A stretch of DNA of 64,000 nucleotides from contig NZ_CP124750.1 of NCBI RefSeq assembly GCF_029962605.1, positions 1,860,001 through 1,924,000 on the forward strand, read 5' to 3'. This stretch comes from Serratia sarumanii. GTDB taxonomy: Bacteria; Pseudomonadota; Gammaproteobacteria; Enterobacterales; Enterobacteriaceae. Within the stretch, counting starts at the first letter, position 1. The number at the start of each line of letters is the position of its first letter. The notes beneath the pieces are model-generated. The model was not told the origin of the DNA. It did no database searches and was given only the letters and a program-made list of their open reading frames with translations. Below, piece by piece: positions 1 to 64,000 of this stretch. The translations under genes and the position numbers were made by a program.

Positions 1-466
1 CGAGCGCCGTGCGGTATTGACGCAGATCGGGGCGCGGCAGGGGGGAACGCTGCGGCAGCGCGCAGTCGATGCGCACGCCCTCGACGTCGCCGCGCCGCAG
101 CAGCGTGGCGAACAGCCGCATCTGGCCGCTGGTTCTGGCGCGTTCGCCGCTCAACCGCGCCTGGGGCAAGGCCGTTTCCTGCATGGCGAAGGCGAAGAAA
201 ACATCATCCAACGCGTCTATCTCCTCGGCGATGGCGTCGAGAAAGTTAGCGCGTTGTTCCGCGCTGAGCTGCGAATAGGGCGCAAAAGCCGCGGCGGCGG
301 CTTCGGCGGCGGCGGCGGTTTCTGCCGCCGTGGCCTGGTGGAAGCGGTAACCGGTCGGCTGACCGTCGTCGGCGCGCAGGCTGAGCAGCGCCGCTTCCCC
401 TTCGGCGCGGCGCTGGCCGCCGATAAATTGTTGGCCGCTGATGGCGGCATAGCGAGCGTTGGGCAT
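1..466 (-). CDS. Aldehyde dehydrogenase, probable 2-oxoglutarate semialdehyde dehydrogenase (3' part missing)
   Basis: An open frame runs leftward off the window edge, so only the first 155 residues or so are visible. The N-terminus (MPNARYAAISGQQFIGG) and a following alanine-rich stretch with TGYRFHQAT resemble the start of NADP-dependent 2-oxoglutarate semialdehyde (2,5-dioxovalerate) dehydrogenases. The catalytic Cys and Glu lie outside the window. I chose the ATG at 466 because a GGGGGA-type ribosome site precedes it; an in-frame ATG at 490 has none. It lies downstream of and on the same strand as the DapA-type deaminase. In hydroxyproline degradation this enzyme oxidises the deaminase product to 2-oxoglutarate, so family and context agree. 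Confidence 0.75.
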   Translation of the reverse strand, partial: MPNARYAAISGQQFIGGQRRAEGEAALLSLRADDGQPTGYRFHQATAAETAAAAEAAAAAFAPYSQLSAEQRANFLDAIAEEIDALDDVFFAFAMQETALPQARLSGERARTSGQMRLFATLLRRGDVEGVRIDCALPQRSPLPRPDLRQYRTAL

Positions 467-492
467 CGGTTCCCCCGGTAGAGAAAGCATGA

Positions 493-511
493 CGCCCGGC
501 ATGGCCGGGCG
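493..511. other. Short GC-rich hairpin between deaminase and dehydrogenase genes
   Basis: A perfect 8-bp inverted repeat (CGCCCGGC / GCCGGGCG) with an ATG loop lies just after the deaminase stop codon. It has no T tract, so it is not a standard terminator. It could stabilise the upstream mRNA or reduce read-through into the dehydrogenase gene. Confidence 0.4.
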
Positions 512-520
512 GTGAAGGCG

Positions 521-1441
521 TTATAGGCCGACGTTCGGCAGCGCCGGGCGAGTGGCCAGCGCTTTATCGATCATGGCGTTGATCTCGCTGAGCGTTTCCC
601 CCTGCAGCGCCAGGCGCGGCGGACGAGTGACGGCGCTGCCGCGGCCGACTCGCTGCTCGCAAAGCTTGATGCACTGCACCAGGTCAGGGCGGGCATCGAG
701 GTGCAGCAGCGGCATGAACCAGCGGTACAGCGCCAATGCTTCCTCATAGCGTTTTTCCTTCGCCAGCCGGAACAGGGTTTCCCCTTCGCGCGGGAAGGCA
801 TTGGACATGCCGGAGATCCAGCCTTGCGCGCCGACGGCGATGCTTTCCAGCACCACATCGTCCAACCCGGCGAACAGCACGAAGCGATTGCCGACTTCGT
901 TGCGCAGATCAATAAAGCGGCGGGTGTCGCCCGACGAGTCTTTGAAGCACACGATGTTCTCGCAGTCGACCAGCGAGGTCAGGATGTCGGGCGTGACGTC
1001 ATTTTTGTAAATGGGAGGGTTGTTGTAGACCATGATCGGCAGATCGGTCGCGCCGGCGACGCTGCGGAAATGCGCGGCGGTTTCGTGCGGCTTGGCGGAG
1101 TAGACCAGCGCCGGCATCACCATAATCCCGTCGACGCCGGCCTTTTGCGCTTCACGCGCCATATTCTGCGCGAAGGCGGTGGTGAACTCGGCGATGCCGG
1201 CGATCACCGGCACTTTACCGTCGGCGGCGTCTCTCGCCACTTCGATCACCGCCAGCTTTTCCTGCACCGTCATTGAGGTATTTTCACCGACGGTGCCGCA
1301 CACCACCAGGCCGGAGACACCGTCGCGCACCAGGTTTTTGATCACCGTATGAGTGGCGTCGAGATCCAGAGAGAAATCGTTGCGGAACTGGGTCGTCACC
1401 GCCGGGAATACGCCGCTCCAGCTTATGGCTTTATGGCTCAT
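521..1441 (-). CDS. DapA-family lyase, probable pyrroline-4-hydroxy-2-carboxylate deaminase
   Basis: This 306-residue protein belongs to the dihydrodipicolinate synthase / N-acetylneuraminate lyase family. The Schiff-base lysine is visible in VCFKDSSGD (about Lys167) and the usual tyrosine in VYNNPP (about Tyr139). True DapA is normally elsewhere in the genome. Beside a hydroxyproline epimerase, a D-amino-acid oxidase-like subunit and a semialdehyde dehydrogenase, the likely reaction is deamination and dehydration of 1-pyrroline-4-hydroxy-2-carboxylate to 2-oxoglutarate semialdehyde (the LhpC/HypD step). That assignment comes from context; other family members handle sugar acids or aldol substrates. 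It is separated by 208 bp from the regulator gene upstream and probably has its own promoter. Confidence 0.8.
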   Translation of the reverse strand: MSHKAISWSGVFPAVTTQFRNDFSLDLDATHTVIKNLVRDGVSGLVVCGTVGENTSMTVQEKLAVIEVARDAADGKVPVIAGIAEFTTAFAQNMAREAQKAGVDGIMVMPALVYSAKPHETAAHFRSVAGATDLPIMVYNNPPIYKNDVTPDILTSLVDCENIVCFKDSSGDTRRFIDLRNEVGNRFVLFAGLDDVVLESIAVGAQGWISGMSNAFPREGETLFRLAKEKRYEEALALYRWFMPLLHLDARPDLVQCIKLCEQRVGRGSAVTRPPRLALQGETLSEINAMIDKALATRPALPNVGL

Positions 1442-1649
1442 CGTGTTTGTCCTGTCGTCCGTAAGTGTTAATGAAAAGTGAATCTTTGGTAAGGCTCACC
1501 GACAGATTGACCGGTATTGCGCAGGGAGGCTTGACGCTTTTCGCCGATTGCCGCGACGAAATTGGCACAATGCCGGCGGAACGCGGGCGTGAAAAATCCG
1601 GGCGCCGGCGCACCGTGAAAAGAGGGGGGTAACCAGATAAATCAGCGCG

Positions 1650-2504
1650 TTAAGCGGAAAGCGTCAGGCGGAAATCGCGCGGCGTGGAGCCGGTCATCGC
1701 TTTGAACTGACGGCTGAAGGCGCTGTGATCGGTGTAGCCGCACTGCAGCGCGATGTCGGTGATCGGCAGATCGCCGGCCAGCAGTTCAGTGGCCTTTTCC
1801 AGCCGCACTTTATGGATCATCTGGCGCGGGGTGAGGTGGAAGATACGTTTGCAGTAGCGTTCGATCTGCGCCACCGACAACCCGGTCAGTGCCGTCAGCT
1901 CCTCAAGCGCGATCGGCCGGGCATAGTGGCGGCGGATGTGCACGTCGATCGCCGCCAGCCGTTGGTAGGCCGGGTGATTGGCCCTGGCCTCCTGCAGATC
2001 GTGAGAAATACCCGCCATACCGATGATTTTTCCCTGTGCATCATACAGCGCCAGCTTTTGCGTCAGGCACCAGCCGGTTTCTCGGCCGTTGTACAGGTGC
2101 ATTTCCAGCTGATCCTGGATCAGCACGCCGTGGCGCAATACCCGCAGATCCTGCTCGGTATAGTCGGATCCGAGCTGAGCGGGAAAAACGTCGGCGGAGG
2201 TTTTGCCCAGCAGCGGCGTGACGGTTTTGAAACCGCAGCGCCTGGCCAGCGTGAGGTTGGCCAGCAGGTAGCGGGCCTGGGCGTCTTTGATAAAGAACAC
2301 CACGTTGGGGATCGCGTTCAGCAACGGCGCGATCAGCGCCAGCGTATTCAGCAGATCGCGCAGGTTGTTCGGGCGCTGCTGCGCCAGCCCGTCGCACAGG
2401 CGTGACAGATGTTCGACGGCAAAAACGTCCTCCTGTTCCGGCAGCCCCACGAGTGAAGGCGGCGAGAGAGAAACCGGAGGCTGATAGTCTGAAGTGGATC
2501 TCAT
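1650..2504 (-). CDS. PAS-AraC transcriptional regulator, probable hydroxyproline-locus activator
   Basis: The protein has 284 residues from the ATG at 2504, which is preceded by AAAGGG; an upstream in-frame ATG at 2567 lacks a good ribosome site. The middle (roughly 50-170) reads as a PAS sensor (NVVFFIKDAQARYLLANLTL and a later GMAGISHD). The last 95 residues form an AraC/XylS double helix-turn-helix (LSVAQIERYCKRIF, then GYTDHSAFSRQFKAMTG). AraC proteins usually carry a cupin sensor, so the PAS input is less common. It is divergent from the epimerase operon and sits between the two halves of the locus, which suggests it controls both. The ligand is not visible from sequence. Confidence 0.8.
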   Translation of the reverse strand: MRSTSDYQPPVSLSPPSLVGLPEQEDVFAVEHLSRLCDGLAQQRPNNLRDLLNTLALIAPLLNAIPNVVFFIKDAQARYLLANLTLARRCGFKTVTPLLGKTSADVFPAQLGSDYTEQDLRVLRHGVLIQDQLEMHLYNGRETGWCLTQKLALYDAQGKIIGMAGISHDLQEARANHPAYQRLAAIDVHIRRHYARPIALEELTALTGLSVAQIERYCKRIFHLTPRQMIHKVRLEKATELLAGDLPITDIALQCGYTDHSAFSRQFKAMTGSTPRDFRLTLSA

Positions 2505-2893
2505 AGCAGTCCCTTTTCGGTCGTTAGCCGGGAAAACAGGCGGGTCAGGTTGATGTCTTCGCATCAATATTAACTTTTCTGTAACGAATCAAGCGCTATT
2601 TCCGGCCACCTGCCAAATATGCGGATTGCCGCATACTTTTGCCGGACGGCGCGTGGCGGTTGCTTGAAAACTGCGGCGTTTCTCGTCATGCGGAGATTTA
2701 GCATGAAAGTAACGTCATGATAAATAAGTTATTGTTATGGCATTCGTTAATATCATGCCCGCAACGCGTCAGGCCTGACTTTTGTCACTATGCTGATTTC
2801 TTCATTCGCCGCGCCGAAACGCATCAAGCCGTTAAGCCCACATTCGTTCAGGCTAACGCTATTGGTAACATCTCATTAACTCAGGAGACGCCG
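2505..2893. promoter_or_regulatory. Divergent control region of the hydroxyproline locus
   Basis: This 389-bp gap separates the regulator from the epimerase operon and is more AT-rich than the genes. It should hold the promoter of the catabolic operon and the operator of the AraC-type protein. I see a good ribosome site (CAGGAG) for the epimerase at 2882-2887. I could not identify a convincing direct repeat as the regulator's site. Confidence 0.5.
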
Positions 2894-3841
2894 ATGGCAC
2901 TTTCTGCGCATATCACCGCTTTGCGGGCGATCGATTCTCATACCGGCGGAGAGCCGACCCGCCTGATCGTGGAAGGTTTTCCCGATCTCGGCGCGGGCAG
3001 CATGGCGGAACGGCGGGCGCGCTTCGCGCAACATTATGATGATTGGCGCTGCGCGGTGATGCTCGAACCGCGCGGCAATGACGTGCTGGTGGGGGCGTTG
3101 CTGTGCCGCCCTTGCTCGCCACAGGCCACCGCCGGGGTGATCTTCTTTAACAACAGCGGCTATCTGGGCATGTGCGGGCACGGCACTATCGGGCTGATCG
3201 CTTCGCTGGCGCACCTGGGGCGCATCCACGCCGGGCGCCATCTGATAGAAACCCCGGTCGGCCCGGTAAACGCCACGCTGCACGAGGACGGCAGCGTCAC
3301 GGTAGAGAACGTGGCGGCTTATCGTTACCGCCGCCAGGTGCGGCTTGAGGTGGCGGGTTACGGGCCGGTGACCGGTGACATCGCCTGGGGCGGCAACTGG
3401 TTCTTCCTGATCGGCGAGTCGCCGTTGTCCATCGATAAACAAAATCTGGAGGCGTTGACCGCGTTCACCTGGGCGGTGCGGCAGACGTTGGAACAGGCGG
3501 GCATTCACGGTGAAGACGGCGGAGCGATAGACCATATCGAACTGTTCGGTGACGATCCGCAGGCCGACAGCCGCAGCTTTGTGCTGTGCCCCGGTAAAGC
3601 CTATGATCGTTCCCCGTGCGGCACCGGCACCAGCGCCAAACTGGCGTGTCTGGCGGCGGACGGCAAACTGGCGCCGGACACGCAGTGGCGGCAGGCCAGC
3701 GTGATCGGCAGCGAATTCCAGGCCTATTATCGTTGGAACGGCGATCGCATCGCCCCCTTTATTCGCGGGCAGGCCTACGTGTGCGCCGATAGCCAGCTGC
3801 TGCTCGACGAACGCGATCCCTTCGTCTGGGGAATACGCTGA
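2894..3841 (+). CDS. 4-hydroxyproline 2-epimerase
   Basis: A 315-residue member of the proline racemase family, cofactor-independent and cytoplasmic. Both catalytic cysteines are present: Cys94 in MCGHG and Cys242 in [11 protein letters not shown]. The [10 protein letters not shown] motif near the N-terminus also fits. Two active-site cysteines mark the epimerase rather than the dehydratase branch. It would convert trans-4-hydroxy-L-proline to cis-4-hydroxy-D-proline, the first step of the pathway (LhpA-type). I chose the ATG at 2894, after CAGGAGACGCCG, over the ATG at 2717, which would add an unrelated leader. It starts a tightly packed operon; the next gene overlaps its stop by one base. 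Confidence 0.9.
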
Positions 3842-4965
3842 TGGGCGCCGAGCGGGGAGCCGATGTCATCGTGGTCGGCGCCGGCATCATCGGCGCCGCC
3901 TGCGCCTGGCGGTTGGCGCGGGAAGGCTATCGCGTCTCGGTGGTGGACGATCGCCGCGCCGGCGCCACCGCCGCCGGCATGGGGCATCTGGTGTGCATGG
4001 ACGATAATCCGGCCGAGCTGGCGTTGAGCGCTTATTCGCTGCGGTTATGGCGTGAAGTGACGGGGCGCATGCCGCAAGCGTGTGCCTGGCGCGGCTGCGG
4101 AACGCTATGGCTGGCGGATAAAGCGGATGAAATGGCCATCGCCGAGCAAAAGCGGGTGCGGCTGGCGGAGCAGGGCGTGGCCGCGGAATTGCTGACGGCG
4201 GAACAGATCGCCGCCATGGAGCCGATGCTGCGGCACGGCCTGGCCGGCGGACTGCGGGTGCCGGGCGACGGCATTCTGTATGCGCCGCTCGCGGCTCGCT
4301 GGCTGTTGGCCGACGGTGGTGCGGCAATCGACGTGGTGCACGGCGAAGCGGCAGCGCTGGAAGAGGGAGCCGTGCGGCTGGCGGACGGCAGACGCCTGGC
4401 CGCGCCGGTGGTGCTCCTGGCGTGCGGCCTTGGGGCCAATGGCCTATTGCCGCAGACTTTGCTGTACGCCAAAAAGGGCCATCTGGCGATCACCGATCGC
4501 TACCCGCTGCGGGTGCGGCATCAACTGGTGGAGTTGGGGTATGGGGCCAGCGCGCATGCCAGCGACGGCACGTCGGTGGCATTCAATGTGCAGGCACGGC
4601 CCACCGGGCAATGGCTGATCGGTTCTTCTCGCCAGTTCGGCGCCGTCGATTCGGTGTTGGACATGCCGCTGTTGGCGGCGATGCTTGCGCGTGCGCAGCA
4701 TTTCTTGCCCGCACTGGCGCAGATGAACATCATTCGCTGCTGGACCGGGCTGCGCGCCGCCTCCGTCGACGGGCTGCCGCTGTTGGGCGCGCATCCACGG
4801 TATTCCTGGCTGTGGCTGGCACTGGGGCACGAGGGATTGGGCGTCACGACCGCCCTCGGCAGCGCTGCGCTGATCGCTGCGCAGATCGGCCGGCAAACGC
4901 CGGAGATTGACGATTCCCCGTATTTGGCGGCGCGGGCGTTTGCCGCCGAGGAGCTGCCTGTATGA
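3841..4965 (+). CDS. FAD-dependent oxidoreductase, D-amino-acid dehydrogenase-like subunit
   Basis: A 374-residue DadA-type flavoprotein. A dinucleotide-binding motif begins at residue 9 (VVGAGIIGAACAWRL), and the C-terminal half has the usual WTGLRAASVDGLPLLG region. It overlaps the epimerase by one base (TGATG) and the next gene by four (ATGA), so translation is probably coupled. With the following 2Fe-2S protein and second flavoprotein it matches the heterotrimeric cis-4-hydroxy-D-proline dehydrogenase (LhpB-type catalytic subunit) known from Pseudomonas. It would make 1-pyrroline-4-hydroxy-2-carboxylate. The substrate is inferred from context. Confidence 0.85.
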   Translation: MGAERGADVIVVGAGIIGAACAWRLAREGYRVSVVDDRRAGATAAGMGHLVCMDDNPAELALSAYSLRLWREVTGRMPQACAWRGCGTLWLADKADEMAIAEQKRVRLAEQGVAAELLTAEQIAAMEPMLRHGLAGGLRVPGDGILYAPLAARWLLADGGAAIDVVHGEAAALEEGAVRLADGRRLAAPVVLLACGLGANGLLPQTLLYAKKGHLAITDRYPLRVRHQLVELGYGASAHASDGTSVAFNVQARPTGQWLIGSSRQFGAVDSVLDMPLLAAMLARAQHFLPALAQMNIIRCWTGLRAASVDGLPLLGAHPRYSWLWLALGHEGLGVTTALGSAALIAAQIGRQTPEIDDSPYLAARAFAAEELPV

Positions 4966-5222
4966 ATGAAAGACAAAACACGATCGCGTTGAGCATCGAT
5001 GGCGAGCACCGGCGGGTGCCGGTTGGCCTCAGCGTTGCTGCGGCGCTCAGCCTGTGCGGCGACGATCGTTGTCGGTTGTCTGTTTCACATCAACCGCGCG
5101 CTCCCTTTTGCGGCATGGGCGTTTGTCAGGAGTGCCGGGTGAACATTAACGGTCTGCGTCGCCTGGCGTGCCAAACGCTGTGCCAAGCCGGCATGCGCAT
5201 TGAGAGGAGCGATGATGAGTAA
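4962..5222 (+). CDS. Small 2Fe-2S binding subunit of the dehydrogenase
   Basis: An 86-residue protein with a plant-ferredoxin-like cysteine set: Cys50, Cys55, Cys58 and Cys70 (FCGMGVCQEC, then LACQTLC). This is the short ferredoxin-like subunit found in hydrogen cyanide synthase and in hydroxyproline or opine dehydrogenase complexes. Its gene overlaps both neighbours, as expected for stoichiometric subunits. It probably passes electrons between the two flavin subunits. It has no known activity alone. Confidence 0.85.
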   Translation: MNERQNTIALSIDGEHRRVPVGLSVAAALSLCGDDRCRLSVSHQPRAPFCGMGVCQECRVNINGLRRLACQTLCQAGMRIERSDDE

Positions 5223-6483
5223 CTTAGACTGTGAGGTGCTGATCGTCGGTGCCGGGCCGGCCGGCATGGCGGCGGCGCTGGCCGCGGCGGAAAGCGGTGG
5301 CCAGGTGCGAATGATTGATGATAATCCGCATCCCGGCGGGCAAATTTGGCGCGATGGGCCACAGGTGGTTTTGCCTGAAACGGCGAACCGCTATCGGCAG
5401 GCGGTGGCGACGAAGGAAAATATTGCGCTGCAGCCCGGTTGCAAGCTGGTGGCGCAGTGTGGCGCTAACCGATTGGCGTATGAAGACGCCGATGGCTGCG
5501 GCGTGATTCGCTATCAAAAGCTGATTCTATGCAATGGCGCGCGTGAACTTCTGCTGCCGTTCCCCGGCTGGACGCTGCCGGGGGTGACCGGCGCCGGTGG
5601 TCTACAGGCGCAAATCAAGCAAGGGCTGGCTATCCGCGGCGAACGAGTGGCGATAGCCGGCAGCGGGCCGCTGCTGTTGGCGGTGGCGAACAGCGTGAAA
5701 CAGGCCGGAGGCGAGGTGGTGCTGGTGGCTGAGCAGGCGCCGCTTTGGCGGTTGGCGGCGTTCGCCGGCGGCCTGTGGCGTTGGCCAGGCAAGCTGCGTC
5801 AGGCGTTTTCTCTGATGCCGCATCGTTACCGTGCCGGTAGCCGGGTGCAGGCGGCGTTGGGGCAAGAACGTTTAACCGCGGTGCGCGTCAATAACGGCGG
5901 GCGGGAAAGAACGATCGCCTGCGACAGGTTGGCCTGCGGTTTTGGTCTGGTGGCGAACATTGAGTTGGCGATGCTGCTGGGGTGTCGGATAGAACACGAC
6001 GCCGTAGCGGTGGATCATTGGCAGCAAACCAGCCAGGTGCAAATTTTTGCTGCCGGGGAATGTACCGGCATCGGCGGCAGTGAATTGGCGCTCACCGAAG
6101 GCGCCATCGCCGGTTATGCTGCCACCGGGCAGCGGGAAAAGGCGGATCGCCTGGCGGCGCAGCGGCGGCGATGGCGGCGTTTTGCCACGGCGGCGGCCAG
6201 AGCCTTCGCTCTCGATGAGCGCTTGGATTCGCTGGCCAAACCACAAACGCTGCTGTGCCGCTGTGAAGACGTCATGCTGGAACAGGTGCGTCATCAGCCG
6301 GATTGGCACACGGCCAAGCTGGGCAGCCGCTGTGGCATGGGGGCATGTCAGGGTAAAGTCTGTGCGACGGCGGCGAGGCAGCTTTTTGGCTGGCCTTTGC
6401 CGCCGCCGCGTGTGCCTTTAACGCCGGTCAGAGCGGAAACGTTGGTTGCGCTGGGGCTGCTTGGCGATGACGACGACGGCTGA
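5215..6483 (+). CDS. NAD(P)/FAD-dependent oxidoreductase subunit with C-terminal BFD-like 2Fe-2S domain
   Basis: 422 residues from the ATG at 5215, five bases after AGGAG; the ATG at 5212 is possible but too close to the ribosome site. The N-terminus carries VGAGPAGMAAALAAA for FAD, and a second nucleotide motif lies mid-protein (VAIAGSGPLLLAVANSV). The C-terminus has cysteine pairs LCRCEDV and SRCGMGACQGKVC, typical of a bacterioferritin-associated-ferredoxin-like cluster. This is the large non-catalytic subunit of the trimeric hydroxy-D-proline dehydrogenase or opine oxidase type. It overlaps the 2Fe-2S gene by eight bases. No transporter gene follows, so the cluster on this side ends here. 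Confidence 0.85.
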   Translation: MSNLDCEVLIVGAGPAGMAAALAAAESGGQVRMIDDNPHPGGQIWRDGPQVVLPETANRYRQAVATKENIALQPGCKLVAQCGANRLAYEDADGCGVIRYQKLILCNGARELLLPFPGWTLPGVTGAGGLQAQIKQGLAIRGERVAIAGSGPLLLAVANSVKQAGGEVVLVAEQAPLWRLAAFAGGLWRWPGKLRQAFSLMPHRYRAGSRVQAALGQERLTAVRVNNGGRERTIACDRLACGFGLVANIELAMLLGCRIEHDAVAVDHWQQTSQVQIFAAGECTGIGGSELALTEGAIAGYAATGQREKADRLAAQRRRWRRFATAAARAFALDERLDSLAKPQTLLCRCEDVMLEQVRHQPDWHTAKLGSRCGMGACQGKVCATAARQLFGWPLPPPRVPLTPVRAETLVALGLLGDDDDG

Positions 6484-6524
6484 ATGGCTTAGCGGGCATT
6501 CCGCACCCGGCAAACGCCGCTATA

Positions 6525-6884
6525 TCACCATTGCGGCCAATAGTAGGTTTTCTCTCGCCAGCCTTTGCCGTACATGCAGGCTTCGATGGTGGCGTCTCGT
6601 GCGGACTGATTACGATCGGTTTGCACTGTTTTAATCGACGGTTCCTTGTCATAGCGGTATCCCGATGGACAGTCTTTCTTATTTTTCTCGCAAGGAATGT
6701 ATTTGTTTTCGTAGCTGAACTCCACGTCCCGCACCATGTCCGGCGGAAAACGTTCGTAGCCGCGACTGCGGCATTCGGCATATTCGGCATTTCGGGTACT
6801 CTCAACCGCGCCGGGCCTTTCCCATTGGGTGCAGGCGGTCAACATCAATAACGGCAAGGCAATCAAACAACGGCAATTCTTCAT
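6525..6884 (-). CDS. Small predicted lipoprotein of unknown function
   Basis: A 119-residue protein with a clear lipoprotein signal peptide and lipobox LTAC (Cys18). The mature part is charged and has five further cysteines, which could form disulphides in the periplasm. I do not recognise a family. It is convergent with the dehydrogenase operon. A Fur-box-like sequence lies about 95 bp upstream of its start, hinting at iron control, but this is weak. Aspartate two positions after the lipid-bearing Cys is absent (CTQ), so outer-membrane sorting is expected. Confidence 0.65.
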   Translation of the reverse strand: MKNCRCLIALPLLMLTACTQWERPGAVESTRNAEYAECRSRGYERFPPDMVRDVEFSYENKYIPCEKNKKDCPSGYRYDKEPSIKTVQTDRNQSARDATIEACMYGKGWREKTYYWPQW

Positions 6885-7428
6885 GGTGTCCCTAACTCTT
6901 TCTCTATCCTGAGGCTCGCTGACTAGGAATGTTCCTAACCGGTGAGGTAGGGAAGTGTAATAAACTGGCGCAATAATTGGAAATGATAATGGTTATTGTT
7001 TAGGTATGATTGAGGAAGTGCCGCGTTGAGAGAGGATGTGGCGCATTGAGTGAAGTCTGTAGGAAGCGGCGACCTCATGGCGAGGGCAGGTCGATGTGGC
7101 GCTGGTTTTTTCATTTTCTTTTTGCCGCAAGGATCCGAGCATCATTGCATCGTTATGAGTAGAGAAATAATATGCAGGCTAAGTATGTTCTTAGCTGGTT
7201 TGAATATTATCTTTATTTAGGATATTTACCCATGCCAAGAATTTAATTCTCGGTATTAATACCCTATTTTTTTTATTTCTGTTTTTTTAATGGGGTTTTA
7301 TTTTCGGATTTTATCCAGAAGAGAATTTTTAGTTACAGGGAATTCATTTGCATTTTAATTTTGGATTTTTTAAATTCAGTTCAGAGGAAGGATAACCGTT
7401 CGCGACAGCTACAAAAAAGGAGTTTATT
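6885..7428. other. AT-rich intergenic stretch without a convincing gene
   Basis: Most of this 544-bp region has much lower GC than its surroundings, especially 7140-7400, where T runs are frequent. It separates a leftward lipoprotein gene from the KilAC-like gene. I see a Fur-box-like sequence at 6979-6997 and nothing else I can name. The base composition is consistent with acquired DNA. Confidence 0.5.
6979..6997. promoter_or_regulatory. Fur-box-like sequence
   Basis: The 19 bases match the classical Fur consensus at 14 of 19 positions by hand comparison, centred on AATGATAATGGTTATT. It lies about 95-113 bp upstream of the leftward lipoprotein gene and over 400 bp from the rightward gene. 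AT-rich context raises the chance of a random match. Confidence 0.3.
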
Positions 7429-7743
7429 TTGTCAGGGATAAAGAAAACGCCTGAAAGTCATGACGGTTTACCTGCACCATCAGAGGATTATGATACTTTT
7501 AAGCACCTCTCCGATGTTGGCTCCGTGTTGGGATATGGGCGAACTCGCTTTTATCAGTGGTGCCGTAGCCGCGGATTTCTAACTCCGATGAACGTTCCGT
7601 CTCATGAAATGATCGCCCTGGGATATATGGTGGCGGTGTTATCAGAGACCGGCCATACCCGGGTTTACGTCACGCAGGATGGTTTCAGTTACGTCAGTGG
7701 CGCTTTTGCTGCAGATATCCAACGTGGCATGATCAAGTTTTAA
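7429..7743 (+). CDS. Orphan KilAC-like (phage antirepressor C-terminal) protein
   Basis: A 104-residue frame starting at TTG, seven bases after AAGGAG. Residues 27-50 (SDVGSVLGYGRTRFYQWC and on) and the later VYVTQDGFSYVSG resemble the KilAC domain found at the C-terminus of phage antirepressors, with its winged helix and terminal 'T.KG..YI' pattern. The usual N-terminal BRO or Ant domain is absent, so this is either a stand-alone DNA-binding protein or a remnant. It sits in AT-rich DNA with no other phage genes around, suggesting acquisition. Family placement is from pattern memory only. Confidence 0.55.
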   Translation: MSGIKKTPESHDGLPAPSEDYDTFKHLSDVGSVLGYGRTRFYQWCRSRGFLTPMNVPSHEMIALGYMVAVLSETGHTRVYVTQDGFSYVSGAFAADIQRGMIKF

Positions 7744-7914
7744 ATCTGCAATAATCGCCTTTATTTCAATGGCTTTAATGCAGAATCTTCTTATCCCTGC
7801 AGGTTCGTGGGAGGAGTGGGAAGTTATCCGATTTTTTCGCATCTGCGGTATGAATGCTACTGGAGACAGCTATTCTCTTGTTACGATAAGCATTATTTTC
7901 TTCAGGAGCCAAGG

Positions 7915-8346
7915 ATGAAGCATTACGCCGCGTTGTTATTTGCCTCTGCACTGTTGACGGGATGTGCGACCCAAGCCGTGCCGCCGCAACAGGCTGAGTT
8001 GCCCCCCCCAAGCCGTCTGATGCTCTATCAGAATATCCCGGATACGCCTTACGCCACGGTGGTGGTGGTGCGCGACAGCGGAATGCTGGCGGGCAGCTGC
8101 CGCACCGGCGTCTATGTGAATGGGGAGTTTGCCGCTTCGCTGGAGGCGAAAGAAAAAGCAGAGTTTCGCGTGCCGCCAGGCAATGTTTCGGTCAGTATCG
8201 GGCAAGATATGATCGAGAATCACCTGTGTATTTGGCGTGAGACCGGCGGCAGCATACCGATGACGCTGCGCGCCGGTGAAAGCCGCTATCTGCGTATCGC
8301 CGGCGATCGGCAGCGTGGCTTCGTTTTGCAGGCGGGGCGACCGTAA
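7915..8346 (+). CDS. Predicted lipoprotein of unknown function
   Basis: 143 residues from the ATG at 7915, with CAGGAG nearby upstream. The signal peptide ends in the lipobox LTGC (Cys17), followed by CATQ, so outer-membrane sorting is expected. The mature domain alternates short strands (TVVVVRDSG, VYVNGEFAASLEAKEKAEF) and resembles small beta-sandwich lipoproteins that carry a DUF2846-like 'V.R......G......V.ING' pattern. I do not assign a function. It is convergent with ydgC. Confidence 0.7.
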   Translation: MKHYAALLFASALLTGCATQAVPPQQAELPPPSRLMLYQNIPDTPYATVVVVRDSGMLAGSCRTGVYVNGEFAASLEAKEKAEFRVPPGNVSVSIGQDMIENHLCIWRETGGSIPMTLRAGESRYLRIAGDRQRGFVLQAGRP

Positions 8347-8353
8347 TCTGCCC

Positions 8354-8379
8354 TGGCAAGGGCGTTAACGCCCTTGCCA
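8354..8379. terminator. Perfect 11-bp hairpin between convergent genes
   Basis: TGGCAAGGGCG and CGCCCTTGCCA flank a TTAA loop, eight bases after the lipoprotein stop. The right-hand arm overlaps the last codons of ydgC. There is no T tract, so it may act as a weak or Rho-assisted bidirectional terminator or as an mRNA 3'-end stabiliser. Confidence 0.4.
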
Positions 8380-8706
8380 CCATCCCCACAGCGTAATGAG
8401 TAGCCACGCTGCCGCAATCCAGCACAGTACCGCCGCCCCCAGAGCCAACGACAGCCGCAGACTGTTGATCAGGAAATACAGCGAGATCAAATACACCAGG
8501 TAGGGTAGCACCGCCCACATGCCAAAAATCAGCGTGGTTTTCAGCGCCGCAATGGAACGCTCGTTGCCGACAATGTAATGCGCAATCAGGGCGAAAGTGG
8601 GAAAGAGCGGGACTAAACCGGCGATATAATAGTTGCGCGTTTTGGCCAACAGGCCGATCAGAACCACGACCAGTGCGCCGATCAGCGCTTTGACAAGGAT
8701 GGCCAT
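8365..8706 (-). CDS. ydgC: GlpM-family inner-membrane protein YdgC
   Basis: 113 residues, nearly all hydrophobic, with four predicted membrane segments. Stretches such as TRNYYIAGLVPLFPTFALIA and ALKTTLIFGMW are near-identical to E. coli YdgC, a member of the GlpM family. GlpM was linked to alginate production in Pseudomonas; the molecular function is unknown. Length equals the family norm. It appears to be a single-gene transcript. Confidence 0.85.
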   Translation of the reverse strand: MAILVKALIGALVVVLIGLLAKTRNYYIAGLVPLFPTFALIAHYIVGNERSIAALKTTLIFGMWAVLPYLVYLISLYFLINSLRLSLALGAAVLCWIAAAWLLITLWGWWQGR

Positions 8707-8827
8707 AACGGTCTCGGGTGTGGGGGAAAGTCAACACACTGCCCGAAAGCACGTGCAAGATCAATGGGGTGTGGAGTAGCGCGGTGAAAAGCAGACCCAC
8801 AAGAAGTGCGGGTCTGGGACGCAACGC

Positions 8828-9052
8828 TTACTGACGGTAAGCGTGCTTGATTTGCTGAATGCTGTTCTTGAAGATTTCCGCCTGGGTAGGATCTTCAATC
8901 TGGGCGATGAAACGTTCCATGTTGATGATGACTTTCCCGGCGTCGGCCTGGCCGATCGACTTCAAGATCAGCGTCAGCGTAGCTTTGAGGCAGGCAACCT
9001 CGGTCGCCAAGATTTCCGGGTTTGCAGACGTAGTGAAATCAACGTTGCTCAT
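8828..9052 (-). CDS. yecF: Small YecF-family protein (DUF2594)
   Basis: 74 residues from the ATG at 9052, preceded by GGAGAGAAA. The sequence matches E. coli YecF over its length (SxxCLKAxLTLxLxxxGQADAG, ending IKHAYRQ here and IKQAYRQ there). It is probably helical and soluble; no function is established. In E. coli yecF is also near uvrY, with sdiA between them; here sdiA is absent and replaced by about 700 bp of non-coding sequence. Confidence 0.85.
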   Translation of the reverse strand: MSNVDFTTSANPEILATEVACLKATLTLILKSIGQADAGKVIINMERFIAQIEDPTQAEIFKNSIQQIKHAYRQ

Positions 9053-9755
9053 TTTCTCTCCTGATTTTTTGAGGCCGTAGCCTGATACAAGCTGCTTTGG
9101 CACGCCGCGTGCGGGCTAAACGTTGCCCCGCGCGCAGCGGCGAATTTAACTGGGCGCGGAGTATAGCATAGCATGCGTCCGTCATCTGCACCGGGCTTGC
9201 TCCGGTCATGCGGGTGGGCAACGTTCGCTCATTGCCATGCTGAATCATCCGCTGTCGGCCAGTTATTTCGAGGTGGTTAACAAGTATTTGTCCGGCACGT
9301 TATTGTTGAACAATGGGGGGAATTATAATTATTTGGGCGGGGAACACCGATTTTACCGGCGTTTGCCGGGAATAATAGTTTCGAACGCGGGTTGCCAAAC
9401 CCACGTTGGCGGCGGATTTTGTTACGCCTTTAAATATCAAATGATTACAAAAAGCCAACGGCCGTGTTAATATTATGCATGTCGCGATTGCTTACACAGA
9501 TTTCTCACGCGCAACATGATTGTCGCGCTATCCTGTGTTTGGTGCAGCGCCGCGCAATTATTTTCGTCGTCCGATCTTTTCCAACGTGACGATTTATCGG
9601 CGGCATAGACGGCTAAAATTGAAAAATCAGCTCTGCTCCGCAAAGTTATTCGAAAGTATGTATTAATCTGTGTTCATTCTTGTCTGAAAAACAAGTAATA
9701 TCTCTGGCGAAAACAGAGGCCGATTGCGTTACTCCCTTTTTTTGGAGATTTTTCC
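9053..9755. other. Long non-coding region upstream of uvrY
   Basis: 703 bp lie between yecF and uvrY. The left part is GC-rich; from about 9280 on it is AT-rich and promoter-like. A 77-codon frame inside (9237-9470) has poor protein character, no family resemblance and no ribosome site, and I do not call it. The region corresponds in place to sdiA of E. coli, of which I find no trace. Confidence 0.55.
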
Positions 9756-10412
9756 TTGATTAGCGTTCTTCTTGTTGATGACCACGAACTGGTGCGCGCA
9801 GGGATACGACGCATTCTTGAAGATATCAAAGGTATAAAAGTTGTCGGTGAGGCTCAGTGCGGTGAAGACGCCGTAAAATGGTGCCGTGGCAACGCTGTCG
9901 ATATCGTGCTGATGGACATGAATATGCCGGGCATTGGCGGGCTGGAAGCCACGCGCAAGATTGTGCGTTATGCACCCGACGTCAAAGTCATCATGTTGAC
10001 CATCCATACTGAAAATCCTTTGCCCGCGAAGGTGATGCAGGCGGGTGCCGCCGGTTACCTGAGCAAGGGCGCCGCGCCGCAGGAAGTGATTAACGCCTTG
10101 CGTTCCGTGCATGCGGGGCAGCGCTATATCGCGTCTGATATCGCCCAGCAGATGGCCCTGAGTCAGCTGGAGCCGCAGGCTGAAACGCCGTTCAGCTGCC
10201 TGTCTGAACGCGAGTTACAGATCATGTTGATGATCACCAAAGGCAAAAAGGTGAATGAGATCTCGGAGCAACTGAGTCTCAGCCCGAAAACGGTGAACAG
10301 CTACCGTTACCGCATGTTCAGCAAACTGAATATCAGCGGCGACGTCGAATTGACTCACCTGGCCATCCGACATGGATTGTTCAATGCGGAGACGTTGTTA
10401 AGCAGTGAATGA
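9756..10412 (+). CDS. uvrY: Response regulator UvrY (BarA-UvrY two-component system)
   Basis: 218 residues, starting at TTG as the E. coli gene does, nine bases after TTTGGAG. The N-terminal receiver domain shows the acidic pair VDDH, the phospho-acceptor Asp54 in VLMDMNMPG and a conserved Lys near residue 104. The C-terminal LuxR-type helix-turn-helix reads [14 protein letters not shown] and [17 protein letters not shown]. BarA phosphorylates UvrY, which activates CsrB-type small RNAs and so relieves CsrA repression of motility, biofilm and metabolism genes. It overlaps uvrC by eight bases, the conserved arrangement. Confidence 0.97.
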
Positions 10413-12237
10413 CCGTTTTGATGCCAAAGCCTTCCTGAGTACCGTCACCAGCCAGCCCGGCGTCTACCGTATGTACGACGCCACGGGTACGGTGATCTAC
10501 GTCGGTAAAGCCAAAGACCTGAAAAAGCGTCTCGCCAGCTATTTTCGGCAGCAGGTCAGCAGCCGTAAAACCGAGACGCTGGTTAAAAATATCGCGCAAA
10601 TAGACGTAACGGTTACCCATACTGAAACAGAAGCGCTGCTGTTGGAACATAACTACATTAAATTGTACCAACCGCGATATAATGTTCTTTTGCGAGACGA
10701 TAAATCTTACCCGCTGATTTTTCTCAGTGCGGATACCCATCCCCGTTTGGCGATGCATCGCGGCGCCAAACACGCCAAGGGCGAATATTTCGGGCCTTTT
10801 CCCAACTCTTACGCCGTACGCGAAACGCTGGCGCTGCTGCAGAAGCTGTTCCCGATCCGCCAGTGCGAAAACAGCGTATATCGCAACCGGTCGCGCCCGT
10901 GCCTGCAGTATCAGATCGGCCGCTGTCTGGGGCCTTGTGTTGCCGGCCTGGTGAGCGAAGAAGAATACCGGCAGCAGGTGGACTATGTACGGCTGTTTCT
11001 TTCGGGCAAAGATCAGCAGGTATTGCACCAGCTGATTGCGCGTATGGAAGAAGCCAGCAAACTGCTTAATTTCGAAGAGGCGGCGCGCATTCGCGATCAA
11101 ATTCAGGCCGTGCGCCGCGTCACCGAGCGGCAGTTCGTGTCGGGCGACAGCGACGATCTGGACGTGATCGGCGTGGCGTTCGATGCCGGTATGGCGTGCC
11201 TGCACGTGCTGTTCATCCGTCAGGGCAAGGTGCTGGGCAGCCGCAGCTATTTCCCTAAAGTGCCGGGCGGCACGGATATGGGCGAAGTGGTGCAGACCTT
11301 TGTCGGTCAGTTCTATCTGCAGGGCAGCCAGGCGCGCACGCTGCCCGGTGAGATCCTGCTGGATTTCAGCCTGCCGGAAAAAGACCTGCTTGCGGAGTCG
11401 CTCTCCGAGTTGGCGGGGCGCAAGATCCAAATTCAAAGCAAACCGCGCGGCGACCGCGCCCGTTATCTGAAGCTGGCGCGTACCAACGCGGCAACGGCGT
11501 TGACCACCAAGCTTTCGCAACAGTCGACTATTCATCAGCGGCTGGCGGAATTGGCCAAGGTGCTGAACCTGACTGAAATCAACCGCATGGAGTGCTTCGA
11601 TATCAGCCACACTATGGGCGAACAGACCGTGGCTTCGTGCGTGGTGTTCGACGGTAACGGCCCGGTGCGAGCGGAGTATCGGCGCTACAATATCAGCGGC
11701 ATCACTCCCGGCGATGACTACGCGGCGATGACGCAGGTGCTGAAGCGCCGTTACGGCAAGGCGCTGGAAGAGAAAAAGATCCCGGATGTCATCTTTATCG
11801 ACGGCGGTAAAGGGCAGCTCGGCATGGCGATCGACGTCTTCAAATCGCTGAACGTCACCTGGGACAAGAATAAGCCGCTGCTGATTGGCATCGCCAAAGG
11901 CGCCGATCGCAAGGCCGGATTGGAAACGTTGTTCTTCGTGCCGGAAGGCGAGGGGATTTCGCTGCCGCCGGATTCGCCGGCGCTGCATGTGATCCAACAC
12001 ATCCGCGACGATTCGCACAATCATGCGATTACCGGCCACCGGCAGAGAAGGGCGAAAGTCAGAAATACCAGCGCATTGGAGCTGATTGAAGGCGTAGGGC
12101 CGAAACGGCGCCAGGTGCTGTTGAAGTATATGGGCGGACTGCAACCTTTGTTGAACGCCAGCGTGGAGGAAATTGCAAAAGTGCCGGGTATTTCACAAGC
12201 ATTGGCAGAAAAGATCTACAATGCATTGAAACACTGA
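10405..12237 (+). CDS. uvrC: UvrABC excinuclease subunit C
   Basis: 610 residues, the same as E. coli UvrC. The start is GTG at 10405, inside the end of uvrY ([19 protein letters not shown]). The order is an N-terminal GIY-YIG nuclease ([20 protein letters not shown]) for the 3' cut, a UVR motif that contacts UvrB ([18 protein letters not shown], about 205-222), an RNase H-like domain for the 5' incision with FIDGGKGQL, and C-terminal helix-hairpin-helix repeats ([18 protein letters not shown]). It acts in nucleotide excision repair after UvrA and UvrB. No LexA box was seen nearby. Confidence 0.98.
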
Positions 12238-12295
12238 GGGCAATGTAGCAACATACTCTTAATTTCCACTCTAGCCAGATAGTTACCGTAGCATT

Positions 12296-12844
12296 ATGCA
12301 ATTGAATATACCGACTTGGCTTACCCTGTTTCGCGTAGTTCTGATCCCATTCTTTGTGCTGGCGTTTTATCTGCCGTTCAACTGGGCTCCGATGGTTTGC
12401 GCCGTTATCTTTGTGTTCGCCGCCGTCACCGACTGGTTTGACGGCTTTCTGGCACGCCGCTGGAAACAAACGACGCGCTTCGGGGCGTTTTTGGATCCGG
12501 TCGCGGACAAAGTGATGGTGGCGGTGGCACTGGTGCTGGTGGCGGAGCACTACCACAGCTGGTGGATCACGCTGCCGGCGGCCACCATGATCGCCCGTGA
12601 AATCATCATTTCGTCGCTGCGCGAGTGGATGGCGGAAATTGGCAAGCGCAGCAGCGTGGCGGTATCCTGGATCGGCAAAGTGAAAACCATGGCGCAGATG
12701 ATGTCGCTGGTGGGTTTGCTGTGGCGGCCGGATCGCTCCGTAGAGTATGTGGCGATTGGCTTGCTGTATATCGCGGCGGTGCTGACTTTCTGGTCGATGT
12801 TCCAATATTTGAAAGCGGCGCGCAACGATCTGCTGGAACCGTGA
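12296..12844 (+). CDS. pgsA: Phosphatidylglycerophosphate synthase
   Basis: 182 residues. It carries the CDP-alcohol phosphotransferase signature D-G-x2-A-R-x8-G-x3-D-x3-D, read as [12 protein letters not shown] through [10 protein letters not shown]. Several membrane segments place it in the inner membrane. It condenses CDP-diacylglycerol with glycerol-3-phosphate, the committed step to phosphatidylglycerol and cardiolipin. The uvrC-pgsA-tRNA order is the same in E. coli. The 58 bp after uvrC contain no obvious terminator, so it may be partly co-transcribed with uvrYC. Confidence 0.97.
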
Positions 12845-12894
12845 TCGATACGCTGCAAAAATCGGCAAACGATCGTGATGAGCCAACAATTTTA

Positions 12895-12922
12895 TTGACT
12901 CATCACGTCAGGCAAGTAGAAT
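12895..12922 (+). promoter_or_regulatory. Sigma-70 promoter for the Gly tRNA
   Basis: TTGACT at 12895-12900 and TAGAAT at 12917-12922 are 16 bases apart, followed by a GC-containing discriminator (GCATCGC), as expected of a stringently controlled stable-RNA promoter. The tRNA begins about 66 bases further on. Confidence 0.65.
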
Positions 12923-12988
12923 GCATCGCATCAGACGACAACGATGAATTGCCGAAAGATAGCAAATAAATCAGTCAGTTCTGGTAAT

Positions 12989-13064
12989 GCGGGAATAGCT
13001 CAGTTGGTAGAGCGCAACCTTGCCAAGGTTGAGGTCGCGAGTTCGAGCCTCGTTTCCCGCTCCA
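12989..13064 (+). tRNA. glyW: tRNA-Gly (anticodon GCC)
   Basis: 76 nt with a complete cloverleaf. The acceptor GCGGGAA pairs with TTCCCGC, the D loop holds AGTTGGTA, anticodon GCC is at 13022-13024, the T loop is TTCGAGC, and CCA is encoded. Position after pgsA matches E. coli glyW. A terminator follows at once, so here it is transcribed apart from the Cys and Leu tRNAs. Confidence 0.97.
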
Positions 13065-13105
13065 AACATTAGCCTGTTGAATCCCCGTGATTCAGCAGGT
13101 AAGCG

Positions 13106-13128
13106 AAAAGGGGCTTCGGCCCCTTTTT
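13106..13128 (+). terminator. Intrinsic terminator after tRNA-Gly
   Basis: AAAGGGGC, a TTCG tetraloop, GCCCCTTT and a T tract form a textbook Rho-independent terminator about 42 bases beyond the tRNA. Confidence 0.9.
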
Positions 13129-13738
13129 CGTTTTCTATTCCTTTGCCGTCCGGTGAAACCCTTCTTCATCCTGCTAGCTCGATTATTGCCACTATATCTG
13201 CTGTCGTTTTCATACCCCAGGATGCATCCGTTGCATGGTGCAATCAGGCACATTTGATTGGGCGCCGTACGGTGTACAATCTGACGTCAGTCTCCAGCCT
13301 TGCAGTTGCGTTGGCCGTTCGGGGCAGCGGCACCGGAGATTCATGATAATGTTATGCCTGATATCCCATCACCATAAGCAAGTGAAAAGCTGCAGAGGGC
13401 GCGGGTAAGCGATTCCTGCTGAGAAAAAAGATCCGATTTGCCCGTGAATCCCTGAACCGATGCATATAAAATCAACATTTCGCTTGCCTTTGCGTTGGCA
13501 TTGTGAACAGTGCGCCCACAAAATAAGCAGTTGAAAGCGTTAGAGAACTTTTTGCTATTTCGAGGGGTTGCCAAGGTGGGGGGTTTAGTCCATAATGCAG
13601 TCCATCGATTCGGCGGTAACGAAATAAATTACTTAAGAATCAGATGATTAAGATAAGCGATTTCAACATCGCCGATCAAAAGAACAAAACGAAGTGGGTG
13701 AATCACCGGCTTTGGCCTGAAAAGGCAAACAGAATAAA
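13129..13738. other. Spacer inserted inside the Gly-Cys-Leu tRNA group
   Basis: In E. coli the three tRNAs are close together; here about 610 bp lie between the Gly terminator and the Cys tRNA. I find no convincing gene; a leftward 77-codon frame at 13341-13574 has no family resemblance. TTGCCAAGGT of the Gly anticodon arm (13020-13029) recurs at 13568-13577, which could be a trace of an integration event. A separate promoter for the Cys-Leu pair should lie here, but I could not pick it out with confidence. Confidence 0.45.
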
Positions 13739-13812
13739 GGCGCGTTAACAAAGCGGTTATGTAGCGGATTGCAAATCCGTCCAGTCCGGTTCGACTCCGG
13801 AACGCGCCTCCA
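13739..13812 (+). tRNA. cysT: tRNA-Cys (anticodon GCA)
   Basis: 74 nt. The acceptor GGCGCGT pairs with ACGCGCC, anticodon GCA is at 13771-13773 within GGATTGCAAATCC, the T loop is TTCGACT, and TCCA is encoded at the 3' end. It is followed by the Leu tRNA after ten bases, as in E. coli. Confidence 0.97.
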
Positions 13813-13822
13813 ACTTTCCCGA

Positions 13823-13908
13823 GCCCGGGTGGTGAAATCGGTAGACACAAGGGATTTAAAATCCCTCGGCTTATGGCTGTGCGGGTTCAAGTCCCGCCCC
13901 GGGTACCA
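13823..13908 (+). tRNA. leuZ: tRNA-Leu (anticodon TAA)
   Basis: 86-nt class II tRNA with a long variable arm. The acceptor GCCCGGG pairs with CCCGGGT, the anticodon stem AGGGA/TCCCT encloses anticodon TAA at 13857-13859, the T loop is TTCAAGT, and CCA is encoded. It matches E. coli leuZ in place and anticodon. Confidence 0.97.
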
Positions 13909-13956
13909 GGGAACGAAAATACCGAATAATCAAAGCAATAAGTAGTAATGTCGTAG

Positions 13957-13978
13957 ACCGCCGAGAGGCGGTTTTTTT
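13957..13978 (+). terminator. Intrinsic terminator after the Cys-Leu tRNAs
   Basis: ACCGCC, loop GAGA, GGCGGT and seven T residues lie about 50 bases beyond the Leu tRNA. Confidence 0.9.
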
Positions 13979-14086
13979 GTGCCTGAAATTCGCGTTACAC
14001 CTGTATTCTTCCCTTTTTTGTCATACCCCATGCCCATGGATTGTCATCCTGCTTGCAGGGAGCCCCGCAGGGCTCCGCAGTACCAA

Positions 14087-15427
14087 TTATAAGAAACCGA
14101 ACGCCGCAGCGAGGATCCAGCCGAAGACGCAGGAGACGCTAACGCCGATCAGGCCGGGCAGAATAAAGCTGTGGTTGATCACGAAGCGGCCGATGCGGGT
14201 GGTGCCGGAGCGGTCGAACTGGATCGCTGCCAGATCGCTGGGATAGGTTGGCAGAATGTAATAGCCGTAGCAGGCCGGCGCCGAAGCGACGATATAGGCC
14301 GGGTTGACGCCGATCGCCAGCGCCACCGGCACCAGTGCCGCCAGCGCGGCGGCCTGCGAGTTGACGAATTTCGACACCAGCAGCAGGATCAGCGCATAGG
14401 CCCAGGGGTACTCTTTCACCAGCACGCCCAGGGTGGCTTCGATCTGCGCCAGGTGCGCGCCGAACATGGTTTCCGCCATCCAGGCGACGCCATACACCGC
14501 CACGATGGCGATCATGCCGGAGCGGAACACTTCGTTTTTAGAAATAGACGCCGGGTTGGTGCGGGTGATGATGACGATCAGCGCCCCGGCCATCAACATG
14601 CACATCTGGATCACCAGGACCATGGAGAGCGGCTTGCCGCCGAAGCTGGGCCGCAGCTCGGAAAATGCCCCCAGCACCGCCACCAGGGCGATGGTAGCGA
14701 GGAAAATCCACATGGCGATCCAGTTGCTGCGCGGCAGCACCCGGTCCAGCAAGGTGGCGGCATCGCCATAGACGTAGCGATGGTTTTCCGGCACCGAGAT
14801 GAATTTCTGGAACTCCGGATCTTTGTCCAGGTCTTTGCCGCGGAACCAGCTGAAGATGCCGATCGCCAGAATGCCGCACAGGGTGGAAGGAATGGTGATC
14901 GACAGCAGGTCGAGGAATTCCAGATGGCGGCCATTGAAGGTATAGCTGCTGAGCATCGCCACCAATGAAACGACCGCTACCGAAACCGGGCTGGCGATAA
15001 TGCCCATCTGCGCGCCGATCGAGCTGGCCGCCATCGGCCGTTCCGGGCGGATGTTATTTTTGATCGCCACGTCATAAATGATCGGCAAGATGGTGTACAC
15101 CACGTGCCCGGTGCCGCACAGAATAGTGAGAATGCAGGTCACGAACGGTGCGATGATCGAGACGTAGCGCGGGTTGCGCCGCAGCATCCGTTCGGCGATT
15201 TGCAGCATCACGTCCAGCCCGCCCGAGGCCTGCAGGGTGGCGGAGGCCGCCACCACCGCGATGATCACCAGCATCACGTCTACCGGCGGTTTGCCGGGCT
15301 GCAGGTGAAAGCCGAACACCAGGATCATCAACCCGATACCGCCCAGTAACCCCAGCGCAATGCCGCCCTTGCGCGCCCCATACAGCAGGCATGCCAATAT
15401 AACCGCTAATTGCAGAAAGAAATCCAT
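14087..15427 (-). CDS. dcuB: Anaerobic C4-dicarboxylate antiporter DcuB
   Basis: 446 residues with about 10-12 membrane segments, the same length as E. coli DcuB and very close to it ([54 protein letters not shown]). It exchanges external fumarate, malate or aspartate for succinate during fumarate respiration. In E. coli dcuB is activated by CRP, FNR and DcuSR. A CRP-like box lies 117-132 bp upstream here. fumB, its usual partner, is not adjacent, but a FumD-like gene lies about 0.8 kb away on the other strand. Confidence 0.95.
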
Positions 15428-15543
15428 GATAGATACGCCTTAATAATGTTGAACTTAACTGCGTTCAGTTTCCGGCGGCGGTTACAACAGAAAGTTGTTT
15501 TAAATCTAAAGGCGCTAAAAAACTGTGGTTATTGACGCTAAAG

Positions 15544-15559
15544 AGTGATGGTGCTCACA
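15544..15559. promoter_or_regulatory. CRP-box-like site between dcuB and thioesterase gene
   Basis: AGTGA-N6-TCACA matches the TGTGA-N6-TCACA consensus at nine of ten positions. It lies about 117-132 bp upstream of the dcuB start and 100 bp upstream of the divergent thioesterase gene. dcuB is CRP-activated in E. coli, which supports the call. Confidence 0.45.
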
Positions 15560-15658
15560 CTCAGTGAATCAAGGGGGAAGAAGCCACCAGCACGAAAAAG
15601 CAAACCAACAGGTCAGACCTCTACTATATGAAAGGTTTACTGATCCGAGGAGAAAACC

Positions 15659-16111
15659 ATGGACCCGACAAAAATGACCGGGCTGGCGCTGTTACAGGCT
15701 GCAATGGCCGGCAAGATCCCAGCGGCCTCGATCGCTGAAACCGTGCCTATGAAGCCGGTTGCGGTGGAAGAAGGGTATATCCGTATCGTGGCGCGGGCAG
15801 ACGGGCGCCATCTGAATCCGCTGGGTGGCGTACATGGCGGCTTTGCCGCCACGGTATTGGACTCGGTGACTGGTTGCGCGGTGCACAGTACGCTGGGCGC
15901 AGGCGTAGGTTACGGCACCGTCGATCTGCAGGTAAAAATGCTGCGCCCTGTGCCGAAGGAGAGTGACCTGATCGCCGAGGGGCGTCTGGTCTATGCGGCG
16001 AAGAACGTCGCTTTCGCTGAAGGCACGCTCAAAACGGCGGAAGGGAAGCTGCTGGCTTCGGCAACCGCCACTTGTTTTATCATTCGCCCCACCGAACAAG
16101 CACCGCAATAA
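15659..16111 (+). CDS. PaaI-family hotdog thioesterase
   Basis: 150 residues, preceded by GAGGAGAAAACC. The hotdog-fold signature HLNPLGGVHGGFAATVLDS is clear; HGG-x-x-x-x-x-x-D is the usual active-site region of the PaaI/YdiI/ComA2 group. The C-terminal strand reads ATATCFI. It probably hydrolyses an acyl- or aryl-CoA thioester; the substrate cannot be told from sequence. Adjacent genes give no pathway clue, and it seems to have its own promoter facing away from dcuB. Confidence 0.85.
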   Translation: MDPTKMTGLALLQAAMAGKIPAASIAETVPMKPVAVEEGYIRIVARADGRHLNPLGGVHGGFAATVLDSVTGCAVHSTLGAGVGYGTVDLQVKMLRPVPKESDLIAEGRLVYAAKNVAFAEGTLKTAEGKLLASATATCFIIRPTEQAPQ

Positions 16112-16252
16112 CCTGCTCGTTATCGGGCTTCGGGCTATCAACCCGGGGCCCGATGCATTTCTCTTCGGCTGCATAGATTGCTACGCTACGATGACAGGCG
16201 CGATACGCCATTGTGGTCTAGTATTCTTGGGTAAAAATTTATCGGAGTGATT

Positions 16253-16534
16253 ATGCAGCCGTATAAAGAGGTTGAGTTTGATCATGAGCTTTGTCTGGCG
16301 ATCGGCAAAGCCGTATTAGACGTGGTGTCGCAGGGGGAGGAAACCAGCGCTCCGGCGGTGATGAACGCGATTGAGCGGTCGGTGGAACAGGGGTTGAATG
16401 ACGACGAAACGGCCATCGCCGACGACGCCCTGGATTTGATGGCTCGTCTCGTCCACGGCTTCAGCTTCATAAATCTAGCGGATGAAGAGGATACTTCCCA
16501 TGCATTGGTTGAATTTCAAACGCTACAAGAGTGA
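16253..16534 (+). CDS. FumD-like (DUF2767) small protein
   Basis: 93 residues from the ATG at 16253, after CGGAG. Residues 10-68 (ELCLAIGKAVLDVVSQGEE ... DDALDLMARLV) line up with E. coli FumD/YdhZ (ELYREMCRVVGKVVLEM ... ALV), the DUF2767 family. E. coli FumD was reported to have fumarase activity, which is surprising for so short a protein, and I would not transfer it. An extra acidic 25-residue tail is present. Its 3' end overlaps the next gene by 35 bases. Confidence 0.6.
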   Translation: MQPYKEVEFDHELCLAIGKAVLDVVSQGEETSAPAVMNAIERSVEQGLNDDETAIADDALDLMARLVHGFSFINLADEEDTSHALVEFQTLQE

Positions 16535-17051
16535 CGTTGCCAAACAGGCCGTGCCGCCGCATTTGAATGCGGCTGAATTTGCGCGGCATTACGCCGACAA
16601 GCCGCAAGCCGATACGGAAGAGTATCTTTCGCTGAGCGGGGAGATGTGCTGGGATGCGGTGGTGCTGTGCGCCCACCGTTCAGGCGCGCTTAGCAAGGCG
16701 AAATACAAGCAGCTGTGGCAGACGGTATTCGATAAGCAATACAAACATTTCGTCAGCCCTGACGATACCGAGATCCGCACCATGGCCGATATGTTGCGCG
16801 CGCCGCAGGGATGTTTTATCGGCATATTTTCCCTGCGTGACGCGACGGCGCCCCGTTTGCTGCATGCCATGATCGGCACCGGTGCAGGCTTTGCCGCCGG
16901 CAATAAAAATCTTTGCATCGGCGTGGGGGGCGCGGTCGGCTGGGAAAATCTCAATCTGGCGCGCGATCTGCGCTGGCAGCCGGAAGGCGGTTTTTTACGC
17001 CAGGGCGACAACGAAGTGCTGCGCATTTTTTACCGGCCTTTCCCCGCCTGA
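16500..17051 (+). CDS. Conserved-looking protein of unknown function
   Basis: 183 residues from the ATG at 16500, nine bases after GAGG; a further in-frame ATG at 16482 is possible. It appears soluble, with EEYLSLSGEMCWDAVVLCAHRSG and a glycine-rich centre (GTGAGFAAGNKNLCIGVGGAVGW). I do not recognise the family. It overlaps the FumD-like gene by 35 bases in another frame, so the two are probably co-translated, and a strong terminator follows its stop. Confidence 0.6.
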   Translation: MHWLNFKRYKSDVAKQAVPPHLNAAEFARHYADKPQADTEEYLSLSGEMCWDAVVLCAHRSGALSKAKYKQLWQTVFDKQYKHFVSPDDTEIRTMADMLRAPQGCFIGIFSLRDATAPRLLHAMIGTGAGFAAGNKNLCIGVGGAVGWENLNLARDLRWQPEGGFLRQGDNEVLRIFYRPFPA

Positions 17052-17075
17052 GCCGGTTCGCCCGCTTTTAGAGTA

Positions 17076-17102
17076 AAAAAAACCGCCGTCTGGCGGTTTT
17101 TT
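17076..17102. terminator. Bidirectional intrinsic terminator
   Basis: An A tract, AACCGCC, loop GTCT, GGCGGTT and a T tract sit between two convergent genes (stops at 17051 and 17120) and can end transcription from both sides. Confidence 0.9.
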
Positions 17103-17119
17103 GTTGGCGGGTATCCCCC

Positions 17120-17389
17120 TTATTTGAACCCGCCGTTGCGAATGAATTCGAGACCGGCGGCAGTGATCCGCGTTTGATGCGGGTCGATATCATAGTTGTT
17201 CTCGTCGATGTCGCTCATCACATAGGCCTGTATCAGGCCCTTGGTTTTGAGATAGGCGAAGGGATCGGCGAAGGCGTGCGGGCTGGTGGCGTCTTGTTTC
17301 CACAGTTCATAGGTTTTTTCATCCAGCGTGCCGGGGTGATTGGCGGCCAGCCGGGTCAGGATCTGATTGTAGAACGCATAGTCGGTCAT
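17120..17389 (-). CDS. Small protein of unknown function, possible winged-helix fold
   Basis: 89 residues with GAGGA seven bases before the ATG. The layout (a helical N-terminus ending in LKTKGLIQAYVM, then DPHQTRITAAGLEFIRNGG) resembles small winged-helix proteins of the YjcQ type, where a 'T..GL.YL' motif ends the wing. No family is assigned with confidence, and neither DNA binding nor a partner is visible. It faces the unknown gene at 16500 across a shared terminator. Confidence 0.55.
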   Translation of the reverse strand: MTDYAFYNQILTRLAANHPGTLDEKTYELWKQDATSPHAFADPFAYLKTKGLIQAYVMSDIDENNYDIDPHQTRITAAGLEFIRNGGFK

Positions 17390-17480
17390 GATGCGGTCCT
17401 CTTTATCGCGAGCGACAGTCTCGGAAAATGGCGGTAAGGCCTTTCAATCATAGCCGATGTTTTCCGCCGTCGGCATGGGG

Positions 17481-17618
17481 TTAGCCGCGTTGGCTTTCAA
17501 TCCAGTGGAACAGACGTGAAATGCTCAAGGTGATATCACCGATGTTGAAGAGTGCGCCAAGCCACAGGGCGAGCATAACCAGGATGCCGATGATGATGGA
17601 AAGGTCCATCGTGCTCAT
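17481..17618 (-). CDS. Small single-span membrane protein
   Basis: 45 residues from the ATG at 17618 (MSTMDLSIIIGILVMLALWL). One membrane segment is followed by an amphipathic tail ending WIESQRG. In-frame ATGs at 17633 and 17678 would lengthen it, and none has a strong ribosome site. It is not adjacent to a gene that explains it. Small single-span proteins often modulate a transporter or sensor, but no partner is evident. Confidence 0.45.
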   Translation of the reverse strand: MSTMDLSIIIGILVMLALWLGALFNIGDITLSISRLFHWIESQRG

Positions 17619-17717
17619 GATTATGTTCTTCATTAATAAAGGTGTGCGGCAAAGCGTGCCACCAATCCCGCTTGCCATAAAATGCGCTGCGCATTATTCC
17701 TTTTGAAATCAAAGTAA

Positions 17718-17746
17718 AAAAGCCACCCAAACGGGTGGCTTTTGTG
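17718..17746 (-). terminator. Intrinsic terminator of proP
   Basis: AAAAGCCACCC and GGGTGGCTTTT flank AAAC; read on the minus strand it is followed by TTTTTT, 16 bases after the proP stop. Confidence 0.9.
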
Positions 17747-17758
17747 TTTTCGCGCGGA

Positions 17759-19261
17759 TCAATCCAGCTTGGGATGCTGGTCGATCAGGATCTGCTTTTT
17801 CTTTTCCAATTCGGCGATCTGCGCGTTGATGTCCTCGACTTTCTGTTCGATGTTGTCGTAGGTCTCCTGCAGCAGCTCTTTCGCTTCTGAGCGGTCCGAA
17901 GCGGCCGGCGTCGCGCCGCGCAGCGGCTTGTTGGCGGTTTCTTTCATGTACAGACCTGTGATAAGACCGATCACCGCCACAACCATCAGGTAGTAGGCCG
18001 GCATGTACAGGTTGCCGGTCGCTTCGACCAGCCAGGCGGCGGCGGTCGGCGTCGCACCGGCGATCAGCACCGAAATGTTGAACGAAATCGCCAGCGCGCT
18101 GTAACGGATGTGCGTCGGGAACATCGCCGGCAAAATCGAGGCCATCACCCCGGTGAAGGAGTTGAGCAGCACCGCCAGCACCAGCAGACCGACGAAGATC
18201 AGGCCAATCACGTTGCTGTTGATCAGAATGAAGCACGGGATCGCCAGCGCCAACAGGCCGATGCTGCCGCCGATAATGAACGGCTTACGGCCGATGCGGT
18301 CGCTGGTCAGGCCGATTACCGGCTGTACGAACAGCATGCCGATCATGATGGCGATGATGATCAGAACGCCGTGATCTTCCGAGTAGTGCAGGTTATGCGA
18401 CAGGTAGCTCGGCATGTAGGTCAGCAGCATGTAATAGGTCACGTTGGTGGAGATGACGATACCGACGCACACCAGCAAACTTTTCCAGTGTTTGGCCGCG
18501 ATCTCTTTGAACGAGGTTTTCGGCGGATTTTCGATGGCGTTGCGGTCATCTTTTTCCATCTTGTCCACGTGCTGCTGGAACGCCGGGGTTTCTTCCAGCG
18601 CATGGCGCAGATAGAGACCGATCAGGCCCAGCGGTGCGGCGATGAAGAACGGGATACGCCAGCCCCAGTCGAGGAAGTTGGCTTCGCCGACGATGCTGGA
18701 GATCAGCACCACCACGCCTGCGCCCATCACAAAGCCGGCGATGGAGCCGAAGTCCAGCCAGCTGCCCATAAAGCCGCGTTTGCGGTCCGGCGAGTATTCG
18801 GCGACGAAGATCGCCGCACCGGAATATTCACCGCCGACGGAGAAGCCCTGCGCCAGCTTGGCCAGCAGCAGCAGGATCGGTGCCCAGATACCGATCGACG
18901 CATAGGACGGGATCAGGCCGATACAGAAGGTGCTGACCGCCATGATGATAATGGTCACCGAGAGCACCTTTTGGCGACCGAACTTGTCGCCCATGGCGCC
19001 GAAGAATAGGCCGCCGAGCGGACGCACCAGGAAGGGCACGGAGAAGGTCGCCAGCGCGGCGATCATTTGCACGCCGGGAGAGGCGCCGGGGAAGAAGACC
19101 TGGCCAAGCGCATAGGCGACAAAGCCGTATACGCCGAAGTCGAACCACTCCATCGCGTTGCCCAGGGCCGCCGCGGTGATCGCCTTCTTGAGTTTGCTGT
19201 CATCGATGATGGTGATGTCGTTAATGTGCATCGGTTTATGTCGTTTTTTTCTTAACTTCAT
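17759..19261 (-). CDS. proP: Osmosensing proline/glycine betaine:H+ symporter ProP
   Basis: 500 residues, as in E. coli ProP. A 12-span MFS transporter begins near residue 27 (LGNAMEWFDFGVYGFVAYAL), with DKFGRQK and DRIGRKP loop motifs. The C-terminal tail (residues 455-498, YDNIEQKVEDINAQIAELEK) is the antiparallel coiled coil that tunes the osmolality at which ProP activates. It accumulates proline, betaine and ectoine under high osmolality. The region upstream holds a CRP-like box, matching CRP control of proP P1 in E. coli. Confidence 0.96.
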   Translation of the reverse strand: MKLRKKRHKPMHINDITIIDDSKLKKAITAAALGNAMEWFDFGVYGFVAYALGQVFFPGASPGVQMIAALATFSVPFLVRPLGGLFFGAMGDKFGRQKVLSVTIIIMAVSTFCIGLIPSYASIGIWAPILLLLAKLAQGFSVGGEYSGAAIFVAEYSPDRKRGFMGSWLDFGSIAGFVMGAGVVVLISSIVGEANFLDWGWRIPFFIAAPLGLIGLYLRHALEETPAFQQHVDKMEKDDRNAIENPPKTSFKEIAAKHWKSLLVCVGIVISTNVTYYMLLTYMPSYLSHNLHYSEDHGVLIIIAIMIGMLFVQPVIGLTSDRIGRKPFIIGGSIGLLALAIPCFILINSNVIGLIFVGLLVLAVLLNSFTGVMASILPAMFPTHIRYSALAISFNISVLIAGATPTAAAWLVEATGNLYMPAYYLMVVAVIGLITGLYMKETANKPLRGATPAASDRSEAKELLQETYDNIEQKVEDINAQIAELEKKKQILIDQHPKLD

Positions 19262-19386
19262 ATAATCATCCCTTAATGAATTATTCGTTGTTCGTGAAAG
19301 CGTAATCTCCGTTCACTGTTGTTTTCGAGTTATCAAATCGGCTAATCGAATCGCGGTTCAAGACGATTCATTATCCACATTTAAGT

Positions 19387-19402
19387 TGGGATGTGGATCA
19401 CA
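19387..19402. promoter_or_regulatory. CRP-box-like site upstream of proP
   Basis: TGGGA-N6-TCACA matches nine of ten consensus positions, with AT-rich flanks, about 126-141 bp upstream of the proP start. E. coli proP P1 also carries a CRP site. Confidence 0.5.
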
Positions 19403-19640
19403 AAATATCGTCGTTTATGCCAAGGTTATGTCATTTAGGTGACTAATTATTTTGCATCTATAGCTTAACGTTATATCTTGCGCCGATCAAATCCAGCAGT
19501 TTAACTTAAGTGTTTGCACCGATTTGGTGCGAGAATGGTCTAATAATTGTGCGATTTGACGGTTTTTCGTCTGATTAGGTATGTTTGAAGTATAGAGAGT
19601 ACGGGAGATAAAACAGGAAAAATTGATGTGTTCACCGCTA

Positions 19641-19669
19641 AAAAATCACCTGGCCGGAGGATGGCCAGG
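19641..19669 (-). terminator. Intrinsic terminator of the efflux operon
   Basis: On the minus strand CCTGGCC, a seven-base loop, GGCCAGG and TGATTTTTT follow about ten bases after the outer-membrane gene's stop. Confidence 0.85.
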
Positions 19670-19678
19670 CTGTTTGGT

Positions 19679-21046
19679 TTAGGGTACCGACGAACCGCCG
19701 AATTCCAGATAGATTTTCGCCAGGTTCTGGTACTGCGCGAAGCGGTTCTCGTCCACCGCCAGTTCCGCTTGACGGCGCTGCTCCTGAGCATTTAGCCAGT
19801 CGGTAATGGTGACGGCGCCCTGCCGGTAACGCACCTCGTTCAGCCGCTCCGATTTGCGCGCCAATGCCAGCGAGGCCTGCAGCTGCGTCTCTTGCGCCCG
19901 CAGCTGTGCGCGCAGCGACAGGGCGTTATTCACATCACCCATCGCCTTGTACAGCGCCTGCCTGAAGGCCAGCACCTGCTGTTCGTAGTCGTTACGGGCG
20001 ATCTTGATATCCACCCCCATTTGCCGCCATTGCAGGAATGGCAACGTCAGGCCGGCGCCGAGGCTGCCCGTCGGGTTGCGCAGGAACTCCAGCAGCGCGC
20101 TGCTGCTGGCGCCCAGCGAGCCGGTCAGGCTGAACGCGGGATAGTACTGCAGACGTTTCTCGTCGACGTTGGCCAGGGCGGCGCGCAACCGCAGCTCTTT
20201 GGCGCTGAGATCCGGGCGCCGGCTCAAGACGCTGGCGGGGATGCCGGTGTTGATCTGCGGCATCGCCGTCGTCGGCAGACGCGCGGGCGCGATAGTGGCC
20301 TGGCCTGAAGGCGCGCCCAACAGCACCGTCTGTTCATTCAGCGCCTGTTGACGATCGTGTTGCAACGCCAGCAGCCGGCTTTCCTGCGTCAGCACGTTCT
20401 GTTCCGCGTTCACCACGTCCAGCGCCGAGATGCTGCCGGCCCGGTAGCGGGCGTTGGCCAGCCGCAGCGTCTGTTTGGCGTAGGCGATGCTCGCCTGGCT
20501 GACGCCGATCTGCTGATTGAGGAAGCCGATGCGCCAGTAATTCGTGGCGGCGTTGGCCAGCAGCGTCAGGCGCGCCGTTTGCAGATCCTGCTCGGAAGCC
20601 TGGCTGGCCCACTCGGCGGCATCGCGCTGGCGCGCCAGTTTGCCCCAAAGGTCGACTTCATAGCTCGTAGAGAGCGTCGCGCCGCTGGTTTTATTCCAGG
20701 CGGAGGACTCCGACAGCGGGCGATTGATGCCGCTGTTCAACGAGGCGTTGACGTCGGGGGCGGTGCTGATGCCGACGCGTTCCGCCTCGAGCCGCGCACG
20801 GTAGACGCGCAGCACGGCGACGGCCAGATCGTTGTTGCTGGCCATCACCTGTTGCAGCCAGCGATCGAGCTCGGGATCGTGGAAATCGCGCCAGTCGAAC
20901 GGCGTCGGCGCGGCGTTGTCGGCGGCGTGCTGCCAGCTCGTCGGATAGTTGACCTGCGGCGCCCGGTAGTCGCTTTTCAGGGCATTGCCGCAGCCGGCGG
21001 TGAGCAGGGCGGCGAGGCTTAACGCCAGGGGAGATAAAATTTTCAT
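19679..21046 (-). CDS. NodT-family outer-membrane efflux lipoprotein
   Basis: 455 residues with lipobox LTAGC (Cys19). It has the two-fold repeated TolC-like architecture; FDWRDFHDPELDRWLQQVM near residue 55 and SRRPDLSAKELRLRAALANV near 280 are typical. It should form the trimeric outer-membrane channel of a tripartite exporter. The gene is three bases after macB, so it belongs to the same operon and probably serves that pump instead of TolC. The PvdT-OpmQ type systems of Pseudomonas have this same layout. The exported compound is unknown. Confidence 0.9.
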   Translation of the reverse strand: MKILSPLALSLAALLTAGCGNALKSDYRAPQVNYPTSWQHAADNAAPTPFDWRDFHDPELDRWLQQVMASNNDLAVAVLRVYRARLEAERVGISTAPDVNASLNSGINRPLSESSAWNKTSGATLSTSYEVDLWGKLARQRDAAEWASQASEQDLQTARLTLLANAATNYWRIGFLNQQIGVSQASIAYAKQTLRLANARYRAGSISALDVVNAEQNVLTQESRLLALQHDRQQALNEQTVLLGAPSGQATIAPARLPTTAMPQINTGIPASVLSRRPDLSAKELRLRAALANVDEKRLQYYPAFSLTGSLGASSSALLEFLRNPTGSLGAGLTLPFLQWRQMGVDIKIARNDYEQQVLAFRQALYKAMGDVNNALSLRAQLRAQETQLQASLALARKSERLNEVRYRQGAVTITDWLNAQEQRRQAELAVDENRFAQYQNLAKIYLEFGGSSVP

Positions 21047-21049
21047 GGG

Positions 21050-22987
21050 TTACTCGCTGGCCAATGAAACGACCGGATCCATCCTTGCCGCTTTGCGGGC
21101 GGGGAGATAACCGAAGATCATGCCGATTAAGGTTGAACAGAAAAACGCCGTCGCGGCGGCTTGCCAGGAATAGATGGCGGTGAACATGCCGCCCGCCAGC
21201 GAGGTGAACAGCGAACCGGCGGCGAACGACAGCGCGATGCCCAATGCGCCGCCGATCAAACAGACCAGCACCGCCTCGATCATGAACTGTTGCATGATAT
21301 CGCCGCGCCTTGCGCCGACCGCCATGCGCACGCCGATCTCATGGGTGCGCTCGGTCACCGAGACCAGCATGATGTTCATCACGCCCAGGCTGCCGATCAC
21401 CAGCGAGATCGAGGCCACCATCAGGATCAGCAAACTGAGCGTCATCGAGGTGCGCTCGATCGATTTACGGAACTGATCGCGGTTGAACGTCATGAAATCC
21501 TTGACGCCATGGCGCTGGGTCAGCAACTGCGTAATGGCGCTGACGGCGGCTTCGCTGGCGACGTCATCCTTCAGCCGCACGGTAATGCCGCTGAGCGTGG
21601 TTTTGCCGACCATGCGGTACATCACCGTGCTGTAAGGCATCCAGACGCTGATGCGGTTGGGCGCATAGTTGCGTTCGCTTTTGGCGACGCCGACCACCCG
21701 CGCCGGCACTGAGCCGAGAAACACGATCTGGCCGAGCGGCTCGACGCCGAAATCGCCGAACAGCGCCTGGCGCGCGTTGTCGTCGATGATCACCTCCTGC
21801 AGCGCGTTGCGATCGTCGCGGAAGGTGGCGCCTTGCACCAGCGTGATGCCGTTGACGCGGAAATAATCGCGCCCGACGCCGGTGATTGACGCGGTGGAGG
21901 ATTTGCTGCGAAAACGGATGCTGTCGGACGCGCTGACTTCCGGGCTGACGCTGTCGACGAAGCTTTGCTGCGCCAGCGCGTCGGCATCGGCCGGCACCAG
22001 GGTGCGGATGCTGTCGATGGCGTCGTCGAAGAAGTCGCGCCCCGGATAGATGCTCACCACGTTGGTGCCGAGCCCCTTGATATTCTCCAGCGTGCGCTGT
22101 TTGGCGCCTTCGCCCAGCGCGACTACCGTAACCACGGCGGCGATGCCGAAGATAATGCCGGTCATGGTCAACGCGGTGCGCAGGCGGTGGGCGTTCATCG
22201 CCTTCAGCGCCATGTGCAGCGACTCGCGGGTGCGGTCGATAAGACTTTGCCAGCCGCTTTGCCGGCTGCGGTTCGGCGGCGGCAGCGCTGCGGCGGGTGC
22301 CGATTGGCGGCCGCTGTCAGCGATGATTTTGCCGTCTTGCAGTTCGATGACGCGCTGCGCATGTTGCGCCACTTTCATATCGTGGGTGACGATCACCACG
22401 GTGTGGCCGCGTTGGTTCAGCTCGCTGAGGATCGCCAGCACTTCCTGGCCGGATTGGGTGTCCAGCGCGCCGGTTGGTTCGTCCGCCAGGATAATTTCGC
22501 CGCCGTTGATCAGCGAGCGCGCGATGCTGACGCGCTGCTGCTGGCCGCCGGAAAGCTGGCCGGGCTTGTGGTCTTCGCGCCCCTCCAGGCCCAACCGCGC
22601 CAGCAGTTGCGCCGCCCGCTGCCGCCGCTGATCGCGCCGGGCGTTGGCGTAGATGGCCGGAATTTCAACGTTGCCCAGCGCGCTGAGATCGGGCATCAGG
22701 TGGTAACGCTGGAAGATAAAGCCGATATGCTCGCGGCGCAGGCGGGCCAGTTCGTCCGGCGACAGGTGGGCGGCGTTCTGGCCGCTGATGTAATAGTCGC
22801 CGCGATCCGGCACATCGAGGCAGCCCATGATGTTCATCAGCGTCGATTTGCCGGAACCGGAGGCGCCGATGATCGCCACCAGTTCGCCGGCGGCGATGGT
22901 CAAATCGATGTCTTTCAACACCGTCAGCGCCTGGCCGCCGTTGGTGTACGTTCGGCTGATGCCTTTTAGCTCGATGATCGCGTTCAC
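21050..22987 (-). CDS. macB: MacB-type ABC exporter, ATPase-permease fusion
   Basis: 645 residues. An N-terminal ABC ATPase has Walker A GASGSGKSTL (41-50), signature LSGGQQQRV and Walker B ILADEPTGALD. Then come a first membrane helix (RTALTMTGIIFGIAAVVTV), a large periplasmic domain, and three C-terminal helices with the FtsX-like VTERTHEIGVRMAVGARR. MacB dimers drive export through a periplasmic adaptor and outer-membrane channel; known substrates are macrolides, heme, lipopeptides and siderophores. It starts at GTG, overlapping the macA stop (GTGA). Confidence 0.92.
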   Translation of the reverse strand: MNAIIELKGISRTYTNGGQALTVLKDIDLTIAAGELVAIIGASGSGKSTLMNIMGCLDVPDRGDYYISGQNAAHLSPDELARLRREHIGFIFQRYHLMPDLSALGNVEIPAIYANARRDQRRQRAAQLLARLGLEGREDHKPGQLSGGQQQRVSIARSLINGGEIILADEPTGALDTQSGQEVLAILSELNQRGHTVVIVTHDMKVAQHAQRVIELQDGKIIADSGRQSAPAAALPPPNRSRQSGWQSLIDRTRESLHMALKAMNAHRLRTALTMTGIIFGIAAVVTVVALGEGAKQRTLENIKGLGTNVVSIYPGRDFFDDAIDSIRTLVPADADALAQQSFVDSVSPEVSASDSIRFRSKSSTASITGVGRDYFRVNGITLVQGATFRDDRNALQEVIIDDNARQALFGDFGVEPLGQIVFLGSVPARVVGVAKSERNYAPNRISVWMPYSTVMYRMVGKTTLSGITVRLKDDVASEAAVSAITQLLTQRHGVKDFMTFNRDQFRKSIERTSMTLSLLILMVASISLVIGSLGVMNIMLVSVTERTHEIGVRMAVGARRGDIMQQFMIEAVLVCLIGGALGIALSFAAGSLFTSLAGGMFTAIYSWQAAATAFFCSTLIGMIFGYLPARKAARMDPVVSLASE

Positions 22988-24189
22988 AGGAAGATGCCAT
23001 CCTCAGCCGGCTTGGCGGCGGTCTGCGACAGCACCACGGTTTCACCGGCTTTCAGGCCGCTGAGGATCTGAATGTCGACGTTGTTGGTGATGCCGGTAGT
23101 CACTTCGCGCGTTTCCAGCCGCTGATCCTGAGTCAGCACCTGCACCTGTTGCCCTTTTCCTTCGGTTTTATGCACCGCCTGGATCGGCACCAGCAGGGTG
23201 TTCTTTGCTTCGCCGAGCAGCAAGGACACCTGCGCGGTCATGGCGATGCGCAGGCGGTTTTCCGGGTTGGGCACGTCCAGCAGCGCGTTGTAATAGACCG
23301 AGGCATTCGAGGTGCCGGAGCCGGAAGCGGAGCTGGTGCCGGCGAGCGAGTCGTCTTTCATCACCGATTCAGGCGCCAGCTCGATGGTGCGCAGCGTGGC
23401 GTCGTAGCGCTTATCCGGATCGGAGAAAATGGTGAAGTAAGCCTTTTGCCCCGGCGAAATACGGGTGATGTCGGCTTCGGAGATCTGCGCCTTGATGGTC
23501 ATCGTATCCAGCCGCGCCAGCTTGACGATGGTCGGCGCGCTTTGGCTGGAGTTGACCGTTTGCCCCTGCTGCGTGACCACGGCGATAACAATGCCGTCCA
23601 TCGGCGCGACCACGCGGGTATAGCCCAGATCGATTTTTTTCTTCTCGACTTCGATCTGCGATTGCACCAACTGCGCATTGAGTGCCTGCAGATCGGCGCG
23701 AGTGGTGGCGAGCGAGGCTTCGGCGGTCTCGAAGTCTTCCCGCGAACTGGCTTCGTCGTTCAGCATGCGGCGCTGGCGTTTAAAACGCGACTCTGCCTGT
23801 TTCAACAAGGCCTGTTTGGCTAACATATTGGCTTTAACTACGTTCAGCGCCGCCTCGGCGTTGCGCAGATCGTTGCGCTGTTGCAGATCGTCGATGTCGG
23901 CGATCGGTTGCCCTTTGGTGACGCGATCGCCCAGTTTGACCTTCAGTGATTTCACTTCACCGGAGACCCGCGCACCGACGTTAACGCGTTCGACGGCATC
24001 CAGTCGCCCGGTGGCCAGCACGGCGTTCTCGATATCGCCCAGGCGGGCCGTTGCGGTAACGTAATCCTGCTGCGGCGGGCGTTGCCAATAGAGGGCCAGC
24101 GCGATGGCGACGCAGATGAAAATGATGACGGCGATCAACGCCAGACGACGGGGTGTGAGTTTCAGTGAAGTCATGCCCAGGTTTTCCAT
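22984..24189 (-). CDS. macA: MacA-type periplasmic adaptor subunit
   Basis: About 401 residues. An N-terminal membrane anchor (LALIAVIIFICVAIALALYW) is followed by a lipoyl half-motif, a long alpha-hairpin (residues about 110-190), the second lipoyl half (YTRVVAPMDGIVIAVV) and beta-barrel domains. It bridges MacB and the outer-membrane channel and stimulates MacB ATPase. The start is uncertain: ATG 24189 or ATG 24174, neither with a strong ribosome site. The three genes form one operon in the order adaptor, pump, channel. Confidence 0.88.
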   Translation of the reverse strand: MENLGMTSLKLTPRRLALIAVIIFICVAIALALYWQRPPQQDYVTATARLGDIENAVLATGRLDAVERVNVGARVSGEVKSLKVKLGDRVTKGQPIADIDDLQQRNDLRNAEAALNVVKANMLAKQALLKQAESRFKRQRRMLNDEASSREDFETAEASLATTRADLQALNAQLVQSQIEVEKKKIDLGYTRVVAPMDGIVIAVVTQQGQTVNSSQSAPTIVKLARLDTMTIKAQISEADITRISPGQKAYFTIFSDPDKRYDATLRTIELAPESVMKDDSLAGTSSASGSGTSNASVYYNALLDVPNPENRLRIAMTAQVSLLLGEAKNTLLVPIQAVHKTEGKGQQVQVLTQDQRLETREVTTGITNNVDIQILSGLKAGETVVLSQTAAKPAEDGIFL

Positions 24190-24354
24190 AACGATAAAAG
24201 CGGCGGTTCCAGTCTGCCATCATGGCAGCGCCAGCTTGAACTGGCGCTAAACGTGAGGCGCTTTCCCGCTGGAAAGGAGATAGTAAAGGCTTTCCCGCTA
24301 AAGATCACGGCGAGTTATTATCCTTCGGGGTGCAACCGGCTGTGTGGCGCGTTA

Positions 24355-24374
24355 TACTGGGTAAAAAACCAGTA
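24355..24374. promoter_or_regulatory. LexA (SOS) box upstream of cho
   Basis: The 20-mer TACTG-N10-CAGTA fits the LexA consensus at both half-sites, with the exact CTG-N10-CAG core. It lies 31 bases before the cho start, in promoter position. E. coli cho is an SOS gene. Confidence 0.85.
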
Positions 24375-24404
24375 TTCATTCATTAGCAGGATAACGCCGC
24401 CGCC

Positions 24405-25253
24405 ATGATGCCAAACCGCCTCGAGCCGGAACTCGACATTTACCAATACCCGGAGCACCTGCGCGCCTGTCTGGCGCCGTTGCCCAAGGGGCCGGGCGTC
24501 TATCTGTTCCACGGCGAGAGCGAAAGCCTGCCGCTTTACATCGGTAAAAGCGTCAACGTACGCAGCCGGGTGATGGCGCATTTTCGCGCGCAGGACGAGG
24601 CGAAAATGCTGCGCCAAACCCGGCGCATCAGCTTTATCGAGACCGCCGGCGAGTTGGGTGCATTGCTGCTGGAGGCGCAGTTGATCAAGCAGCAACAACC
24701 GTTGTTCAACAAACGCCTGCGGCGCTCGAAACAGCTGTGTGCGCTGCGTCTGCTGGCGGATACGGTGACGATTGCCCACGCCAAAGAGATCGATTTCGCC
24801 GTCACGCCCCACCTCTACGGGCTGTTTGCCAATCGCCATGCCGCGCTGGAAAAACTGCGCGCCATCGCCGACGAGCATCGTTTATGTTATGGCAAGCTGG
24901 GGATCGACAAGCTGCCCGCGGGGCGAGCCTGCTTCCGCTACAGCCTGCGCAAGTGCGCCGGCGCCTGCTGCGGCGTGGAGTCGGCGCAGGAACATGCGCA
25001 GCGGCTCGGTGCGGCGCTTGAACAGCTGCGCATCGCCTGTTGGCCATTCGCCGGGCGCGTGGCGTTGGAAGAACAGGGCGAGACGCTGCGTCAGTACCAT
25101 GTGATTCACAATTGGTTTTATCTGGGCTCGGTCAGCAGCCTGGCGCAGGCGCAGCGGCTGCAGAGTGCGGCCAGCCATTTTGACAGCGATGGCTACAAGA
25201 TTTTGTGCAAGCCGCTCATGGCCGGCGATTATCGGATTATTGAGCTGCCGTAA
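24405..25253 (+). CDS. cho: Cho, UvrC-homologous excision-repair endonuclease
   Basis: 282 residues. It has a GIY-YIG nuclease domain (PGVYLFHGESESLPLYIGKS, residues 27-46) and the cysteine-rich CFRYSLRKCAGACCG region shared with the N-terminal half of UvrC, but lacks the C-terminal incision domain. Cho makes an alternative 3' incision at bulky lesions that UvrC handles poorly, together with UvrA and UvrB. A LexA box sits just upstream. The ATG at 24405 or the next at 24408 could be used; the ribosome site (AGGA) is rather distant. Confidence 0.93.
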   Translation: MMPNRLEPELDIYQYPEHLRACLAPLPKGPGVYLFHGESESLPLYIGKSVNVRSRVMAHFRAQDEAKMLRQTRRISFIETAGELGALLLEAQLIKQQQPLFNKRLRRSKQLCALRLLADTVTIAHAKEIDFAVTPHLYGLFANRHAALEKLRAIADEHRLCYGKLGIDKLPAGRACFRYSLRKCAGACCGVESAQEHAQRLGAALEQLRIACWPFAGRVALEEQGETLRQYHVIHNWFYLGSVSSLAQAQRLQSAASHFDSDGYKILCKPLMAGDYRIIELP

Positions 25254-25365
25254 TGCCATAACGCTGGCGATAGCCTAAGACTTATCTGTAAATTCAGCGC
25301 ATTATGCTAAAAAAGCTTGAGTCCATAATGTTGTTATGGATAATGGCGCCCCGAAGCGAAGGAAC

Positions 25366-25462
25366 GCGCTATTAACTCAGTTGGCAGAGTGATTGGTTTT
25401 ATAATGGCTTGTTTTGGCTTGAAAATTGATAGACGCGGGTTCGAGTCCTGCATAGCGCGCCA
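25366..25462 (+). tRNA. tRNA-like sequence with enlarged anticodon loop (probable pseudo-tRNA)
   Basis: 97 nt folding as a tRNA except at the anticodon. Acceptor GCGCTAT pairs perfectly with ATAGCGC (25366-25372 / 25452-25458), followed by G and encoded CCA. D stem ACTC/GAGT encloses AGTTGGCA. T stem GCGGG/CCTGC encloses TTCGAGT. The anticodon stem ATTGG/TTGAT (25392-25396 / 25426-25430) pairs mostly by wobble and encloses 29 nt instead of seven; TTTT/AAAA could extend it by four pairs. Inside the loop TGGCTTG occurs twice, ten bases apart. I cannot assign an amino acid. It may be a pseudogene or an attachment-site relic, or a structured RNA with another role. Confidence 0.6.
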
Positions 25463-25488
25463 GCTTTCTTCCCTTCATCTCACCGCGC

Positions 25489-25562
25489 TTACCGTAAAGC
25501 GCACCCGGGTTGATTTGCACTATCGGCTCCTCGTTGGGATTTTCGGGTGTGCTTTACCGTAA
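25489..25562. repeat. Imperfect 19-bp inverted repeat, 74 bp overall
   Basis: TTACCGTAAAGCGCACCCG (25489-25507) and CGGGTGTGCTTTACCGTAA (25544-25562) are inverted copies with 17 of 19 matches, separated by 36 bp. There is no T tract, so it is not a plain terminator. It begins 27 bases after the tRNA-like sequence. It could be a long hairpin in RNA, paired protein-binding sites, or the ends of a miniature element. Confidence 0.6.
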
Positions 25563-25647
25563 CCGCTGGCTTTCCTTCCTCTTTCTCTTTCGATCCTTTG
25601 CTAAACTGTAATCAGGCAGGCTTGCTGCCCGGCAACAGGAGGTCGAT

Positions 25648-25947
25648 ATGTCTCACTCCGAGCAACTGCAGGAACTCTTGCACCGCGTCGCCGCCCTCGA
25701 GGCGAGAGAGAAAGCGCTGAGCGCCGCGTCCAACGCTTATCAGGCGATTATCACCACCATGTTGGGCAATATGGAGAAGACCGAACGCGATCGGATCATC
25801 GCGATGATCGATCAGGCCCATGAAATCGCCTACGCCCGCGCCATTCAACGCAGCAACGAACCGCAAAAGCAGAAAATCAAACAGGCCGACGATGTGGCCC
25901 AGCGCATGTTCATGTTTGCGCAAGGCAAGGCCGCCCAACCGCGCTGA
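25648..25947 (+). CDS. IraP-like small protein (possible RssB anti-adaptor)
   Basis: 99 residues, preceded by CAGGAGG. An N-terminal coiled-coil helix is followed by AIITTMLGNMEKTERDRII, which lines up with IVTAMLRNMAQNDQQRLID of E. coli IraP, as do LL...VA..E...K.L residues before it. IraP binds RssB and stops RpoS degradation during phosphate starvation. The similarity is by eye and the C-terminal third differs, so the function is inferred. It is monocistronic with no neighbouring clue. Confidence 0.55.
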   Translation: MSHSEQLQELLHRVAALEAREKALSAASNAYQAIITTMLGNMEKTERDRIIAMIDQAHEIAYARAIQRSNEPQKQKIKQADDVAQRMFMFAQGKAAQPR

Positions 25948-26070
25948 AGCCGAACTATAACAGTTGCAGCCATTAAGTTGGCTAACTGATCTACCTGGCG
26001 AAACTGTACTTGTGTTACTTTTAGCGGTGAGATTTGATGGCAATGCTGTTTCCAGCATAAGGTTGTAACG

Positions 26071-26574
26071 ATGGACGCGATTAAAAGCATCTTGGTTAAA
26101 GAGATTGAACAGATCAATCGGCGCGAAGGGCGTGACGGCAAGCCGCGCTTCAACAGCGAATTCGCTCGCACTCACCGCTATCTGTGCCTTGCCATGTTCG
26201 CCGGTTATTTCGCGGTGATCGCCGTGATGTACCAGGTGCCGTACATGGGGATATATGCTTTCCTGGGCTTCACCGCTTTTGTGCTGTTCATGTTCGCCAT
26301 GCTGCTGATCGAGATCCGGCCGGTATACCGCTTCGAGGACATCGGGGTGCTCGATCTGCGGGTTTGCTACAACGGCGAGTGGTACTTTACCCGCGCGCTG
26401 TCGCCCTATGCGGTGCAGCAACTGCTGGAGGAGCCGTCCATCGGCGCCGCGCTGAAACAGAAGATGCGCGTGATCATCGGCAACAAGGGCGAAATCGACT
26501 TCTACGACGTGTACGACATGGCCTACGGAAAAAAGCCGCAGGATGAGCAGCCGCAGCTGGCGGCGGCAAACTGA
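26071..26574 (+). CDS. ylaC: YlaC-family inner-membrane protein
   Basis: 167 residues. Two adjacent membrane segments (about 38-57 and 61-82) are followed by a cytoplasmic domain with [20 protein letters not shown], which closely matches [20 protein letters not shown] of E. coli YlaC. The N-terminal [14 protein letters not shown] also matches. Function is unknown. It ends about 70 bp before a small acidic protein gene on the same strand and may share its transcript. Confidence 0.88.
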   Translation: [167 protein letters not shown]

Positions 26575-26643
26575 AAGGTTTCCGGCCGGCGGCTTGTCGA
26601 TTATACTCAGCGTTTGAACGCGAAGCAGAATGAGGATCAAGCG

Positions 26644-26775
26644 ATGAGTGATGATATTTTCGATTTTGATATCGATGCCGAACTGGCGAAAGCCGAAGAA
26701 AAAGCGGCGCAGAAGGTAAAAGAGGTCCCTGAGTTCCTCGAAGACGAAGCGGACTGCGAAGGTTGCAAGATCTGA
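26644..26775 (+). CDS. 43-residue acidic protein with C-terminal cysteine pair
   Basis: Starts at ATG 26644 (MSDDIFDFDIDAELAKAEEK) and ends DCEGCKI. It is strongly acidic at the N-terminus, helical in the middle, and has a Cys-x2-Cys pair four residues from the end, which could bind metal or be redox-active. A perfect terminator follows 14 bases after the stop, which supports a real gene. AGGATCAAGCG precedes the ATG. I do not recognise the family. Confidence 0.6.
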   Translation: MSDDIFDFDIDAELAKAEEKAAQKVKEVPEFLEDEADCEGCKI

Positions 26776-26788
26776 TCGCCTGCCCCAT

Positions 26789-26817
26789 AAAAAAAACCGC
26801 CGCGGCGGTTTTTTTTA
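26789..26817. terminator. Bidirectional intrinsic terminator
   Basis: AAAAAACCGCCG and CGGCGGTTTTTT form an uninterrupted inverted repeat with T tracts in both directions, between the 43-residue gene and the leftward small membrane-protein pair. Confidence 0.9.
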
Positions 26818-26837
26818 TGTCTGAGCGTCGTGGGGTG

Positions 26838-26966
26838 TCAATCCAGCACGAATCCCCAGATCAGCAACGTCGCCACCAGAATCAGGCAAAGCGCGGACAC
26901 CGTCACCAGTATTTTCCCCAGAATGTCTTTTTCTTGTTCCTGCTGCGTCACGTTGAAATTATCCAA
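26838..26966 (-). CDS. Tiny membrane protein, second gene of an overlapping pair
   Basis: 42 residues if started at TTG 26966, which overlaps the stop codon of the preceding tiny gene (TTGGATAA). A charged N-terminus (DNFNVTQQEQEKD) leads into one membrane segment (ILVTVSALCLILVATLLIWG) and ends FVLD. A GTG twelve bases further in is another possible start. The overlap suggests translational coupling. The terminator at 26789 lies just after it on this strand. Confidence 0.45.
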   Translation of the reverse strand: MDNFNVTQQEQEKDILGKILVTVSALCLILVATLLIWGFVLD

Positions 26967-27066
26967 TTAAAAGTCTATGGACCAAACCGGCGATGCTGAG
27001 ATCGAGCGCCGCTACGCCCAGCGCCATAAGCATCATTACCGAAAGAAATCGAGTCTTGCCGTTCAC
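26959..27066 (-). CDS. Tiny membrane protein, first gene of an overlapping pair
   Basis: 35 residues from GTG 27066, with AGGG nine bases upstream. A basic start (NGKTRF) is followed by one hydrophobic segment (FLSVMMLMALGVAALDLSIA) and a basic tail HRLLIG. Its stop overlaps the TTG start of the next tiny gene by eight bases. Upstream, on this strand, AT-rich sequence with TATAAA could be a promoter. No family recognised. Confidence 0.45.
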   Translation of the reverse strand: MNGKTRFLSVMMLMALGVAALDLSIAGLVHRLLIG

Positions 27067-27215
27067 GTCCTTAATCCCTGTGGACGCCGCTGTTAAGTTT
27101 TTATATCAAAGGGATATAATTCAGCGACGCCCTATTTCATGCATCATGATAGTGATTAAGAACGTTCTTAAGGCCAGAAGTTCCCTCGTCTGATAACGCA
27201 GCCGGTGCGGCAGCG

Positions 27216-28937
27216 TCAGTCGGTTACGATCCGCACGCCTATCTTGCTGACTTGATTGCCGTCCATTTCGGCGATGGTCCAGGTCAGGCCGTCCCATTCC
27301 ACCTGGTCGCCGATCACCGGTTCGCCGCCGATCAGCTGAATGACGAACTGGCCCAGCGTCTGCTGCTCGTCCACGTCGTCTTGCAGATTGAGGCCATAAA
27401 GCTGCGAGATGTCGCTTAAACGGGCATCCGACTGCAGGATAAAGTCGCCGAAGAAGCGCTCGTCGAGCGTCACGGCCGGCGCCTGGCTGAACAGTTTGCC
27501 GAGGATGGGCAGGTCGTGCTCATGGCCGATAACGCACAGAATATCGTTCTCCCGCAGGCGGGTACTGCCGCTTGGGTGCAGCAGTTCTTTGCCGCGGAAC
27601 AGGGCGGCGATGCGGGTATTGGGTGGCATCTTCAGCTCCCGCAGCGCCGCGCCGACGCACCAGTTTTCCGCCGAAAGCTGATACACGAACTGTTCCCACT
27701 GGTTTTCCGGGTGCACGTCCAGCCCAACGCGGGAGATCGGCGTCAGCGCCGGCGGCACGATCACCTTGGCTTTTTTGGCGGCAAACGACAACGTGGTGCC
27801 TTGCAGCAGCAGGGAGACCAGCACCACGAAAAACGCCACGTTGAAAAACAGCTGGGCGTTGGGCAGCCCGGCCATCATCGGGAACACCGCCAGGATCACC
27901 GGCACCGCGCCGCGCAGGCCGACCCAGGAAATAAAGCCGCGCTCGCGCAGGGTAAAGCTGCGGAACGGCAGCAGGCCGATAAACACCGACAGCGGACGGG
28001 CGAACAGGATCATCCACAGCGACAGCAGCAGGGCAGGGATGGCGATCGGCAGCAGCTCGTGCGGGTTGAGCAGCAGGCCAAGCACCAGGAACATGCCGAT
28101 CTGGCTGAGCCACGCCAGGCCGTCGAAGGTTTGTACGATGCCGTGCCGGTTGCGGATCGGCCGGTTGCCCAGCAGCAGGCCGCACAGATACACCGCCAGA
28201 ATGCCGCTGCCGTCCAGCGCGGTGGTCAACGCAAAAATAAGAATGCCGCCGCTCACCGCCAGCAGCGGATAGAGGCCGTCCGCCAGTTTGATGTGGTTGA
28301 TCAGCGTCAGCAGCAGCCAGCCGCCGCCCAGACCGAAGACGATGCCCATGCCGAACTGCTGCATCAGATGCAGCGGGAAGGTCCAGCTCAGCGCGGTTTC
28401 TCCGGCGGCGATCATCGCAATCAGCGTGATGGTGAGAAACACCGCCATCGGATCGTTGCTGCCGGATTCTATCTCCAGCGTGGCGCTGACGCGTTCGTTC
28501 AACCCTTTGCCGCCCAGCAGCGAGAAGACCGCGGCGGCGTCGGTGGAACCGATGATGGCGCCGATCAGCAGCCCCTGTAGCAGATCGAGGTTGAACAGCC
28601 AGGCGGCTGCCATGCCGGTCAGACCGGCGGTGATCACCACGCCGATGGTGGCGAGAGACAGCGCCGGCCACAGGGCGACGCGGAAAGAGCTGACCCGGGT
28701 ACGCATACCGCCGTCGAGCAGGATCACCGCCAACGCGAGGTTGCTGACCAGATAAGCGACGGGGTAATTGCTGAAGACGATGCCGCCGGGGCCATCGACG
28801 CCGGCCAACATGCCGATCGCCAGGAAGATCACCAGGATCGGAATGCCGAGCCGGGAAGAAAATGAGCTGAGCAGAATGCTTGCCCCCACCAGCACGGCAC
28901 CGATGACGAACAAACTGTTAATGGTGCTGGCATCCAA
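27216..28937 (-). CDS. cvrA: K+/H+ antiporter CvrA (NhaP2)
   Basis: 573 residues from TTG 28937 ([19 protein letters not shown]), nine bases after CAGGAG; this gives the same start region as E. coli CvrA, whereas the upstream ATG at 28973 would add a leader without a ribosome site. About 12 membrane segments form the CPA1 exchanger ([20 protein letters not shown] holds the ion-binding Asp). A TrkA-C-like regulatory domain and a C-terminal CorC/HlyC-type domain (ending [11 protein letters not shown]) follow. It exports K+ in exchange for H+ and limits turgor at low osmolality. Confidence 0.93.
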
Positions 28938-29165
28938 AATATCGCTCTCCTGAGGCTGGGGGATAGGGGGCACTGCGAGTGTGTCGATGATAACGTGTTT
29001 AGTGGGTAAAACGCCAAGGCTGATTGCGAAAACAACCGATCAATTATTGCCCTTTGGTGTGATTAAACGAAGAAAGTGAGGAGAAGAGGGAGACTCCTGC
29101 CTTTTATCCAACATTATCAGGCTGCTGTATTTCTGCTTCGGCAACAATGTTCGATCGTGGCTGAG

Positions 29166-29205
29166 GGAAAAACCATTAAGCCCGCGCAGGCAGGCTTAAT
29201 GGTTT
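29166..29205 (-). terminator. Intrinsic terminator of the 74-residue protein gene
   Basis: A 13-bp stem (AAACCATTAAGCC / GGCTTAATGGTTT) with a ten-base loop; on the minus strand TTTTT follows, about 15 bases after the stop at 29221. Confidence 0.9.
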
Positions 29206-29220
29206 GCAGGCGCGGTAGGA

Positions 29221-29445
29221 TTAATGATCGAGCGATTCCAGCGCCCGTTTGATCAGCTCGGAGGCCAGCTTGCTTTCCGCTTCGGAAATGCCGTCGAGAT
29301 TGAAGTTGGAGAGCTCAGCGACCAGAATGCTGCGTTCTTTCCCGCTGATCGAAGCGTCCAGCGCGGACAGCAGCCTGCCGAGGATCTTCAGCAGGGTGGC
29401 GTTTTCCGCTATGGCTTCCTGAGCCGGGGTGTTCTTGTCGGTCAT
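29221..29445 (-). CDS. Small helical protein of unknown function
   Basis: 74 residues with AGAGAGGA seven bases before the ATG and a strong terminator after it, so it looks real. It seems all-helical: an N-terminal LLKILGRLLSALDASI helix, then KERSILVAELSNFNL and AESKLASELIKRALESL. The size and the hydrophobic-helix-plus-basic-turn shape recall YecF and IraP, but residue identity is low. No family or function assigned. Confidence 0.6.
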   Translation of the reverse strand: MTDKNTPAQEAIAENATLLKILGRLLSALDASISGKERSILVAELSNFNLDGISEAESKLASELIKRALESLDH

Positions 29446-29747
29446 TCAAAATCCTCTCTGTCGTGACGGAAGGGAGATGCAGCTAACGCCATCGAATGAA
29501 TTAAACGATCGCGCAGCCCTTCGGGGGTGTTGAGCCCAATCACTACCGTAAGGCAGGGATCCGGATTTCTACTTATGCATTGCAGTTATAACGGCTAGGT
29601 TATCTATGCAGCCGTATCACTTTGCCCTAACGGGCGACGTCAGGCTGAGCAATGTGTGCTCTGCATGGCAAGAGAGATGGCGCAACCGCGAGGTTGCGCC
29701 ATCAAGTATAGCGTCGGGAGGAAAATGTGAAGGCGGCGGAACCGCCC
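29446..29747. other. Intergenic region with a strong hairpin
   Basis: 302 bp without a gene. A perfect 12-bp stem (GATGGCGCAACC / GGTTGCGCCATC, 29676-29703, loop GCGA) lies about 45 bases after the acyltransferase stop on the minus strand. It lacks a T tract and may mark that transcript's 3' end. Confidence 0.5.
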
Positions 29748-30764
29748 TCAGGAGATTTTTTCTTTTCGCAGACGGTTATTGAAGCGAGGACGATCCAAGA
29801 GAAAAGTAAGATGCAGACGCTGTATCAGCGCATAGGCGATTACAGGGGCGATCAGCCCGAATAGCGTGCCGGCGATCGCTTGTGTTGGCCAATGGTCGAT
29901 ATGCATAAATTTGGTCAGTATGATGCGTAAGCCGCTGGCCGCGAGGATATGCATCAAATAGATGACCATGCTCAATTCGCCGAGTCGTCTCAGCCAGGAA
30001 AGATTCGTCTTGGCCAACAGAACCGACAGGCTGACGATGAAGAAGATGGCCTCAACCGCCAGTAACAGGGAGAAACTGCCGGTATCGGTATACAGCAAAC
30101 CAGAATAGCCGTGGAATCCCCACTGCAGCGCGATGAACGCGATCAAGGAGGCCAGCAGCGAACCGAAACCCAGATTGGCGATGAGGGAAGCGTAGCGAAT
30201 GGCAAAAGCGCCAAGCAGGAAGAAGATCAAGAATCGGGTAATGTAATCAAAATGGAAGGCTTTGGTTAGGCTGTCTTGGTAGAGATACAACCCCGCGCTG
30301 ATAACGATCAATACCGGCAGGAGATAACGGTATTTTTCTTTGCTATACAGCAAGGTGGCCAAAACAAAGACCATGAACAAGGCGTACAGGAACCAAAACT
30401 GTGCGCGCGGATGCGTAAATAGCGACAGGACATCGCCCAGGCTGGAAGGGTTATTGGTATAGCGCGACAACAGTACTTCCACCATGCCTTGCAGTAGCGA
30501 CCAGACGACATAGGGATAAACGATGGTGTCTATCTTGCTGATCACAAAGCGTGTTTTTCCCTTTTTATCCAAGGATTGCGTAAAAAACAGACCTGAGAGG
30601 AAGAAAAACAGCGGCATATGAAAACTGTAGATAATGCTGTCCGTCAGTAGATAGGATGAACCGGAAAGCTGAATGCCCGCGCTGTATAGACCCCGATTGA
30701 CGTGGCCAAAAACCACGAGAATGATGCCGATTCCCTTGGCATAATCGACCCATGCTTCTCTCAT
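29748..30764 (-). CDS. Acyltransferase-3 family membrane protein
   Basis: 338 residues with about ten membrane segments. The family signature is at the N-terminus (YAKGIGIILVVFGHVNRG, with the conserved His), then FHMPLFFFLSGLFF. Such proteins O-acetylate or succinylate surface sugars (OafA, WecH, OpgC relatives). It lies 214 bp downstream of opgC on the same strand, with no obvious terminator between, so it may act in the same transcript. E. coli lacks a second acyltransferase here. Its substrate is unknown; periplasmic glucans or a surface polysaccharide are possible. Confidence 0.85.
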   Translation of the reverse strand: MREAWVDYAKGIGIILVVFGHVNRGLYSAGIQLSGSSYLLTDSIIYSFHMPLFFFLSGLFFTQSLDKKGKTRFVISKIDTIVYPYVVWSLLQGMVEVLLSRYTNNPSSLGDVLSLFTHPRAQFWFLYALFMVFVLATLLYSKEKYRYLLPVLIVISAGLYLYQDSLTKAFHFDYITRFLIFFLLGAFAIRYASLIANLGFGSLLASLIAFIALQWGFHGYSGLLYTDTGSFSLLLAVEAIFFIVSLSVLLAKTNLSWLRRLGELSMVIYLMHILAASGLRIILTKFMHIDHWPTQAIAGTLFGLIAPVIAYALIQRLHLTFLLDRPRFNNRLRKEKIS

Positions 30765-30978
30765 ATGTGTACCTAGCCCAGAAGTAACGCAACTGATTTA
30801 TAAGTATGAATATGAGCGTAACAGGCAGTTGCCGTTTTGCAATGTATCCCGGGGATTAGGAATAATATTAGGAAAATGCTCAGGGCAGCTACCGCCGCCC
30901 CGAGGTAGTGAGGCGTATTATCATTGATGAGGTTAATTTCTGGATGAAAAATCATCACCCAGAAATGGGGTGGGAAGC

Positions 30979-32109
30979 CTAACGCGGCTTGCCGGAGAAC
31001 AGGAAGCGCAGCAGCGGAACGCGTTTGTGCAGTTCATATAACGCGAAGGCCAGCGAGAACACAAACAGCAGGCCCAGCAAGAATCCCAACAGGTTGTTGC
31101 CGATATAAGGCGTCACGAAAGCGCCATATATCAGGGTCAACGGATGGTGCACCAGATATATAAACAGCGAGGCGTTGACCAGATAGGTGATGCGCGGCGA
31201 GTGATAATTCAGCAGGTTATGCCCGAAAGAGAACGCCACGTTGGTCATCAGGATCCCCATTAGGGTTTTGATCACCACTTCCAGCTCGAACATATAGCTG
31301 CTGTGCGCCAGCAGCTTTTGGTTCAGCATATATGCGATAAACAGCAGCAGCGAACCGAGCAGCGCCAGCGGTGAGCGGCGCAGAAAAATCTCCTTAAGCC
31401 ACACATACTTAAACGCATAAGCGCCGAGGATGAAGAACGGCAGGTAGAACATCGTCTCCATCACCACGAAATTGAACAGGCCGTTGGATAATAGCTGCGG
31501 TGCAAAAATTAAAATAATGCGGTGCGCGGCCGAATAGCATATCGCATAAATAAAGAAATACAGTGAGATGTTTCCTAATCCACGCATTCTGTTTATTAAC
31601 GCAGGAATATGTTCACGGGGTTGACGCTTGATGTTGCGGAACAGATAAAAGCAGGCGCAGGTTAACAATGACAGGGTCAATAAGAACCAAAGATGAGACA
31701 CCAATTCCCAAACTGTTACATTTATTTTCTGATAGAGAGAAAACTCATCCCAGCCGTTTAATTTATCGGTGAAATATTTCAGCATGAAAAACTGCGGCAC
31801 CGTGATTAGCGGGATGGAACTCAACAGCGGGATCGCCACCCGCTCCAGCCTGACCTTCAGCCACTGGTGGCGCTCGTAGCGCTCGTAAAGCATGTAGGAG
31901 AAGTAGCCGGAGATCACGAAGAACACCTGCATGCGGAAGGCGTGGATGAAGTCGTTCAGCACCGTGAGCGAGAAAGAGGGCGACGGGCTGTTCACCGCCC
32001 AGGCGTGGCTGGAATAGATCAGGGAGAGGTGAAACGGGATGCCGAGCAACATCAAATAGGCTCTGATGGAGTCGAGAAAAAACTCGCGCTGTTTGCTGCC
32101 TTTAGTCAT
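30979..32109 (-). CDS. opgC: Glucan succinyltransferase OpgC (MdoC)
   Basis: 376 residues, multi-span acyltransferase-3 family. Strong match to E. coli MdoC: QREFFLDSIRAYLMLLGIPF, FRMQVFFVISGYFSYML, NASLFIYLVHHPLTLIYGAF and the end LLRFLFSGKP. It transfers succinyl groups to osmoregulated periplasmic glucans, giving them negative charge. It is divergent from opgGH, as in E. coli. Its ATG comes three bases after the stop of a 70-codon frame, suggesting coupling. Confidence 0.95.
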   Translation of the reverse strand: MTKGSKQREFFLDSIRAYLMLLGIPFHLSLIYSSHAWAVNSPSPSFSLTVLNDFIHAFRMQVFFVISGYFSYMLYERYERHQWLKVRLERVAIPLLSSIPLITVPQFFMLKYFTDKLNGWDEFSLYQKINVTVWELVSHLWFLLTLSLLTCACFYLFRNIKRQPREHIPALINRMRGLGNISLYFFIYAICYSAAHRIILIFAPQLLSNGLFNFVVMETMFYLPFFILGAYAFKYVWLKEIFLRRSPLALLGSLLLFIAYMLNQKLLAHSSYMFELEVVIKTLMGILMTNVAFSFGHNLLNYHSPRITYLVNASLFIYLVHHPLTLIYGAFVTPYIGNNLLGFLLGLLFVFSLAFALYELHKRVPLLRFLFSGKPR

Positions 32110-32112
32110 AGA

Positions 32113-32325
32113 TTACCGCTGGTGATTTAATCGAGTGTTCATTAACACGCTTAATAAGTCGTCAAACGTTAAATTGTTATCCGGAACCCTACTATAGCCC
32201 CCCGCATTTTTCCATAGCGTCTTGTTGCGCGGCTTGCTACGCTGGTGTTCCATCAGCTGCTTAAACAATGAGCCGTAAACATGAACCATCCATTTATCAT
32301 GTTGTCGGAAAGCTGAGTAATCCAT
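32113..32325 (-). CDS. Possible 70-residue protein upstream of opgC
   Basis: From ATG 32325 ([20 protein letters not shown]) to a TAA three bases before the opgC start. It is basic and soluble, ending [19 protein letters not shown]. The sequence looks protein-like rather than random, and the junction to opgC is typical of coupled genes. Against it, there is no clear ribosome site, I know no such gene in E. coli, and it occupies the opgG/opgC promoter region. The frame can be extended upstream to 32538 over the start of opgG, which I do not favour. Confidence 0.35.
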
Positions 32326-32368
32326 TAATATGGATTTAAATGATTTGAGCACACGAATAGGGGGGGAT

Positions 32369-33937
32369 GTGCTAGTTAATATATTATCCGGACAACCACG
32401 CGCCGCGAGCGTTCGTTGGTTAGGTGCTACCGTATTGTTCACGCTGTTCAGTTCGCCGGCATGGGCCTTTTCTATTGATGATGTGGCCAAGCAGGCGCAG
32501 GACCTGGCGGCGAAAGGTTTCGAAGCCCCGAAGAGCAACCTTCCTTCTCAGTTCCGCGAGATGAAGTTCGCAGACTATCAGCAGATTCAGTTCAATCACG
32601 ATAAAGCCTATTGGAGCAAGCTGAAAACCCCTTTCAAGCTTGAGTTTTATCATCAGGGGATGTACTTCGACACGCCGGTGAAAATCAATGAAGTCACCTC
32701 CACCAGCGTAAAACAGATCAAGTACAGCCCGGATTACTTCAACTTCGGTTCGGTCAAACACGACCCTGAATCGGTGAAAAATCTCGGTTTTGCCGGCTTT
32801 AAGGTGCTCTACCCGGTCAACAGCGCCGACAAAAACGATGAGATCATGAGCCTGCTTGGCGCGAGCTATTTCCGCGTGGTGGGTAAAGGGCAGGTTTACG
32901 GGCTTTCCGCTCGCGGCCTGGCCATCGATACCGCTTTGCCGTCCGGCGAAGAGTTCCCGCGTTTCCGCGAATTCTGGGTTGAGCGTCCGAAGCAGGGCGA
33001 CAAGCACCTGGTGATCTATGCGCTGCTGGATTCCCCGCGCGCCACCGGCGCTTACCGTTTCACGGTGATCCCGGGCCGCGACACCACCGTGGACGTCGAG
33101 TCCAAAGTGTTCCTGCGCGACAAGGTGGGCAAACTGGGCCTGGCGCCGCTGACCAGCATGTTCCTGTTCGGGCCGAACCAGCCGTCGCCGACGTTGAACT
33201 ACCGTCCGGCGTTGCACGACTCCAACGGCCTGTCTATCCATGCCGGCAACGGCGAGTGGATCTGGCGCCCGCTGAACAATCCTAAACACCTGTCCGTCAG
33301 CACCTATACCGTCGAGAATCCGAAAGGCTTCGGTCTGCTGCAGCGCGGCCGCAACTTCAAAGAATATGAAGATCTGGACGATCGTTACGATCTGCGCCCG
33401 AGCGCCTGGATCGAACCGAAGGGCGACTGGGGCAAAGGCAAGGTTGAGCTGGTGGAGATCCCGACGGCGGATGAAACCAACGACAACATCGTCGCGTTCT
33501 GGACACCGGATACGCTGCCGGAAGCCAAAAAGCCGCTGACGCTGAGCTACCGCCTGAACTTCACCCGCGATGAAGACAAACTGCATTCGCAGGACATCGC
33601 CTATGTGGCCCGCACCATGCGTTCGACCGGTGACGTGAAACAGTCCAACCTGATTCGCGAGCCAGACGGCAGCGTGGCCTTCTTGGTCGACTTCGTCGGC
33701 CCGGTGCTGAAAGGGCTGGACGCCAATACCCCGGTCGCCTCTCAGATCAGCATCGGCGACAACGGTGAAATGGTGGAAAACAACGTCCGCTATAACCCAG
33801 TGACCAAAGGCTGGCGCCTGACGGTGCGTCTGAAAGTGAAAGACGACAAGAAGCCGGTAGAAATGCGCGCGGCGCTGGTCAATGGCGATAAGACTCTGTC
33901 GGAAACCTGGAGCTATCAGCTACCTGCCAATGAATAA
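32369..33937 (+). CDS. opgG: Periplasmic glucan biosynthesis protein OpgG (MdoG)
   Basis: About 522 residues from GTG 32369, five bases after AGGGG; ATG 32330 is the alternative. A signal peptide ([18 protein letters not shown]) precedes [20 protein letters not shown]. Strings such as [20 protein letters not shown] and [18 protein letters not shown] are near-identical to E. coli MdoG. In the periplasm it shapes and releases the beta-1,2 backbone with beta-1,6 branches of osmoregulated glucans. The stop overlaps the opgH start (ATGAATAA). Confidence 0.96.
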
Positions 33938-36488
33938 GCCTACTCAACCCGCCCAGGATTATCTTGCGGCGCTGCCTCTGACCGCCGAGCGGTCGGAGGC
34001 GCTCAACCCTCAAACGGCGGATGACGCTCAGGCACTGGAGGCGCTCCATCGGCAGATGGGCGCCGCCGACGCCAACGTCAATAGCCTGTCGGCGGATGAC
34101 GTGGCGCTGGCCTCGGTCAAACCGCGTATCGAAAACGCCTGGCCGGATGCGGTCAGCGATGACGACTTCGATACCGACGCCGAAGGGCGCGCCATTCTGA
34201 AGGCGACGCCGCCGATCAAACGAACCACCATGTTCCCGGAAGCCTGGCGCACCAACCCGGTGGCGCGCTTCTGGGATTCTCTGCTGGGGCGTTCGCCGCA
34301 CAACCGGCACGCCACCAAAGAGGAGGCCGAGGCCGAGAACCGCTGGCGTACCGTCGGCTCCATGCGCCGTTATGTGCTGCTGGTGCTGATGCTGGTGCAA
34401 ACCGGCATCGCCACCTGGTACATGAAAACCATCTTGCCTTATCAGGGCTGGGCGCTGATCGATCCTATCGCCATGCTGGATCAGGATCTGATGCAGTCGG
34501 TGCTGCAGCTGCTGCCATATGTGCTGCAAACCGGCATTCTGATCCTGTTCGCCGTACTGTTCTGCTGGGTCTCGGCCGGTTTCTGGACCGCGCTGATGGG
34601 CTTCCTGCAGCTGCTGATCGGCAAGGACAAATACAGCATTTCCTCCACCATCAAGGGCGATGAGCCGATCAATCCGGCGCACCGCACCGCGCTGATCATG
34701 CCGATCTGCAACGAAGACGTCGAACGCGTGTTCGCCGGCCTGCGTGCGACCTATGAGTCCGTCGCCGCGACCGGTCAGCTGGAACACTTCGATATCTACG
34801 TCTTGAGCGACAGCTACGATCCGGACATCTGCGTGGCCGAGCAAAAGGCGTGGATGGAGCTGTGCCGCGATGTCGACGGCCACGGCCGCATCTTCTATCG
34901 CCGTCGCCGTCGCCGCGTCAAACGCAAGAGCGGCAACATCGACGACTTCTGCCGTCGTTGGGGCGGTGAGTACAGCTACATGGTGATCCTGGACGCCGAC
35001 AGCGTGATGAGCGGCGAATGCCTCACCGGGCTGGTGCGTCTGATGGAAGCCAACCCGAACGCCGGCATCATCCAGTCCGCGCCGAAGGCGTCCGGCATGG
35101 ATACCCTGTATGCGCGCGTGCAGCAGTTCGCTACCCGCGTTTACGGGCCGCTGTTTACCGCCGGCCTGCATTTCTGGCAGCTGGGCGAGTCACACTACTG
35201 GGGCCATAACGCCATCATCCGCGTGAAGCCGTTTATCGAGCACTGTGCGCTGGCGCCGCTGCCGGGCGAGGGCTCCTTCGCCGGTTCAATCTTGTCGCAC
35301 GACTTCGTTGAAGCGGCGCTGATGCGCCGCGCCGGATGGGGCGTGTGGATCGCTTACGATCTGCCGGGCAGTTACGAAGAGCTGCCGCCAAACCTGCTGG
35401 ACGAGCTGAAACGCGACCGTCGCTGGTGCCACGGCAACCTGATGAACTTCCGCCTGTTCCTGGTGAAGGGCATGCACCCGGTGCACCGCGCGGTGTTCCT
35501 CACCGGCGTGATGTCCTACCTGTCGGCGCCGCTGTGGTTCATGTTCCTGGCGCTCTCCACCGCGTTGCAGGTGGTGCACACCCTGATGGAACCGCAATAC
35601 TTCCTGCAGCCGCGGCAGCTGTTCCCGGTCTGGCCGCAGTGGCGGCCCGAGCTGGCGATAGCGCTGTTCTCCACCACGCTGGTGCTGTTGTTCCTGCCGA
35701 AGCTGCTCAGCATCGTGCTGATCTGGGCCAAGGGCGCGAAAGAGTACGGCGGGGCGTTCCGTCTGTTCATTTCGATGCTGATGGAAATGCTGTTCTCGGT
35801 GCTGCTGGCACCGGTGCGCATGCTGTTCCATACCGTGTTCGTAGTGAGCGCCTTCCTCGGTTGGGAAGTGGTGTGGAATTCGCCGCAGCGTGACGACGAC
35901 GATACGCCGTGGGGCGAAGCCTTCCGCCGCCATGGCTCGCAGATGTTGCTGGGCCTGGTGTGGGCCGGCGGCATGGCGTGGCTGGATCTGCGCTTCCTGT
36001 GGTGGTTGGCGCCGATCGTGTTCTCGCTGATCCTGTCGCCGTTCGTGTCGGTGCTGTCAAGCCGCGCGACGCTGGGCATGAAGAGCAAACGCGCCAAGCT
36101 GTTCCTGATCCCGGAAGAGTACAACCCGCCGCGTGAGCTGTTGGCGACGGAAGAATACCTGCATCTCAACCGCAATCGCGCGCTGACCAACGGCTTTATG
36201 CATGCGGTGGTCAACCCGTCCTTTAACGCGCTGGCGACGGCGTTGGCGACGGCGCGTCACCATCTGCGCGCGACGCTCGATCGCAACCGCGAGGAACGGG
36301 TGAACGAAGCGCTGCAGCTGGGGCCGGAGAAGCTGGCGAAGGGCAAACGTCTGGAGCTGCTGAGCGATCCGGTCACGCTGGCTCGTCTGCACCAGCGCGT
36401 CTGGCTGTTGCCGGAAGGCGCCGCCTGGCGTGAGCACTATCAGCAGTTGCCGCACAACCCGCTGGCGCACCCAACGGGCCGGCGTTAA
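33930..36488 (+). CDS. opgH: Glucan glucosyltransferase OpgH (MdoH)
   Basis: 852 residues from ATG 33930, overlapping the opgG stop by eight bases. An N-terminal cytoplasmic part, two membrane helices ([19 protein letters not shown] ...), a GT2 domain with [17 protein letters not shown] and RRWCHGNLM, then about six more helices. It polymerises glucose from UDP-glucose across the inner membrane. In E. coli the N-terminal region also inhibits FtsZ when UDP-glucose is plentiful; that region here is divergent in sequence, so this cannot be assumed. A strong terminator follows. Confidence 0.96.
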
Positions 36489-36510
36489 TCGCTGAACGGC
36501 AACGCCCAGA

Positions 36511-36546
36511 CGGGGAATGCGCATGGCGCATTCCCCGTTTTTTTTA
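36511..36546 (+). terminator. Intrinsic terminator of opgGH
   Basis: A perfect 12-bp stem (CGGGGAATGCGC / GCGCATTCCCCG, loop ATG) followed by eight or nine T residues, 22 bases beyond the opgH stop. Confidence 0.95.
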
Positions 36547-36652
36547 CCTTTTGCTTACGTGCGCCGGTGCCGGCGGAGAAAGGGAACTGTGGTAGACTGC
36601 GGCCGATGCGTTGTTCACTCGCGAAACAACCCCCTTGCTCAGAGTCAATGTT

Positions 36653-36898
36653 GTGAATCTCTCTTCCTACCTTCGGCTGGCCTGCGTGGCGGCCGGCGTG
36701 ATGGCCCTGACCGGCTGCGGCAGCATTATCAGCCGCACCGTGCCCGGCGCGGGGCATGGCCACCAGTACTATCCCGGCGTGCAGTGGGATCTGCGCGATA
36801 CGCCCTGGCGTTACGTCACGGTGATAGACGTGCCGCTGTCGATGGTGGTGGACACCTTTATGCTGCCGCTCGATGCCCAGCACGGCCCCTATGAATAA
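36653..36898 (+). CDS. yceK: YceK-family lipoprotein
   Basis: 81 residues from GTG 36653; other starts upstream in frame (ATG 36611) would lengthen the signal region. The lipobox LTGC (Cys22) is followed by GSIISRTVPGAGHGHQYYPG, nearly identical to E. coli YceK, and the end HGPYE also matches. An outer-membrane lipoprotein of the DUF1375 family with no known role. Its place between opgH and msyB is the same in E. coli. Confidence 0.9.
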   Translation: MNLSSYLRLACVAAGVMALTGCGSIISRTVPGAGHGHQYYPGVQWDLRDTPWRYVTVIDVPLSMVVDTFMLPLDAQHGPYE

Positions 36899-36904
36899 AC
36901 CCGC

Positions 36905-37450
36905 TCAGCGGGTGGTGAACACCACCAACTGATAGCCTTTCTGCCCGCAATGGAAAGGCGCCAGCGCCGTCATGCCCAGCCCTTGCACGTGAGCGGCCAA
37001 CGAATGCGGATTGTCGTCGTCGATAAACAGCGCGCCCACGTCGTAGTCATGGCTGGTGTGCGCTTTGACCGCGGCGTAAAGGCGCTTCAGCACGCCTTTG
37101 CCGCGCCAGGCGGCGGCGAGGCAGACCGGGCCGTAGAGAAACACCCGCAGTTCATTCAGCGCGCGTCCGGCGAAGGATTGCGTGGCGAGCGTCGCCAGCA
37201 TCGCGTCCACCACCGGCGGGCGCGGTTGCACGTCGGCGGGCATCAGGCAAACAAAGCCTGCCAGTTGGTTTTCCTGTTCAGCCACTAGTATGCCGATGCC
37301 GCGGTTGATCGCCGCCAGCTGCGCCTCATTCATGCGCGATACGATAAATCCCTGCCGTTTTTGGCGCTCGTCGAGCGCTTCCGGCACGTTTTCCCCCTGC
37401 AGCTGCAAAATGGCGGGGTAGTCGGTGGGGCGAGCCCGGCGAATATTCAT
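36905..37450 (-). CDS. GNAT-family acetyltransferase
   Basis: 181 residues with AAGGAGG before the ATG. The N-terminus (IRRARPTDYPAILQLQGENV) and the acetyl-CoA loop region AAWRGKGVLKRLYAAV (Q/R-x-x-G-x-G/A) mark the GNAT fold, and the C-terminus has the usual terminal strands. The substrate is unknown. It is inserted between yceK and msyB, which are adjacent in E. coli, and reads in the msyB direction; there is 33 bp between them, so it may be co-transcribed with msyB. Confidence 0.82.
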   Translation of the reverse strand: MNIRRARPTDYPAILQLQGENVPEALDERQKRQGFIVSRMNEAQLAAINRGIGILVAEQENQLAGFVCLMPADVQPRPPVVDAMLATLATQSFAGRALNELRVFLYGPVCLAAAWRGKGVLKRLYAAVKAHTSHDYDVGALFIDDDNPHSLAAHVQGLGMTALAPFHCGQKGYQLVVFTTR

Positions 37451-37483
37451 GCTGCCTCCTTGGCGATGAGTGCGTAGTGCGGG

Positions 37484-37861
37484 TTAACGTTCATCCCACT
37501 CATCGGCCGCGGCCTGGCCTTCTTCGGTATCCAGCGGCGGCTCGAGCTGGAAGTCGCCTTCTTCCCATTCGTACAGGGTATTTTCATCTATCCACTCGGC
37601 GGTGATCTCCACCTCGTCGTAGTCACCGTCGAAGATTGCCTGCGCCGCCGCACCGCTGCGCAGCGGCAGGCACTCCACCGCTTCGCCTTCTTCCTCGAAG
37701 AACTCGGCCTGCCACATCGTGTCGCCATCCTGCATCACGTACTTTTGCAGATTGAACTGCTGCGGCACCGGCGGTTCGTCATCGCCGCCGCCTTCGGCGG
37801 TGTCGATAAACTCTTCGCGTGCGGCCTCGATGGCTTCTTCCAGGGTTGCATACAGGCTCAT
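37484..37861 (-). CDS. msyB: Acidic protein MsyB
   Basis: 125 residues, very acidic, from ATG 37861 after ACGGAGG. MSLYATLEEAIEAAREEF and the end LDTEEGQAAADEWDER match E. coli MsyB (MTMYATLEEAIDAAREEF ... DEWDER). It was found in E. coli as a multicopy suppressor of secY and secA temperature-sensitive mutations and is stationary-phase induced. A nine-residue Gly/Asp/Glu insertion follows EFIDTAE. Molecular function is not established. Confidence 0.93.
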   Translation of the reverse strand: MSLYATLEEAIEAAREEFIDTAEGGGDDEPPVPQQFNLQKYVMQDGDTMWQAEFFEEEGEAVECLPLRSGAAAQAIFDGDYDEVEITAEWIDENTLYEWEEGDFQLEPPLDTEEGQAAADEWDER

Positions 37862-38071
37862 GTTCGCCTCCGTTGACAATGAGAGTAGAGCGCCCGGCGG
37901 CACTGCCGGTGCGGTGGGGGAAACGTCAAACCTAATTGTTGTCTCACTGGCGCAGGATGCAAATTTTTTTGTTGTCCGCATTGCGACGATGGTTGTCCGC
38001 AAAGCGGGAGAAGAGGCGGCGAGGGCGGGAAATAATGGCGTCATCGTTCATTCAGGCGTCAGGAGAAGCCC

Positions 38072-39760
38072 ATGTTAATCGACCCTTCAAGCAAATATCG
38101 ACCGTTCCCGCCGGTGGCGTTGCCGAACCGCCAATGGCCTGCGCGTACGCTGCGGCAGGCGCCGCGCTGGTGCTCCAGCGATCTGCGCGACGGCAACCAG
38201 GCGCTGGCGGAACCGATGGATAACGCGCGCAAGCGCGAGTTCTATCAATTGCTGTTGCAGTGTGGTTTTAAAGAAATTGAAGTGGCTTTTCCTTCGGCGT
38301 CGCAAACGGATTTCGATTTTGTGCGCACGCTGATTGACGAGCAGCTGATCCCGGACGACGTCACGATTCAGGTGCTGACGCAGTCGCGCGACGATCTGAT
38401 TGACCGCACCTTCGAGGCGCTGCAGGGGGCGCCACGGGCTATCGTGCATCTGTACAACGCCACGGCGCCGATGTTTCGCGACATCGTGTTCCGCCAGGAT
38501 AAGGCCGCCACCGTGGCGATGGCGGTGAACGGCGCGCGGCGCATTCGCCGGCAGTGCGAGGCACAGCCCGATACCGCCTGGTGCTTCGAGTATTCGCCGG
38601 AAACCTTCTGTTTTACTGAATTGGCGTTCGCGCTGGAGATCTGCGAAGCGGTGGCGGCGGTGTGGCAACCGGGGCCGCAGCGGCCGATGATCATCAATCT
38701 GCCGGCGACGGTGGAAGTGAGCACGCCCAATGTGTATGCCGATCAGATTGAATGGTTCTGTCGCCACTTCAGCCGCCGCGCCGATGTAACGATCAGCGTG
38801 CATCCGCATAACGATCGCGGCACCGGCGTGGCCTGCGCGGAGCTGGCGCTGTTGGCCGGCTCCGATCGGGTCGAAGGCTGCCTGTTCGGCAACGGGGAGC
38901 GCACCGGCAACGTCGATCTGGTTACGCTGGCGTTGAATCTCTATACCCAGGGCGTGGCGCCGGGCCTGGACTTCAGCCGCCTGAAGCAGGTGGTGGAGGT
39001 GGTGGAGCTGTGCAATCAGCTGCCGGTGCACCCTCGCCATCCTTATGCCGGCGAGTTGGTGTTTACCGCCTTCTCCGGTTCGCATCAGGATGCGATTAAA
39101 AAAGGCTTCGCCGCCCAGCGCCAGCGCCAGGATGGCTGGTGGCAGGTGCCTTACCTGCCGCTCGATCCCGCCGATGTCGGCTGCAGCTATGAGGCGGTGA
39201 TCCGGGTCAACAGCCAGTCCGGCAAAAGCGGGGCCGCCTGGCTGTTGGAACAAAATCACGGGCTGGCGTTGCCGCGCGGTTTGCAGATTGATTTCAGCCA
39301 GGTGGTGCAGCGCGCGACCGACGGCAGCGGCAAGGAAATGAGCGGCGCGCAGCTGTGGCGCTTATTCCGCGACACCTACGGGCTGGTGGAGCAACCGCAC
39401 TTGCAGCTGCTGAGCTACCAGACGGAAAGCCACGGCGTAGAGGCCTACAGCTTCAATGCGCGGGTTGCCTGTGAGGGAGAGCCGCTGCGGCTGCAGGGCG
39501 CCGGCAATGGCCTGCTTTCCAGCGCGGTGGATGCGCTGCGCCAGCGCTTCGGCTTGCCGCTGGCGATCGAGGATTACCACGAACATACGCTGGGGCACCA
39601 GAGCGACAGCCGGGCGGTGGCCTATATTCGCTGCTCGTTGCCGCAGGGTGAGGCGACCTACGGCGTTGGCATCGACGTCGACTCCGCCAGCGCCTCGCTG
39701 CAGGCGCTGCTCAACGTCGCCGGGCGCTATCTGGCGTCAACGTCGGCGCGGCCGGGCTGA
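38072..39760 (+). CDS. Stand-alone 2-isopropylmalate synthase-like protein
   Basis: 562 residues. The N-terminal HMGL-type TIM barrel has [16 protein letters not shown] (catalytic Arg-Asp and metal ligand) and the HxH metal site [17 protein letters not shown] linker and a C-terminal LeuA regulatory domain follow. The length and the N-terminal '[20 protein letters not shown]' are those of the long yeast-like LeuA class, not the 520-residue LeuA of the leuABCD operon. leuBCD are not nearby. It could be a second leucine-pathway synthase or chain-elongate another 2-oxo acid. A leftward AraC gene overlaps its 3' end by 50 bases. Confidence 0.85.
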
Positions 39761-40511
39761 AATAGTCGCTGGGCGCGACCCCCAGCACCCGGCGAAACAT
39801 GGCGCTGAACGCGCTGGGGCTGTCATAGCCGAGATCCAGCGCCACTTCCAACACCGAGCGGCCGGTCGCCAGCGCGTTCAGCGCCGCCAGCAAACGGGCG
39901 CGTCGCACCCAATCGCTAAAATGCAGCCCGGTTTCGCGCTGGAAGCGCCGCGACAGGGTGCGTCCGCTGACGCTGAGATGAGCGGCCGCCTGTTCCAGCG
40001 TCCAGGGCTGCGCCAGCGTAGCCTGGATATGGCGGCACAGGGCGAGCAGCGAGGCCTCACGCGGTTCAGGCAGGTGCAGCGGCAGGATCGGCAGCATCCG
40101 CAACTCATCCAGAATCAGTTCCATGACGCGTTCATCGCGTCCGCCGCTCGGGTAATCGGGCGCAATCTCCATCGCACAAATAATCAACTCGCGCAGCAGC
40201 GGAGAAACCTGCACCACCTGGCACTGGGCCGGCAGATCGGCGCGCGCCAGCGGATCGACGAACAGCGTCCTGGCCGCCACCTGGCCGGTAATGCGCAGAC
40301 TGTGCACCACCTTAGCCGGCACCCAGACGCCGCGGCCGGGCGGCACCACCCAACTGCCGAGCCGGGTCGTGACCTGCACCACGCCGCTCAGGCTGTGAAT
40401 CAGCTGCGCGCAGTGATGGTAGTGATCCGGCTCGCTGTAGCCGTGGCGATAATCCTTGGCCAACGGCCGGACAGGCTGGTCGGGCGGCAGAACGTCGTGA
40501 AACAACAGCAT
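39711..40511 (-). CDS. AraC-family transcriptional regulator
   Basis: 266 residues from ATG 40511 (GGAG ten bases before); an ATG at 40571 would add an odd cysteine-rich leader. The N-terminal cupin sensor ([36 protein letters not shown]) and C-terminal double helix-turn-helix ([35 protein letters not shown]) are typical of the AraC group acting on efflux or degradation genes. Its stop lies 50 bases inside the convergent LeuA-like gene. The divergent ArsR operon is a possible target, as is the LeuA-like gene. Confidence 0.87.
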
Positions 40512-40601
40512 CGTAAGCAGGCTCCGCGCGGCAAAAGGGGGAAGACAGCATGCCATGCGGCGCTGTTTCACACCAGTCTGTGGCGCGGTACGGCGAAATG
40601 G

Positions 40602-40632
40602 TTTATAAAATAATATTATATAATTTTATAAA
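40602..40632. promoter_or_regulatory. AT-rich palindromic operator of the ArsR operon
   Basis: TTTATAAAAT (40602-40611) and ATTTTATAAA (40623-40632) are perfect 10-bp inverted repeats around an 11-base AT-only centre, 14 bases upstream of the ArsR start. ArsR/BigR-type repressors bind AT-rich palindromes over their own promoter, so this is probably the operator. Confidence 0.65.
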
Positions 40633-40646
40633 TTGATGGAGGGGCA

Positions 40647-40964
40647 ATGGATATTGACGCGATGCGCAAGGCGGCGGCGCAGGCTGGCGCGATGCTGCGC
40701 ACCTTGGGCAACGAAGATCGGCTGCTGCTGCTGTGCCGGCTCAGTCAGGGCGAGATGGCGGTGAGCGAGCTGGCGCAGGCGCTGGATATCCGCCAGCCGA
40801 CGCTGTCCCAGCAGCTTGGCGTGCTGCGTGAGGAGGGATTGGTCTCCACCCGACGCGCCGGCAAGCAGATTTACTATGCGGTGGCCGACGCTAAAGCGCT
40901 GGCGCTGCTCCATACCCTGTATCAACTCTATTGCCCACAGCCGGAGAACCGCGATGACCATTGA
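40647..40964 (+). CDS. ArsR-family repressor (BigR/YgaV-like)
   Basis: 105 residues after GGAGGGG. A winged helix-turn-helix has AVSELAQALDIRQPTLSQQLGVL and the wing LVSTRRAGKQIYYAVAD. A single conserved cysteine lies at LLCRLSQG (about residue 32), and a second at LYCPQPEN near the C-terminus (about residue 98), the pair used by BigR and YgaV to sense sulfide or persulfide. It overlaps the next gene by 11 bases. It probably represses this operon in response to reactive sulfur; this is inferred from family and cysteines. Confidence 0.85.
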   Translation: MDIDAMRKAAAQAGAMLRTLGNEDRLLLLCRLSQGEMAVSELAQALDIRQPTLSQQLGVLREEGLVSTRRAGKQIYYAVADAKALALLHTLYQLYCPQPENRDDH

Positions 40965-41388
40965 CTGGCAACACTTCACGCCGTATTCCGCGCTGGCGGG
41001 CGGAGCCATTATCGGCGCAGCGGTGGCGCTGCTGTTGCTGTTCAACGGCCGGATCGCCGGCATCAGCGGCATTACCGGCGGTTTATTGAGCGCGGGTGGC
41101 CGCGAGCGGGGCTGGCGCGCCGCATTTCTTGGCGGGTTACTGATTTCCCCCTGGCTGTATGCTGCCGCAGCGGCTTTGCCGTCTGCTGAGATCGCGGCCG
41201 GCAGCGGCGGGCTGGCGGTAGCAGGGCTGTTGGTGGGGGTGGGGACACGATTGGGCAGCGGTTGTACCAGCGGGCACGGCGTGTGCGGCGTCGCGCGGCT
41301 GGCGCCGCGTTCGCTGGCCGCCACGGCGGTGTTTATGCTGCTGGGCTTTACGACCGTGTGGCTGATGCGCCACCTGCTGGGAGGGTGA
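40954..41388 (+). CDS. YeeE/YedE-type membrane protein, first half (PmpA-like)
   Basis: 144 residues from ATG 40954, inside the end of the ArsR gene. Four membrane segments and the family motif RLGSGCTSGHGVCGVARL, with the transport cysteines. YeeE/YedE proteins import thiosulfate or related sulfur compounds; split versions consist of two half-size proteins (PmpA and PmpB). The following gene is the second half. Together with a BigR-like repressor this points to sulfur-species transport or detoxification. No rhodanese or persulfide dioxygenase gene is in the operon. Confidence 0.82.
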   Translation: MTIDWQHFTPYSALAGGAIIGAAVALLLLFNGRIAGISGITGGLLSAGGRERGWRAAFLGGLLISPWLYAAAAALPSAEIAAGSGGLAVAGLLVGVGTRLGSGCTSGHGVCGVARLAPRSLAATAVFMLLGFTTVWLMRHLLGG

Positions 41389-41389
41389 G

Positions 41390-41818
41390 ATGTTTAAATC
41401 CCTGTTGGCGCTGCTGAGCGGCGTGATTTTCGGTCTGGGGCTGATCGTCGCCGGCATGGCCAATCCGGCCAAAGTGTTGGCGTTTCTCGACGTTACCGGC
41501 CAGTGGGATCCTTCGCTGGCGCTGGTGATGGTTGGGGCGATCGCGGTGGCGGCGCCGGCCTTCTTGTGGGCGCGGCGACGCGAGCGGAGCCTGTTGGGCG
41601 AACCGCTGCAGATCCCGGCCGCCGGGCGTGCGGATCGCCGTTTGCTGGCGGGCAGCGCGCTGTTCGGCGTCGGTTGGGGCATCGCGGGCATTTGCCCTGG
41701 CCCCGCCTGGGTGTTGGCGGGGGCGGAGATACAGCGGGTATGGCCGTTCCTGCTGGCGATGCTGGCGGGCATGGCGCTGTATGAGATTATCATGAGGCGG
41801 AGGCGTACATGTCGATAG
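41390..41818 (+). CDS. YeeE/YedE-type membrane protein, second half (DUF6691, PmpB-like)
   Basis: 142 residues, starting two bases after the previous gene. Membrane segments begin FGLGLIVAGMANPAKVLAFL, and the conserved GIAGICPGPAWVLAG carries the second functional cysteine of the family. It should pair with the preceding protein to form one transporter. It overlaps the next gene by ten bases. Confidence 0.82.
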   Translation: MFKSLLALLSGVIFGLGLIVAGMANPAKVLAFLDVTGQWDPSLALVMVGAIAVAAPAFLWARRRERSLLGEPLQIPAAGRADRRLLAGSALFGVGWGIAGICPGPAWVLAGAEIQRVWPFLLAMLAGMALYEIIMRRRRTCR

Positions 41819-42207
41819 CCAAGGCGGTGTTGCGCATCGCGCGCCCGACCGATCGGTTACAAGAGATTGCCGCGCTGTATTGTCGCGGGCTGGGGTTCGA
41901 AAAGCTGGGCGAGTTTGTCGATCATCAGGGCTTTGACGGCATAATGATCGGCCATCCGCAGCATGCCTACCATCTGGAGTTCACGCAGCATCGCGGGGTG
42001 CGGGTCGGGCAGGCGCCGACGCAGGATCATCTGCTGGTGTTTTATCTGCCGGATGAGAACGCATGGCGAGCCGCGTGCGAGCGGATGCGGGCGGCGGGAT
42101 TCCTGGTTGTCACCGCCTATAACCCCTATTGGGATAGGGCGGGGCAAACCTTTGAAGATCCTGACGGCTACCGGGTGGTCCTGCAACATCAGGCCTGGCA
42201 AGGATAA
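41809..42207 (+). CDS. VOC-family (glyoxalase/bleomycin-resistance fold) protein
   Basis: 132 residues. RPTDRLQEIAALYCRGLGFE at the start and TFEDPDGYRVVLQ at the end are the paired beta-alpha-beta motifs of the vicinal-oxygen-chelate fold. His and Glu candidates for metal binding are visible (HAYHLEF, DPDGYRVVLQH). Function within a sulfur-linked operon is unknown; VOC proteins include glyoxalases and dioxygenases, so a thiol-adduct substrate is conceivable. It ends the operon, with a terminator directly after. Confidence 0.8.
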   Translation: MSIAKAVLRIARPTDRLQEIAALYCRGLGFEKLGEFVDHQGFDGIMIGHPQHAYHLEFTQHRGVRVGQAPTQDHLLVFYLPDENAWRAACERMRAAGFLVVTAYNPYWDRAGQTFEDPDGYRVVLQHQAWQG

Positions 42208-42233
42208 AAAAACCGGCGCCTTGAGCGCCGGTT
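42206..42233. terminator. Bidirectional intrinsic terminator
   Basis: An A tract then AACCGGCGC, a five-base loop, and GCGCCGGTT lie between convergent stops at 42207 and 42258. The leftward T tract (from the A run) is stronger, so it mainly ends the peptide-transporter transcript. Confidence 0.8.
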
Positions 42234-42257
42234 TGCGAGATAAAAACGGGGTATCCG

Positions 42258-43811
42258 TCAGGCGCTGGTCGCCGGTTTCTGCGCGCTCTTGGTCTGGGTA
42301 TTTTCCAGCATGCGGCGAATCGGCACGATCAGCACGATAAGCACGGCGGCGCAGATCAGCAGCGCGACTGAGCAGCGAGCGAACAGATCCGGCAGCATAT
42401 CCAGTTGGTCGGCCTTGACGTGACCGCCGATCAGACCGGCCGCCAGGTTGCCCAGCGCGCTGGCGCAGAACCACAGCCCCATCATTTGCCCGCGCATTCT
42501 CTCCGGCGCCAGCAGCGTCATGGTGGCCAGGCCGATCGGGCTCAGGCACAGCTCACCCAGCGTCAGCATCAGGATACTGCCCACCAGCCACATCGGCGAT
42601 ACGCCGGCGCCGCCGTTGCTCAGCACATTCTGCGCGGCCAGCATCATCAGGCCGAAACCGCCGGCGGCGCACAGGATACCGATCACGAACTTGGTGATGC
42701 TGCTTGGGCGCACGTTATTGCGCGCCAGTGCAGGCCAAGCCCAGCTGAACACCGGCGCCAGCAGGATGATGAACAAGGCGTTGATCGACTGGAACCACAC
42801 CGCCGGGATCTCGAAGCCGCCGACCATGCGATTGGTGTAATCGTTGGCGAACAGGTTGAACGAGGTCGGTTTCTGTTCAAACGCTGACCAGAAGAACGCG
42901 GCGGAGATCAGCAGGATAAAGCACACCAGCAGGCGAGCGCGCTCTTTGCGGCTCAGGCCGGCAAAGGCGAACAGATAGATGAAGTACAGGGTGACCGACG
43001 CGGCGATCACGTACACCAGCACGCTGGCTACTTCGACCGGGTTGATGACGATGGTGCCCTGAGCGATCAGCACGATGACCGCAGCCAGGCCTACCGCCAA
43101 TGCCAGCAGCCAGGCGCCGACGCCTTTTTTCTTCGCTACCGGGCTGTTCCAGGTGGAATCCAGGCCCACCTCGCGGTCATAGCGTTTCATCGCCGGGACG
43201 GCGAACACGCGGAAGATCACCAGCGCCACCAGCATCCCGATACCGCCGATGCCGAAGCCCCAGTGCCAGCCGTGTGACTTGATCAGCCAGCCGGAGATCA
43301 ACGGGGCGATGAACGAACCGATGTTGATGCCCATGTAGAACAGCGAGAAACCGCCGTCGCGGCGCGCATCGCCTTTCTTGTACAGCGTGCCGACCATCAC
43401 CGAGATACAGGTCTTGAACAGGCCGGAACCGAGCACGATGAACATCAGGCCGATGAAGAACAGGTTGGTGCCCATCACCGCGGACAGGGCGATCGACAGG
43501 TGGCCGAGGGCGATCAGAATCGAACCGTACCAAACGGCCTTGCGTTGGCCGAGCCAGTTGTCCGCCAGCCAGCCGCCCGGCAGCGCCGCCAGGTACATGC
43601 TGCCGGCGAAGATGCCGACGATCGCCGACGCGTTCTCGCGCGCCAGACCCAGACCGCCGTCGTATACGGTGGCGGCCATAAACAGGATCAGCAGCGGACG
43701 GATGCCGTAGAACGAAAAGCGCTCCCACATTTCGGTGAAGAACAGAGAACCCAGCGGATAGGGATGGCCGAAGAAGGTCCGGCTTTCTGACTTATTGACA
43801 GAGGATTGCAT
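42258..43811 (-). CDS. Proton-dependent oligopeptide transporter (POT/PTR2 family)
   Basis: 517 residues from ATG 43811; the frame extends upstream but without homology. About 14 membrane segments. The E-x-x-E-R-F/Y motif is in TEMWERFSFYGIRPLLILFM, and PTR2 signature elements such as GGWLADNWLGQRKAV and FYMGINIGSFIAPLISGWL are present. It imports di- or tripeptides with protons across the inner membrane. It is not an obvious orthologue of E. coli DtpA-D, so I give no symbol. A leader of about 470 bp separates it from mdtG, which reads toward it. Confidence 0.88.
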   Translation of the reverse strand: MQSSVNKSESRTFFGHPYPLGSLFFTEMWERFSFYGIRPLLILFMAATVYDGGLGLARENASAIVGIFAGSMYLAALPGGWLADNWLGQRKAVWYGSILIALGHLSIALSAVMGTNLFFIGLMFIVLGSGLFKTCISVMVGTLYKKGDARRDGGFSLFYMGINIGSFIAPLISGWLIKSHGWHWGFGIGGIGMLVALVIFRVFAVPAMKRYDREVGLDSTWNSPVAKKKGVGAWLLALAVGLAAVIVLIAQGTIVINPVEVASVLVYVIAASVTLYFIYLFAFAGLSRKERARLLVCFILLISAAFFWSAFEQKPTSFNLFANDYTNRMVGGFEIPAVWFQSINALFIILLAPVFSWAWPALARNNVRPSSITKFVIGILCAAGGFGLMMLAAQNVLSNGGAGVSPMWLVGSILMLTLGELCLSPIGLATMTLLAPERMRGQMMGLWFCASALGNLAAGLIGGHVKADQLDMLPDLFARCSVALLICAAVLIVLIVPIRRMLENTQTKSAQKPATSA

Positions 43812-44285
43812 AACGATTTCCCAATAAAAAGGCGCTGCATGGCTGCAGCCCGTACTGTGGTTGTATGTGTATTTAATGAAGGCGATCCGCCCAATGCGGA
43901 TTACCCGACAAAACCGCGGCTGCAACGCTGATAAACCGTGGAAAGCGTGCTGACCTTTTCTTCACTTGGCCGATGTTTCACATCTAGCGTGATATTATTT
44001 AACCATTTGATAACTGGTCGTTGGTTTTGTCTAGTACCTGTATCCCATTTTTTAGACGAAAAGTCGACAAGCATCTCCTTTTCTGGTTTTTCTGTTGGTT
44101 ATGACAGGAATATGATTGACAGCGGGTTTTATGCGCTGAAGGTTAATTAATTGTTGATAAACAAGATGTTGTAGTAAGAATGTTCCGAGTGGGGCGAAAA
44201 TTCGCCGGCCCGCAGGAAGCATTATTAAAAGTAGGGGAAACGCGAGGTTGATCCGGCCAATAGCGGAAATTGGCGATAAATGCAG
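43812..44285. other. Intergenic region between peptide transporter and mdtG
   Basis: 474 bp, AT-rich from about 43960 to 44240. A rightward 70-codon frame (43938-44150) has no ribosome site or family resemblance and is not called. It should contain the promoter of the leftward peptide transporter. No terminator with a T tract was seen for mdtG. Confidence 0.45.
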
Positions 44286-45524
44286 CTATTGCTCTTCCTG
44301 CAGCGTGTCTTCCCGCATATAGCCCGGCCGCCGCCGCAGACACCACCAGGAATAACCGGCGTTGAACAGCACCACCAAAGCGGTGACGGCGAAGACCGCG
44401 CGAAAACCGTAGCCGGCGGAGACCGCGGCGCCGAGCAGCGGGCCGCTGACGTTGCCGACGTCGCGGAACGACTGGTTGTAGCTGAAAATTCGGCCGGCGA
44501 CCTGATTGGTGCAGTTATAAATCAACAGCGTCTGTACCGCCGGCAGCAGCGCGCCGTCGGCCGCCCCCAGCAGAAAGCGCAGTACGCCGAGCTGCCACGG
44601 CGTTTGCACGAACGCCATCGGGATCAGCAGCAGCACCGAGACGATCAGCATAAAGACCAGAATGCGTTCCGGGCCGATGCGATCGCCCAGCTTGCCCAGC
44701 CGTGGGGCGCTCATCAATGCCGCGACGCCGGGCACCGAGGCGATCAGCCCGCTGATAAACGCCAGATTATGGGTCGCGCCGGCCAGATCGCGCACATACA
44801 GCGTCAGGATCGGGGCAATTGAGCCGGTGGCGATCTGGATGATCATGGTAGTAACGAACAGGCTGAGCACCAGCTTCGGGTTCTTCAGCGAGGCGAACAC
44901 CTGTTTTGCGTGCAACATGTCGCGCTTTTGCACCGGGGTAAATTGCTCTTTGACATACAGCAGCGTCAGCACGAAGCAGACGAACAGCACCGCGGCGGTG
45001 ATATAAAACACCGGGCGCAGGCCGTACAGATCGGCCAGCAGGCCGCCGATCAGCGGGCCGATCAGCGCGCCGCCGACGCCGCCGGTTGACAGAGTGCCGA
45101 GCGCCCAGCCGCTGCGGTTGCGCGGCACCTGGGTGGCGATCAGCGCGTTGGCGTTGGGTATGAACCCGCCAAGCAACCCCAGCACCGCCCGCAGCGCGAG
45201 AAACTGCCAGACCGTTTGCGCCATGCCCATCAGCACCATGACGATCGCCATGCCCAACGCCGAGCGCAGCAACATCAGTTTACGGCCGCGTCGGTCGGCC
45301 AGGGCGCCCCAGAACGGCGCGGCGATAGCGGAAAACAGGAAGGTAATGCTGAACAGCAGACCGGACCACATGTTGAGCGCCTGATGGCCGGTTACGCCCA
45401 GCGTCTCGACGTACAGCGGCAGAAACGGCATCACCAGGCTGAAGGCGGCGCCGGTGAGAAAGCACCCTACCCAGGCGACGAAAAGGTTGCGTTTCCAGTT
45501 AACGGGTTCTGCTGCCGAAGCCAT
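44286..45524 (-). CDS. mdtG: Multidrug efflux MFS transporter MdtG
   Basis: 412 residues from ATG 45524 ([20 protein letters not shown]), giving the E. coli MdtG length (408). Twelve membrane segments; long identical stretches such as [20 protein letters not shown] and [15 protein letters not shown] drug:H+ antiporter that confers fosfomycin and deoxycholate resistance in E. coli when overproduced, controlled there by MarA/SoxS/Rob. I did not find a clear marbox. In E. coli it is next to msyB and lpxL; here accessory genes separate it from msyB. Confidence 0.93.
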
Positions 45525-45692
45525 AAATGTCCATTGCCGAAAGGTGACGCGTTTTGCCGGCGGCAAAAAGATGAAGGGCAAAACGTGAAAGTTAGCCTGA
45601 TAAGTATGCGCCGCCGGCGCGGCTACGGCAAACCAGAGGACGGAAATAGGGCGAAAAATGAAATAAAGTTTTAAAAATGACGCTTAAACCTT

Positions 45693-45715
45693 ATTCCGCG
45701 CTTGGCGCGCGGAAT
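45693..45715 (-). terminator. Hairpin after the YciI-like gene
   Basis: ATTCCGCGC and GCGCGGAAT with a five-base loop, about ten bases beyond the stop on the minus strand; the T tract is weak, so efficiency is uncertain. Confidence 0.5.
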
Positions 45716-45725
45716 TTTCAGCGTT

Positions 45726-46010
45726 TTATAGGCCGGCCAGCGCCTCGAAACCGGCGGCGGTGGTGGTGGCGCTAAAGTCAGTGATCTCGTAGTGGGCCAC
45801 GGCGTTAAACGGATCTTCGGCCAGGATGGCGTCCAGCCGCGCACGCTCAATGCCCTTGGCCAGGATCACGCCGCCTGTGCGGGGATTCTTGCGGCCGGAG
45901 GCGATGAAGGTGCCGTCCTGAAAATATTTCTTAAGCCAGGCGATGTGCCCGTCAAGGTGGCTGTCGACGTCGGCGATCGGGCGATGGTAGGTCAGGCTGA
46001 CAATGTACAT
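45726..46010 (-). CDS. YciI-family protein
   Basis: 94 residues from ATG 46010, six bases after CCGGAG; a longer frame upstream lacks family similarity. The YCII ferredoxin-like fold is visible: MYIVSLTYHRPIADVDSHLD, HIAWLKKYF, FIASGRKNPRTGGVIL and DPFNAVAHYEITDF, with the conserved His and Asp. Members of this family are small enzymes or ligand binders, most of unknown substrate. It is not the yciI gene of the tonB region, so no symbol is given. It is the next gene after lpxL on this strand, with a terminator between. Confidence 0.82.
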   Translation of the reverse strand: MYIVSLTYHRPIADVDSHLDGHIAWLKKYFQDGTFIASGRKNPRTGGVILAKGIERARLDAILAEDPFNAVAHYEITDFSATTTAAGFEALAGL

Positions 46011-46083
46011 GGCGGCTCCGGGGTTGGCGGCAAAGGCTTTACCATCCCACCCTCGCCGTCGATTCTCAAGAGGCGCGCAATAA

Positions 46084-46105
46084 AAAACCCGCCGGCGGCG
46101 GGTTT
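46084..46105 (-). terminator. Intrinsic terminator of lpxL
   Basis: On the minus strand AACCCGCC, a short loop and GGCGGGTT are followed by TTTTTA, about seven bases beyond the lpxL stop. Confidence 0.85.
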
Positions 46106-46111
46106 GCTTTA

Positions 46112-47032
46112 TCAGTAGAGCGAAGGCTCGCCTTCCGGGCGGGTCTTGAAGCGGCGATGCAGCCACATGTATTGATCCGGCGCCATCAGGATCTCTTTTT
46201 CCACCACTTTATTCATAAAGGCGGCGGCATCGAGTTCGTTATCCAGCGGGAAGTTTTCCACCGCCGGCTGCATGATCAGCTCATAGCCTTTGCCGTCCGG
46301 CAGGCGGCGCGGGGTGAACGGAATGATCGCCGGTTTGCCCATCCGCACCAGCACGTAACTGCCGGTGGTGGTGGCGGCTTTGTCTACCGCGAACAGCGGC
46401 ACGAATACGCTGCTGCGCGGGCCGTAGTCGTGATCCGGCGCATACCAGATGATATCGCCCTGTTTCAGGGCGCGGATCATGCCTTTGATGTCTTTGCGAT
46501 CCAGCATCGATTTGTTGGAACGCATGCGGCCCCAGGTTTGCAGCCAGTCCATCAGCTTGTTGTCGTGCGGGCGGTAAACGCCGATGCCCGGGTTGTGAAT
46601 GCCGAAGATGCGCGCGCCCAGCTCCAGCGTCAAAAAGTGCAGGCCAATCAGCAACACGCCCTGCTGGTTGTCGCGGGCCTTTTGGATGTGCTCCAGGCCG
46701 CTGACCTTGAACCAGCGCTCGATGCGCCAGTTGGGCCAGAACCACGCCATGCCGGTTTCAAACAGCCCCATGCCGACCGATTCGAAATTCTTTACCACCA
46801 GCGCATCGCGTTCGGCCTGCGGCATGTCGGGAAAACAGAGCTCGAGGTTACGCTGGGCGATAGCGACGCGTCGCTTGAGAAAGCGCATGGAAAATCGCCC
46901 AATCGAGGTGCCGAGCCAGTAGATGACGGGATAAGGCAGCAACACCAGCAGATACAGCAAGCCGATGCCGACCCAGGTCAGCCAGTAGCGCGGGTGCAAT
47001 AAGGAACGATTGAAAGTAGGAACTTGAGTCAT
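46112..47032 (-). CDS. lpxL: Lipid A lauroyltransferase LpxL (HtrB)
   Basis: 306 residues, the E. coli length. An N-terminal membrane anchor ([20 protein letters not shown]) is followed by the acyltransferase H-x4-E motif at His132-Glu137 (HFLTLE). [20 protein letters not shown] and [20 protein letters not shown] are near-identical to E. coli LpxL. It adds the secondary acyl chain to Kdo2-lipid IVA in the inner membrane. It is divergent from a small membrane protein gene and trhO, as in E. coli. Confidence 0.95.
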
Positions 47033-47293
47033 GGGTTCTCTGTTTGAATACGGTTGTTTAAGTGTAATGACAGAGTCATAGCATGGTCTGGCAGCCGGGT
47101 GAGCTCGGCGGCAAGGTTCGTTTCTGCCGTTTGTTTGCGACTATTGTGGCATTTTTCTGGCGATCCGGGAAAACACAACGCATTAAAATCCCTTTTTGGG
47201 CGTTAAATATGCATCGAATGCCGAATTTTTCCACAATCTTTCCTGCCAAAGATAATGGCGATATTATTGCTGGTAATTATTCAGAGGGTAAAT

Positions 47294-47452
47294 ATGTTGG
47301 CACCATGGATCAGTGCGGGGCTGCTGGTTTTGGGCGCGGCGGTCGGCAGCGTCGGCGCGCATCTGCAGGTGAACTCGATATTGGCGCTCGCCGGCGTGAT
47401 GATGGCGCTCGGTATACTGGCTTCCGCGTTTACCGAAGGCGGCGGACGCTGA
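47294..47452 (+). CDS. Small two-span membrane protein
   Basis: 52 residues from ATG 47294, six bases after AGAGGG. Two hydrophobic segments (ISAGLLVLGAAVGSVGAHLQ and ILALAGVMMALGILASAF) with a short basic C-terminus. It lies between lpxL and trhO. No family recognised. The clear ribosome site and hydrophobic pattern support a real gene. Confidence 0.55.
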   Translation: MLAPWISAGLLVLGAAVGSVGAHLQVNSILALAGVMMALGILASAFTEGGGR

Positions 47453-47571
47453 ACGGGGCGTTTGCGCCAGGGCTGCGCGGCGGCGGTTTTTCGGGTATGA
47501 TGTGCGCCGCGCGCGGGCCGGCAGGCTGCGCGCGATGATCAGTCACCTCCCGAAAGACAGGAAAGTACACC

Positions 47572-48639
47572 ATGCCAGTGTTACATAACCGAATTTCTAA
47601 TGAGGAACTGAAGGCGCGCATGCTGGCGGAAACCGAGCCGCGCACCACAGTTTCTTTTTACAAATATTTCTCCATCGACGATCCCAAAGCGTTTCGCGAC
47701 AGCCTGTACGTTCAGTTCGAAAAATTGAAGGTGTTCGGCCGCATCTACGTGGCGAAAGAGGGCATCAACGCGCAGATCAGCGTGCCGCAGCATAACTTCG
47801 ACGCGTTCAAAGCCGCGCTGTTCGCCTCGCACCCGGCGCTGGATCAGGTTCGGCTGAATATCGCGCTCGAAGACGACGGCAAATCCTTCTGGGTGCTGCG
47901 CCTCAAGGTGCGCGAGCGCATCGTGGCCGACGGCATCGATGACGAGAGCTTTGACCCAAGCAACGTCGGCGAATATCTGCAGGCCGATCGCGTCAATCAG
48001 ATGATCGACGATCCGAATACGGTGTTCGTCGACATGCGCAACCACTATGAGTACGAAGTCGGTCACTTCGAAAACGCCATCGAGGTGCCGTCGGATACCT
48101 TCCGCGATCAGCTGCCGATGGCGGTGGAGATGCTGCAGGACAGCAAAGACAAAAACATCGTCATGTACTGCACCGGCGGCATTCGCTGTGAAAAAGCCAG
48201 CGCCTATATGCTGCACAACGGCTTTAAAAACATCTACCACGTGGAAGGCGGGATCATCGAGTACGCCCGCAAAGCGAAAGAGCAGGGGCTGCCGCTGAAG
48301 TTTATCGGCAAAAACTTCGTGTTCGATGAGCGCATGGGCGAGCGCATTTCCGACGATGTGATCGCCAACTGCCACCAGTGCGGGGCGCCGTGCGACACCC
48401 ACACCAACTGCAAAAACGACGGTTGCCACCTGCTGTTCATTCAGTGCCCGAGCTGCGCCGCCAAGTTTGAAGGGTGCTGCAGCGAGATTTGCCGCGAAGA
48501 GCTGAAGCTGCCGCGCGAAGAGCAGCGCGCGCGCCGTGCTGGCCGGGAAAACGGCGTCAAGATCTTCAATAAGTCGAAAGGCCTGTTGCAGACTACGATG
48601 CACATTCCGGCACCGGAAGAAGAAGGCCCAGCCCGCTGA
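47572..48639 (+). CDS. trhO: tRNA uridine(34) hydroxylase TrhO (rhodanese-like YceA)
   Basis: 355 residues. An N-terminal acylphosphatase-like domain, a rhodanese domain with active-site loop [11 protein letters not shown], and a cysteine-rich C-terminal region ([20 protein letters not shown], then CCSEICRE). It matches E. coli YceA/TrhO throughout. It makes 5-hydroxyuridine at the wobble position of certain tRNAs using oxygen, a route parallel to the prephenate-dependent TrhP. A strong terminator follows. Confidence 0.95.
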
Positions 48640-48654
48640 GCCTGAGGAAATGAG

Positions 48655-48682
48655 AAGCCCGGCCGCCAAGCCGGGCTTTTTT
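48655..48682. terminator. Bidirectional intrinsic terminator after trhO and yceI
   Basis: AAGCCCGGC, a six-base loop, GCCGGGCTT and a T tract separate the convergent stops at 48639 and 48685. Rightward the T tract is clear. Confidence 0.88.
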
Positions 48683-48684
48683 AC

Positions 48685-49263
48685 TTATTTCTCGCGCACG
48701 CCTTCTACGGAGATGATCAGCTCAACGTCTTGCGACGCCGGGCCCAGATCGGTGGTGATGCCGAAATCTTTCAGCTTGATCTTGCCGTTGGCTTCAAAGC
48801 CGGCGCGGTAGCCGCCCCACGGATCGTTGCCCTGGCCAATCAGTTTGGCGTCCAGCGTAACCGGTTTGGTCACGCCGTTCAGCGTCAGGTTGCCGACCAC
48901 CGCATAACCGTCGCCGCTTTTCTTCACTTCGGTGGATTCAAACTTGGCCTGCTTGTTCTTCTCCACGTTGAGGAACTCGGCGCTGCGCAGGTGCTTGTCG
49001 CGCTCGGCGTGGTTGGTGTCGACGCTGGCGGTATTGATGGTCACGTTGACTTTGTCCTTGGACGGATCTTTTTCGTCGAAGGTGAAGCCGCCGTCGAAGT
49101 CTTTAAAGCTGCCGTACAGCCAGCTGTAACCCAGGTGCTGGATGCGGAACTCGATAAAGGCGTGCTGGCCCTGTTTGTCGATCTTGTAGTCCGCCGCCAG
49201 TGCGGAACCGGCGCTCAGCAGCAGGGCGCCTGCGGTCAGGCCCAATACGGTCTTTTTCAACAT
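48685..49263 (-). CDS. yceI: YceI-family periplasmic protein
   Basis: 192 residues from ATG 49263, after GGAGATTGCT. A signal peptide ([15 protein letters not shown]) precedes [20 protein letters not shown], the start of the YceI lipocalin-like beta barrel that binds isoprenoid chains such as polyprenyl phosphates or ubiquinone. It is induced by high pH and osmolarity in E. coli. It is 23 bp after yceJ and in the same operon; YceI-cytochrome b561 pairs are common. Confidence 0.95.
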
Positions 49264-49286
49264 AGCAATCTCCATAAATCCAAAGG

Positions 49287-49841
49287 TTAATCGGCGCTGC
49301 TACCCAGCATCCGTTTCAAAGTGACATCACGATCGATAAAGTGATGTTTAAGCGCGGCCAGCCCGTGCAGTACCGAGAGCACTACCACGGCCCAGGCCAG
49401 GTAAAGGTGTATGGCGCCGGCGGTGTCGGCCTGTTCCGCCATGCCGGTCACGGTGGCGGGTACGTCGAACCAGCCGAATACGCTGATCGGTTGGCCGTCG
49501 GCGGTCGAGATCAGATAGCCGCTGATCAGAATGCCGAACAGCACGGCATACAGCGCCAGATGCGCGAGAATGGCGCTGACGCGAGTGAGACGGCCATAGC
49601 TGGCCAGAGGCTTGGGCGGCGGCGAGACAAAGCGCCAGATCACGCGGATCACCATCACGATGAACAGCAGCGCGCCGATGCTTTTGTGGATCTCCGGCGC
49701 CTGGTGATACCAGACGTCGTAATAGCCCAGCGTGACCATCCACAGGCCGAGGGCGAACATGCCGTACACCGTCAGCGCCACCAGCCAGTGGATCAACACT
49801 GACACATGGCCGAAACGATCGGCGGTATTTTTCCAGAGCAT
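49287..49841 (-). CDS. yceJ: Cytochrome b561 family protein YceJ
   Basis: 184 residues, four membrane helices. Heme-ligand histidines are visible in [31 protein letters not shown] and [24 protein letters not shown] precedes the ATG. It probably shuttles electrons from quinol in the inner membrane and may act with the quinone-binding YceI, though the reaction is unproven. The gene order yceJ-yceI is that of E. coli. Confidence 0.93.
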
Positions 49842-50283
49842 CCTGTTTCCTTCGATTACCGATTGGCTGGCTGCAATAATTAAACTTTAGGAAACATAAA
49901 ATCAATAATAAATTTAACTATGTTACTTCTTAGAAATATTAGTCAGTGAATTTGTTTGAGATGTTCGGAGTTCATCAGATAAATCGTTGAAGATGATATG
50001 ATTTCTTTCACGTGGCGATTATGCTAGTTGTTGAAAATTAGGCTTATTATCTATTAATGTCAGCTTTTGTCATTTTACGTAAACCGGTCATGGATTGCTG
50101 GGCGGGATTATTGGTTGGCAAAGGTTATGCCTATTTCTTGCGGCGAAGAGCAGGGCGGAAAGATTAAATTATTCGAACGGTTACGCTAAATCCTCTGCGG
50201 TGTGACGGCCGACTTTGCTACCATTAGCGCCAAGAGTCGGCTCTTTGTGGCCGGTTAACCCAGTGAAATAACAAGGAAACGTC
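49842..50283. promoter_or_regulatory. Divergent AT-rich region between yceJ and tqsA
   Basis: 442 bp, with 49870-50120 markedly AT-rich. It must carry promoters for yceJ-yceI (leftward) and tqsA (rightward, CAAGGAAACGTC before its ATG). I see no gene, operator or hairpin that I can name. Confidence 0.4.
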
Positions 50284-51342
50284 ATGGGCCGAACCCGAGT
50301 AACCGACAGCAGCCTGCGTTTGGCCGTCCTGTTGGCGATGTTGGTGATCATTTTGGCCGGGGTGAAAGCCGCCGCCGACATCGTGGTGCCGTTTCTACTG
50401 GCGGTATTCCTCGCCATGGTGCTGAACCCGCTGGTGACGATGCTGGAACGCCGCCGGGTGCCGCGCATCCTTGGGGTGACGCTGCTGGTGACGGCGGTGA
50501 TCGTGGTCGTGATGCTGTTTATCGGCATGCTGGGCGCTTCGCTGAACGAGTTCGCCCGCTCGCTGCCGCAGTACCGCGGCATGATGATCGAGAAACTGCG
50601 CGAGCTGCAGCATTACGCCGATCGCTTCAATATCAGCCTCTCCAGCGAAGCGATGCTGCAGTATGTCGATCCCAGCGCGGCGATGAATCTGGTTACCCGC
50701 ATGCTGGGGCACCTGTCTGGCGCCATGACCAACGTCTTCCTGCTGCTGATGACCGTGGTGTTTATGCTGTTTGAAGTGCAGCTGCTGCCTTATAAGCTGC
50801 AGCAGGCGTTGGATAAGCCGAACGAAGGCCTCGCCGCGATGCGGCGGGCGCTGGACGGCGTGACGCGCTATCTGGTGATTAAAACCATCATCAGCCTGGC
50901 CACCGGCGTGATCGTCTGGATCTTCCTGGCGGCGGTCGGGGTGCGCTTCGCCTTTATCTGGGGGCTGCTGGCGTTTCTGCTCAACTATATCCCCAATATC
51001 GGCTCGGTATTGGCCGCCATTCCACCGTTGATTCAGGCGCTGCTGTTCAACGGATTGGGCGATGCGTTGGTGGTGGCGGGCGGCTTTATCGCTGTCAACA
51101 TGGTGATCGGCAATATCCTCGAACCGCGGGTGATGGGGCGCGGGCTGGGGCTGTCGACGCTGGTGGTGTTCCTGTCGCTGATCTTTTGGGGTTGGCTGCT
51201 CGGCCCGGTGGGCATGTTGCTGTCGGTGCCGCTGACGATCGTGGCGCGCATCGCGCTGGAGACCACCGAGGGCGGCTATCGGCTGGCGGCTATCCTGGGG
51301 GACGGCCGCCCGCCGCGCCAGCCTCCGGCGGCGCCGGAGTAA
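50284..51342 (+). CDS. tqsA: AI-2 exporter family protein TqsA
   Basis: 352 residues, about eight membrane segments, AI-2E (UPF0118) family. FAFIWGLLAFLLNYIPNIGS and GNILEPRVMGRGLGLSTLVV are almost identical to E. coli TqsA (YdgG). In E. coli TqsA loss raises intracellular AI-2 and biofilm formation; an alternative view of the family is ion/proton exchange. In E. coli tqsA is elsewhere, so this gene has moved into the yceJ-solA interval. Its 3' end overlaps a convergent oxidoreductase gene by 53 bases. Confidence 0.9.
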   Translation: MGRTRVTDSSLRLAVLLAMLVIILAGVKAAADIVVPFLLAVFLAMVLNPLVTMLERRRVPRILGVTLLVTAVIVVVMLFIGMLGASLNEFARSLPQYRGMMIEKLRELQHYADRFNISLSSEAMLQYVDPSAAMNLVTRMLGHLSGAMTNVFLLLMTVVFMLFEVQLLPYKLQQALDKPNEGLAAMRRALDGVTRYLVIKTIISLATGVIVWIFLAAVGVRFAFIWGLLAFLLNYIPNIGSVLAAIPPLIQALLFNGLGDALVVAGGFIAVNMVIGNILEPRVMGRGLGLSTLVVFLSLIFWGWLLGPVGMLLSVPLTIVARIALETTEGGYRLAAILGDGRPPRQPPAAPE

Positions 51343-52294
51343 GGAAGATTTTTCCGCTGACACCGGGCTGCGCGGCGTGTTGCAGCGCCGCTGCGTACTG
51401 ATGCAGAGGGTAAATCGCGGCGGGCGGGCGCAGCGCCAGCTGGCCGCGGCGCAGCAGCTGGAATAGCTGATAAAACGCCGTTTGCCACTGCGCCGGCGCC
51501 GCCTGCGCATTCCATTTACGCAGGTGGAACAGCGAAGCGCGCAGCTTTAACTCGTCCACTACGCGCCGCCAGTCCACTTGGCGCCCGCCTAAAAGGCCCA
51601 GCGCCACGAAATCGCCGCCGGAGCGAACCGCTCGCGCCAGCTGCAATCCGTCTTCTCCGCCGATGCAGTCGATGGCGGCGCGGGCGCCAAAATGGGTCAT
51701 TTGCGCCAGCTGCGGCGCTTCGATAACGCGCCAGGCGCCGGCGGCCAGCAGCGCCTGGCGATGGGCGGCGTTGCGCACCACCACCGCCAGACGAATACCA
51801 CGCAGCGCCGTCAGCTGCGCCAACAACAGGCTAACGGCGGAGCCGCCGCCGTTGAGCAGCAGCACGTCGCCGGCGTTGAGCGGCAGCCATTGCGTCAGCA
51901 ACACCCAGCAGGTGAGCGGGTTGATGTAAATCTGCGCCGCGTCGTTGTCGTCGATGTCGTCCGGCACCCAGACCACCCGATCCTCAGGCAGCGTGACGAA
52001 GGTTTGCCAGCTGCCGTCACCCGCTACCGCCAGCGCGCGTCGGCCGGTCGAGCGCCCGCTCTGCGGATCGACGATGACGCCTGCGCCTTCATAGCCCGGC
52101 ACCTGCGGCAGGGCGATACGATGCGCGTATTGGCCGTGAATCGGGATCAGGTCGGAAGGATTGATCGGGGCATAGCGCATCTGTAGCAGCAGCCGGCCGG
52201 GGCGCAGCGTCGGCCTGTTCACCTGCTGCAGCGTCAGCACCTGGGCGGGATCGCCGAAGCGGTTGAAGCTCAATCGGGGAAATGACGACGGCAT
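51290..52294 (-). CDS. Zinc-free MDR oxidoreductase, enoyl-thioester reductase-like
   Basis: 334 residues. The N-terminal GroES-like domain has YAPINPSDLIPIHGQY, the signature of the MECR/ETR branch of medium-chain dehydrogenases, and lacks the structural-zinc cysteines. A Rossmann domain with LLLNGGGSAVSLLLAQLTA follows. Known members reduce trans-2-enoyl-CoA/ACP or quinones with NADPH; the substrate here is unknown. The 3' end overlaps tqsA by 53 bases tail-to-tail, and the proline-rich C-terminus is encoded in that overlap. Confidence 0.8.
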   Translation of the reverse strand: MPSSFPRLSFNRFGDPAQVLTLQQVNRPTLRPGRLLLQMRYAPINPSDLIPIHGQYAHRIALPQVPGYEGAGVIVDPQSGRSTGRRALAVAGDGSWQTFVTLPEDRVVWVPDDIDDNDAAQIYINPLTCWVLLTQWLPLNAGDVLLLNGGGSAVSLLLAQLTALRGIRLAVVVRNAAHRQALLAAGAWRVIEAPQLAQMTHFGARAAIDCIGGEDGLQLARAVRSGGDFVALGLLGGRQVDWRRVVDELKLRASLFHLRKWNAQAAPAQWQTAFYQLFQLLRRGQLALRPPAAIYPLHQYAAALQHAAQPGVSGKIFLTPAPPEAGAAGGRPPG

Positions 52295-52297
52295 GGG

Positions 52298-52414
52298 TTA
52301 CAGCACGAAGAAAAAGTAGACATCCAGCGCCAGCAGCACCAGCCACAGGCAAAGATACAGCACCAGGTGCTCACGCACGTTGTTGACGATAGCCGCCAGT
52401 ATTCGGTTTAACAT
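52298..52414 (-). CDS. yceO: YceO-like small membrane protein
   Basis: 38 residues (ATG 52414, MLNRILAAIVNNVREHLVLY, ending YFFFVL). It resembles E. coli YceO ([20 protein letters not shown]), including the NN-R-EHL-LYL motif, and sits between yceJ and solA as in E. coli. One membrane segment. The E. coli gene has been linked to biofilm formation. Its stop is three bases before the MDR oxidoreductase start, so the two are probably co-translated. Confidence 0.75.
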   Translation of the reverse strand: MLNRILAAIVNNVREHLVLYLCLWLVLLALDVYFFFVL

Positions 52415-52506
52415 TTCAGCCGCCAGAAGAAAGAGACCTTTGATTATAGTCCTTTTCTCGGCGTCTTTTATAGCGCGCCGCGCATGAGTGCTGGAAGAAT
52501 GGCGAT

Positions 52507-52532
52507 AAAAAAGCCTGCGTTATCGCAGGCTT
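52507..52532 (-). terminator. Intrinsic terminator of the LuxR-type regulator
   Basis: On the minus strand AAGCCTGCG, a four-base loop and CGCAGGCTT are followed by TTTT, five bases beyond the stop. Confidence 0.88.
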
Positions 52533-52536
52533 GATG

Positions 52537-53163
52537 TCATACCGCCAGCAGCGCCAACGGCGTCGAGTTCGTTGGCGTGTTCGGCGGGTAGAAATAACGC
52601 AGCACGTTATATAACGAGTAGAACTCCAACCGGTTGCGCGCGTTGATCTTCTCCGTGATGTGGCGCTTGTGCACGTACACCGTATGCGAGCTAATTTGCA
52701 GTTTTTTCGCGATGCGGTAGTTGGGCATCTCCGCCATCCAATATTTCATCACCGTCAGTTCCTGCGGGCTGAACAGGGAACGCTCTTCGCCGTCATCGGC
52801 CAGCGCCAGCGGATTTTCGCGCAGCGTGCGTAAGGTGAGCGGCAGAATGCTTTTATTGAACAGAAACGCGTTATCGGCGATGCGCATTGGCGTTTCGCTG
52901 TAAGGGTAAGGCGTATCGAGATAGATAAACAGCAAGGCAGACTGGCTGGCTTCCATAAACGCCAGCAGCTGTGCGTCCGCTTCGTTATAGCGGCACTGGT
53001 TGCTGAGGTTCACCAGAATGTGGCTCGGCTGAAAGCTGGCCAACAGCGGCGTAGCGTACTCAATGCTGTGGCAGCACTTGATCGTCGTAATCCCACTATC
53101 AGCAAAGTAGCTGGCTATACCGACCCGGGTGAAGCAGCATTCGTCCACGACAAGTAGTTTCAT
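52537..53163 (-). CDS. RcsA/BglJ-like LuxR-family regulator without phospho-acceptor
   Basis: 208 residues. The N-terminal 120 residues resemble a response-regulator receiver, but where Asp54 is expected the sequence is ILVNLSNQC, so phosphorylation there is not possible. The C-terminal helix-turn-helix reads FSPQELTVMKYWMAE and ISSHTVYVHKRHITEKI, most like RcsA and BglJ, which act as partners of RcsB. It is absent from this place in E. coli. A possible role is as a capsule, motility or biofilm co-regulator with RcsB. It is monocistronic with its own terminator. Confidence 0.75.
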   Translation of the reverse strand: MKLLVVDECCFTRVGIASYFADSGITTIKCCHSIEYATPLLASFQPSHILVNLSNQCRYNEADAQLLAFMEASQSALLFIYLDTPYPYSETPMRIADNAFLFNKSILPLTLRTLRENPLALADDGEERSLFSPQELTVMKYWMAEMPNYRIAKKLQISSHTVYVHKRHITEKINARNRLEFYSLYNVLRYFYPPNTPTNSTPLALLAV

Positions 53164-53379
53164 GGTGACGTCCTTGTTGAAAGCCGATGGAGCATATCTT
53201 CTGTAAAATAGGACTTACACTGCAAGTGTTCAATTCGGAAATTCAACTGCTGAATGCAAGAAATTTCCGTTATAAGAATTTTTACTTGGTATTTAAAAGA
53301 GTTAGCAGGTTAAGAAATTGTAACCGTCAGATTTCGCTGCCCAGGGCTCGACGGGAACCAGGACAGCGACAGCCTTTGC

Positions 53380-54495
53380 TTAGCTAAATCGTTTCAGACC
53401 AAAGCTGGAGACGTCGACCGGCGGCGCTTTGTCCTGCGCGAACAGCGCGGCAATCTCGCCCAGTGCGCTGGCGAACTTGAAGCCGTGGCCGCTCAATCCG
53501 CTGATGACCATCAGGCGATCGCACTCCGGCAGGGTATCGATAATAAAGTCTTCGTCGGGGCTCATGTCATAACTGCAGGCTTCGCCGTGTAAACATACGC
53601 CTACACCCGGCAAAAACTGCCGCAGGAAGGTGAAGACTTCGGTGCCGTCGCTGGCGTAGCTGCCGAAGGGCTTGCGCTGCTCGGGGGCATCCATCGGCTG
53701 GCCACCGTCGTGTTTGCCCACTTTCAGGCCGTCGTTATCCGCCGGGAAGCCGTAATAGTGCGTGCCGTCTTGCGCTTCAACGGTAAAGGCCGGGAAGCGA
53801 TTGTTCACGCTGTAGCGGCCATCCGCCTGATGCCAGGAGAATACCTTGCGCAATGGCGCAACCGGCAGCTGCGGCAACAGCGCTTTCACCCAGGTGCCGG
53901 CGGTGACCACCGCTTTTCGCGCCGTGAAACGCCCTTCGCCGGTGACGACTGCAGCGCCGCCATCAATAGGCTCCACCGCGCTGACCGGGCAGTTGAACAA
54001 CTGGCTGCAGCCGGCCTTTTTCGCCAGCTTGATCAGGCCGGCCACCGCCAGTTCGGAACGCAGGAAGCCGGCGTCCGGCTCGAAAACGCCGACGTAACCT
54101 TCCGGCGTGCGGAATTCCGGCCAGCGTTGAGCAATCTGTTCGGCGCTGAGGGTTTGCGCGTTCAGGCGGAATTTTTGCGCGCTCTGCTGCGCATTGCGAA
54201 TGAATTCGGAGTGCTGCGGCCCCAGGTTGAGTACGCCGCACGACTGGAACAGTTCCTCGTCGGAATGTTGAATCAGCGCATTCCACAACGCCTGCGCGCG
54301 CAGCACCAGCGGCACGTACTTTTCACCTTCGCCGTAAGCGTGACGGATGATGCGGGTATCGCCGTGATGGCTGCCGTTGCGGTGCGGGGGAATGGCGCTG
54401 TCGATCATCAGCACTTTCAAGCCGGCGCGGGTTGCGTAATACCCTGCCGCTGCGCCGACTGAACCGCTGCCCACCACAATCAAATCATATTCCAC
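53380..54495 (-). CDS. solA: N-methyl-L-tryptophan oxidase
   Basis: 371 residues, monomeric sarcosine oxidase family. The FAD motif [19 protein letters not shown] is at the N-terminus; the cysteine in [12 protein letters not shown] is the expected covalent-flavin residue; the end reads [15 protein letters not shown]. It oxidatively demethylates N-methyl amino acids, yielding formaldehyde and peroxide. Position next to bssS and dinI is as in E. coli. No terminator was seen immediately after it. Confidence 0.94.
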
Positions 54496-54587
54496 GTGCC
54501 GACCCTCTCTGATAGCGATTTCTTATCGCCCCATGATAAAAGGTTGGCGGGCGCAATGCACTGATTGAACGGCGAAGGGCAAAGAAA

Positions 54588-54616
54588 AAGGCGCCGGGAA
54601 TGGGGCGCGGCGCCTT
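54588..54616 (-). terminator. Intrinsic terminator of bssS
   Basis: AAGGCGCCG and CGGCGCCTT flank an 11-base loop; on the minus strand TTTTTC follows, about 20 bases beyond the bssS stop. Confidence 0.82.
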
Positions 54617-54636
54617 AGGGGTTAGGGGACGATGAA

Positions 54637-54891
54637 TCAATGTTTTCTGCGATCAAGATCCTGATAATCCGTAGCTTCAATCTTGGCGATGCCGGCCTCT
54701 AAGATATTGATTAATTGACGGGCGACATCTGTGGTCAGCCAAAGCGTTCTGTCTACTTGGGCTTCTTCGGGCGTTTGGTCTAGTGAAGACAGGTAATGAA
54801 GGCGTATCATCATGGCGTCGTAAACGTCGACAGTACTGATATCCCAACCGACAAGCGGGTGCGTCTGAATTACTTCATCATTTCTGTCCAT
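54637..54891 (-). CDS. bssS: Biofilm regulator BssS
   Basis: 84 residues. NDEVIQTHPLVGWDISTVDV and LWLTTDVARQLINILEAGIA match E. coli BssS. It influences biofilm formation and AI-2/indole signalling in E. coli; the biochemical activity is unknown. Position between solA and dinI is conserved, apart from one extra small gene upstream of it. Confidence 0.94.
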   Translation of the reverse strand: MDRNDEVIQTHPLVGWDISTVDVYDAMMIRLHYLSSLDQTPEEAQVDRTLWLTTDVARQLINILEAGIAKIEATDYQDLDRRKH

Positions 54892-55092
54892 AAAGACCCC
54901 TTATTGAGTAGTAACTACCGTGAGTGACTAACGAGGATCAATGCGGCTCATCATCATGAGAGCAATTACAGTATACGCATCCGCTTTCATCGGTGGAGGG
55001 GGTTGTCACCAAAATTTGCAAAATAAATATTTATTTGAGCAATTATTCTACAAATTTGTATGTGTTGCAGTGGGTGAGTACAGCGCGGCGCG

Positions 55093-55371
55093 TTATTCCG
55101 CGTCGGCAGGTGGCGATGCACCATACAGACATTTTTCCAGCTCTTCGGCCAAATGGGCGAAATGCTTTTGCGTTTCGGCGTCGCGATTCTGGCTGTGCGA
55201 TTCCAGCTTCAGGCTGTGGATCAGCCGCTGGTTGGCTTTGTCATCCAGGCTGAAGGCCAGATAAGAGAAAGCCACTTCCAGTACGTTCAAGCGCCTTTTC
55301 TGATCGGCAATCAACGCCAGCAGTTCGCCAAACGTCATTGCGTCTTCGGATTTCACCTTGTCCGGGGCCAT
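55093..55371 (-). CDS. Small helical protein between bssS and dinI
   Basis: 92 residues with AAAGGAG six bases before the ATG. It is predicted all-helical: FGELLALIADQKRRLNVLEV, SLDDKANQRLIHSLK and ETQKHFAHLAEELEKCLYG. The segment ANQRLI after a hydrophobic helix is reminiscent of NDQQRLI in IraP, but overall similarity is low. E. coli has no gene here. No function assigned. Confidence 0.65.
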   Translation of the reverse strand: MAPDKVKSEDAMTFGELLALIADQKRRLNVLEVAFSYLAFSLDDKANQRLIHSLKLESHSQNRDAETQKHFAHLAEELEKCLYGASPPADAE

Positions 55372-55454
55372 GCTTACTCCTTTGCGTTAAATACAGCGCT
55401 GAGGCGGATTTTGTTCCAGAGTAAGGGTAAGCGATGAATGGGCTGGGCGCCAGA

Positions 55455-55483
55455 AACAAAAAAGCCGGAGAGCGACCCCCGGC
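55455..55483 (-). terminator. Intrinsic terminator of dinI
   Basis: On the minus strand GCCGG and CCGGC flank about ten bases and are followed by TTTTTTG, 19 bases beyond the dinI stop. The stem is short but GC-only. Confidence 0.75.
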
Positions 55484-55501
55484 AAAAACAGCATTGCAGT
55501 G

Positions 55502-55741
55502 TTATTCTGCGCTGAACCACTCGTCCGCGCTTTCCCAGGTTTCCTGAAGGATTTCCTCGATCAGATCCCGGTCGGTTTTGGCGCCCCCCAGCACGGAGAG
55601 CCCGTTGGCGCCGGCATAACGTACGTGCACGACGGCGTCTGGAAACTGGCGATTGACCCGTTTGCCCAGTTCACCGGTCAGCGCCTCAATGGCGCCCGAC
55701 GGCAGCGGCCGGGTTTTATCTATAGTGACTTCAACACGCAT
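55502..55741 (-). CDS. dinI: DNA damage-inducible protein I
   Basis: 79 residues. MRVEVTIDKTRPLPSGAIEA and the acidic end LQETWESADEWF match E. coli DinI. It binds RecA filaments and slows LexA/UmuD cleavage, tuning the SOS response. A LexA box lies 20-39 bases upstream of its start. It is two residues shorter than the E. coli protein owing to a small loop deletion. Confidence 0.95.
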   Translation of the reverse strand: MRVEVTIDKTRPLPSGAIEALTGELGKRVNRQFPDAVVHVRYAGANGLSVLGGAKTDRDLIEEILQETWESADEWFSAE

Positions 55742-55760
55742 AATTGCCCCCGAAGCGATT

Positions 55761-55780
55761 TACTGTTTATTTATACAGCT
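55761..55780. promoter_or_regulatory. LexA (SOS) box upstream of dinI
   Basis: TACTG-N10-CAGCT with an exact CTG-N10-CAG core and AT-rich centre, 20-39 bases before the dinI ATG and between pyrC and dinI. Matches the known SOS control of dinI. Confidence 0.88.
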
Positions 55781-55816
55781 AGCCGACTGCGGGGGCAAGA
55801 GGGCGAAGAAAAAATA

Positions 55817-56863
55817 TCAGTCTTTCAGCGACCAGTTCAGGGTTTCACCGGCCAGGAAGGGGATCACGGATTCATTGCCCAGGGCGATCTCTTCCGGCTG
55901 GGTGGTCGACACGCGCTGCAGCTCGATGAAGTCTTCGTTGAGCGGCAGGCCATAGAAACGCGGGCCGTTGAGCGAGCAGAAGGCCTCAAAGTGCGCCAGC
56001 GCGCCGAGCTGTTCGAACACCGCGGCGTAAGCCGGGATGGCATTCGGCGCGTTGAAACAGCCGGCGCAGCCGCAGCTGGACTCTTTGCGATGCTTGAGGT
56101 GCGGCGCGGAGTCGGTACCGAGGAAGAAACGATCCGAGCCGCTGGCGACCGCCTGACGCAGCGCTTCCTGATGGACATTGCGCTTGAGGATCGGCAGGCA
56201 GAACAGGTGTGGGCGAATGCCGCCGACCAGCATGTGGTTGCGGTTGAACATCAGGTGCTGCGGCGTGATGGTGGCGCCGAGGAAACGATTGCCTGCCTGC
56301 ACATATTGCGCCGCTTCTTTGGTGGTGATGTGCTCGAAGACGATCTTCAGCTCCGGGAACTGCTGGCGGATCGGTTCCATCACCTGCTCGATAAAGCGCG
56401 CCTCGCGGTCGAAGATATCGACGGCAGGGTCGGTCACTTCGCCGTGGATCAGCAAAGGCATGCCGACTTTTTGCATCTGTTCGAACAGCGGGTAAATGCC
56501 GGTCACGTCGCTGACGCCGTGGCTGGAGTTGGTGGTGGCGTTGGCCGGATACAGCTTGGCGGCAGTAAACACCCCTTGCTCAAAGCCGTTGGCCAGTTCA
56601 CTGGCCGCCAGGGAGTTGGTCAGATAGCAGGTCATCAGCGGAGTGAAGTTGTGGCCCTGCGGGACCGCCGCCAAAATGCGATCGCGGTAGGCGCGCGCGG
56701 CGGCCACGGTCGTTACGGGCGGAACCAGGTTCGGCATCACGATCGCCCGGCCAAATACCTGGCTGGTATAGGGCACCACCGTTTTCAGCATCTCGTCGTC
56801 ACGCAGGTGGATATGCCAGTCGTCTGGGCGGCGGATTTTCAGAACTTGAGGTTGTGCGGTCAT
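55817..56863 (-). CDS. pyrC: Dihydroorotase
   Basis: 348 residues, class II dihydroorotase. Zinc ligands are in DWHIHLRD (His17, His19), the carboxylated lysine in [12 protein letters not shown] (Lys103), and further His in LIHGEVTD and FEHITT. Substrate residues are in ITPQHL and LGTDSAPH. It cyclises carbamoyl aspartate to dihydroorotate in pyrimidine synthesis. GGAG precedes the ATG. E. coli pyrC is controlled by CTP-dependent start-site switching and PurR; I could not confirm either here. Confidence 0.96.
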
Positions 56864-57076
56864 CTAGCTAGGCTCCGGCGGTCAAATACGTCTAATGAAA
56901 AGCGAATAATGGGTTTATTCACGCCGGGGTGTAAGGATAAGCGGAAAGCGCCTGAGATGCATCTGTTTGTTGGCGACAAGTTGAAATCAATAGCGCGGCG
57001 GGCGCATAGTAACAGGGATTTCAACGATGCCGACGCCAATACCGTCGACCTTCATCAAGTGGAAAGGGAGAAAGCA

Positions 57077-57364
57077 ATGGAAGTACGCGTTATCGCCACC
57101 CTGCAAGCGAAAGCGGGATTTGAAGACGCCGTCAGCGAAGCGGTGCACGACATTCTCGAGCCGAGCCGCCAGGAGTTGGGCAACCTGCAATATGATTTGC
57201 ATCGCGATCTGGAAAAGCCGGGCGTTTTCGTGTTCTTTGAGCGTTGGGCCAGCAGCGAAGCGCTGGATAAGCATAATGAGACGGCGCATTTTCAGCAGTT
57301 CGTCAGCCGGCTTGACGGCAAGTTGGATGTTTTAGACATCAAAAAACTGAAAAAGATAGCCTGA
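57077..57364 (+). CDS. Antibiotic biosynthesis monooxygenase (ABM) domain protein
   Basis: 95 residues from ATG 57077, five bases after GGGAGAAAG... (AAGGGAGAAAGCA). Alternating strands and helices typical of the dimeric alpha/beta barrel: EVRVIATLQAKAGFEDAVSE, LQYDLHRDLEKPGVFVFFER and HFQQFVSRLDGKLDVLDIKK. It resembles the YgiN-type quinol monooxygenases, but ABM proteins differ widely in substrate. The frame stays open far upstream over pyrC (from 55499); that part is antisense and not translated protein. It is monocistronic. Confidence 0.85.
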   Translation: MEVRVIATLQAKAGFEDAVSEAVHDILEPSRQELGNLQYDLHRDLEKPGVFVFFERWASSEALDKHNETAHFQQFVSRLDGKLDVLDIKKLKKIA

Positions 57365-57381
57365 GCCTTTTTGCAGGTAAG

Positions 57382-57408
57382 AAAAAACCCGCCGATGGCG
57401 GGTTTTTT
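57382..57408. terminator. Bidirectional intrinsic terminator between ABM gene and rne
   Basis: AAAAAACCCGCC, loop GAT, GGCGGGTTTTTT with T tracts in both directions, between convergent stops at 57364 and 57426. Confidence 0.92.
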
Positions 57409-57425
57409 TAGAGCTGCAGATTAAC

Positions 57426-60400
57426 TTATTCGTTAACCGGCTGCGGCTTGGTGGCCGGCGCGGTGGCCTGGCTCACCGCCGAATGGCCGCCTGCCGAGCC
57501 TTTGCCTTCAAAGTTGAAGGAAGGGCGCTGCCAGTCGCTGTGCTTGCGTTCTTCCGGCACGTAGGCCGGCGCAGGCGCTTTGGTCATCGGTGCAGTGGCG
57601 ATGTGTTTGTACAGTACGTCCTGCACGGCTTTCACCGGTGCCGGCTGCTGAGCAACCACAGGCGCAGGTTCTGCGGCGATTGGCGCCGGGGCTTTTTCGA
57701 CCGGAGCGGCTTCCACGGCGGCTGGCGCAGGCGCTGCTTCTGCCACTGGCGTTTCTTCCGCTTGCGCAGCTTCTGCCGGCGCAGCGTCGACCACAGGCTC
57801 GTCTTCCACCGGCTTGGCTTCAACCACAGGTTCTGCCGCAACGGTTTCAGCTACCGGCTCGGCTTCCACTGCCGGGGCAGTCTCTTCCGCTTTCGGTTCT
57901 TCAACTGCGGCAGGTGCCGGCGCGGCTTCCACCAGCGTCGGGGTTTCCTCGGCCGGGGTGGCAACGACAGGCGCTATGGCTGCAGCCTCTTCCGTTACGG
58001 TAACGGCCGCAGTTTCAACTGCGGCTTCTGGTGCCGGCTCGTTGACGCTGGCCGCAGCCTGAGTTTCTTCCACGGCAACGCTGTGCTGTTCAACCGCTGC
58101 GGCAACAACCGGTGCCGCTGCCTGTTCTACTTCTACGGCTTCGGCCTGCACTTCGGCTTCTTCAACCTGAGCAACCGGGTAGCTTACCCAGACTTTGCCC
58201 GATGCCATTTCCGGCGAAGCGAACGCGCCCGCCAGCGGCATTGGGGACTGCAGCGGGTAACGCTCATCGCGGTAACGACGGCGACGCTGGCCGCTGACGC
58301 GCAGGTGGCGCGGTGAACGACGGGAACGGCGCGGCATGCCTTCGCCGTTGCCACGGTTTTCGCCCTGGGCATCGTCTTCCGGCTGAGCGGCAACGGTTTC
58401 CGGCAGCAGCTTGACGCTGTCGTCGGCGGTCGGCTGCGCGACTTCGGCTTTCGCTACCGGCGCTTTCGGCGCCAACAGCTCTTCCGCTGCACGCTGCAGT
58501 TCTTCTTCCGCGGACAGGATGCGCACCTTCTGCGACAGAGGGCGGCGCTGGCGGCGCTGCATGTTCTGCTGCTGGCGTTCTTCCTGCTCTTCATCGGTGC
58601 TCTCGACAGCTTCAACGCTTTCCAGCGCTTTCACTTCCTGCTGCGCCTGACGTTTTTCTTCCTGACGACGACGCTGGCGTTCAGCACGCTGCTCACGGCG
58701 TTGCTGCTGATCTTCGCGCGGCGCTTTAGCGCTGTCTTCCGAAGCGGATTCCTCCGCTACCGGCGCGTTCTGCTGCTGGTTGCGGCGGTTACGGCGCTGT
58801 TCATCGCGGGATTCACGCGATTCACGGCCTTCGCGGTTCTCACGCGGCTCACGGTTGTCGCGCTCGCGATTGTCACGGCCTTCACCGCGCTCTTTACGCT
58901 CGCCGCGTTCCGGACGGTCGCCACGCTCACCGCGCTCTTTACGGCCGGTGCCTTGGCGACGCTGACCGCGACGATCCTGACGACGGTTTTCACCGTTGCT
59001 TTCCGCCTTCGGCGTTTCGGCCGGTTTGGTTTCTTCGACGGCAGGTTGTTCCTCACCGGCGAACAGGCTCTTCAGACCACCGAACAGGCGGCCCAGGAAG
59101 CCCGGCTTGGCGGCGGCCGGCGTTGCGGCTTTAGCTTTGGCGGCGGTGGCAGGTTTGGCCACGGCGACAGGTTCTTCAGCCGGCGGTGGCGCATCGGCGG
59201 ACAGGGAGAAGGAAGCCAGGGCCGGTTGCTCCGGACGCTTGCGTTCCATCGGCGCGTCTTCCAGCGGGCGCTCCATGTCTTCTTCGTGCAGCTTCGGCAG
59301 CAGGTAGCTGAGGGTAGAGGTTTCCTCGCCCTTGCGCACGCGCAGCACCGAGTAGTGCGGGGTTTGCATTTCATCGTTAGGCACGATGACGGCTTTCACG
59401 CCACCCTGACGTTTTTCGATCGCGCTGACGGATTCGCGCTTTTCGTTCAGCAGGTACGAAGCAACCTGAACCGGCACGATAGCGTGAACTTCTTTGGTGT
59501 TTTCCTTCAGCGCTTCTTCTTCGATCAGGCGCAGGATGGACAGCGCCAGCGATTCGTTGTCGCGAATGGTGCCGGTGCCGTTACAGCGTGGGCACACGTG
59601 GTGGCTGGATTCGCCCAGCGACGGGCTGAGGCGCTGACGGGACATTTCCAGCAGGCCGAAACGGGAAATGCGGCCGATCTGGATGCGCGCGCGGTCTTGG
59701 CGCACGGCATCGCGCAGGCGGTTTTCCACTTCGCGCTGGTGGCGAACCGGCGTCATGTCGATGAAGTCGATGACGATCAGGCCGCCAAGGTCACGAAGGC
59801 GCAGCTGGCGAGCGATCTCGTCCGCCGCTTCCAGGTTGGTGTTGAACGCCGTCTCTTCGATGTCGCCGCCGCGGGTGGCGCGGGCGGAGTTGATGTCGAT
59901 GGCGGTCAGCGCTTCGGTGCTGTCGATGACGATCGAGCCGCCGGACGGCAGGCGCACTTCACGCTGGAAGGCGGATTCGATCTGCGATTCGATCTGGTAG
60001 TGGCTGAACAGAGGGATTTCACCGCTGTACAGTTTGATTTTGCTGCTGAAATCCGGGCGGCCCAGCGCAGCGATGTGCTCTTTGGCCAGATCGAGAATTT
60101 TCGGGTTGTCGATCAGGATTTCGCCGATGTCCGGGCGCAGGTAATCGCGGAAGGCGCGCACGATAACGTTGCTTTCCTGGTGGATCAGGAACGGCGCGGG
60201 GCGGCCTTCGGCGGCTTTTTTAATCGCTTCCCAGTGCTTCAGGCGGAAGGAGAGATCCCACTGCAGTGCGTCGGCGGATTTGCCTACGCCCGCGGTGCGA
60301 ACGATCAGGCCCATGCCGTCCGGCAGTTGCAGCGAGGAGAGCGCTTCTTTCAGCTCGGTGCGATCATCACCCTCGATGCGGCGGGAAATACCGCCGGCGC

Positions 60401-60803
60401 GCGGGTTGTTCGGCATCAGCACCAGATAACTGCCCGCGAGACTGATGAAGGTGGTCAAGGCGGCGCCTTTGTTGCCACGTTCTTCTTTGTCTACCTGAAC
60501 GATGACTTCCTGGCCTTCGCGCAGCACATCTTTGATGTTCGGGCGGCCATGGGAAGAGTAATTGCTAGGGAAGTATTCGCGGGCGATTTCTTTAAGAGGG
60601 AGGAAACCATGTCGTTCTGCGCCGTAGTCCACGAACGCTGCTTCAAGACTTGGTTCAATACGGGTGATTTTGCCTTTGTAAATATTCGCTTTTTTCTGCT
60701 CATGACCCGGACTTTCGATATCCAAATCATACAGCCGCTGTCCATCTACGAGGGCAACACGCAACTCTTCCTGCTGAGTTGCGTTAATCAACATTCTTTT
60801 CAT
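57426..60803 (-). CDS. rne: Ribonuclease E
   Basis: 1125 residues, slightly longer than E. coli RNase E (1061). The N-terminal half has the S1 domain ([20 protein letters not shown]), the 5'-sensor and RNase H-like parts, catalytic aspartates in LIVIDFIDM and [11 protein letters not shown], and the zinc-link CPRCNGTG. The C-terminal half is disordered: a membrane-targeting segment ([16 protein letters not shown]), an arginine-rich RNA-binding block, and a long Ala/Glu/Val/Pro region ending in the PNPase-binding tail. It starts mRNA decay and matures rRNA and tRNA as the degradosome scaffold. Confidence 0.97.
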
Positions 60804-61355
60804 CTTAACTTACTCGTTATTTTTACATTATCGACAAAGCTGCGGGCAAAATAACCTCATGGCCGGAGTTAAACCGAAAGCCCCGTGTCTTCTCGCAAAG
60901 CCGTCAACCTCACGGTTGTCGCCTGCATAGGGGCGCATTATCTCGGTAAGCCTGCTTTTCTTTGTGAAAGACAGCACTTTTACTAGGGGAATAGCCTCTG
61001 ATTTACGTCGACAGATCTGATTCCATTTGCCGGCCAAGCTGCAACCCGCAGCCCGCTAATTGTTTGATTTCGCATTACGTCTTACGCCATTGCTGCGTTT
61101 TTGCGCGATCAGACAAATTTTATAATTCCACCGTTTTCCCTGTTTAACGAGAATCAACGCGGAAAGTGACTGCATTATTCCACTGCTGATGCCGTTATAG
61201 CAAGGTGACTTTTTCTTAACTGCGGAAGAAATCGCAAACGTTCAAACCGGCTTGCTGCCTTATTGTCCGCTGGGGTTTCGCCCGCCGTCAGAGAGACAGT
61301 TAAGCACAGAAAAAGATGTGGCGCTATTCACGCGCTCTATTTAGAATCCCGCACC
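60804..61355 (-). promoter_or_regulatory. rne leader and rne/rluC divergent promoter region
   Basis: 552 bp without a gene between rne and rluC. In E. coli the rne mRNA has a 361-nt leader with hairpins through which RNase E limits its own mRNA. Here CCGTG and CACGG (60883-60887 and 60911-60915) can pair within the same part of the leader, enclosing TTTGCGAGAAGA-type sequence. I take this as the autoregulatory hairpin by position and resemblance; the fold has not been computed. Promoters for both genes should lie further right, around 61050-61250. Confidence 0.6.
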
Positions 61356-62315
61356 ATGAAAACGAACAATCCAGCAGTACAATTCATCACGATTTCCGAC
61401 GACGAAGCCGGTCAGAGAATCGACAACTTTCTGCTCGCTCGCCTGAAAGGCGTGCCGAAGAGCATGATTTACCGCATCGTGCGCAAAGGCGAGGTGCGGG
61501 TCAATAAAGGGCGCATCAAGGTCGAATACAAATTGGCGGCCGGCGACGTGGTGCGCGTGCCGCCGGTGCGGGTGGCCGAGCGCGAAGAGACGCCGGTGTC
61601 GGCCAAGCTGGATAAGGTAGCCGCACTGGCAGACTGCATCCTTTATGAAGACGACCACCTGCTGATCCTCAACAAGCCTTCCGGCACCGCGGTGCACGGC
61701 GGCAGCGGCCTGAGCTTCGGCGTGATCGAAGGGCTGCGCGCGCTGCGCCCGGAAGCCCGCTTCCTCGAGCTGGTGCACCGTCTGGATCGCGATACCTCCG
61801 GCGTGCTGCTGGTGGCCAAGAAGCGTTCCGCGCTGCGCTCGCTGCACGAGCAGCTGCGGCTGAAGGGCATGCAGAAGGATTATCTGGCGCTGGTGCGCGG
61901 CCAGTGGCAATCCCACTGCAAGGCCGTACAGGCGCCGCTGCTGAAAAACATCCTGCAAAGCGGCGAACGCATCGTGCGCGTCAGCAGCGAAGGCAAGCCT
62001 TCGGAAACCCGCTTCAAGGTGGAAGAGCGTTACGAATTCGCCACGCTGGTGAAGGCCAGCCCGATCACCGGGCGCACTCACCAGATCCGCGTGCACACGC
62101 TGCATGCCGGGCATCCGATCGCCTTTGACGATCGCTATGGCGACCGCGAGTTCGATCGCCAACTGGCGGGCACCGGCCTGAAGCGTCTGTTCCTGCACGC
62201 CGCGGCGCTGCGCTTCGAGCATCCGGCCACCGGCGAAACGATGCGCATCGAAGCGCCGATGGACCAAGAGCTGCGCCACTGCCTGCAGGTGCTGCGCCGG
62301 CAGGTGGCCAAGTAA
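61356..62315 (+). CDS. rluC: 23S rRNA pseudouridine synthase RluC
   Basis: 319 residues from ATG 61356, identical in length to E. coli RluC; an upstream in-frame ATG at 61263 would add an unrelated leader. An S4 RNA-binding domain (RIDNFLLARLKGVPKSMIYR) is followed by the RluA-type catalytic domain with HRLDRDTSG (Asp144). It makes pseudouridine at 23S rRNA positions 955, 2504 and 2580 in E. coli. Divergent from rne, as in E. coli. Confidence 0.96.
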   Translation: MKTNNPAVQFITISDDEAGQRIDNFLLARLKGVPKSMIYRIVRKGEVRVNKGRIKVEYKLAAGDVVRVPPVRVAEREETPVSAKLDKVAALADCILYEDDHLLILNKPSGTAVHGGSGLSFGVIEGLRALRPEARFLELVHRLDRDTSGVLLVAKKRSALRSLHEQLRLKGMQKDYLALVRGQWQSHCKAVQAPLLKNILQSGERIVRVSSEGKPSETRFKVEERYEFATLVKASPITGRTHQIRVHTLHAGHPIAFDDRYGDREFDRQLAGTGLKRLFLHAAALRFEHPATGETMRIEAPMDQELRHCLQVLRRQVAK

Positions 62316-62321
62316 TCCGCG

Positions 62322-62903
62322 TCAGACCAGCGGGTTGATGCCTTCAGCCCGCAACATCTCCAACAGCGCGATCAGCGGCAGGCCGATCAGGGCGTTCGGA
62401 TCCCGGCCTTCCAACCTGTCGAACAGCGCGATCCCCAATCCCTCGCTCTTGAAACTGCCCGCGCAGTTCAGCGGTTGCTCCAGACGTACATAGGCGGCGA
62501 TCTCCGCTTCGCTCAACGCGCGAAAATGCACGTGGAACGGCTCGCACAGGGCCTGCAGCTGCTTGCTGCGGCCGTTGTACAGCGCCAGGCCGGTATAGAA
62601 GGTCACGGCCTGGGCGCTGGCCTGGCGCAGCTGCGCCCGGGCGTTTTCCTCGGTATGGGGCTTGCCGGTGATGTTGCCATCGATCACGCAGACCTGATCG
62701 GAGCCGATGATCAGATGCTCGGGATAGGCGAGGGCCAGCGCCTGAGCCTTCGCCGCCGCCAGGCGCAGCACCAGCGCTTCAGCGCTTTCGCCCGGCAGTG
62801 GGGTTTCATCCACCTCGGGTGCGGCGCAGTCGAAGGGCAGCTGCAGCTTCTCCAGCAGCATTTTTCGATAGGGTGAGGTGGAGGCTAAAAGCAATCTCTG
62901 CAT
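62322..62903 (-). CDS. yceF: Maf-type nucleoside triphosphate pyrophosphatase YceF
   Basis: 193 residues from ATG 62903; a longer in-frame start at 62942 lacks homology. [20 protein letters not shown] and [12 protein letters not shown] are the Maf motifs, the latter with the catalytic aspartate. E. coli YceF hydrolyses 7-methyl-GTP and related modified nucleotides, a house-cleaning role. It is convergent with rluC (six bases between stops) and divergent from yceD. Confidence 0.94.
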
Positions 62904-63044
62904 AATTTTTTTCGCAAACCGTAGCGTAAATGGGTATGGCATTTTAAACTGTCGGCCGCTGTGGAAGCGAATATTGGTGAAAGGAGCCGTTTTACGGCCT
63001 TTTTCTTTGACTCTATGTCGTTACAAAGTTAATATGCGCGCCCT

Positions 63045-63566
63045 ATGCAAAAGGTAAAATTACCCTTGACCATTGATGCGGTACGTACCGCTCAGAAACG
63101 CCTGGACTATGCTGGTGTCTATGCGCCTGAGCAGGTTACTCGTGTTGCCGACTCCGTGGTCAGTGTGGACAGTGATGTCGAGGTGTCGTTGTCGTTCAAT
63201 ATCGACAATCAGCGCCTCGCGGTGATAACAGGGCATGCGGACGTCACGGTAACGTTGATGTGCCAACGCTGTGGAGTCCCGTTCGAACATCAGGTTCACA
63301 CAACATATTGTTTTAGCCCGGTCGTCAATGATGAGCAGGCTGAGGCATTACCGGAAGCGTACGAACCGATCGAAGTTGACGAGTTTGGCGAAGTCGATCT
63401 GTTGGCGATGATAGAAGACGAAATTATTCTTTCACTGCCTGTCGTTCCGGTACATGAATCTGAACACTGTGAAGTGTCCGAAGCGGACATGGTATTTGGC
63501 CAACTGCCTCCCGAGGCGGAGAAACCGAATCCGTTTGCCGTATTAGCCAGTTTAAAGCGTAAGTAA
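63045..63566 (+). CDS. yceD: 23S rRNA accumulation protein YceD
   Basis: 173 residues, DUF177 family. The central strand-rich part has [16 protein letters not shown], with the conserved Cys-x2-Cys, and the acidic [20 protein letters not shown] that is typical of the family. It is needed for normal 23S rRNA accumulation in E. coli and is almost always just upstream of rpmF. It probably heads the yceD-rpmF-plsX operon; 16 bp separate it from rpmF. Confidence 0.94.
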
Positions 63567-63582
63567 TTGAGGAGTAAGGTCC

Positions 63583-63750
63583 ATGGCCGTACAACAGAAT
63601 AAACCAACCCGTTCCAAGCGTGGCATGCGTCGTTCTCACGATGCTCTGACCACGACTACTCTGTCTGTAGACAAAGTATCCGGTGAAACTCACCGTCGTC
63701 ACCACATCACTGCCGACGGTTTCTACCGCGGTCGCAAGGTTATCGGCTAA
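63583..63750 (+). CDS. rpmF: 50S ribosomal protein L32
   Basis: 55 residues ([20 protein letters not shown], ending [10 protein letters not shown]), preceded by GAGGAGTAAGGTCC. Small, very basic, without the zinc cysteines of some L32 forms, as in E. coli. It is too short for many gene finders but unmistakable. It links ribosome synthesis to the fatty-acid gene plsX downstream. Confidence 0.98.
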
Positions 63751-63761
63751 GTAGCGATACC

Positions 63762-64000
63762 TTGACTCGTCTAACCCTGGCGTTAGATGCAATGGGCGGG
63801 GACTTCGGTCCCTGCGTCACAGTGCCTGCTTCGTTGCAGGCACTGGCCTCTAATTTACAGCTTCATCTCCTGCTGGTCGGCAATCCCGACGTCATCTCCC
63901 CTTTGCTTGCCCACGCCGATCCGGTTCTTCTGGAGCGTCTGCAAGTCGTGCCCGCCGAGTCCGTGATCGCCGGCGACGCCAAACCTTCACAAGCGATACG
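63762..64000 (+). CDS. plsX: Phosphate acyltransferase PlsX (3' part missing)
   Basis: Starts at TTG 63762, like the E. coli gene, and runs off the window; about 79 residues are visible ([20 protein letters not shown], then [14 protein letters not shown]). PlsX makes acyl phosphate from acyl-ACP for phospholipid synthesis. It follows rpmF by 11 bases in the conserved yceD-rpmF-plsX-fab order. Confidence 0.97.

Follow-up and report, generated by a model that had tools for sequence, protein, structure and literature searches.

Downstream of cho in Serratia sarumanii lies a sequence with the arms of a tRNA and an anticodon arm too large for one, which raises the question of what such a gene is kept for. 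The window, i.e. the whole stretch of DNA analysed, comprises 64,000 nt of contig NZ_CP124750.1. Our analysis points to a functional, lineage-specific RNA gene encoding a non-decoding tRNA-like RNA, probably a structured small RNA, that serves secondarily as a phage target. We assign this reading a probability of roughly 0.6. The features of the locus are as follows.

24405..25253, + strand: cho (excinuclease Cho), the upstream neighbour (NF007833, 459.4 bits, cut-off 367)
25317..25344, + strand: putative sigma-70 promoter TTGAGT-16-GATAAT, followed by a GC-rich stretch (consensus scan, 9 of 12 matches)
25351..25365, + strand: putative short purine-rich 5' leader with a presumed start (pairing with the trailer)
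25366..25462, + strand: tRNA-like RNA gene (ARAGORN and Rfam; present in 26 of 30 Serratia genomes)
25392..25430, + strand: extended anticodon arm (pairing over 23 distinct sequences; alignments)
25446..25462, + strand: 17-bp phage attachment core, covering the end of the T loop, the 3' strand of the T arm, the acceptor strand and CCA (found at both prophage ends in Serratia genome G006)
25489..25562, + strand: conserved three-way-junction RNA with a long stem and two small hairpins (consensus fold, shuffles, distribution)
25602..25607, + strand: putative -10 element (GCTAAACT) of the iraP-like gene's own promoter (by eye)
25648..25947, + strand: gene of an IraP-like protein (99 aa), a neighbour rather than a proven part of the system (PF10796, 26.8 bits, cut-off 23.2)

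A tRNA search and a comparison with Rfam, checks of the kind proposed by the initial annotation, both returned a tRNA. ARAGORN called one spanning exactly 25366-25462, and the tRNA family RF00005 matched with 44.6 bits (gathering threshold 29; E = 3.1e-6 for the window), leaving 26 bases of the anticodon arm unaligned. Genome-wide there are 86 RF00005 matches including this one, whose score is the second weakest. The coordinates and anatomy first annotated proved right by sequence. The acceptor stem GCGCTAT/ATAGCGC forms 7 of 7 pairs, the D stem is ACTC/GAGT with GG within the D loop, the T arm is GCGGG-TTCGAGT-CCTGC, the variable region has 4 nt (AGAC), the discriminator is a G at 25459 and CCA is encoded at 25460-25462. 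A 7-bp acceptor, D arm, T arm and CCA, as they define a canonical tRNA, are thus all present. Besides these elements, the RNA shares with canonical elongator tRNAs (RF00005) the D-loop GG and the T-loop bases that serve tertiary contacts in tRNAs. The 97 nt had no folding advantage over shuffled sequences (z = -0.55; 56 of 200 as good), so the case is carried by the tRNA profile and by conservation, not by folding energy. The weakest RF00005 match of the genome (32.5 bits) is a degenerate sequence, tRNA-Lys(TTT)-like by eye and followed by CCA, which lies ~16 kb upstream of the window start (L052, ~266-338; genome C1:1843565-1843637).

Canonical elongator tRNAs have a 7-nt anticodon loop, whereas the Serratia RNA has an extended arm with a U-rich tip. 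For the comparison of copies, 29 loci were picked by similarity to the element, from 26 Serratia genomes and 3 genomes of two related genera. A usable conserved 7-nt anticodon loop was absent from every one of these copies. The enlarged arm is kept in all 29, with a total element length of 95 to 97 nt. It had initially been described as a 29-nt anticodon loop; the enlargement stands, but the open loop does not, and the region is better read as an extended arm. This arm has a 9-bp stem (25392-25400/25422-25430) with an internal loop within, and an inner 3-bp stem (25406, 25408 and 25409 with 25416-25418) closing the U-rich tip (25410-25415). The stem extension suspected from TTTT/AAAA was confirmed: all 23 distinct sequences pair TTTT with AAAA (or GAAA), which gives a stem of 9 bp, and all of them also allow the inner stem GC(U)/(G)GC. 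Three consecutive G-U pairs in the 9-bp stem are invariant across the 23 distinct rows, and 7 of 9 anticodon-stem pairs are unchanged. The anticodons guessed by ARAGORN vary by copy: Tyr(ata), Lys(ttt), unknown (taaa), or no gene at all. Judged by their sequences, the copies seen are all unable to form a 7-nt anticodon loop of the normal kind, and the modelled structure of the arm argues against decoding. A TGGCTTG repeat noted earlier within the loop is complete in 12 of the 29 copies (L009-L020) but broken in 17; it is therefore not a conserved motif and was rejected as a meaningful one. A peptide encoded through the loop was rejected as well, because length changes of 1-2 nt among the copies break any frame.

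The conservation of the RNA is close to complete. Over the first 35 and last 41 bases, which comprise the arms and the 9-bp stem, each of the 29 loci shows at most one change from the window copy in 76 positions. The iraP-like gene, by comparison, has diverged from the window copy at 6 to 56% of its third codon positions across 21 other loci; since the script did not find the gene in 7 loci, including both of the S. rubidaea type, the largest distances fall outside this range. This comparison (0-1 of 76 bases versus up to 56%) rules out a decayed tRNA pseudogene. The preserved arms therefore speak for continued selection, as had been surmised from the single sequence, and the body and remodelled anticodon arm are under purifying selection as strong as would be expected of a working RNA gene. 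The idea that an insertion had split a tRNA and left this gene as its relic was not supported: among the loci picked by similarity to the element, the enlarged arm occurred in 29 of 29 and a normal 76-nt tRNA in none. The proposed check for covariation across relatives was run and, because the arms hardly vary, was uninformative, whereas the conservation of the arms was evident. All 16 acceptor, D and T pairs are invariant. Over the whole structure of the tRNA-like domain, 98.3% of positions were paired, a level that 83 of 500 shuffles (98.1% paired) also reached, and one pair was double-changed (228 of 500 shuffles as high). Comparison of the arms named no parent tRNA, because the best scores tie (His and Lys, 25), followed by Gly (24) and Ala (23). 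The comparison set held 51 distinct ARAGORN sequences from 40 genome stretches and two window pieces, one Gly entry being an artefact that joins two genes.

A full copy is present in 26 of 30 Serratia genomes, once per genome, and the RNA is missing from some relatives. The remaining four Serratia are reduced genomes of 1.5-3.6 Mb. Two other genera carry a copy; in one of these (L136) the loop is identical to that of S. rubidaea. A covariance model (R1), built from 14 of the 29 loci with some ends one or two bases off register, gave strong matches (112-120 bits) in 9 of 392 family genomes, representing 3 of 154 genera. The next-best matches reached 56.7 bits and measured 76 nt, the length of an ordinary tRNA. 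Among the best 10 candidates scored per genome, from which diverged copies could escape, the other 151 genera gave no strong match. A family-wide DNA search with the best 3 candidates per genome scored returned full-length matches from 3 of 154 genera, in 7 of 295 genomes; its other matches were short. The order-wide search, with the best 2 candidates per genome scored, found full-length copies in 2 of 394 genomes, both Serratia, and matches of 29-42 bases in 12 other genomes. At E 1e-5, neither 50,697 phage records nor 72,556 plasmid records nor 5,426 E. coli genomes contained a match, and viral contigs held no exact 23-mer of the RNA. With no copy found in the four reduced Serratia genomes and no strong match in 151 of 154 genera, the RNA is dispensable. 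A pattern scan of named genomes yielded 71 stretches, of which 15 were from Serratia, including S. marcescens, S. bockelmannii, S. ureilytica, S. proteamaculans, S. plymuthica, S. grimesii, S. quinivorans, S. inhibens and S. rubidaea. The others were 38 archaeal stretches and 18 from other bacteria (a few of them tandem-tRNA, long-variable-arm or masked sequences); tRNA introns are known in archaea.

Upstream of the RNA, the consensus scan found one promoter site in the window, with 0.3 expected, and this site ends 21 bases before the tRNA-like RNA. The GGATAAT within this region is kept in 26 of 26 Serratia loci. The same scan gave one site in locus L034, where 1.0 is expected by chance, and no site in locus L041. 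Leader bases 25359-25364 (AAGGAA) can pair with trailer bases 25465-25470. Over 23 rows 91.3% of the cells of this helix are paired (12 of 138 fail) and one pair is double-changed, in two rows, so that the support from the sequences for the putative helix is modest. Pairing between base -1 and the discriminator is possible in all 23 rows (U-G in 14, C-G in 8, U-A in 1); in L040, the discriminator is A and base -1 is U. In tRNA-His and tRNA-Sec, such a pair can move the RNase P cut to -1. Together, the leader-trailer helix and the pair between base -1 and the discriminator suggest, by analogy, that 5' processing may be unusual, with a cut at -1 or a delayed one.

The three-way-junction RNA starts ~26 bases after the CCA. 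Its consensus has 27 predicted pairs, of which 3 are double-changed, with 9 of 540 cells broken; these pairs were predicted from the same alignment on which they were counted. In the right register 92.8% of cells are paired with 3 double changes, compared to 37-44.5% at other registers. The hairpin pattern search matched 21 of 30 loci, and a shorter pattern gave 20 distinct sequences. Pairs swap among G-U, G-C and A-U, which is compatible with an RNA of the + strand only. Shuffled sequences seldom fold as well as the element (z = -3.1; 2 of 200) or as the 220-nt stretch 25351-25570 (z = -2.65; 4 of 200). Of 60 relatives searched, 26 have the three-way-junction RNA, and these are exactly the 26 Serratia genomes with the tRNA-like RNA; it also adjoins the copies in the two other genera. 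It follows directly 3' of the tRNA-like RNA in 25 of 26 Serratia loci, while a prophage lies between them in the other (G006). From this shared occurrence and direct succession, it follows that the two elements travel together, one lysogen excepted. They need not act together, because in that lysogen they are ~38.6 kb apart. In the three-way-junction RNA, a 7-bp stem is capped by the 7-nt loop UUGCACU, and the two together resemble an anticodon arm with GCA. S. rubidaea-type copies have the loop GUGCACU, containing a palindrome that could kiss.

In the G006 lysogen, a gene for a 388-aa tyrosine integrase follows directly after an intact tRNA-like RNA. The last bases of the RNA recur ~38.6 kb away, where they adjoin the three-way-junction RNA and the iraP-like gene, and a phage protein with a Head_binding domain is encoded near the far end of the prophage. 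The sequence common to both ends is the 17-bp core TCCTGCATAGCGCGCCA. The 3' end of the RNA is used as an attachment site, and with the core at both prophage ends and the adjoining integrase the earlier proposal of an integration target was borne out. The same 17 bases occur at a similar junction in viral contig L206, a record that may be a fragment and on which no integrase was found. Other tRNA attachment sites of tyrosine integrases likewise use the 3' end of the gene as the core, present at both prophage ends, but their usual target is a normal tRNA and the Serratia target is not. Conservation extends far beyond the core.

Of the neighbouring genes, cho matched no Pfam family at E 0.001, the IraP-like protein is below the NCBIfam IraP cut-off (27.5 of 78), and ylaC lies downstream of the iraP-like gene. 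The search for the iraP-like gene matched 29 of 198 genomes and 24 of 154 genera, the weakest matches being partial. When R1 was applied to 27 of the 30 loci from this search and to 3 loci of reduced Serratia, it detected the tRNA-like RNA in 4 loci of this set of 30, which belong to Serratia and the two other genera. ARAGORN missed one of the four (L178), and its negatives alone are therefore weak. By eye, GCTAAACT precedes the iraP-like gene in five loci (L183, L185-L188) that lack the tRNA-like RNA and come from three genera, variants of it do so in L182 and L193, and none is visible in the remaining printed loci. The GCTAAACT box presumably resembles sigma-S promoters. As GCTAAACT precedes the iraP-like gene in genera without the RNA, the gene does not require the RNA. 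Three of the four reduced Serratia genomes retain an iraP-like remnant with stops; beside these three remnants neither a tRNA nor, with R1, the tRNA-like RNA was found. In genome G025 the end of cho is recognisable by eye, with just a short stretch between.

From these results we propose the following course. Transcription would be driven by the promoter-like site and begin ~15 nt upstream of the tRNA-like RNA, and the RNA would fold as a stable tRNA chassis that tRNA-maturation enzymes may trim to the encoded CCA. The enlarged arm would act as the effector of a structured small RNA, not of a decoder. Transcription probably runs on into the three-way-junction RNA, which may be a second domain. 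A prophage integrating at the 3' end resupplies that end on insertion and so leaves the RNA intact. A more specific version, which we consider tentative and rather less probable than the general reading, is a natural tRNA scaffold: a two-domain regulatory RNA whose anticodon-less body presents an effector hairpin to a protein or RNA partner, with the three-way-junction domain in the same transcript. The effector hairpin would be the invariant tandem G-U stem with its U-rich tip, and the body would be stable and processed in the manner of a tRNA, perhaps with a -1:73 pair that lengthens the acceptor to 8 bp.

Other explanations were weighed against a non-decoding small RNA. The RNA could be charged by a synthetase at its acceptor end and donate the amino acid off the ribosome, e.g. 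to the cell envelope or in peptide chemistry. Acceptor stem, CCA and T arm are intact in 29 of 29 loci, as a donor would need, and loss of the anticodon would exclude the RNA from translation. No transferase or peptide-ligase gene is found among the three neighbours cho, IraP-like and ylaC, however, and one common identity base is not constant, the discriminator being G in 28 loci and A in L040. We regard such a donor as unlikely, though it is the least unlikely of the alternatives. Somewhat less probable still is a 5' leader of the iraP-like mRNA, in which read-through from the upstream promoter ties both RNA elements to sigma-S control. Strand and order agree with this, no terminator-like site was found between the elements and the gene, and the iraP-like start follows the CCA at a distance of 186 bases in the window and at a similar one in the element-bearing loci L178-L181. 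The gene nevertheless occurs without the tRNA-like RNA in other genera, in some with its own GCTAAACT box, and in G006 it is still open although the prophage separates it from the RNA.

The integrase gene just after the G006 copy, the 17-bp core at both prophage ends and the similar junction in L206 would also be expected if the RNA were kept only as an attachment site for a phage or island. The core is confined to the last 17 bases, yet the whole body, the stem of the anticodon arm and the upstream GGATAAT are conserved; the site is occupied in only 1 of 26 Serratia loci, and a host would presumably gain nothing by preserving a phage site. This makes the explanation improbable. A decoding tRNA from which a 20-22 nt insert is removed by splicing is hardly credible, even though the insert sits within the anticodon loop, the site of tRNA introns, and the body is intact. 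The tRNA-splicing endonuclease family PF01974 was not found in the genome, while the control matched 4 of 14 named genomes, all archaea. Rfam gave no intron family match, the TTTT/AAAA and inner stems are maintained as a hairpin while the insert length varies between species, and ordinary tRNAs are plentiful among the 86 RF00005 matches of the genome. On these sequence grounds splicing is disfavoured.

A structured, non-decoding tRNA-like RNA in Serratia matters because a bacterial tRNA-like gene whose anticodon arm is broken is readily written off as a pseudogene. Near letter-for-letter conservation across a genus and beyond, amid diverging surroundings, makes this one a clean and testable case of a tRNA fold outside translation. 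The general kind is already known; its function in Serratia is what we infer here. In the open-access literature, to which the search was confined, no paper on the element was found among the matches listed. The tRNAOther of Bacillus cereus is a pseudo-tRNA beside a site of foreign-DNA integration that is not expected to decode (PMC3399842). Its proposed role is that of a structural element in a regulatory RNA of larger size; its anticodon is for Trp, and it is reported only from the B. cereus group (PMC3399842). Both RNAs are tRNA-like, not expected to decode and adjoin an integration site, and the conserved + strand three-way-junction RNA predicted downstream fits a larger transcript of the tRNAOther type. 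In contrast to tRNAOther with its Trp anticodon, the Serratia RNA, known here from sequence, lacks a 7-nt loop and has a remodelled 9-bp arm and different surroundings. Of the systems compared, tRNAOther is the closest precedent, with the Serratia RNA at best like that proposal and nothing here suggesting common descent.

The Serratia RNA is also reminiscent of tmRNA in the longer helix that replaces the anticodon arm, since tmRNA has a tRNA-like domain in which a longer helix takes the place of that arm. The third acceptor pair is G-C in the Serratia RNA, not the G-U pair that is the alanine criterion. Neither ARAGORN nor Rfam gave a tmRNA match at the tRNA-like RNA. A tmRNA identity was rejected on this lack of a profile match and because the length changes of 1-2 nt break any tag frame through the loop.

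Other tRNA-like genes with overlong arms came up in the searches. In Ruminococcus (L146:4276-4636 (-), L135:3716-3830 (-) and L111:997-1110 (+)), genes with acceptor, D and T arms have hairpins in place of the anticodon arm and lie upstream of an ORF recognised by eye as alaS. A T-box leader (RF00230) precedes this ORF in L111 and L135. L146 has three such genes in tandem with different bodies, two of which carry the insert motif CTGTCTTG..GAGACAGTAACAGCA and the third a related form. Four Herpetosiphon species (L103:2465-2575 and 2729-2860 (-), L114:3080-3189 (-), L127 and L137) have tRNA-like genes with long replaced anticodon arms and a common motif like CTTCCTC..GAGGTGAT.GT.GG, which may be a small insert carried into several tRNA genes. 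Those looked at, the two genes of L103 and that of L114, lie upstream of an ORF. Further overlong anticodon arms were seen at L117:3701-3830 and 4005-4119 (-), L152:3172-3277 (-), L138:241-352 (-) and L097:6960-7060 (-), the hosts being gammaproteobacterial and alphaproteobacterial MAGs, Capnocytophaga and Epilithonimonas. In IMG/VR, 27 viral stretches (L207-L233) match the pattern of a tRNA with an overlong middle; many of them can adopt the acceptor, D and T arms of a tRNA, and a few are artefacts of tandem tRNAs.
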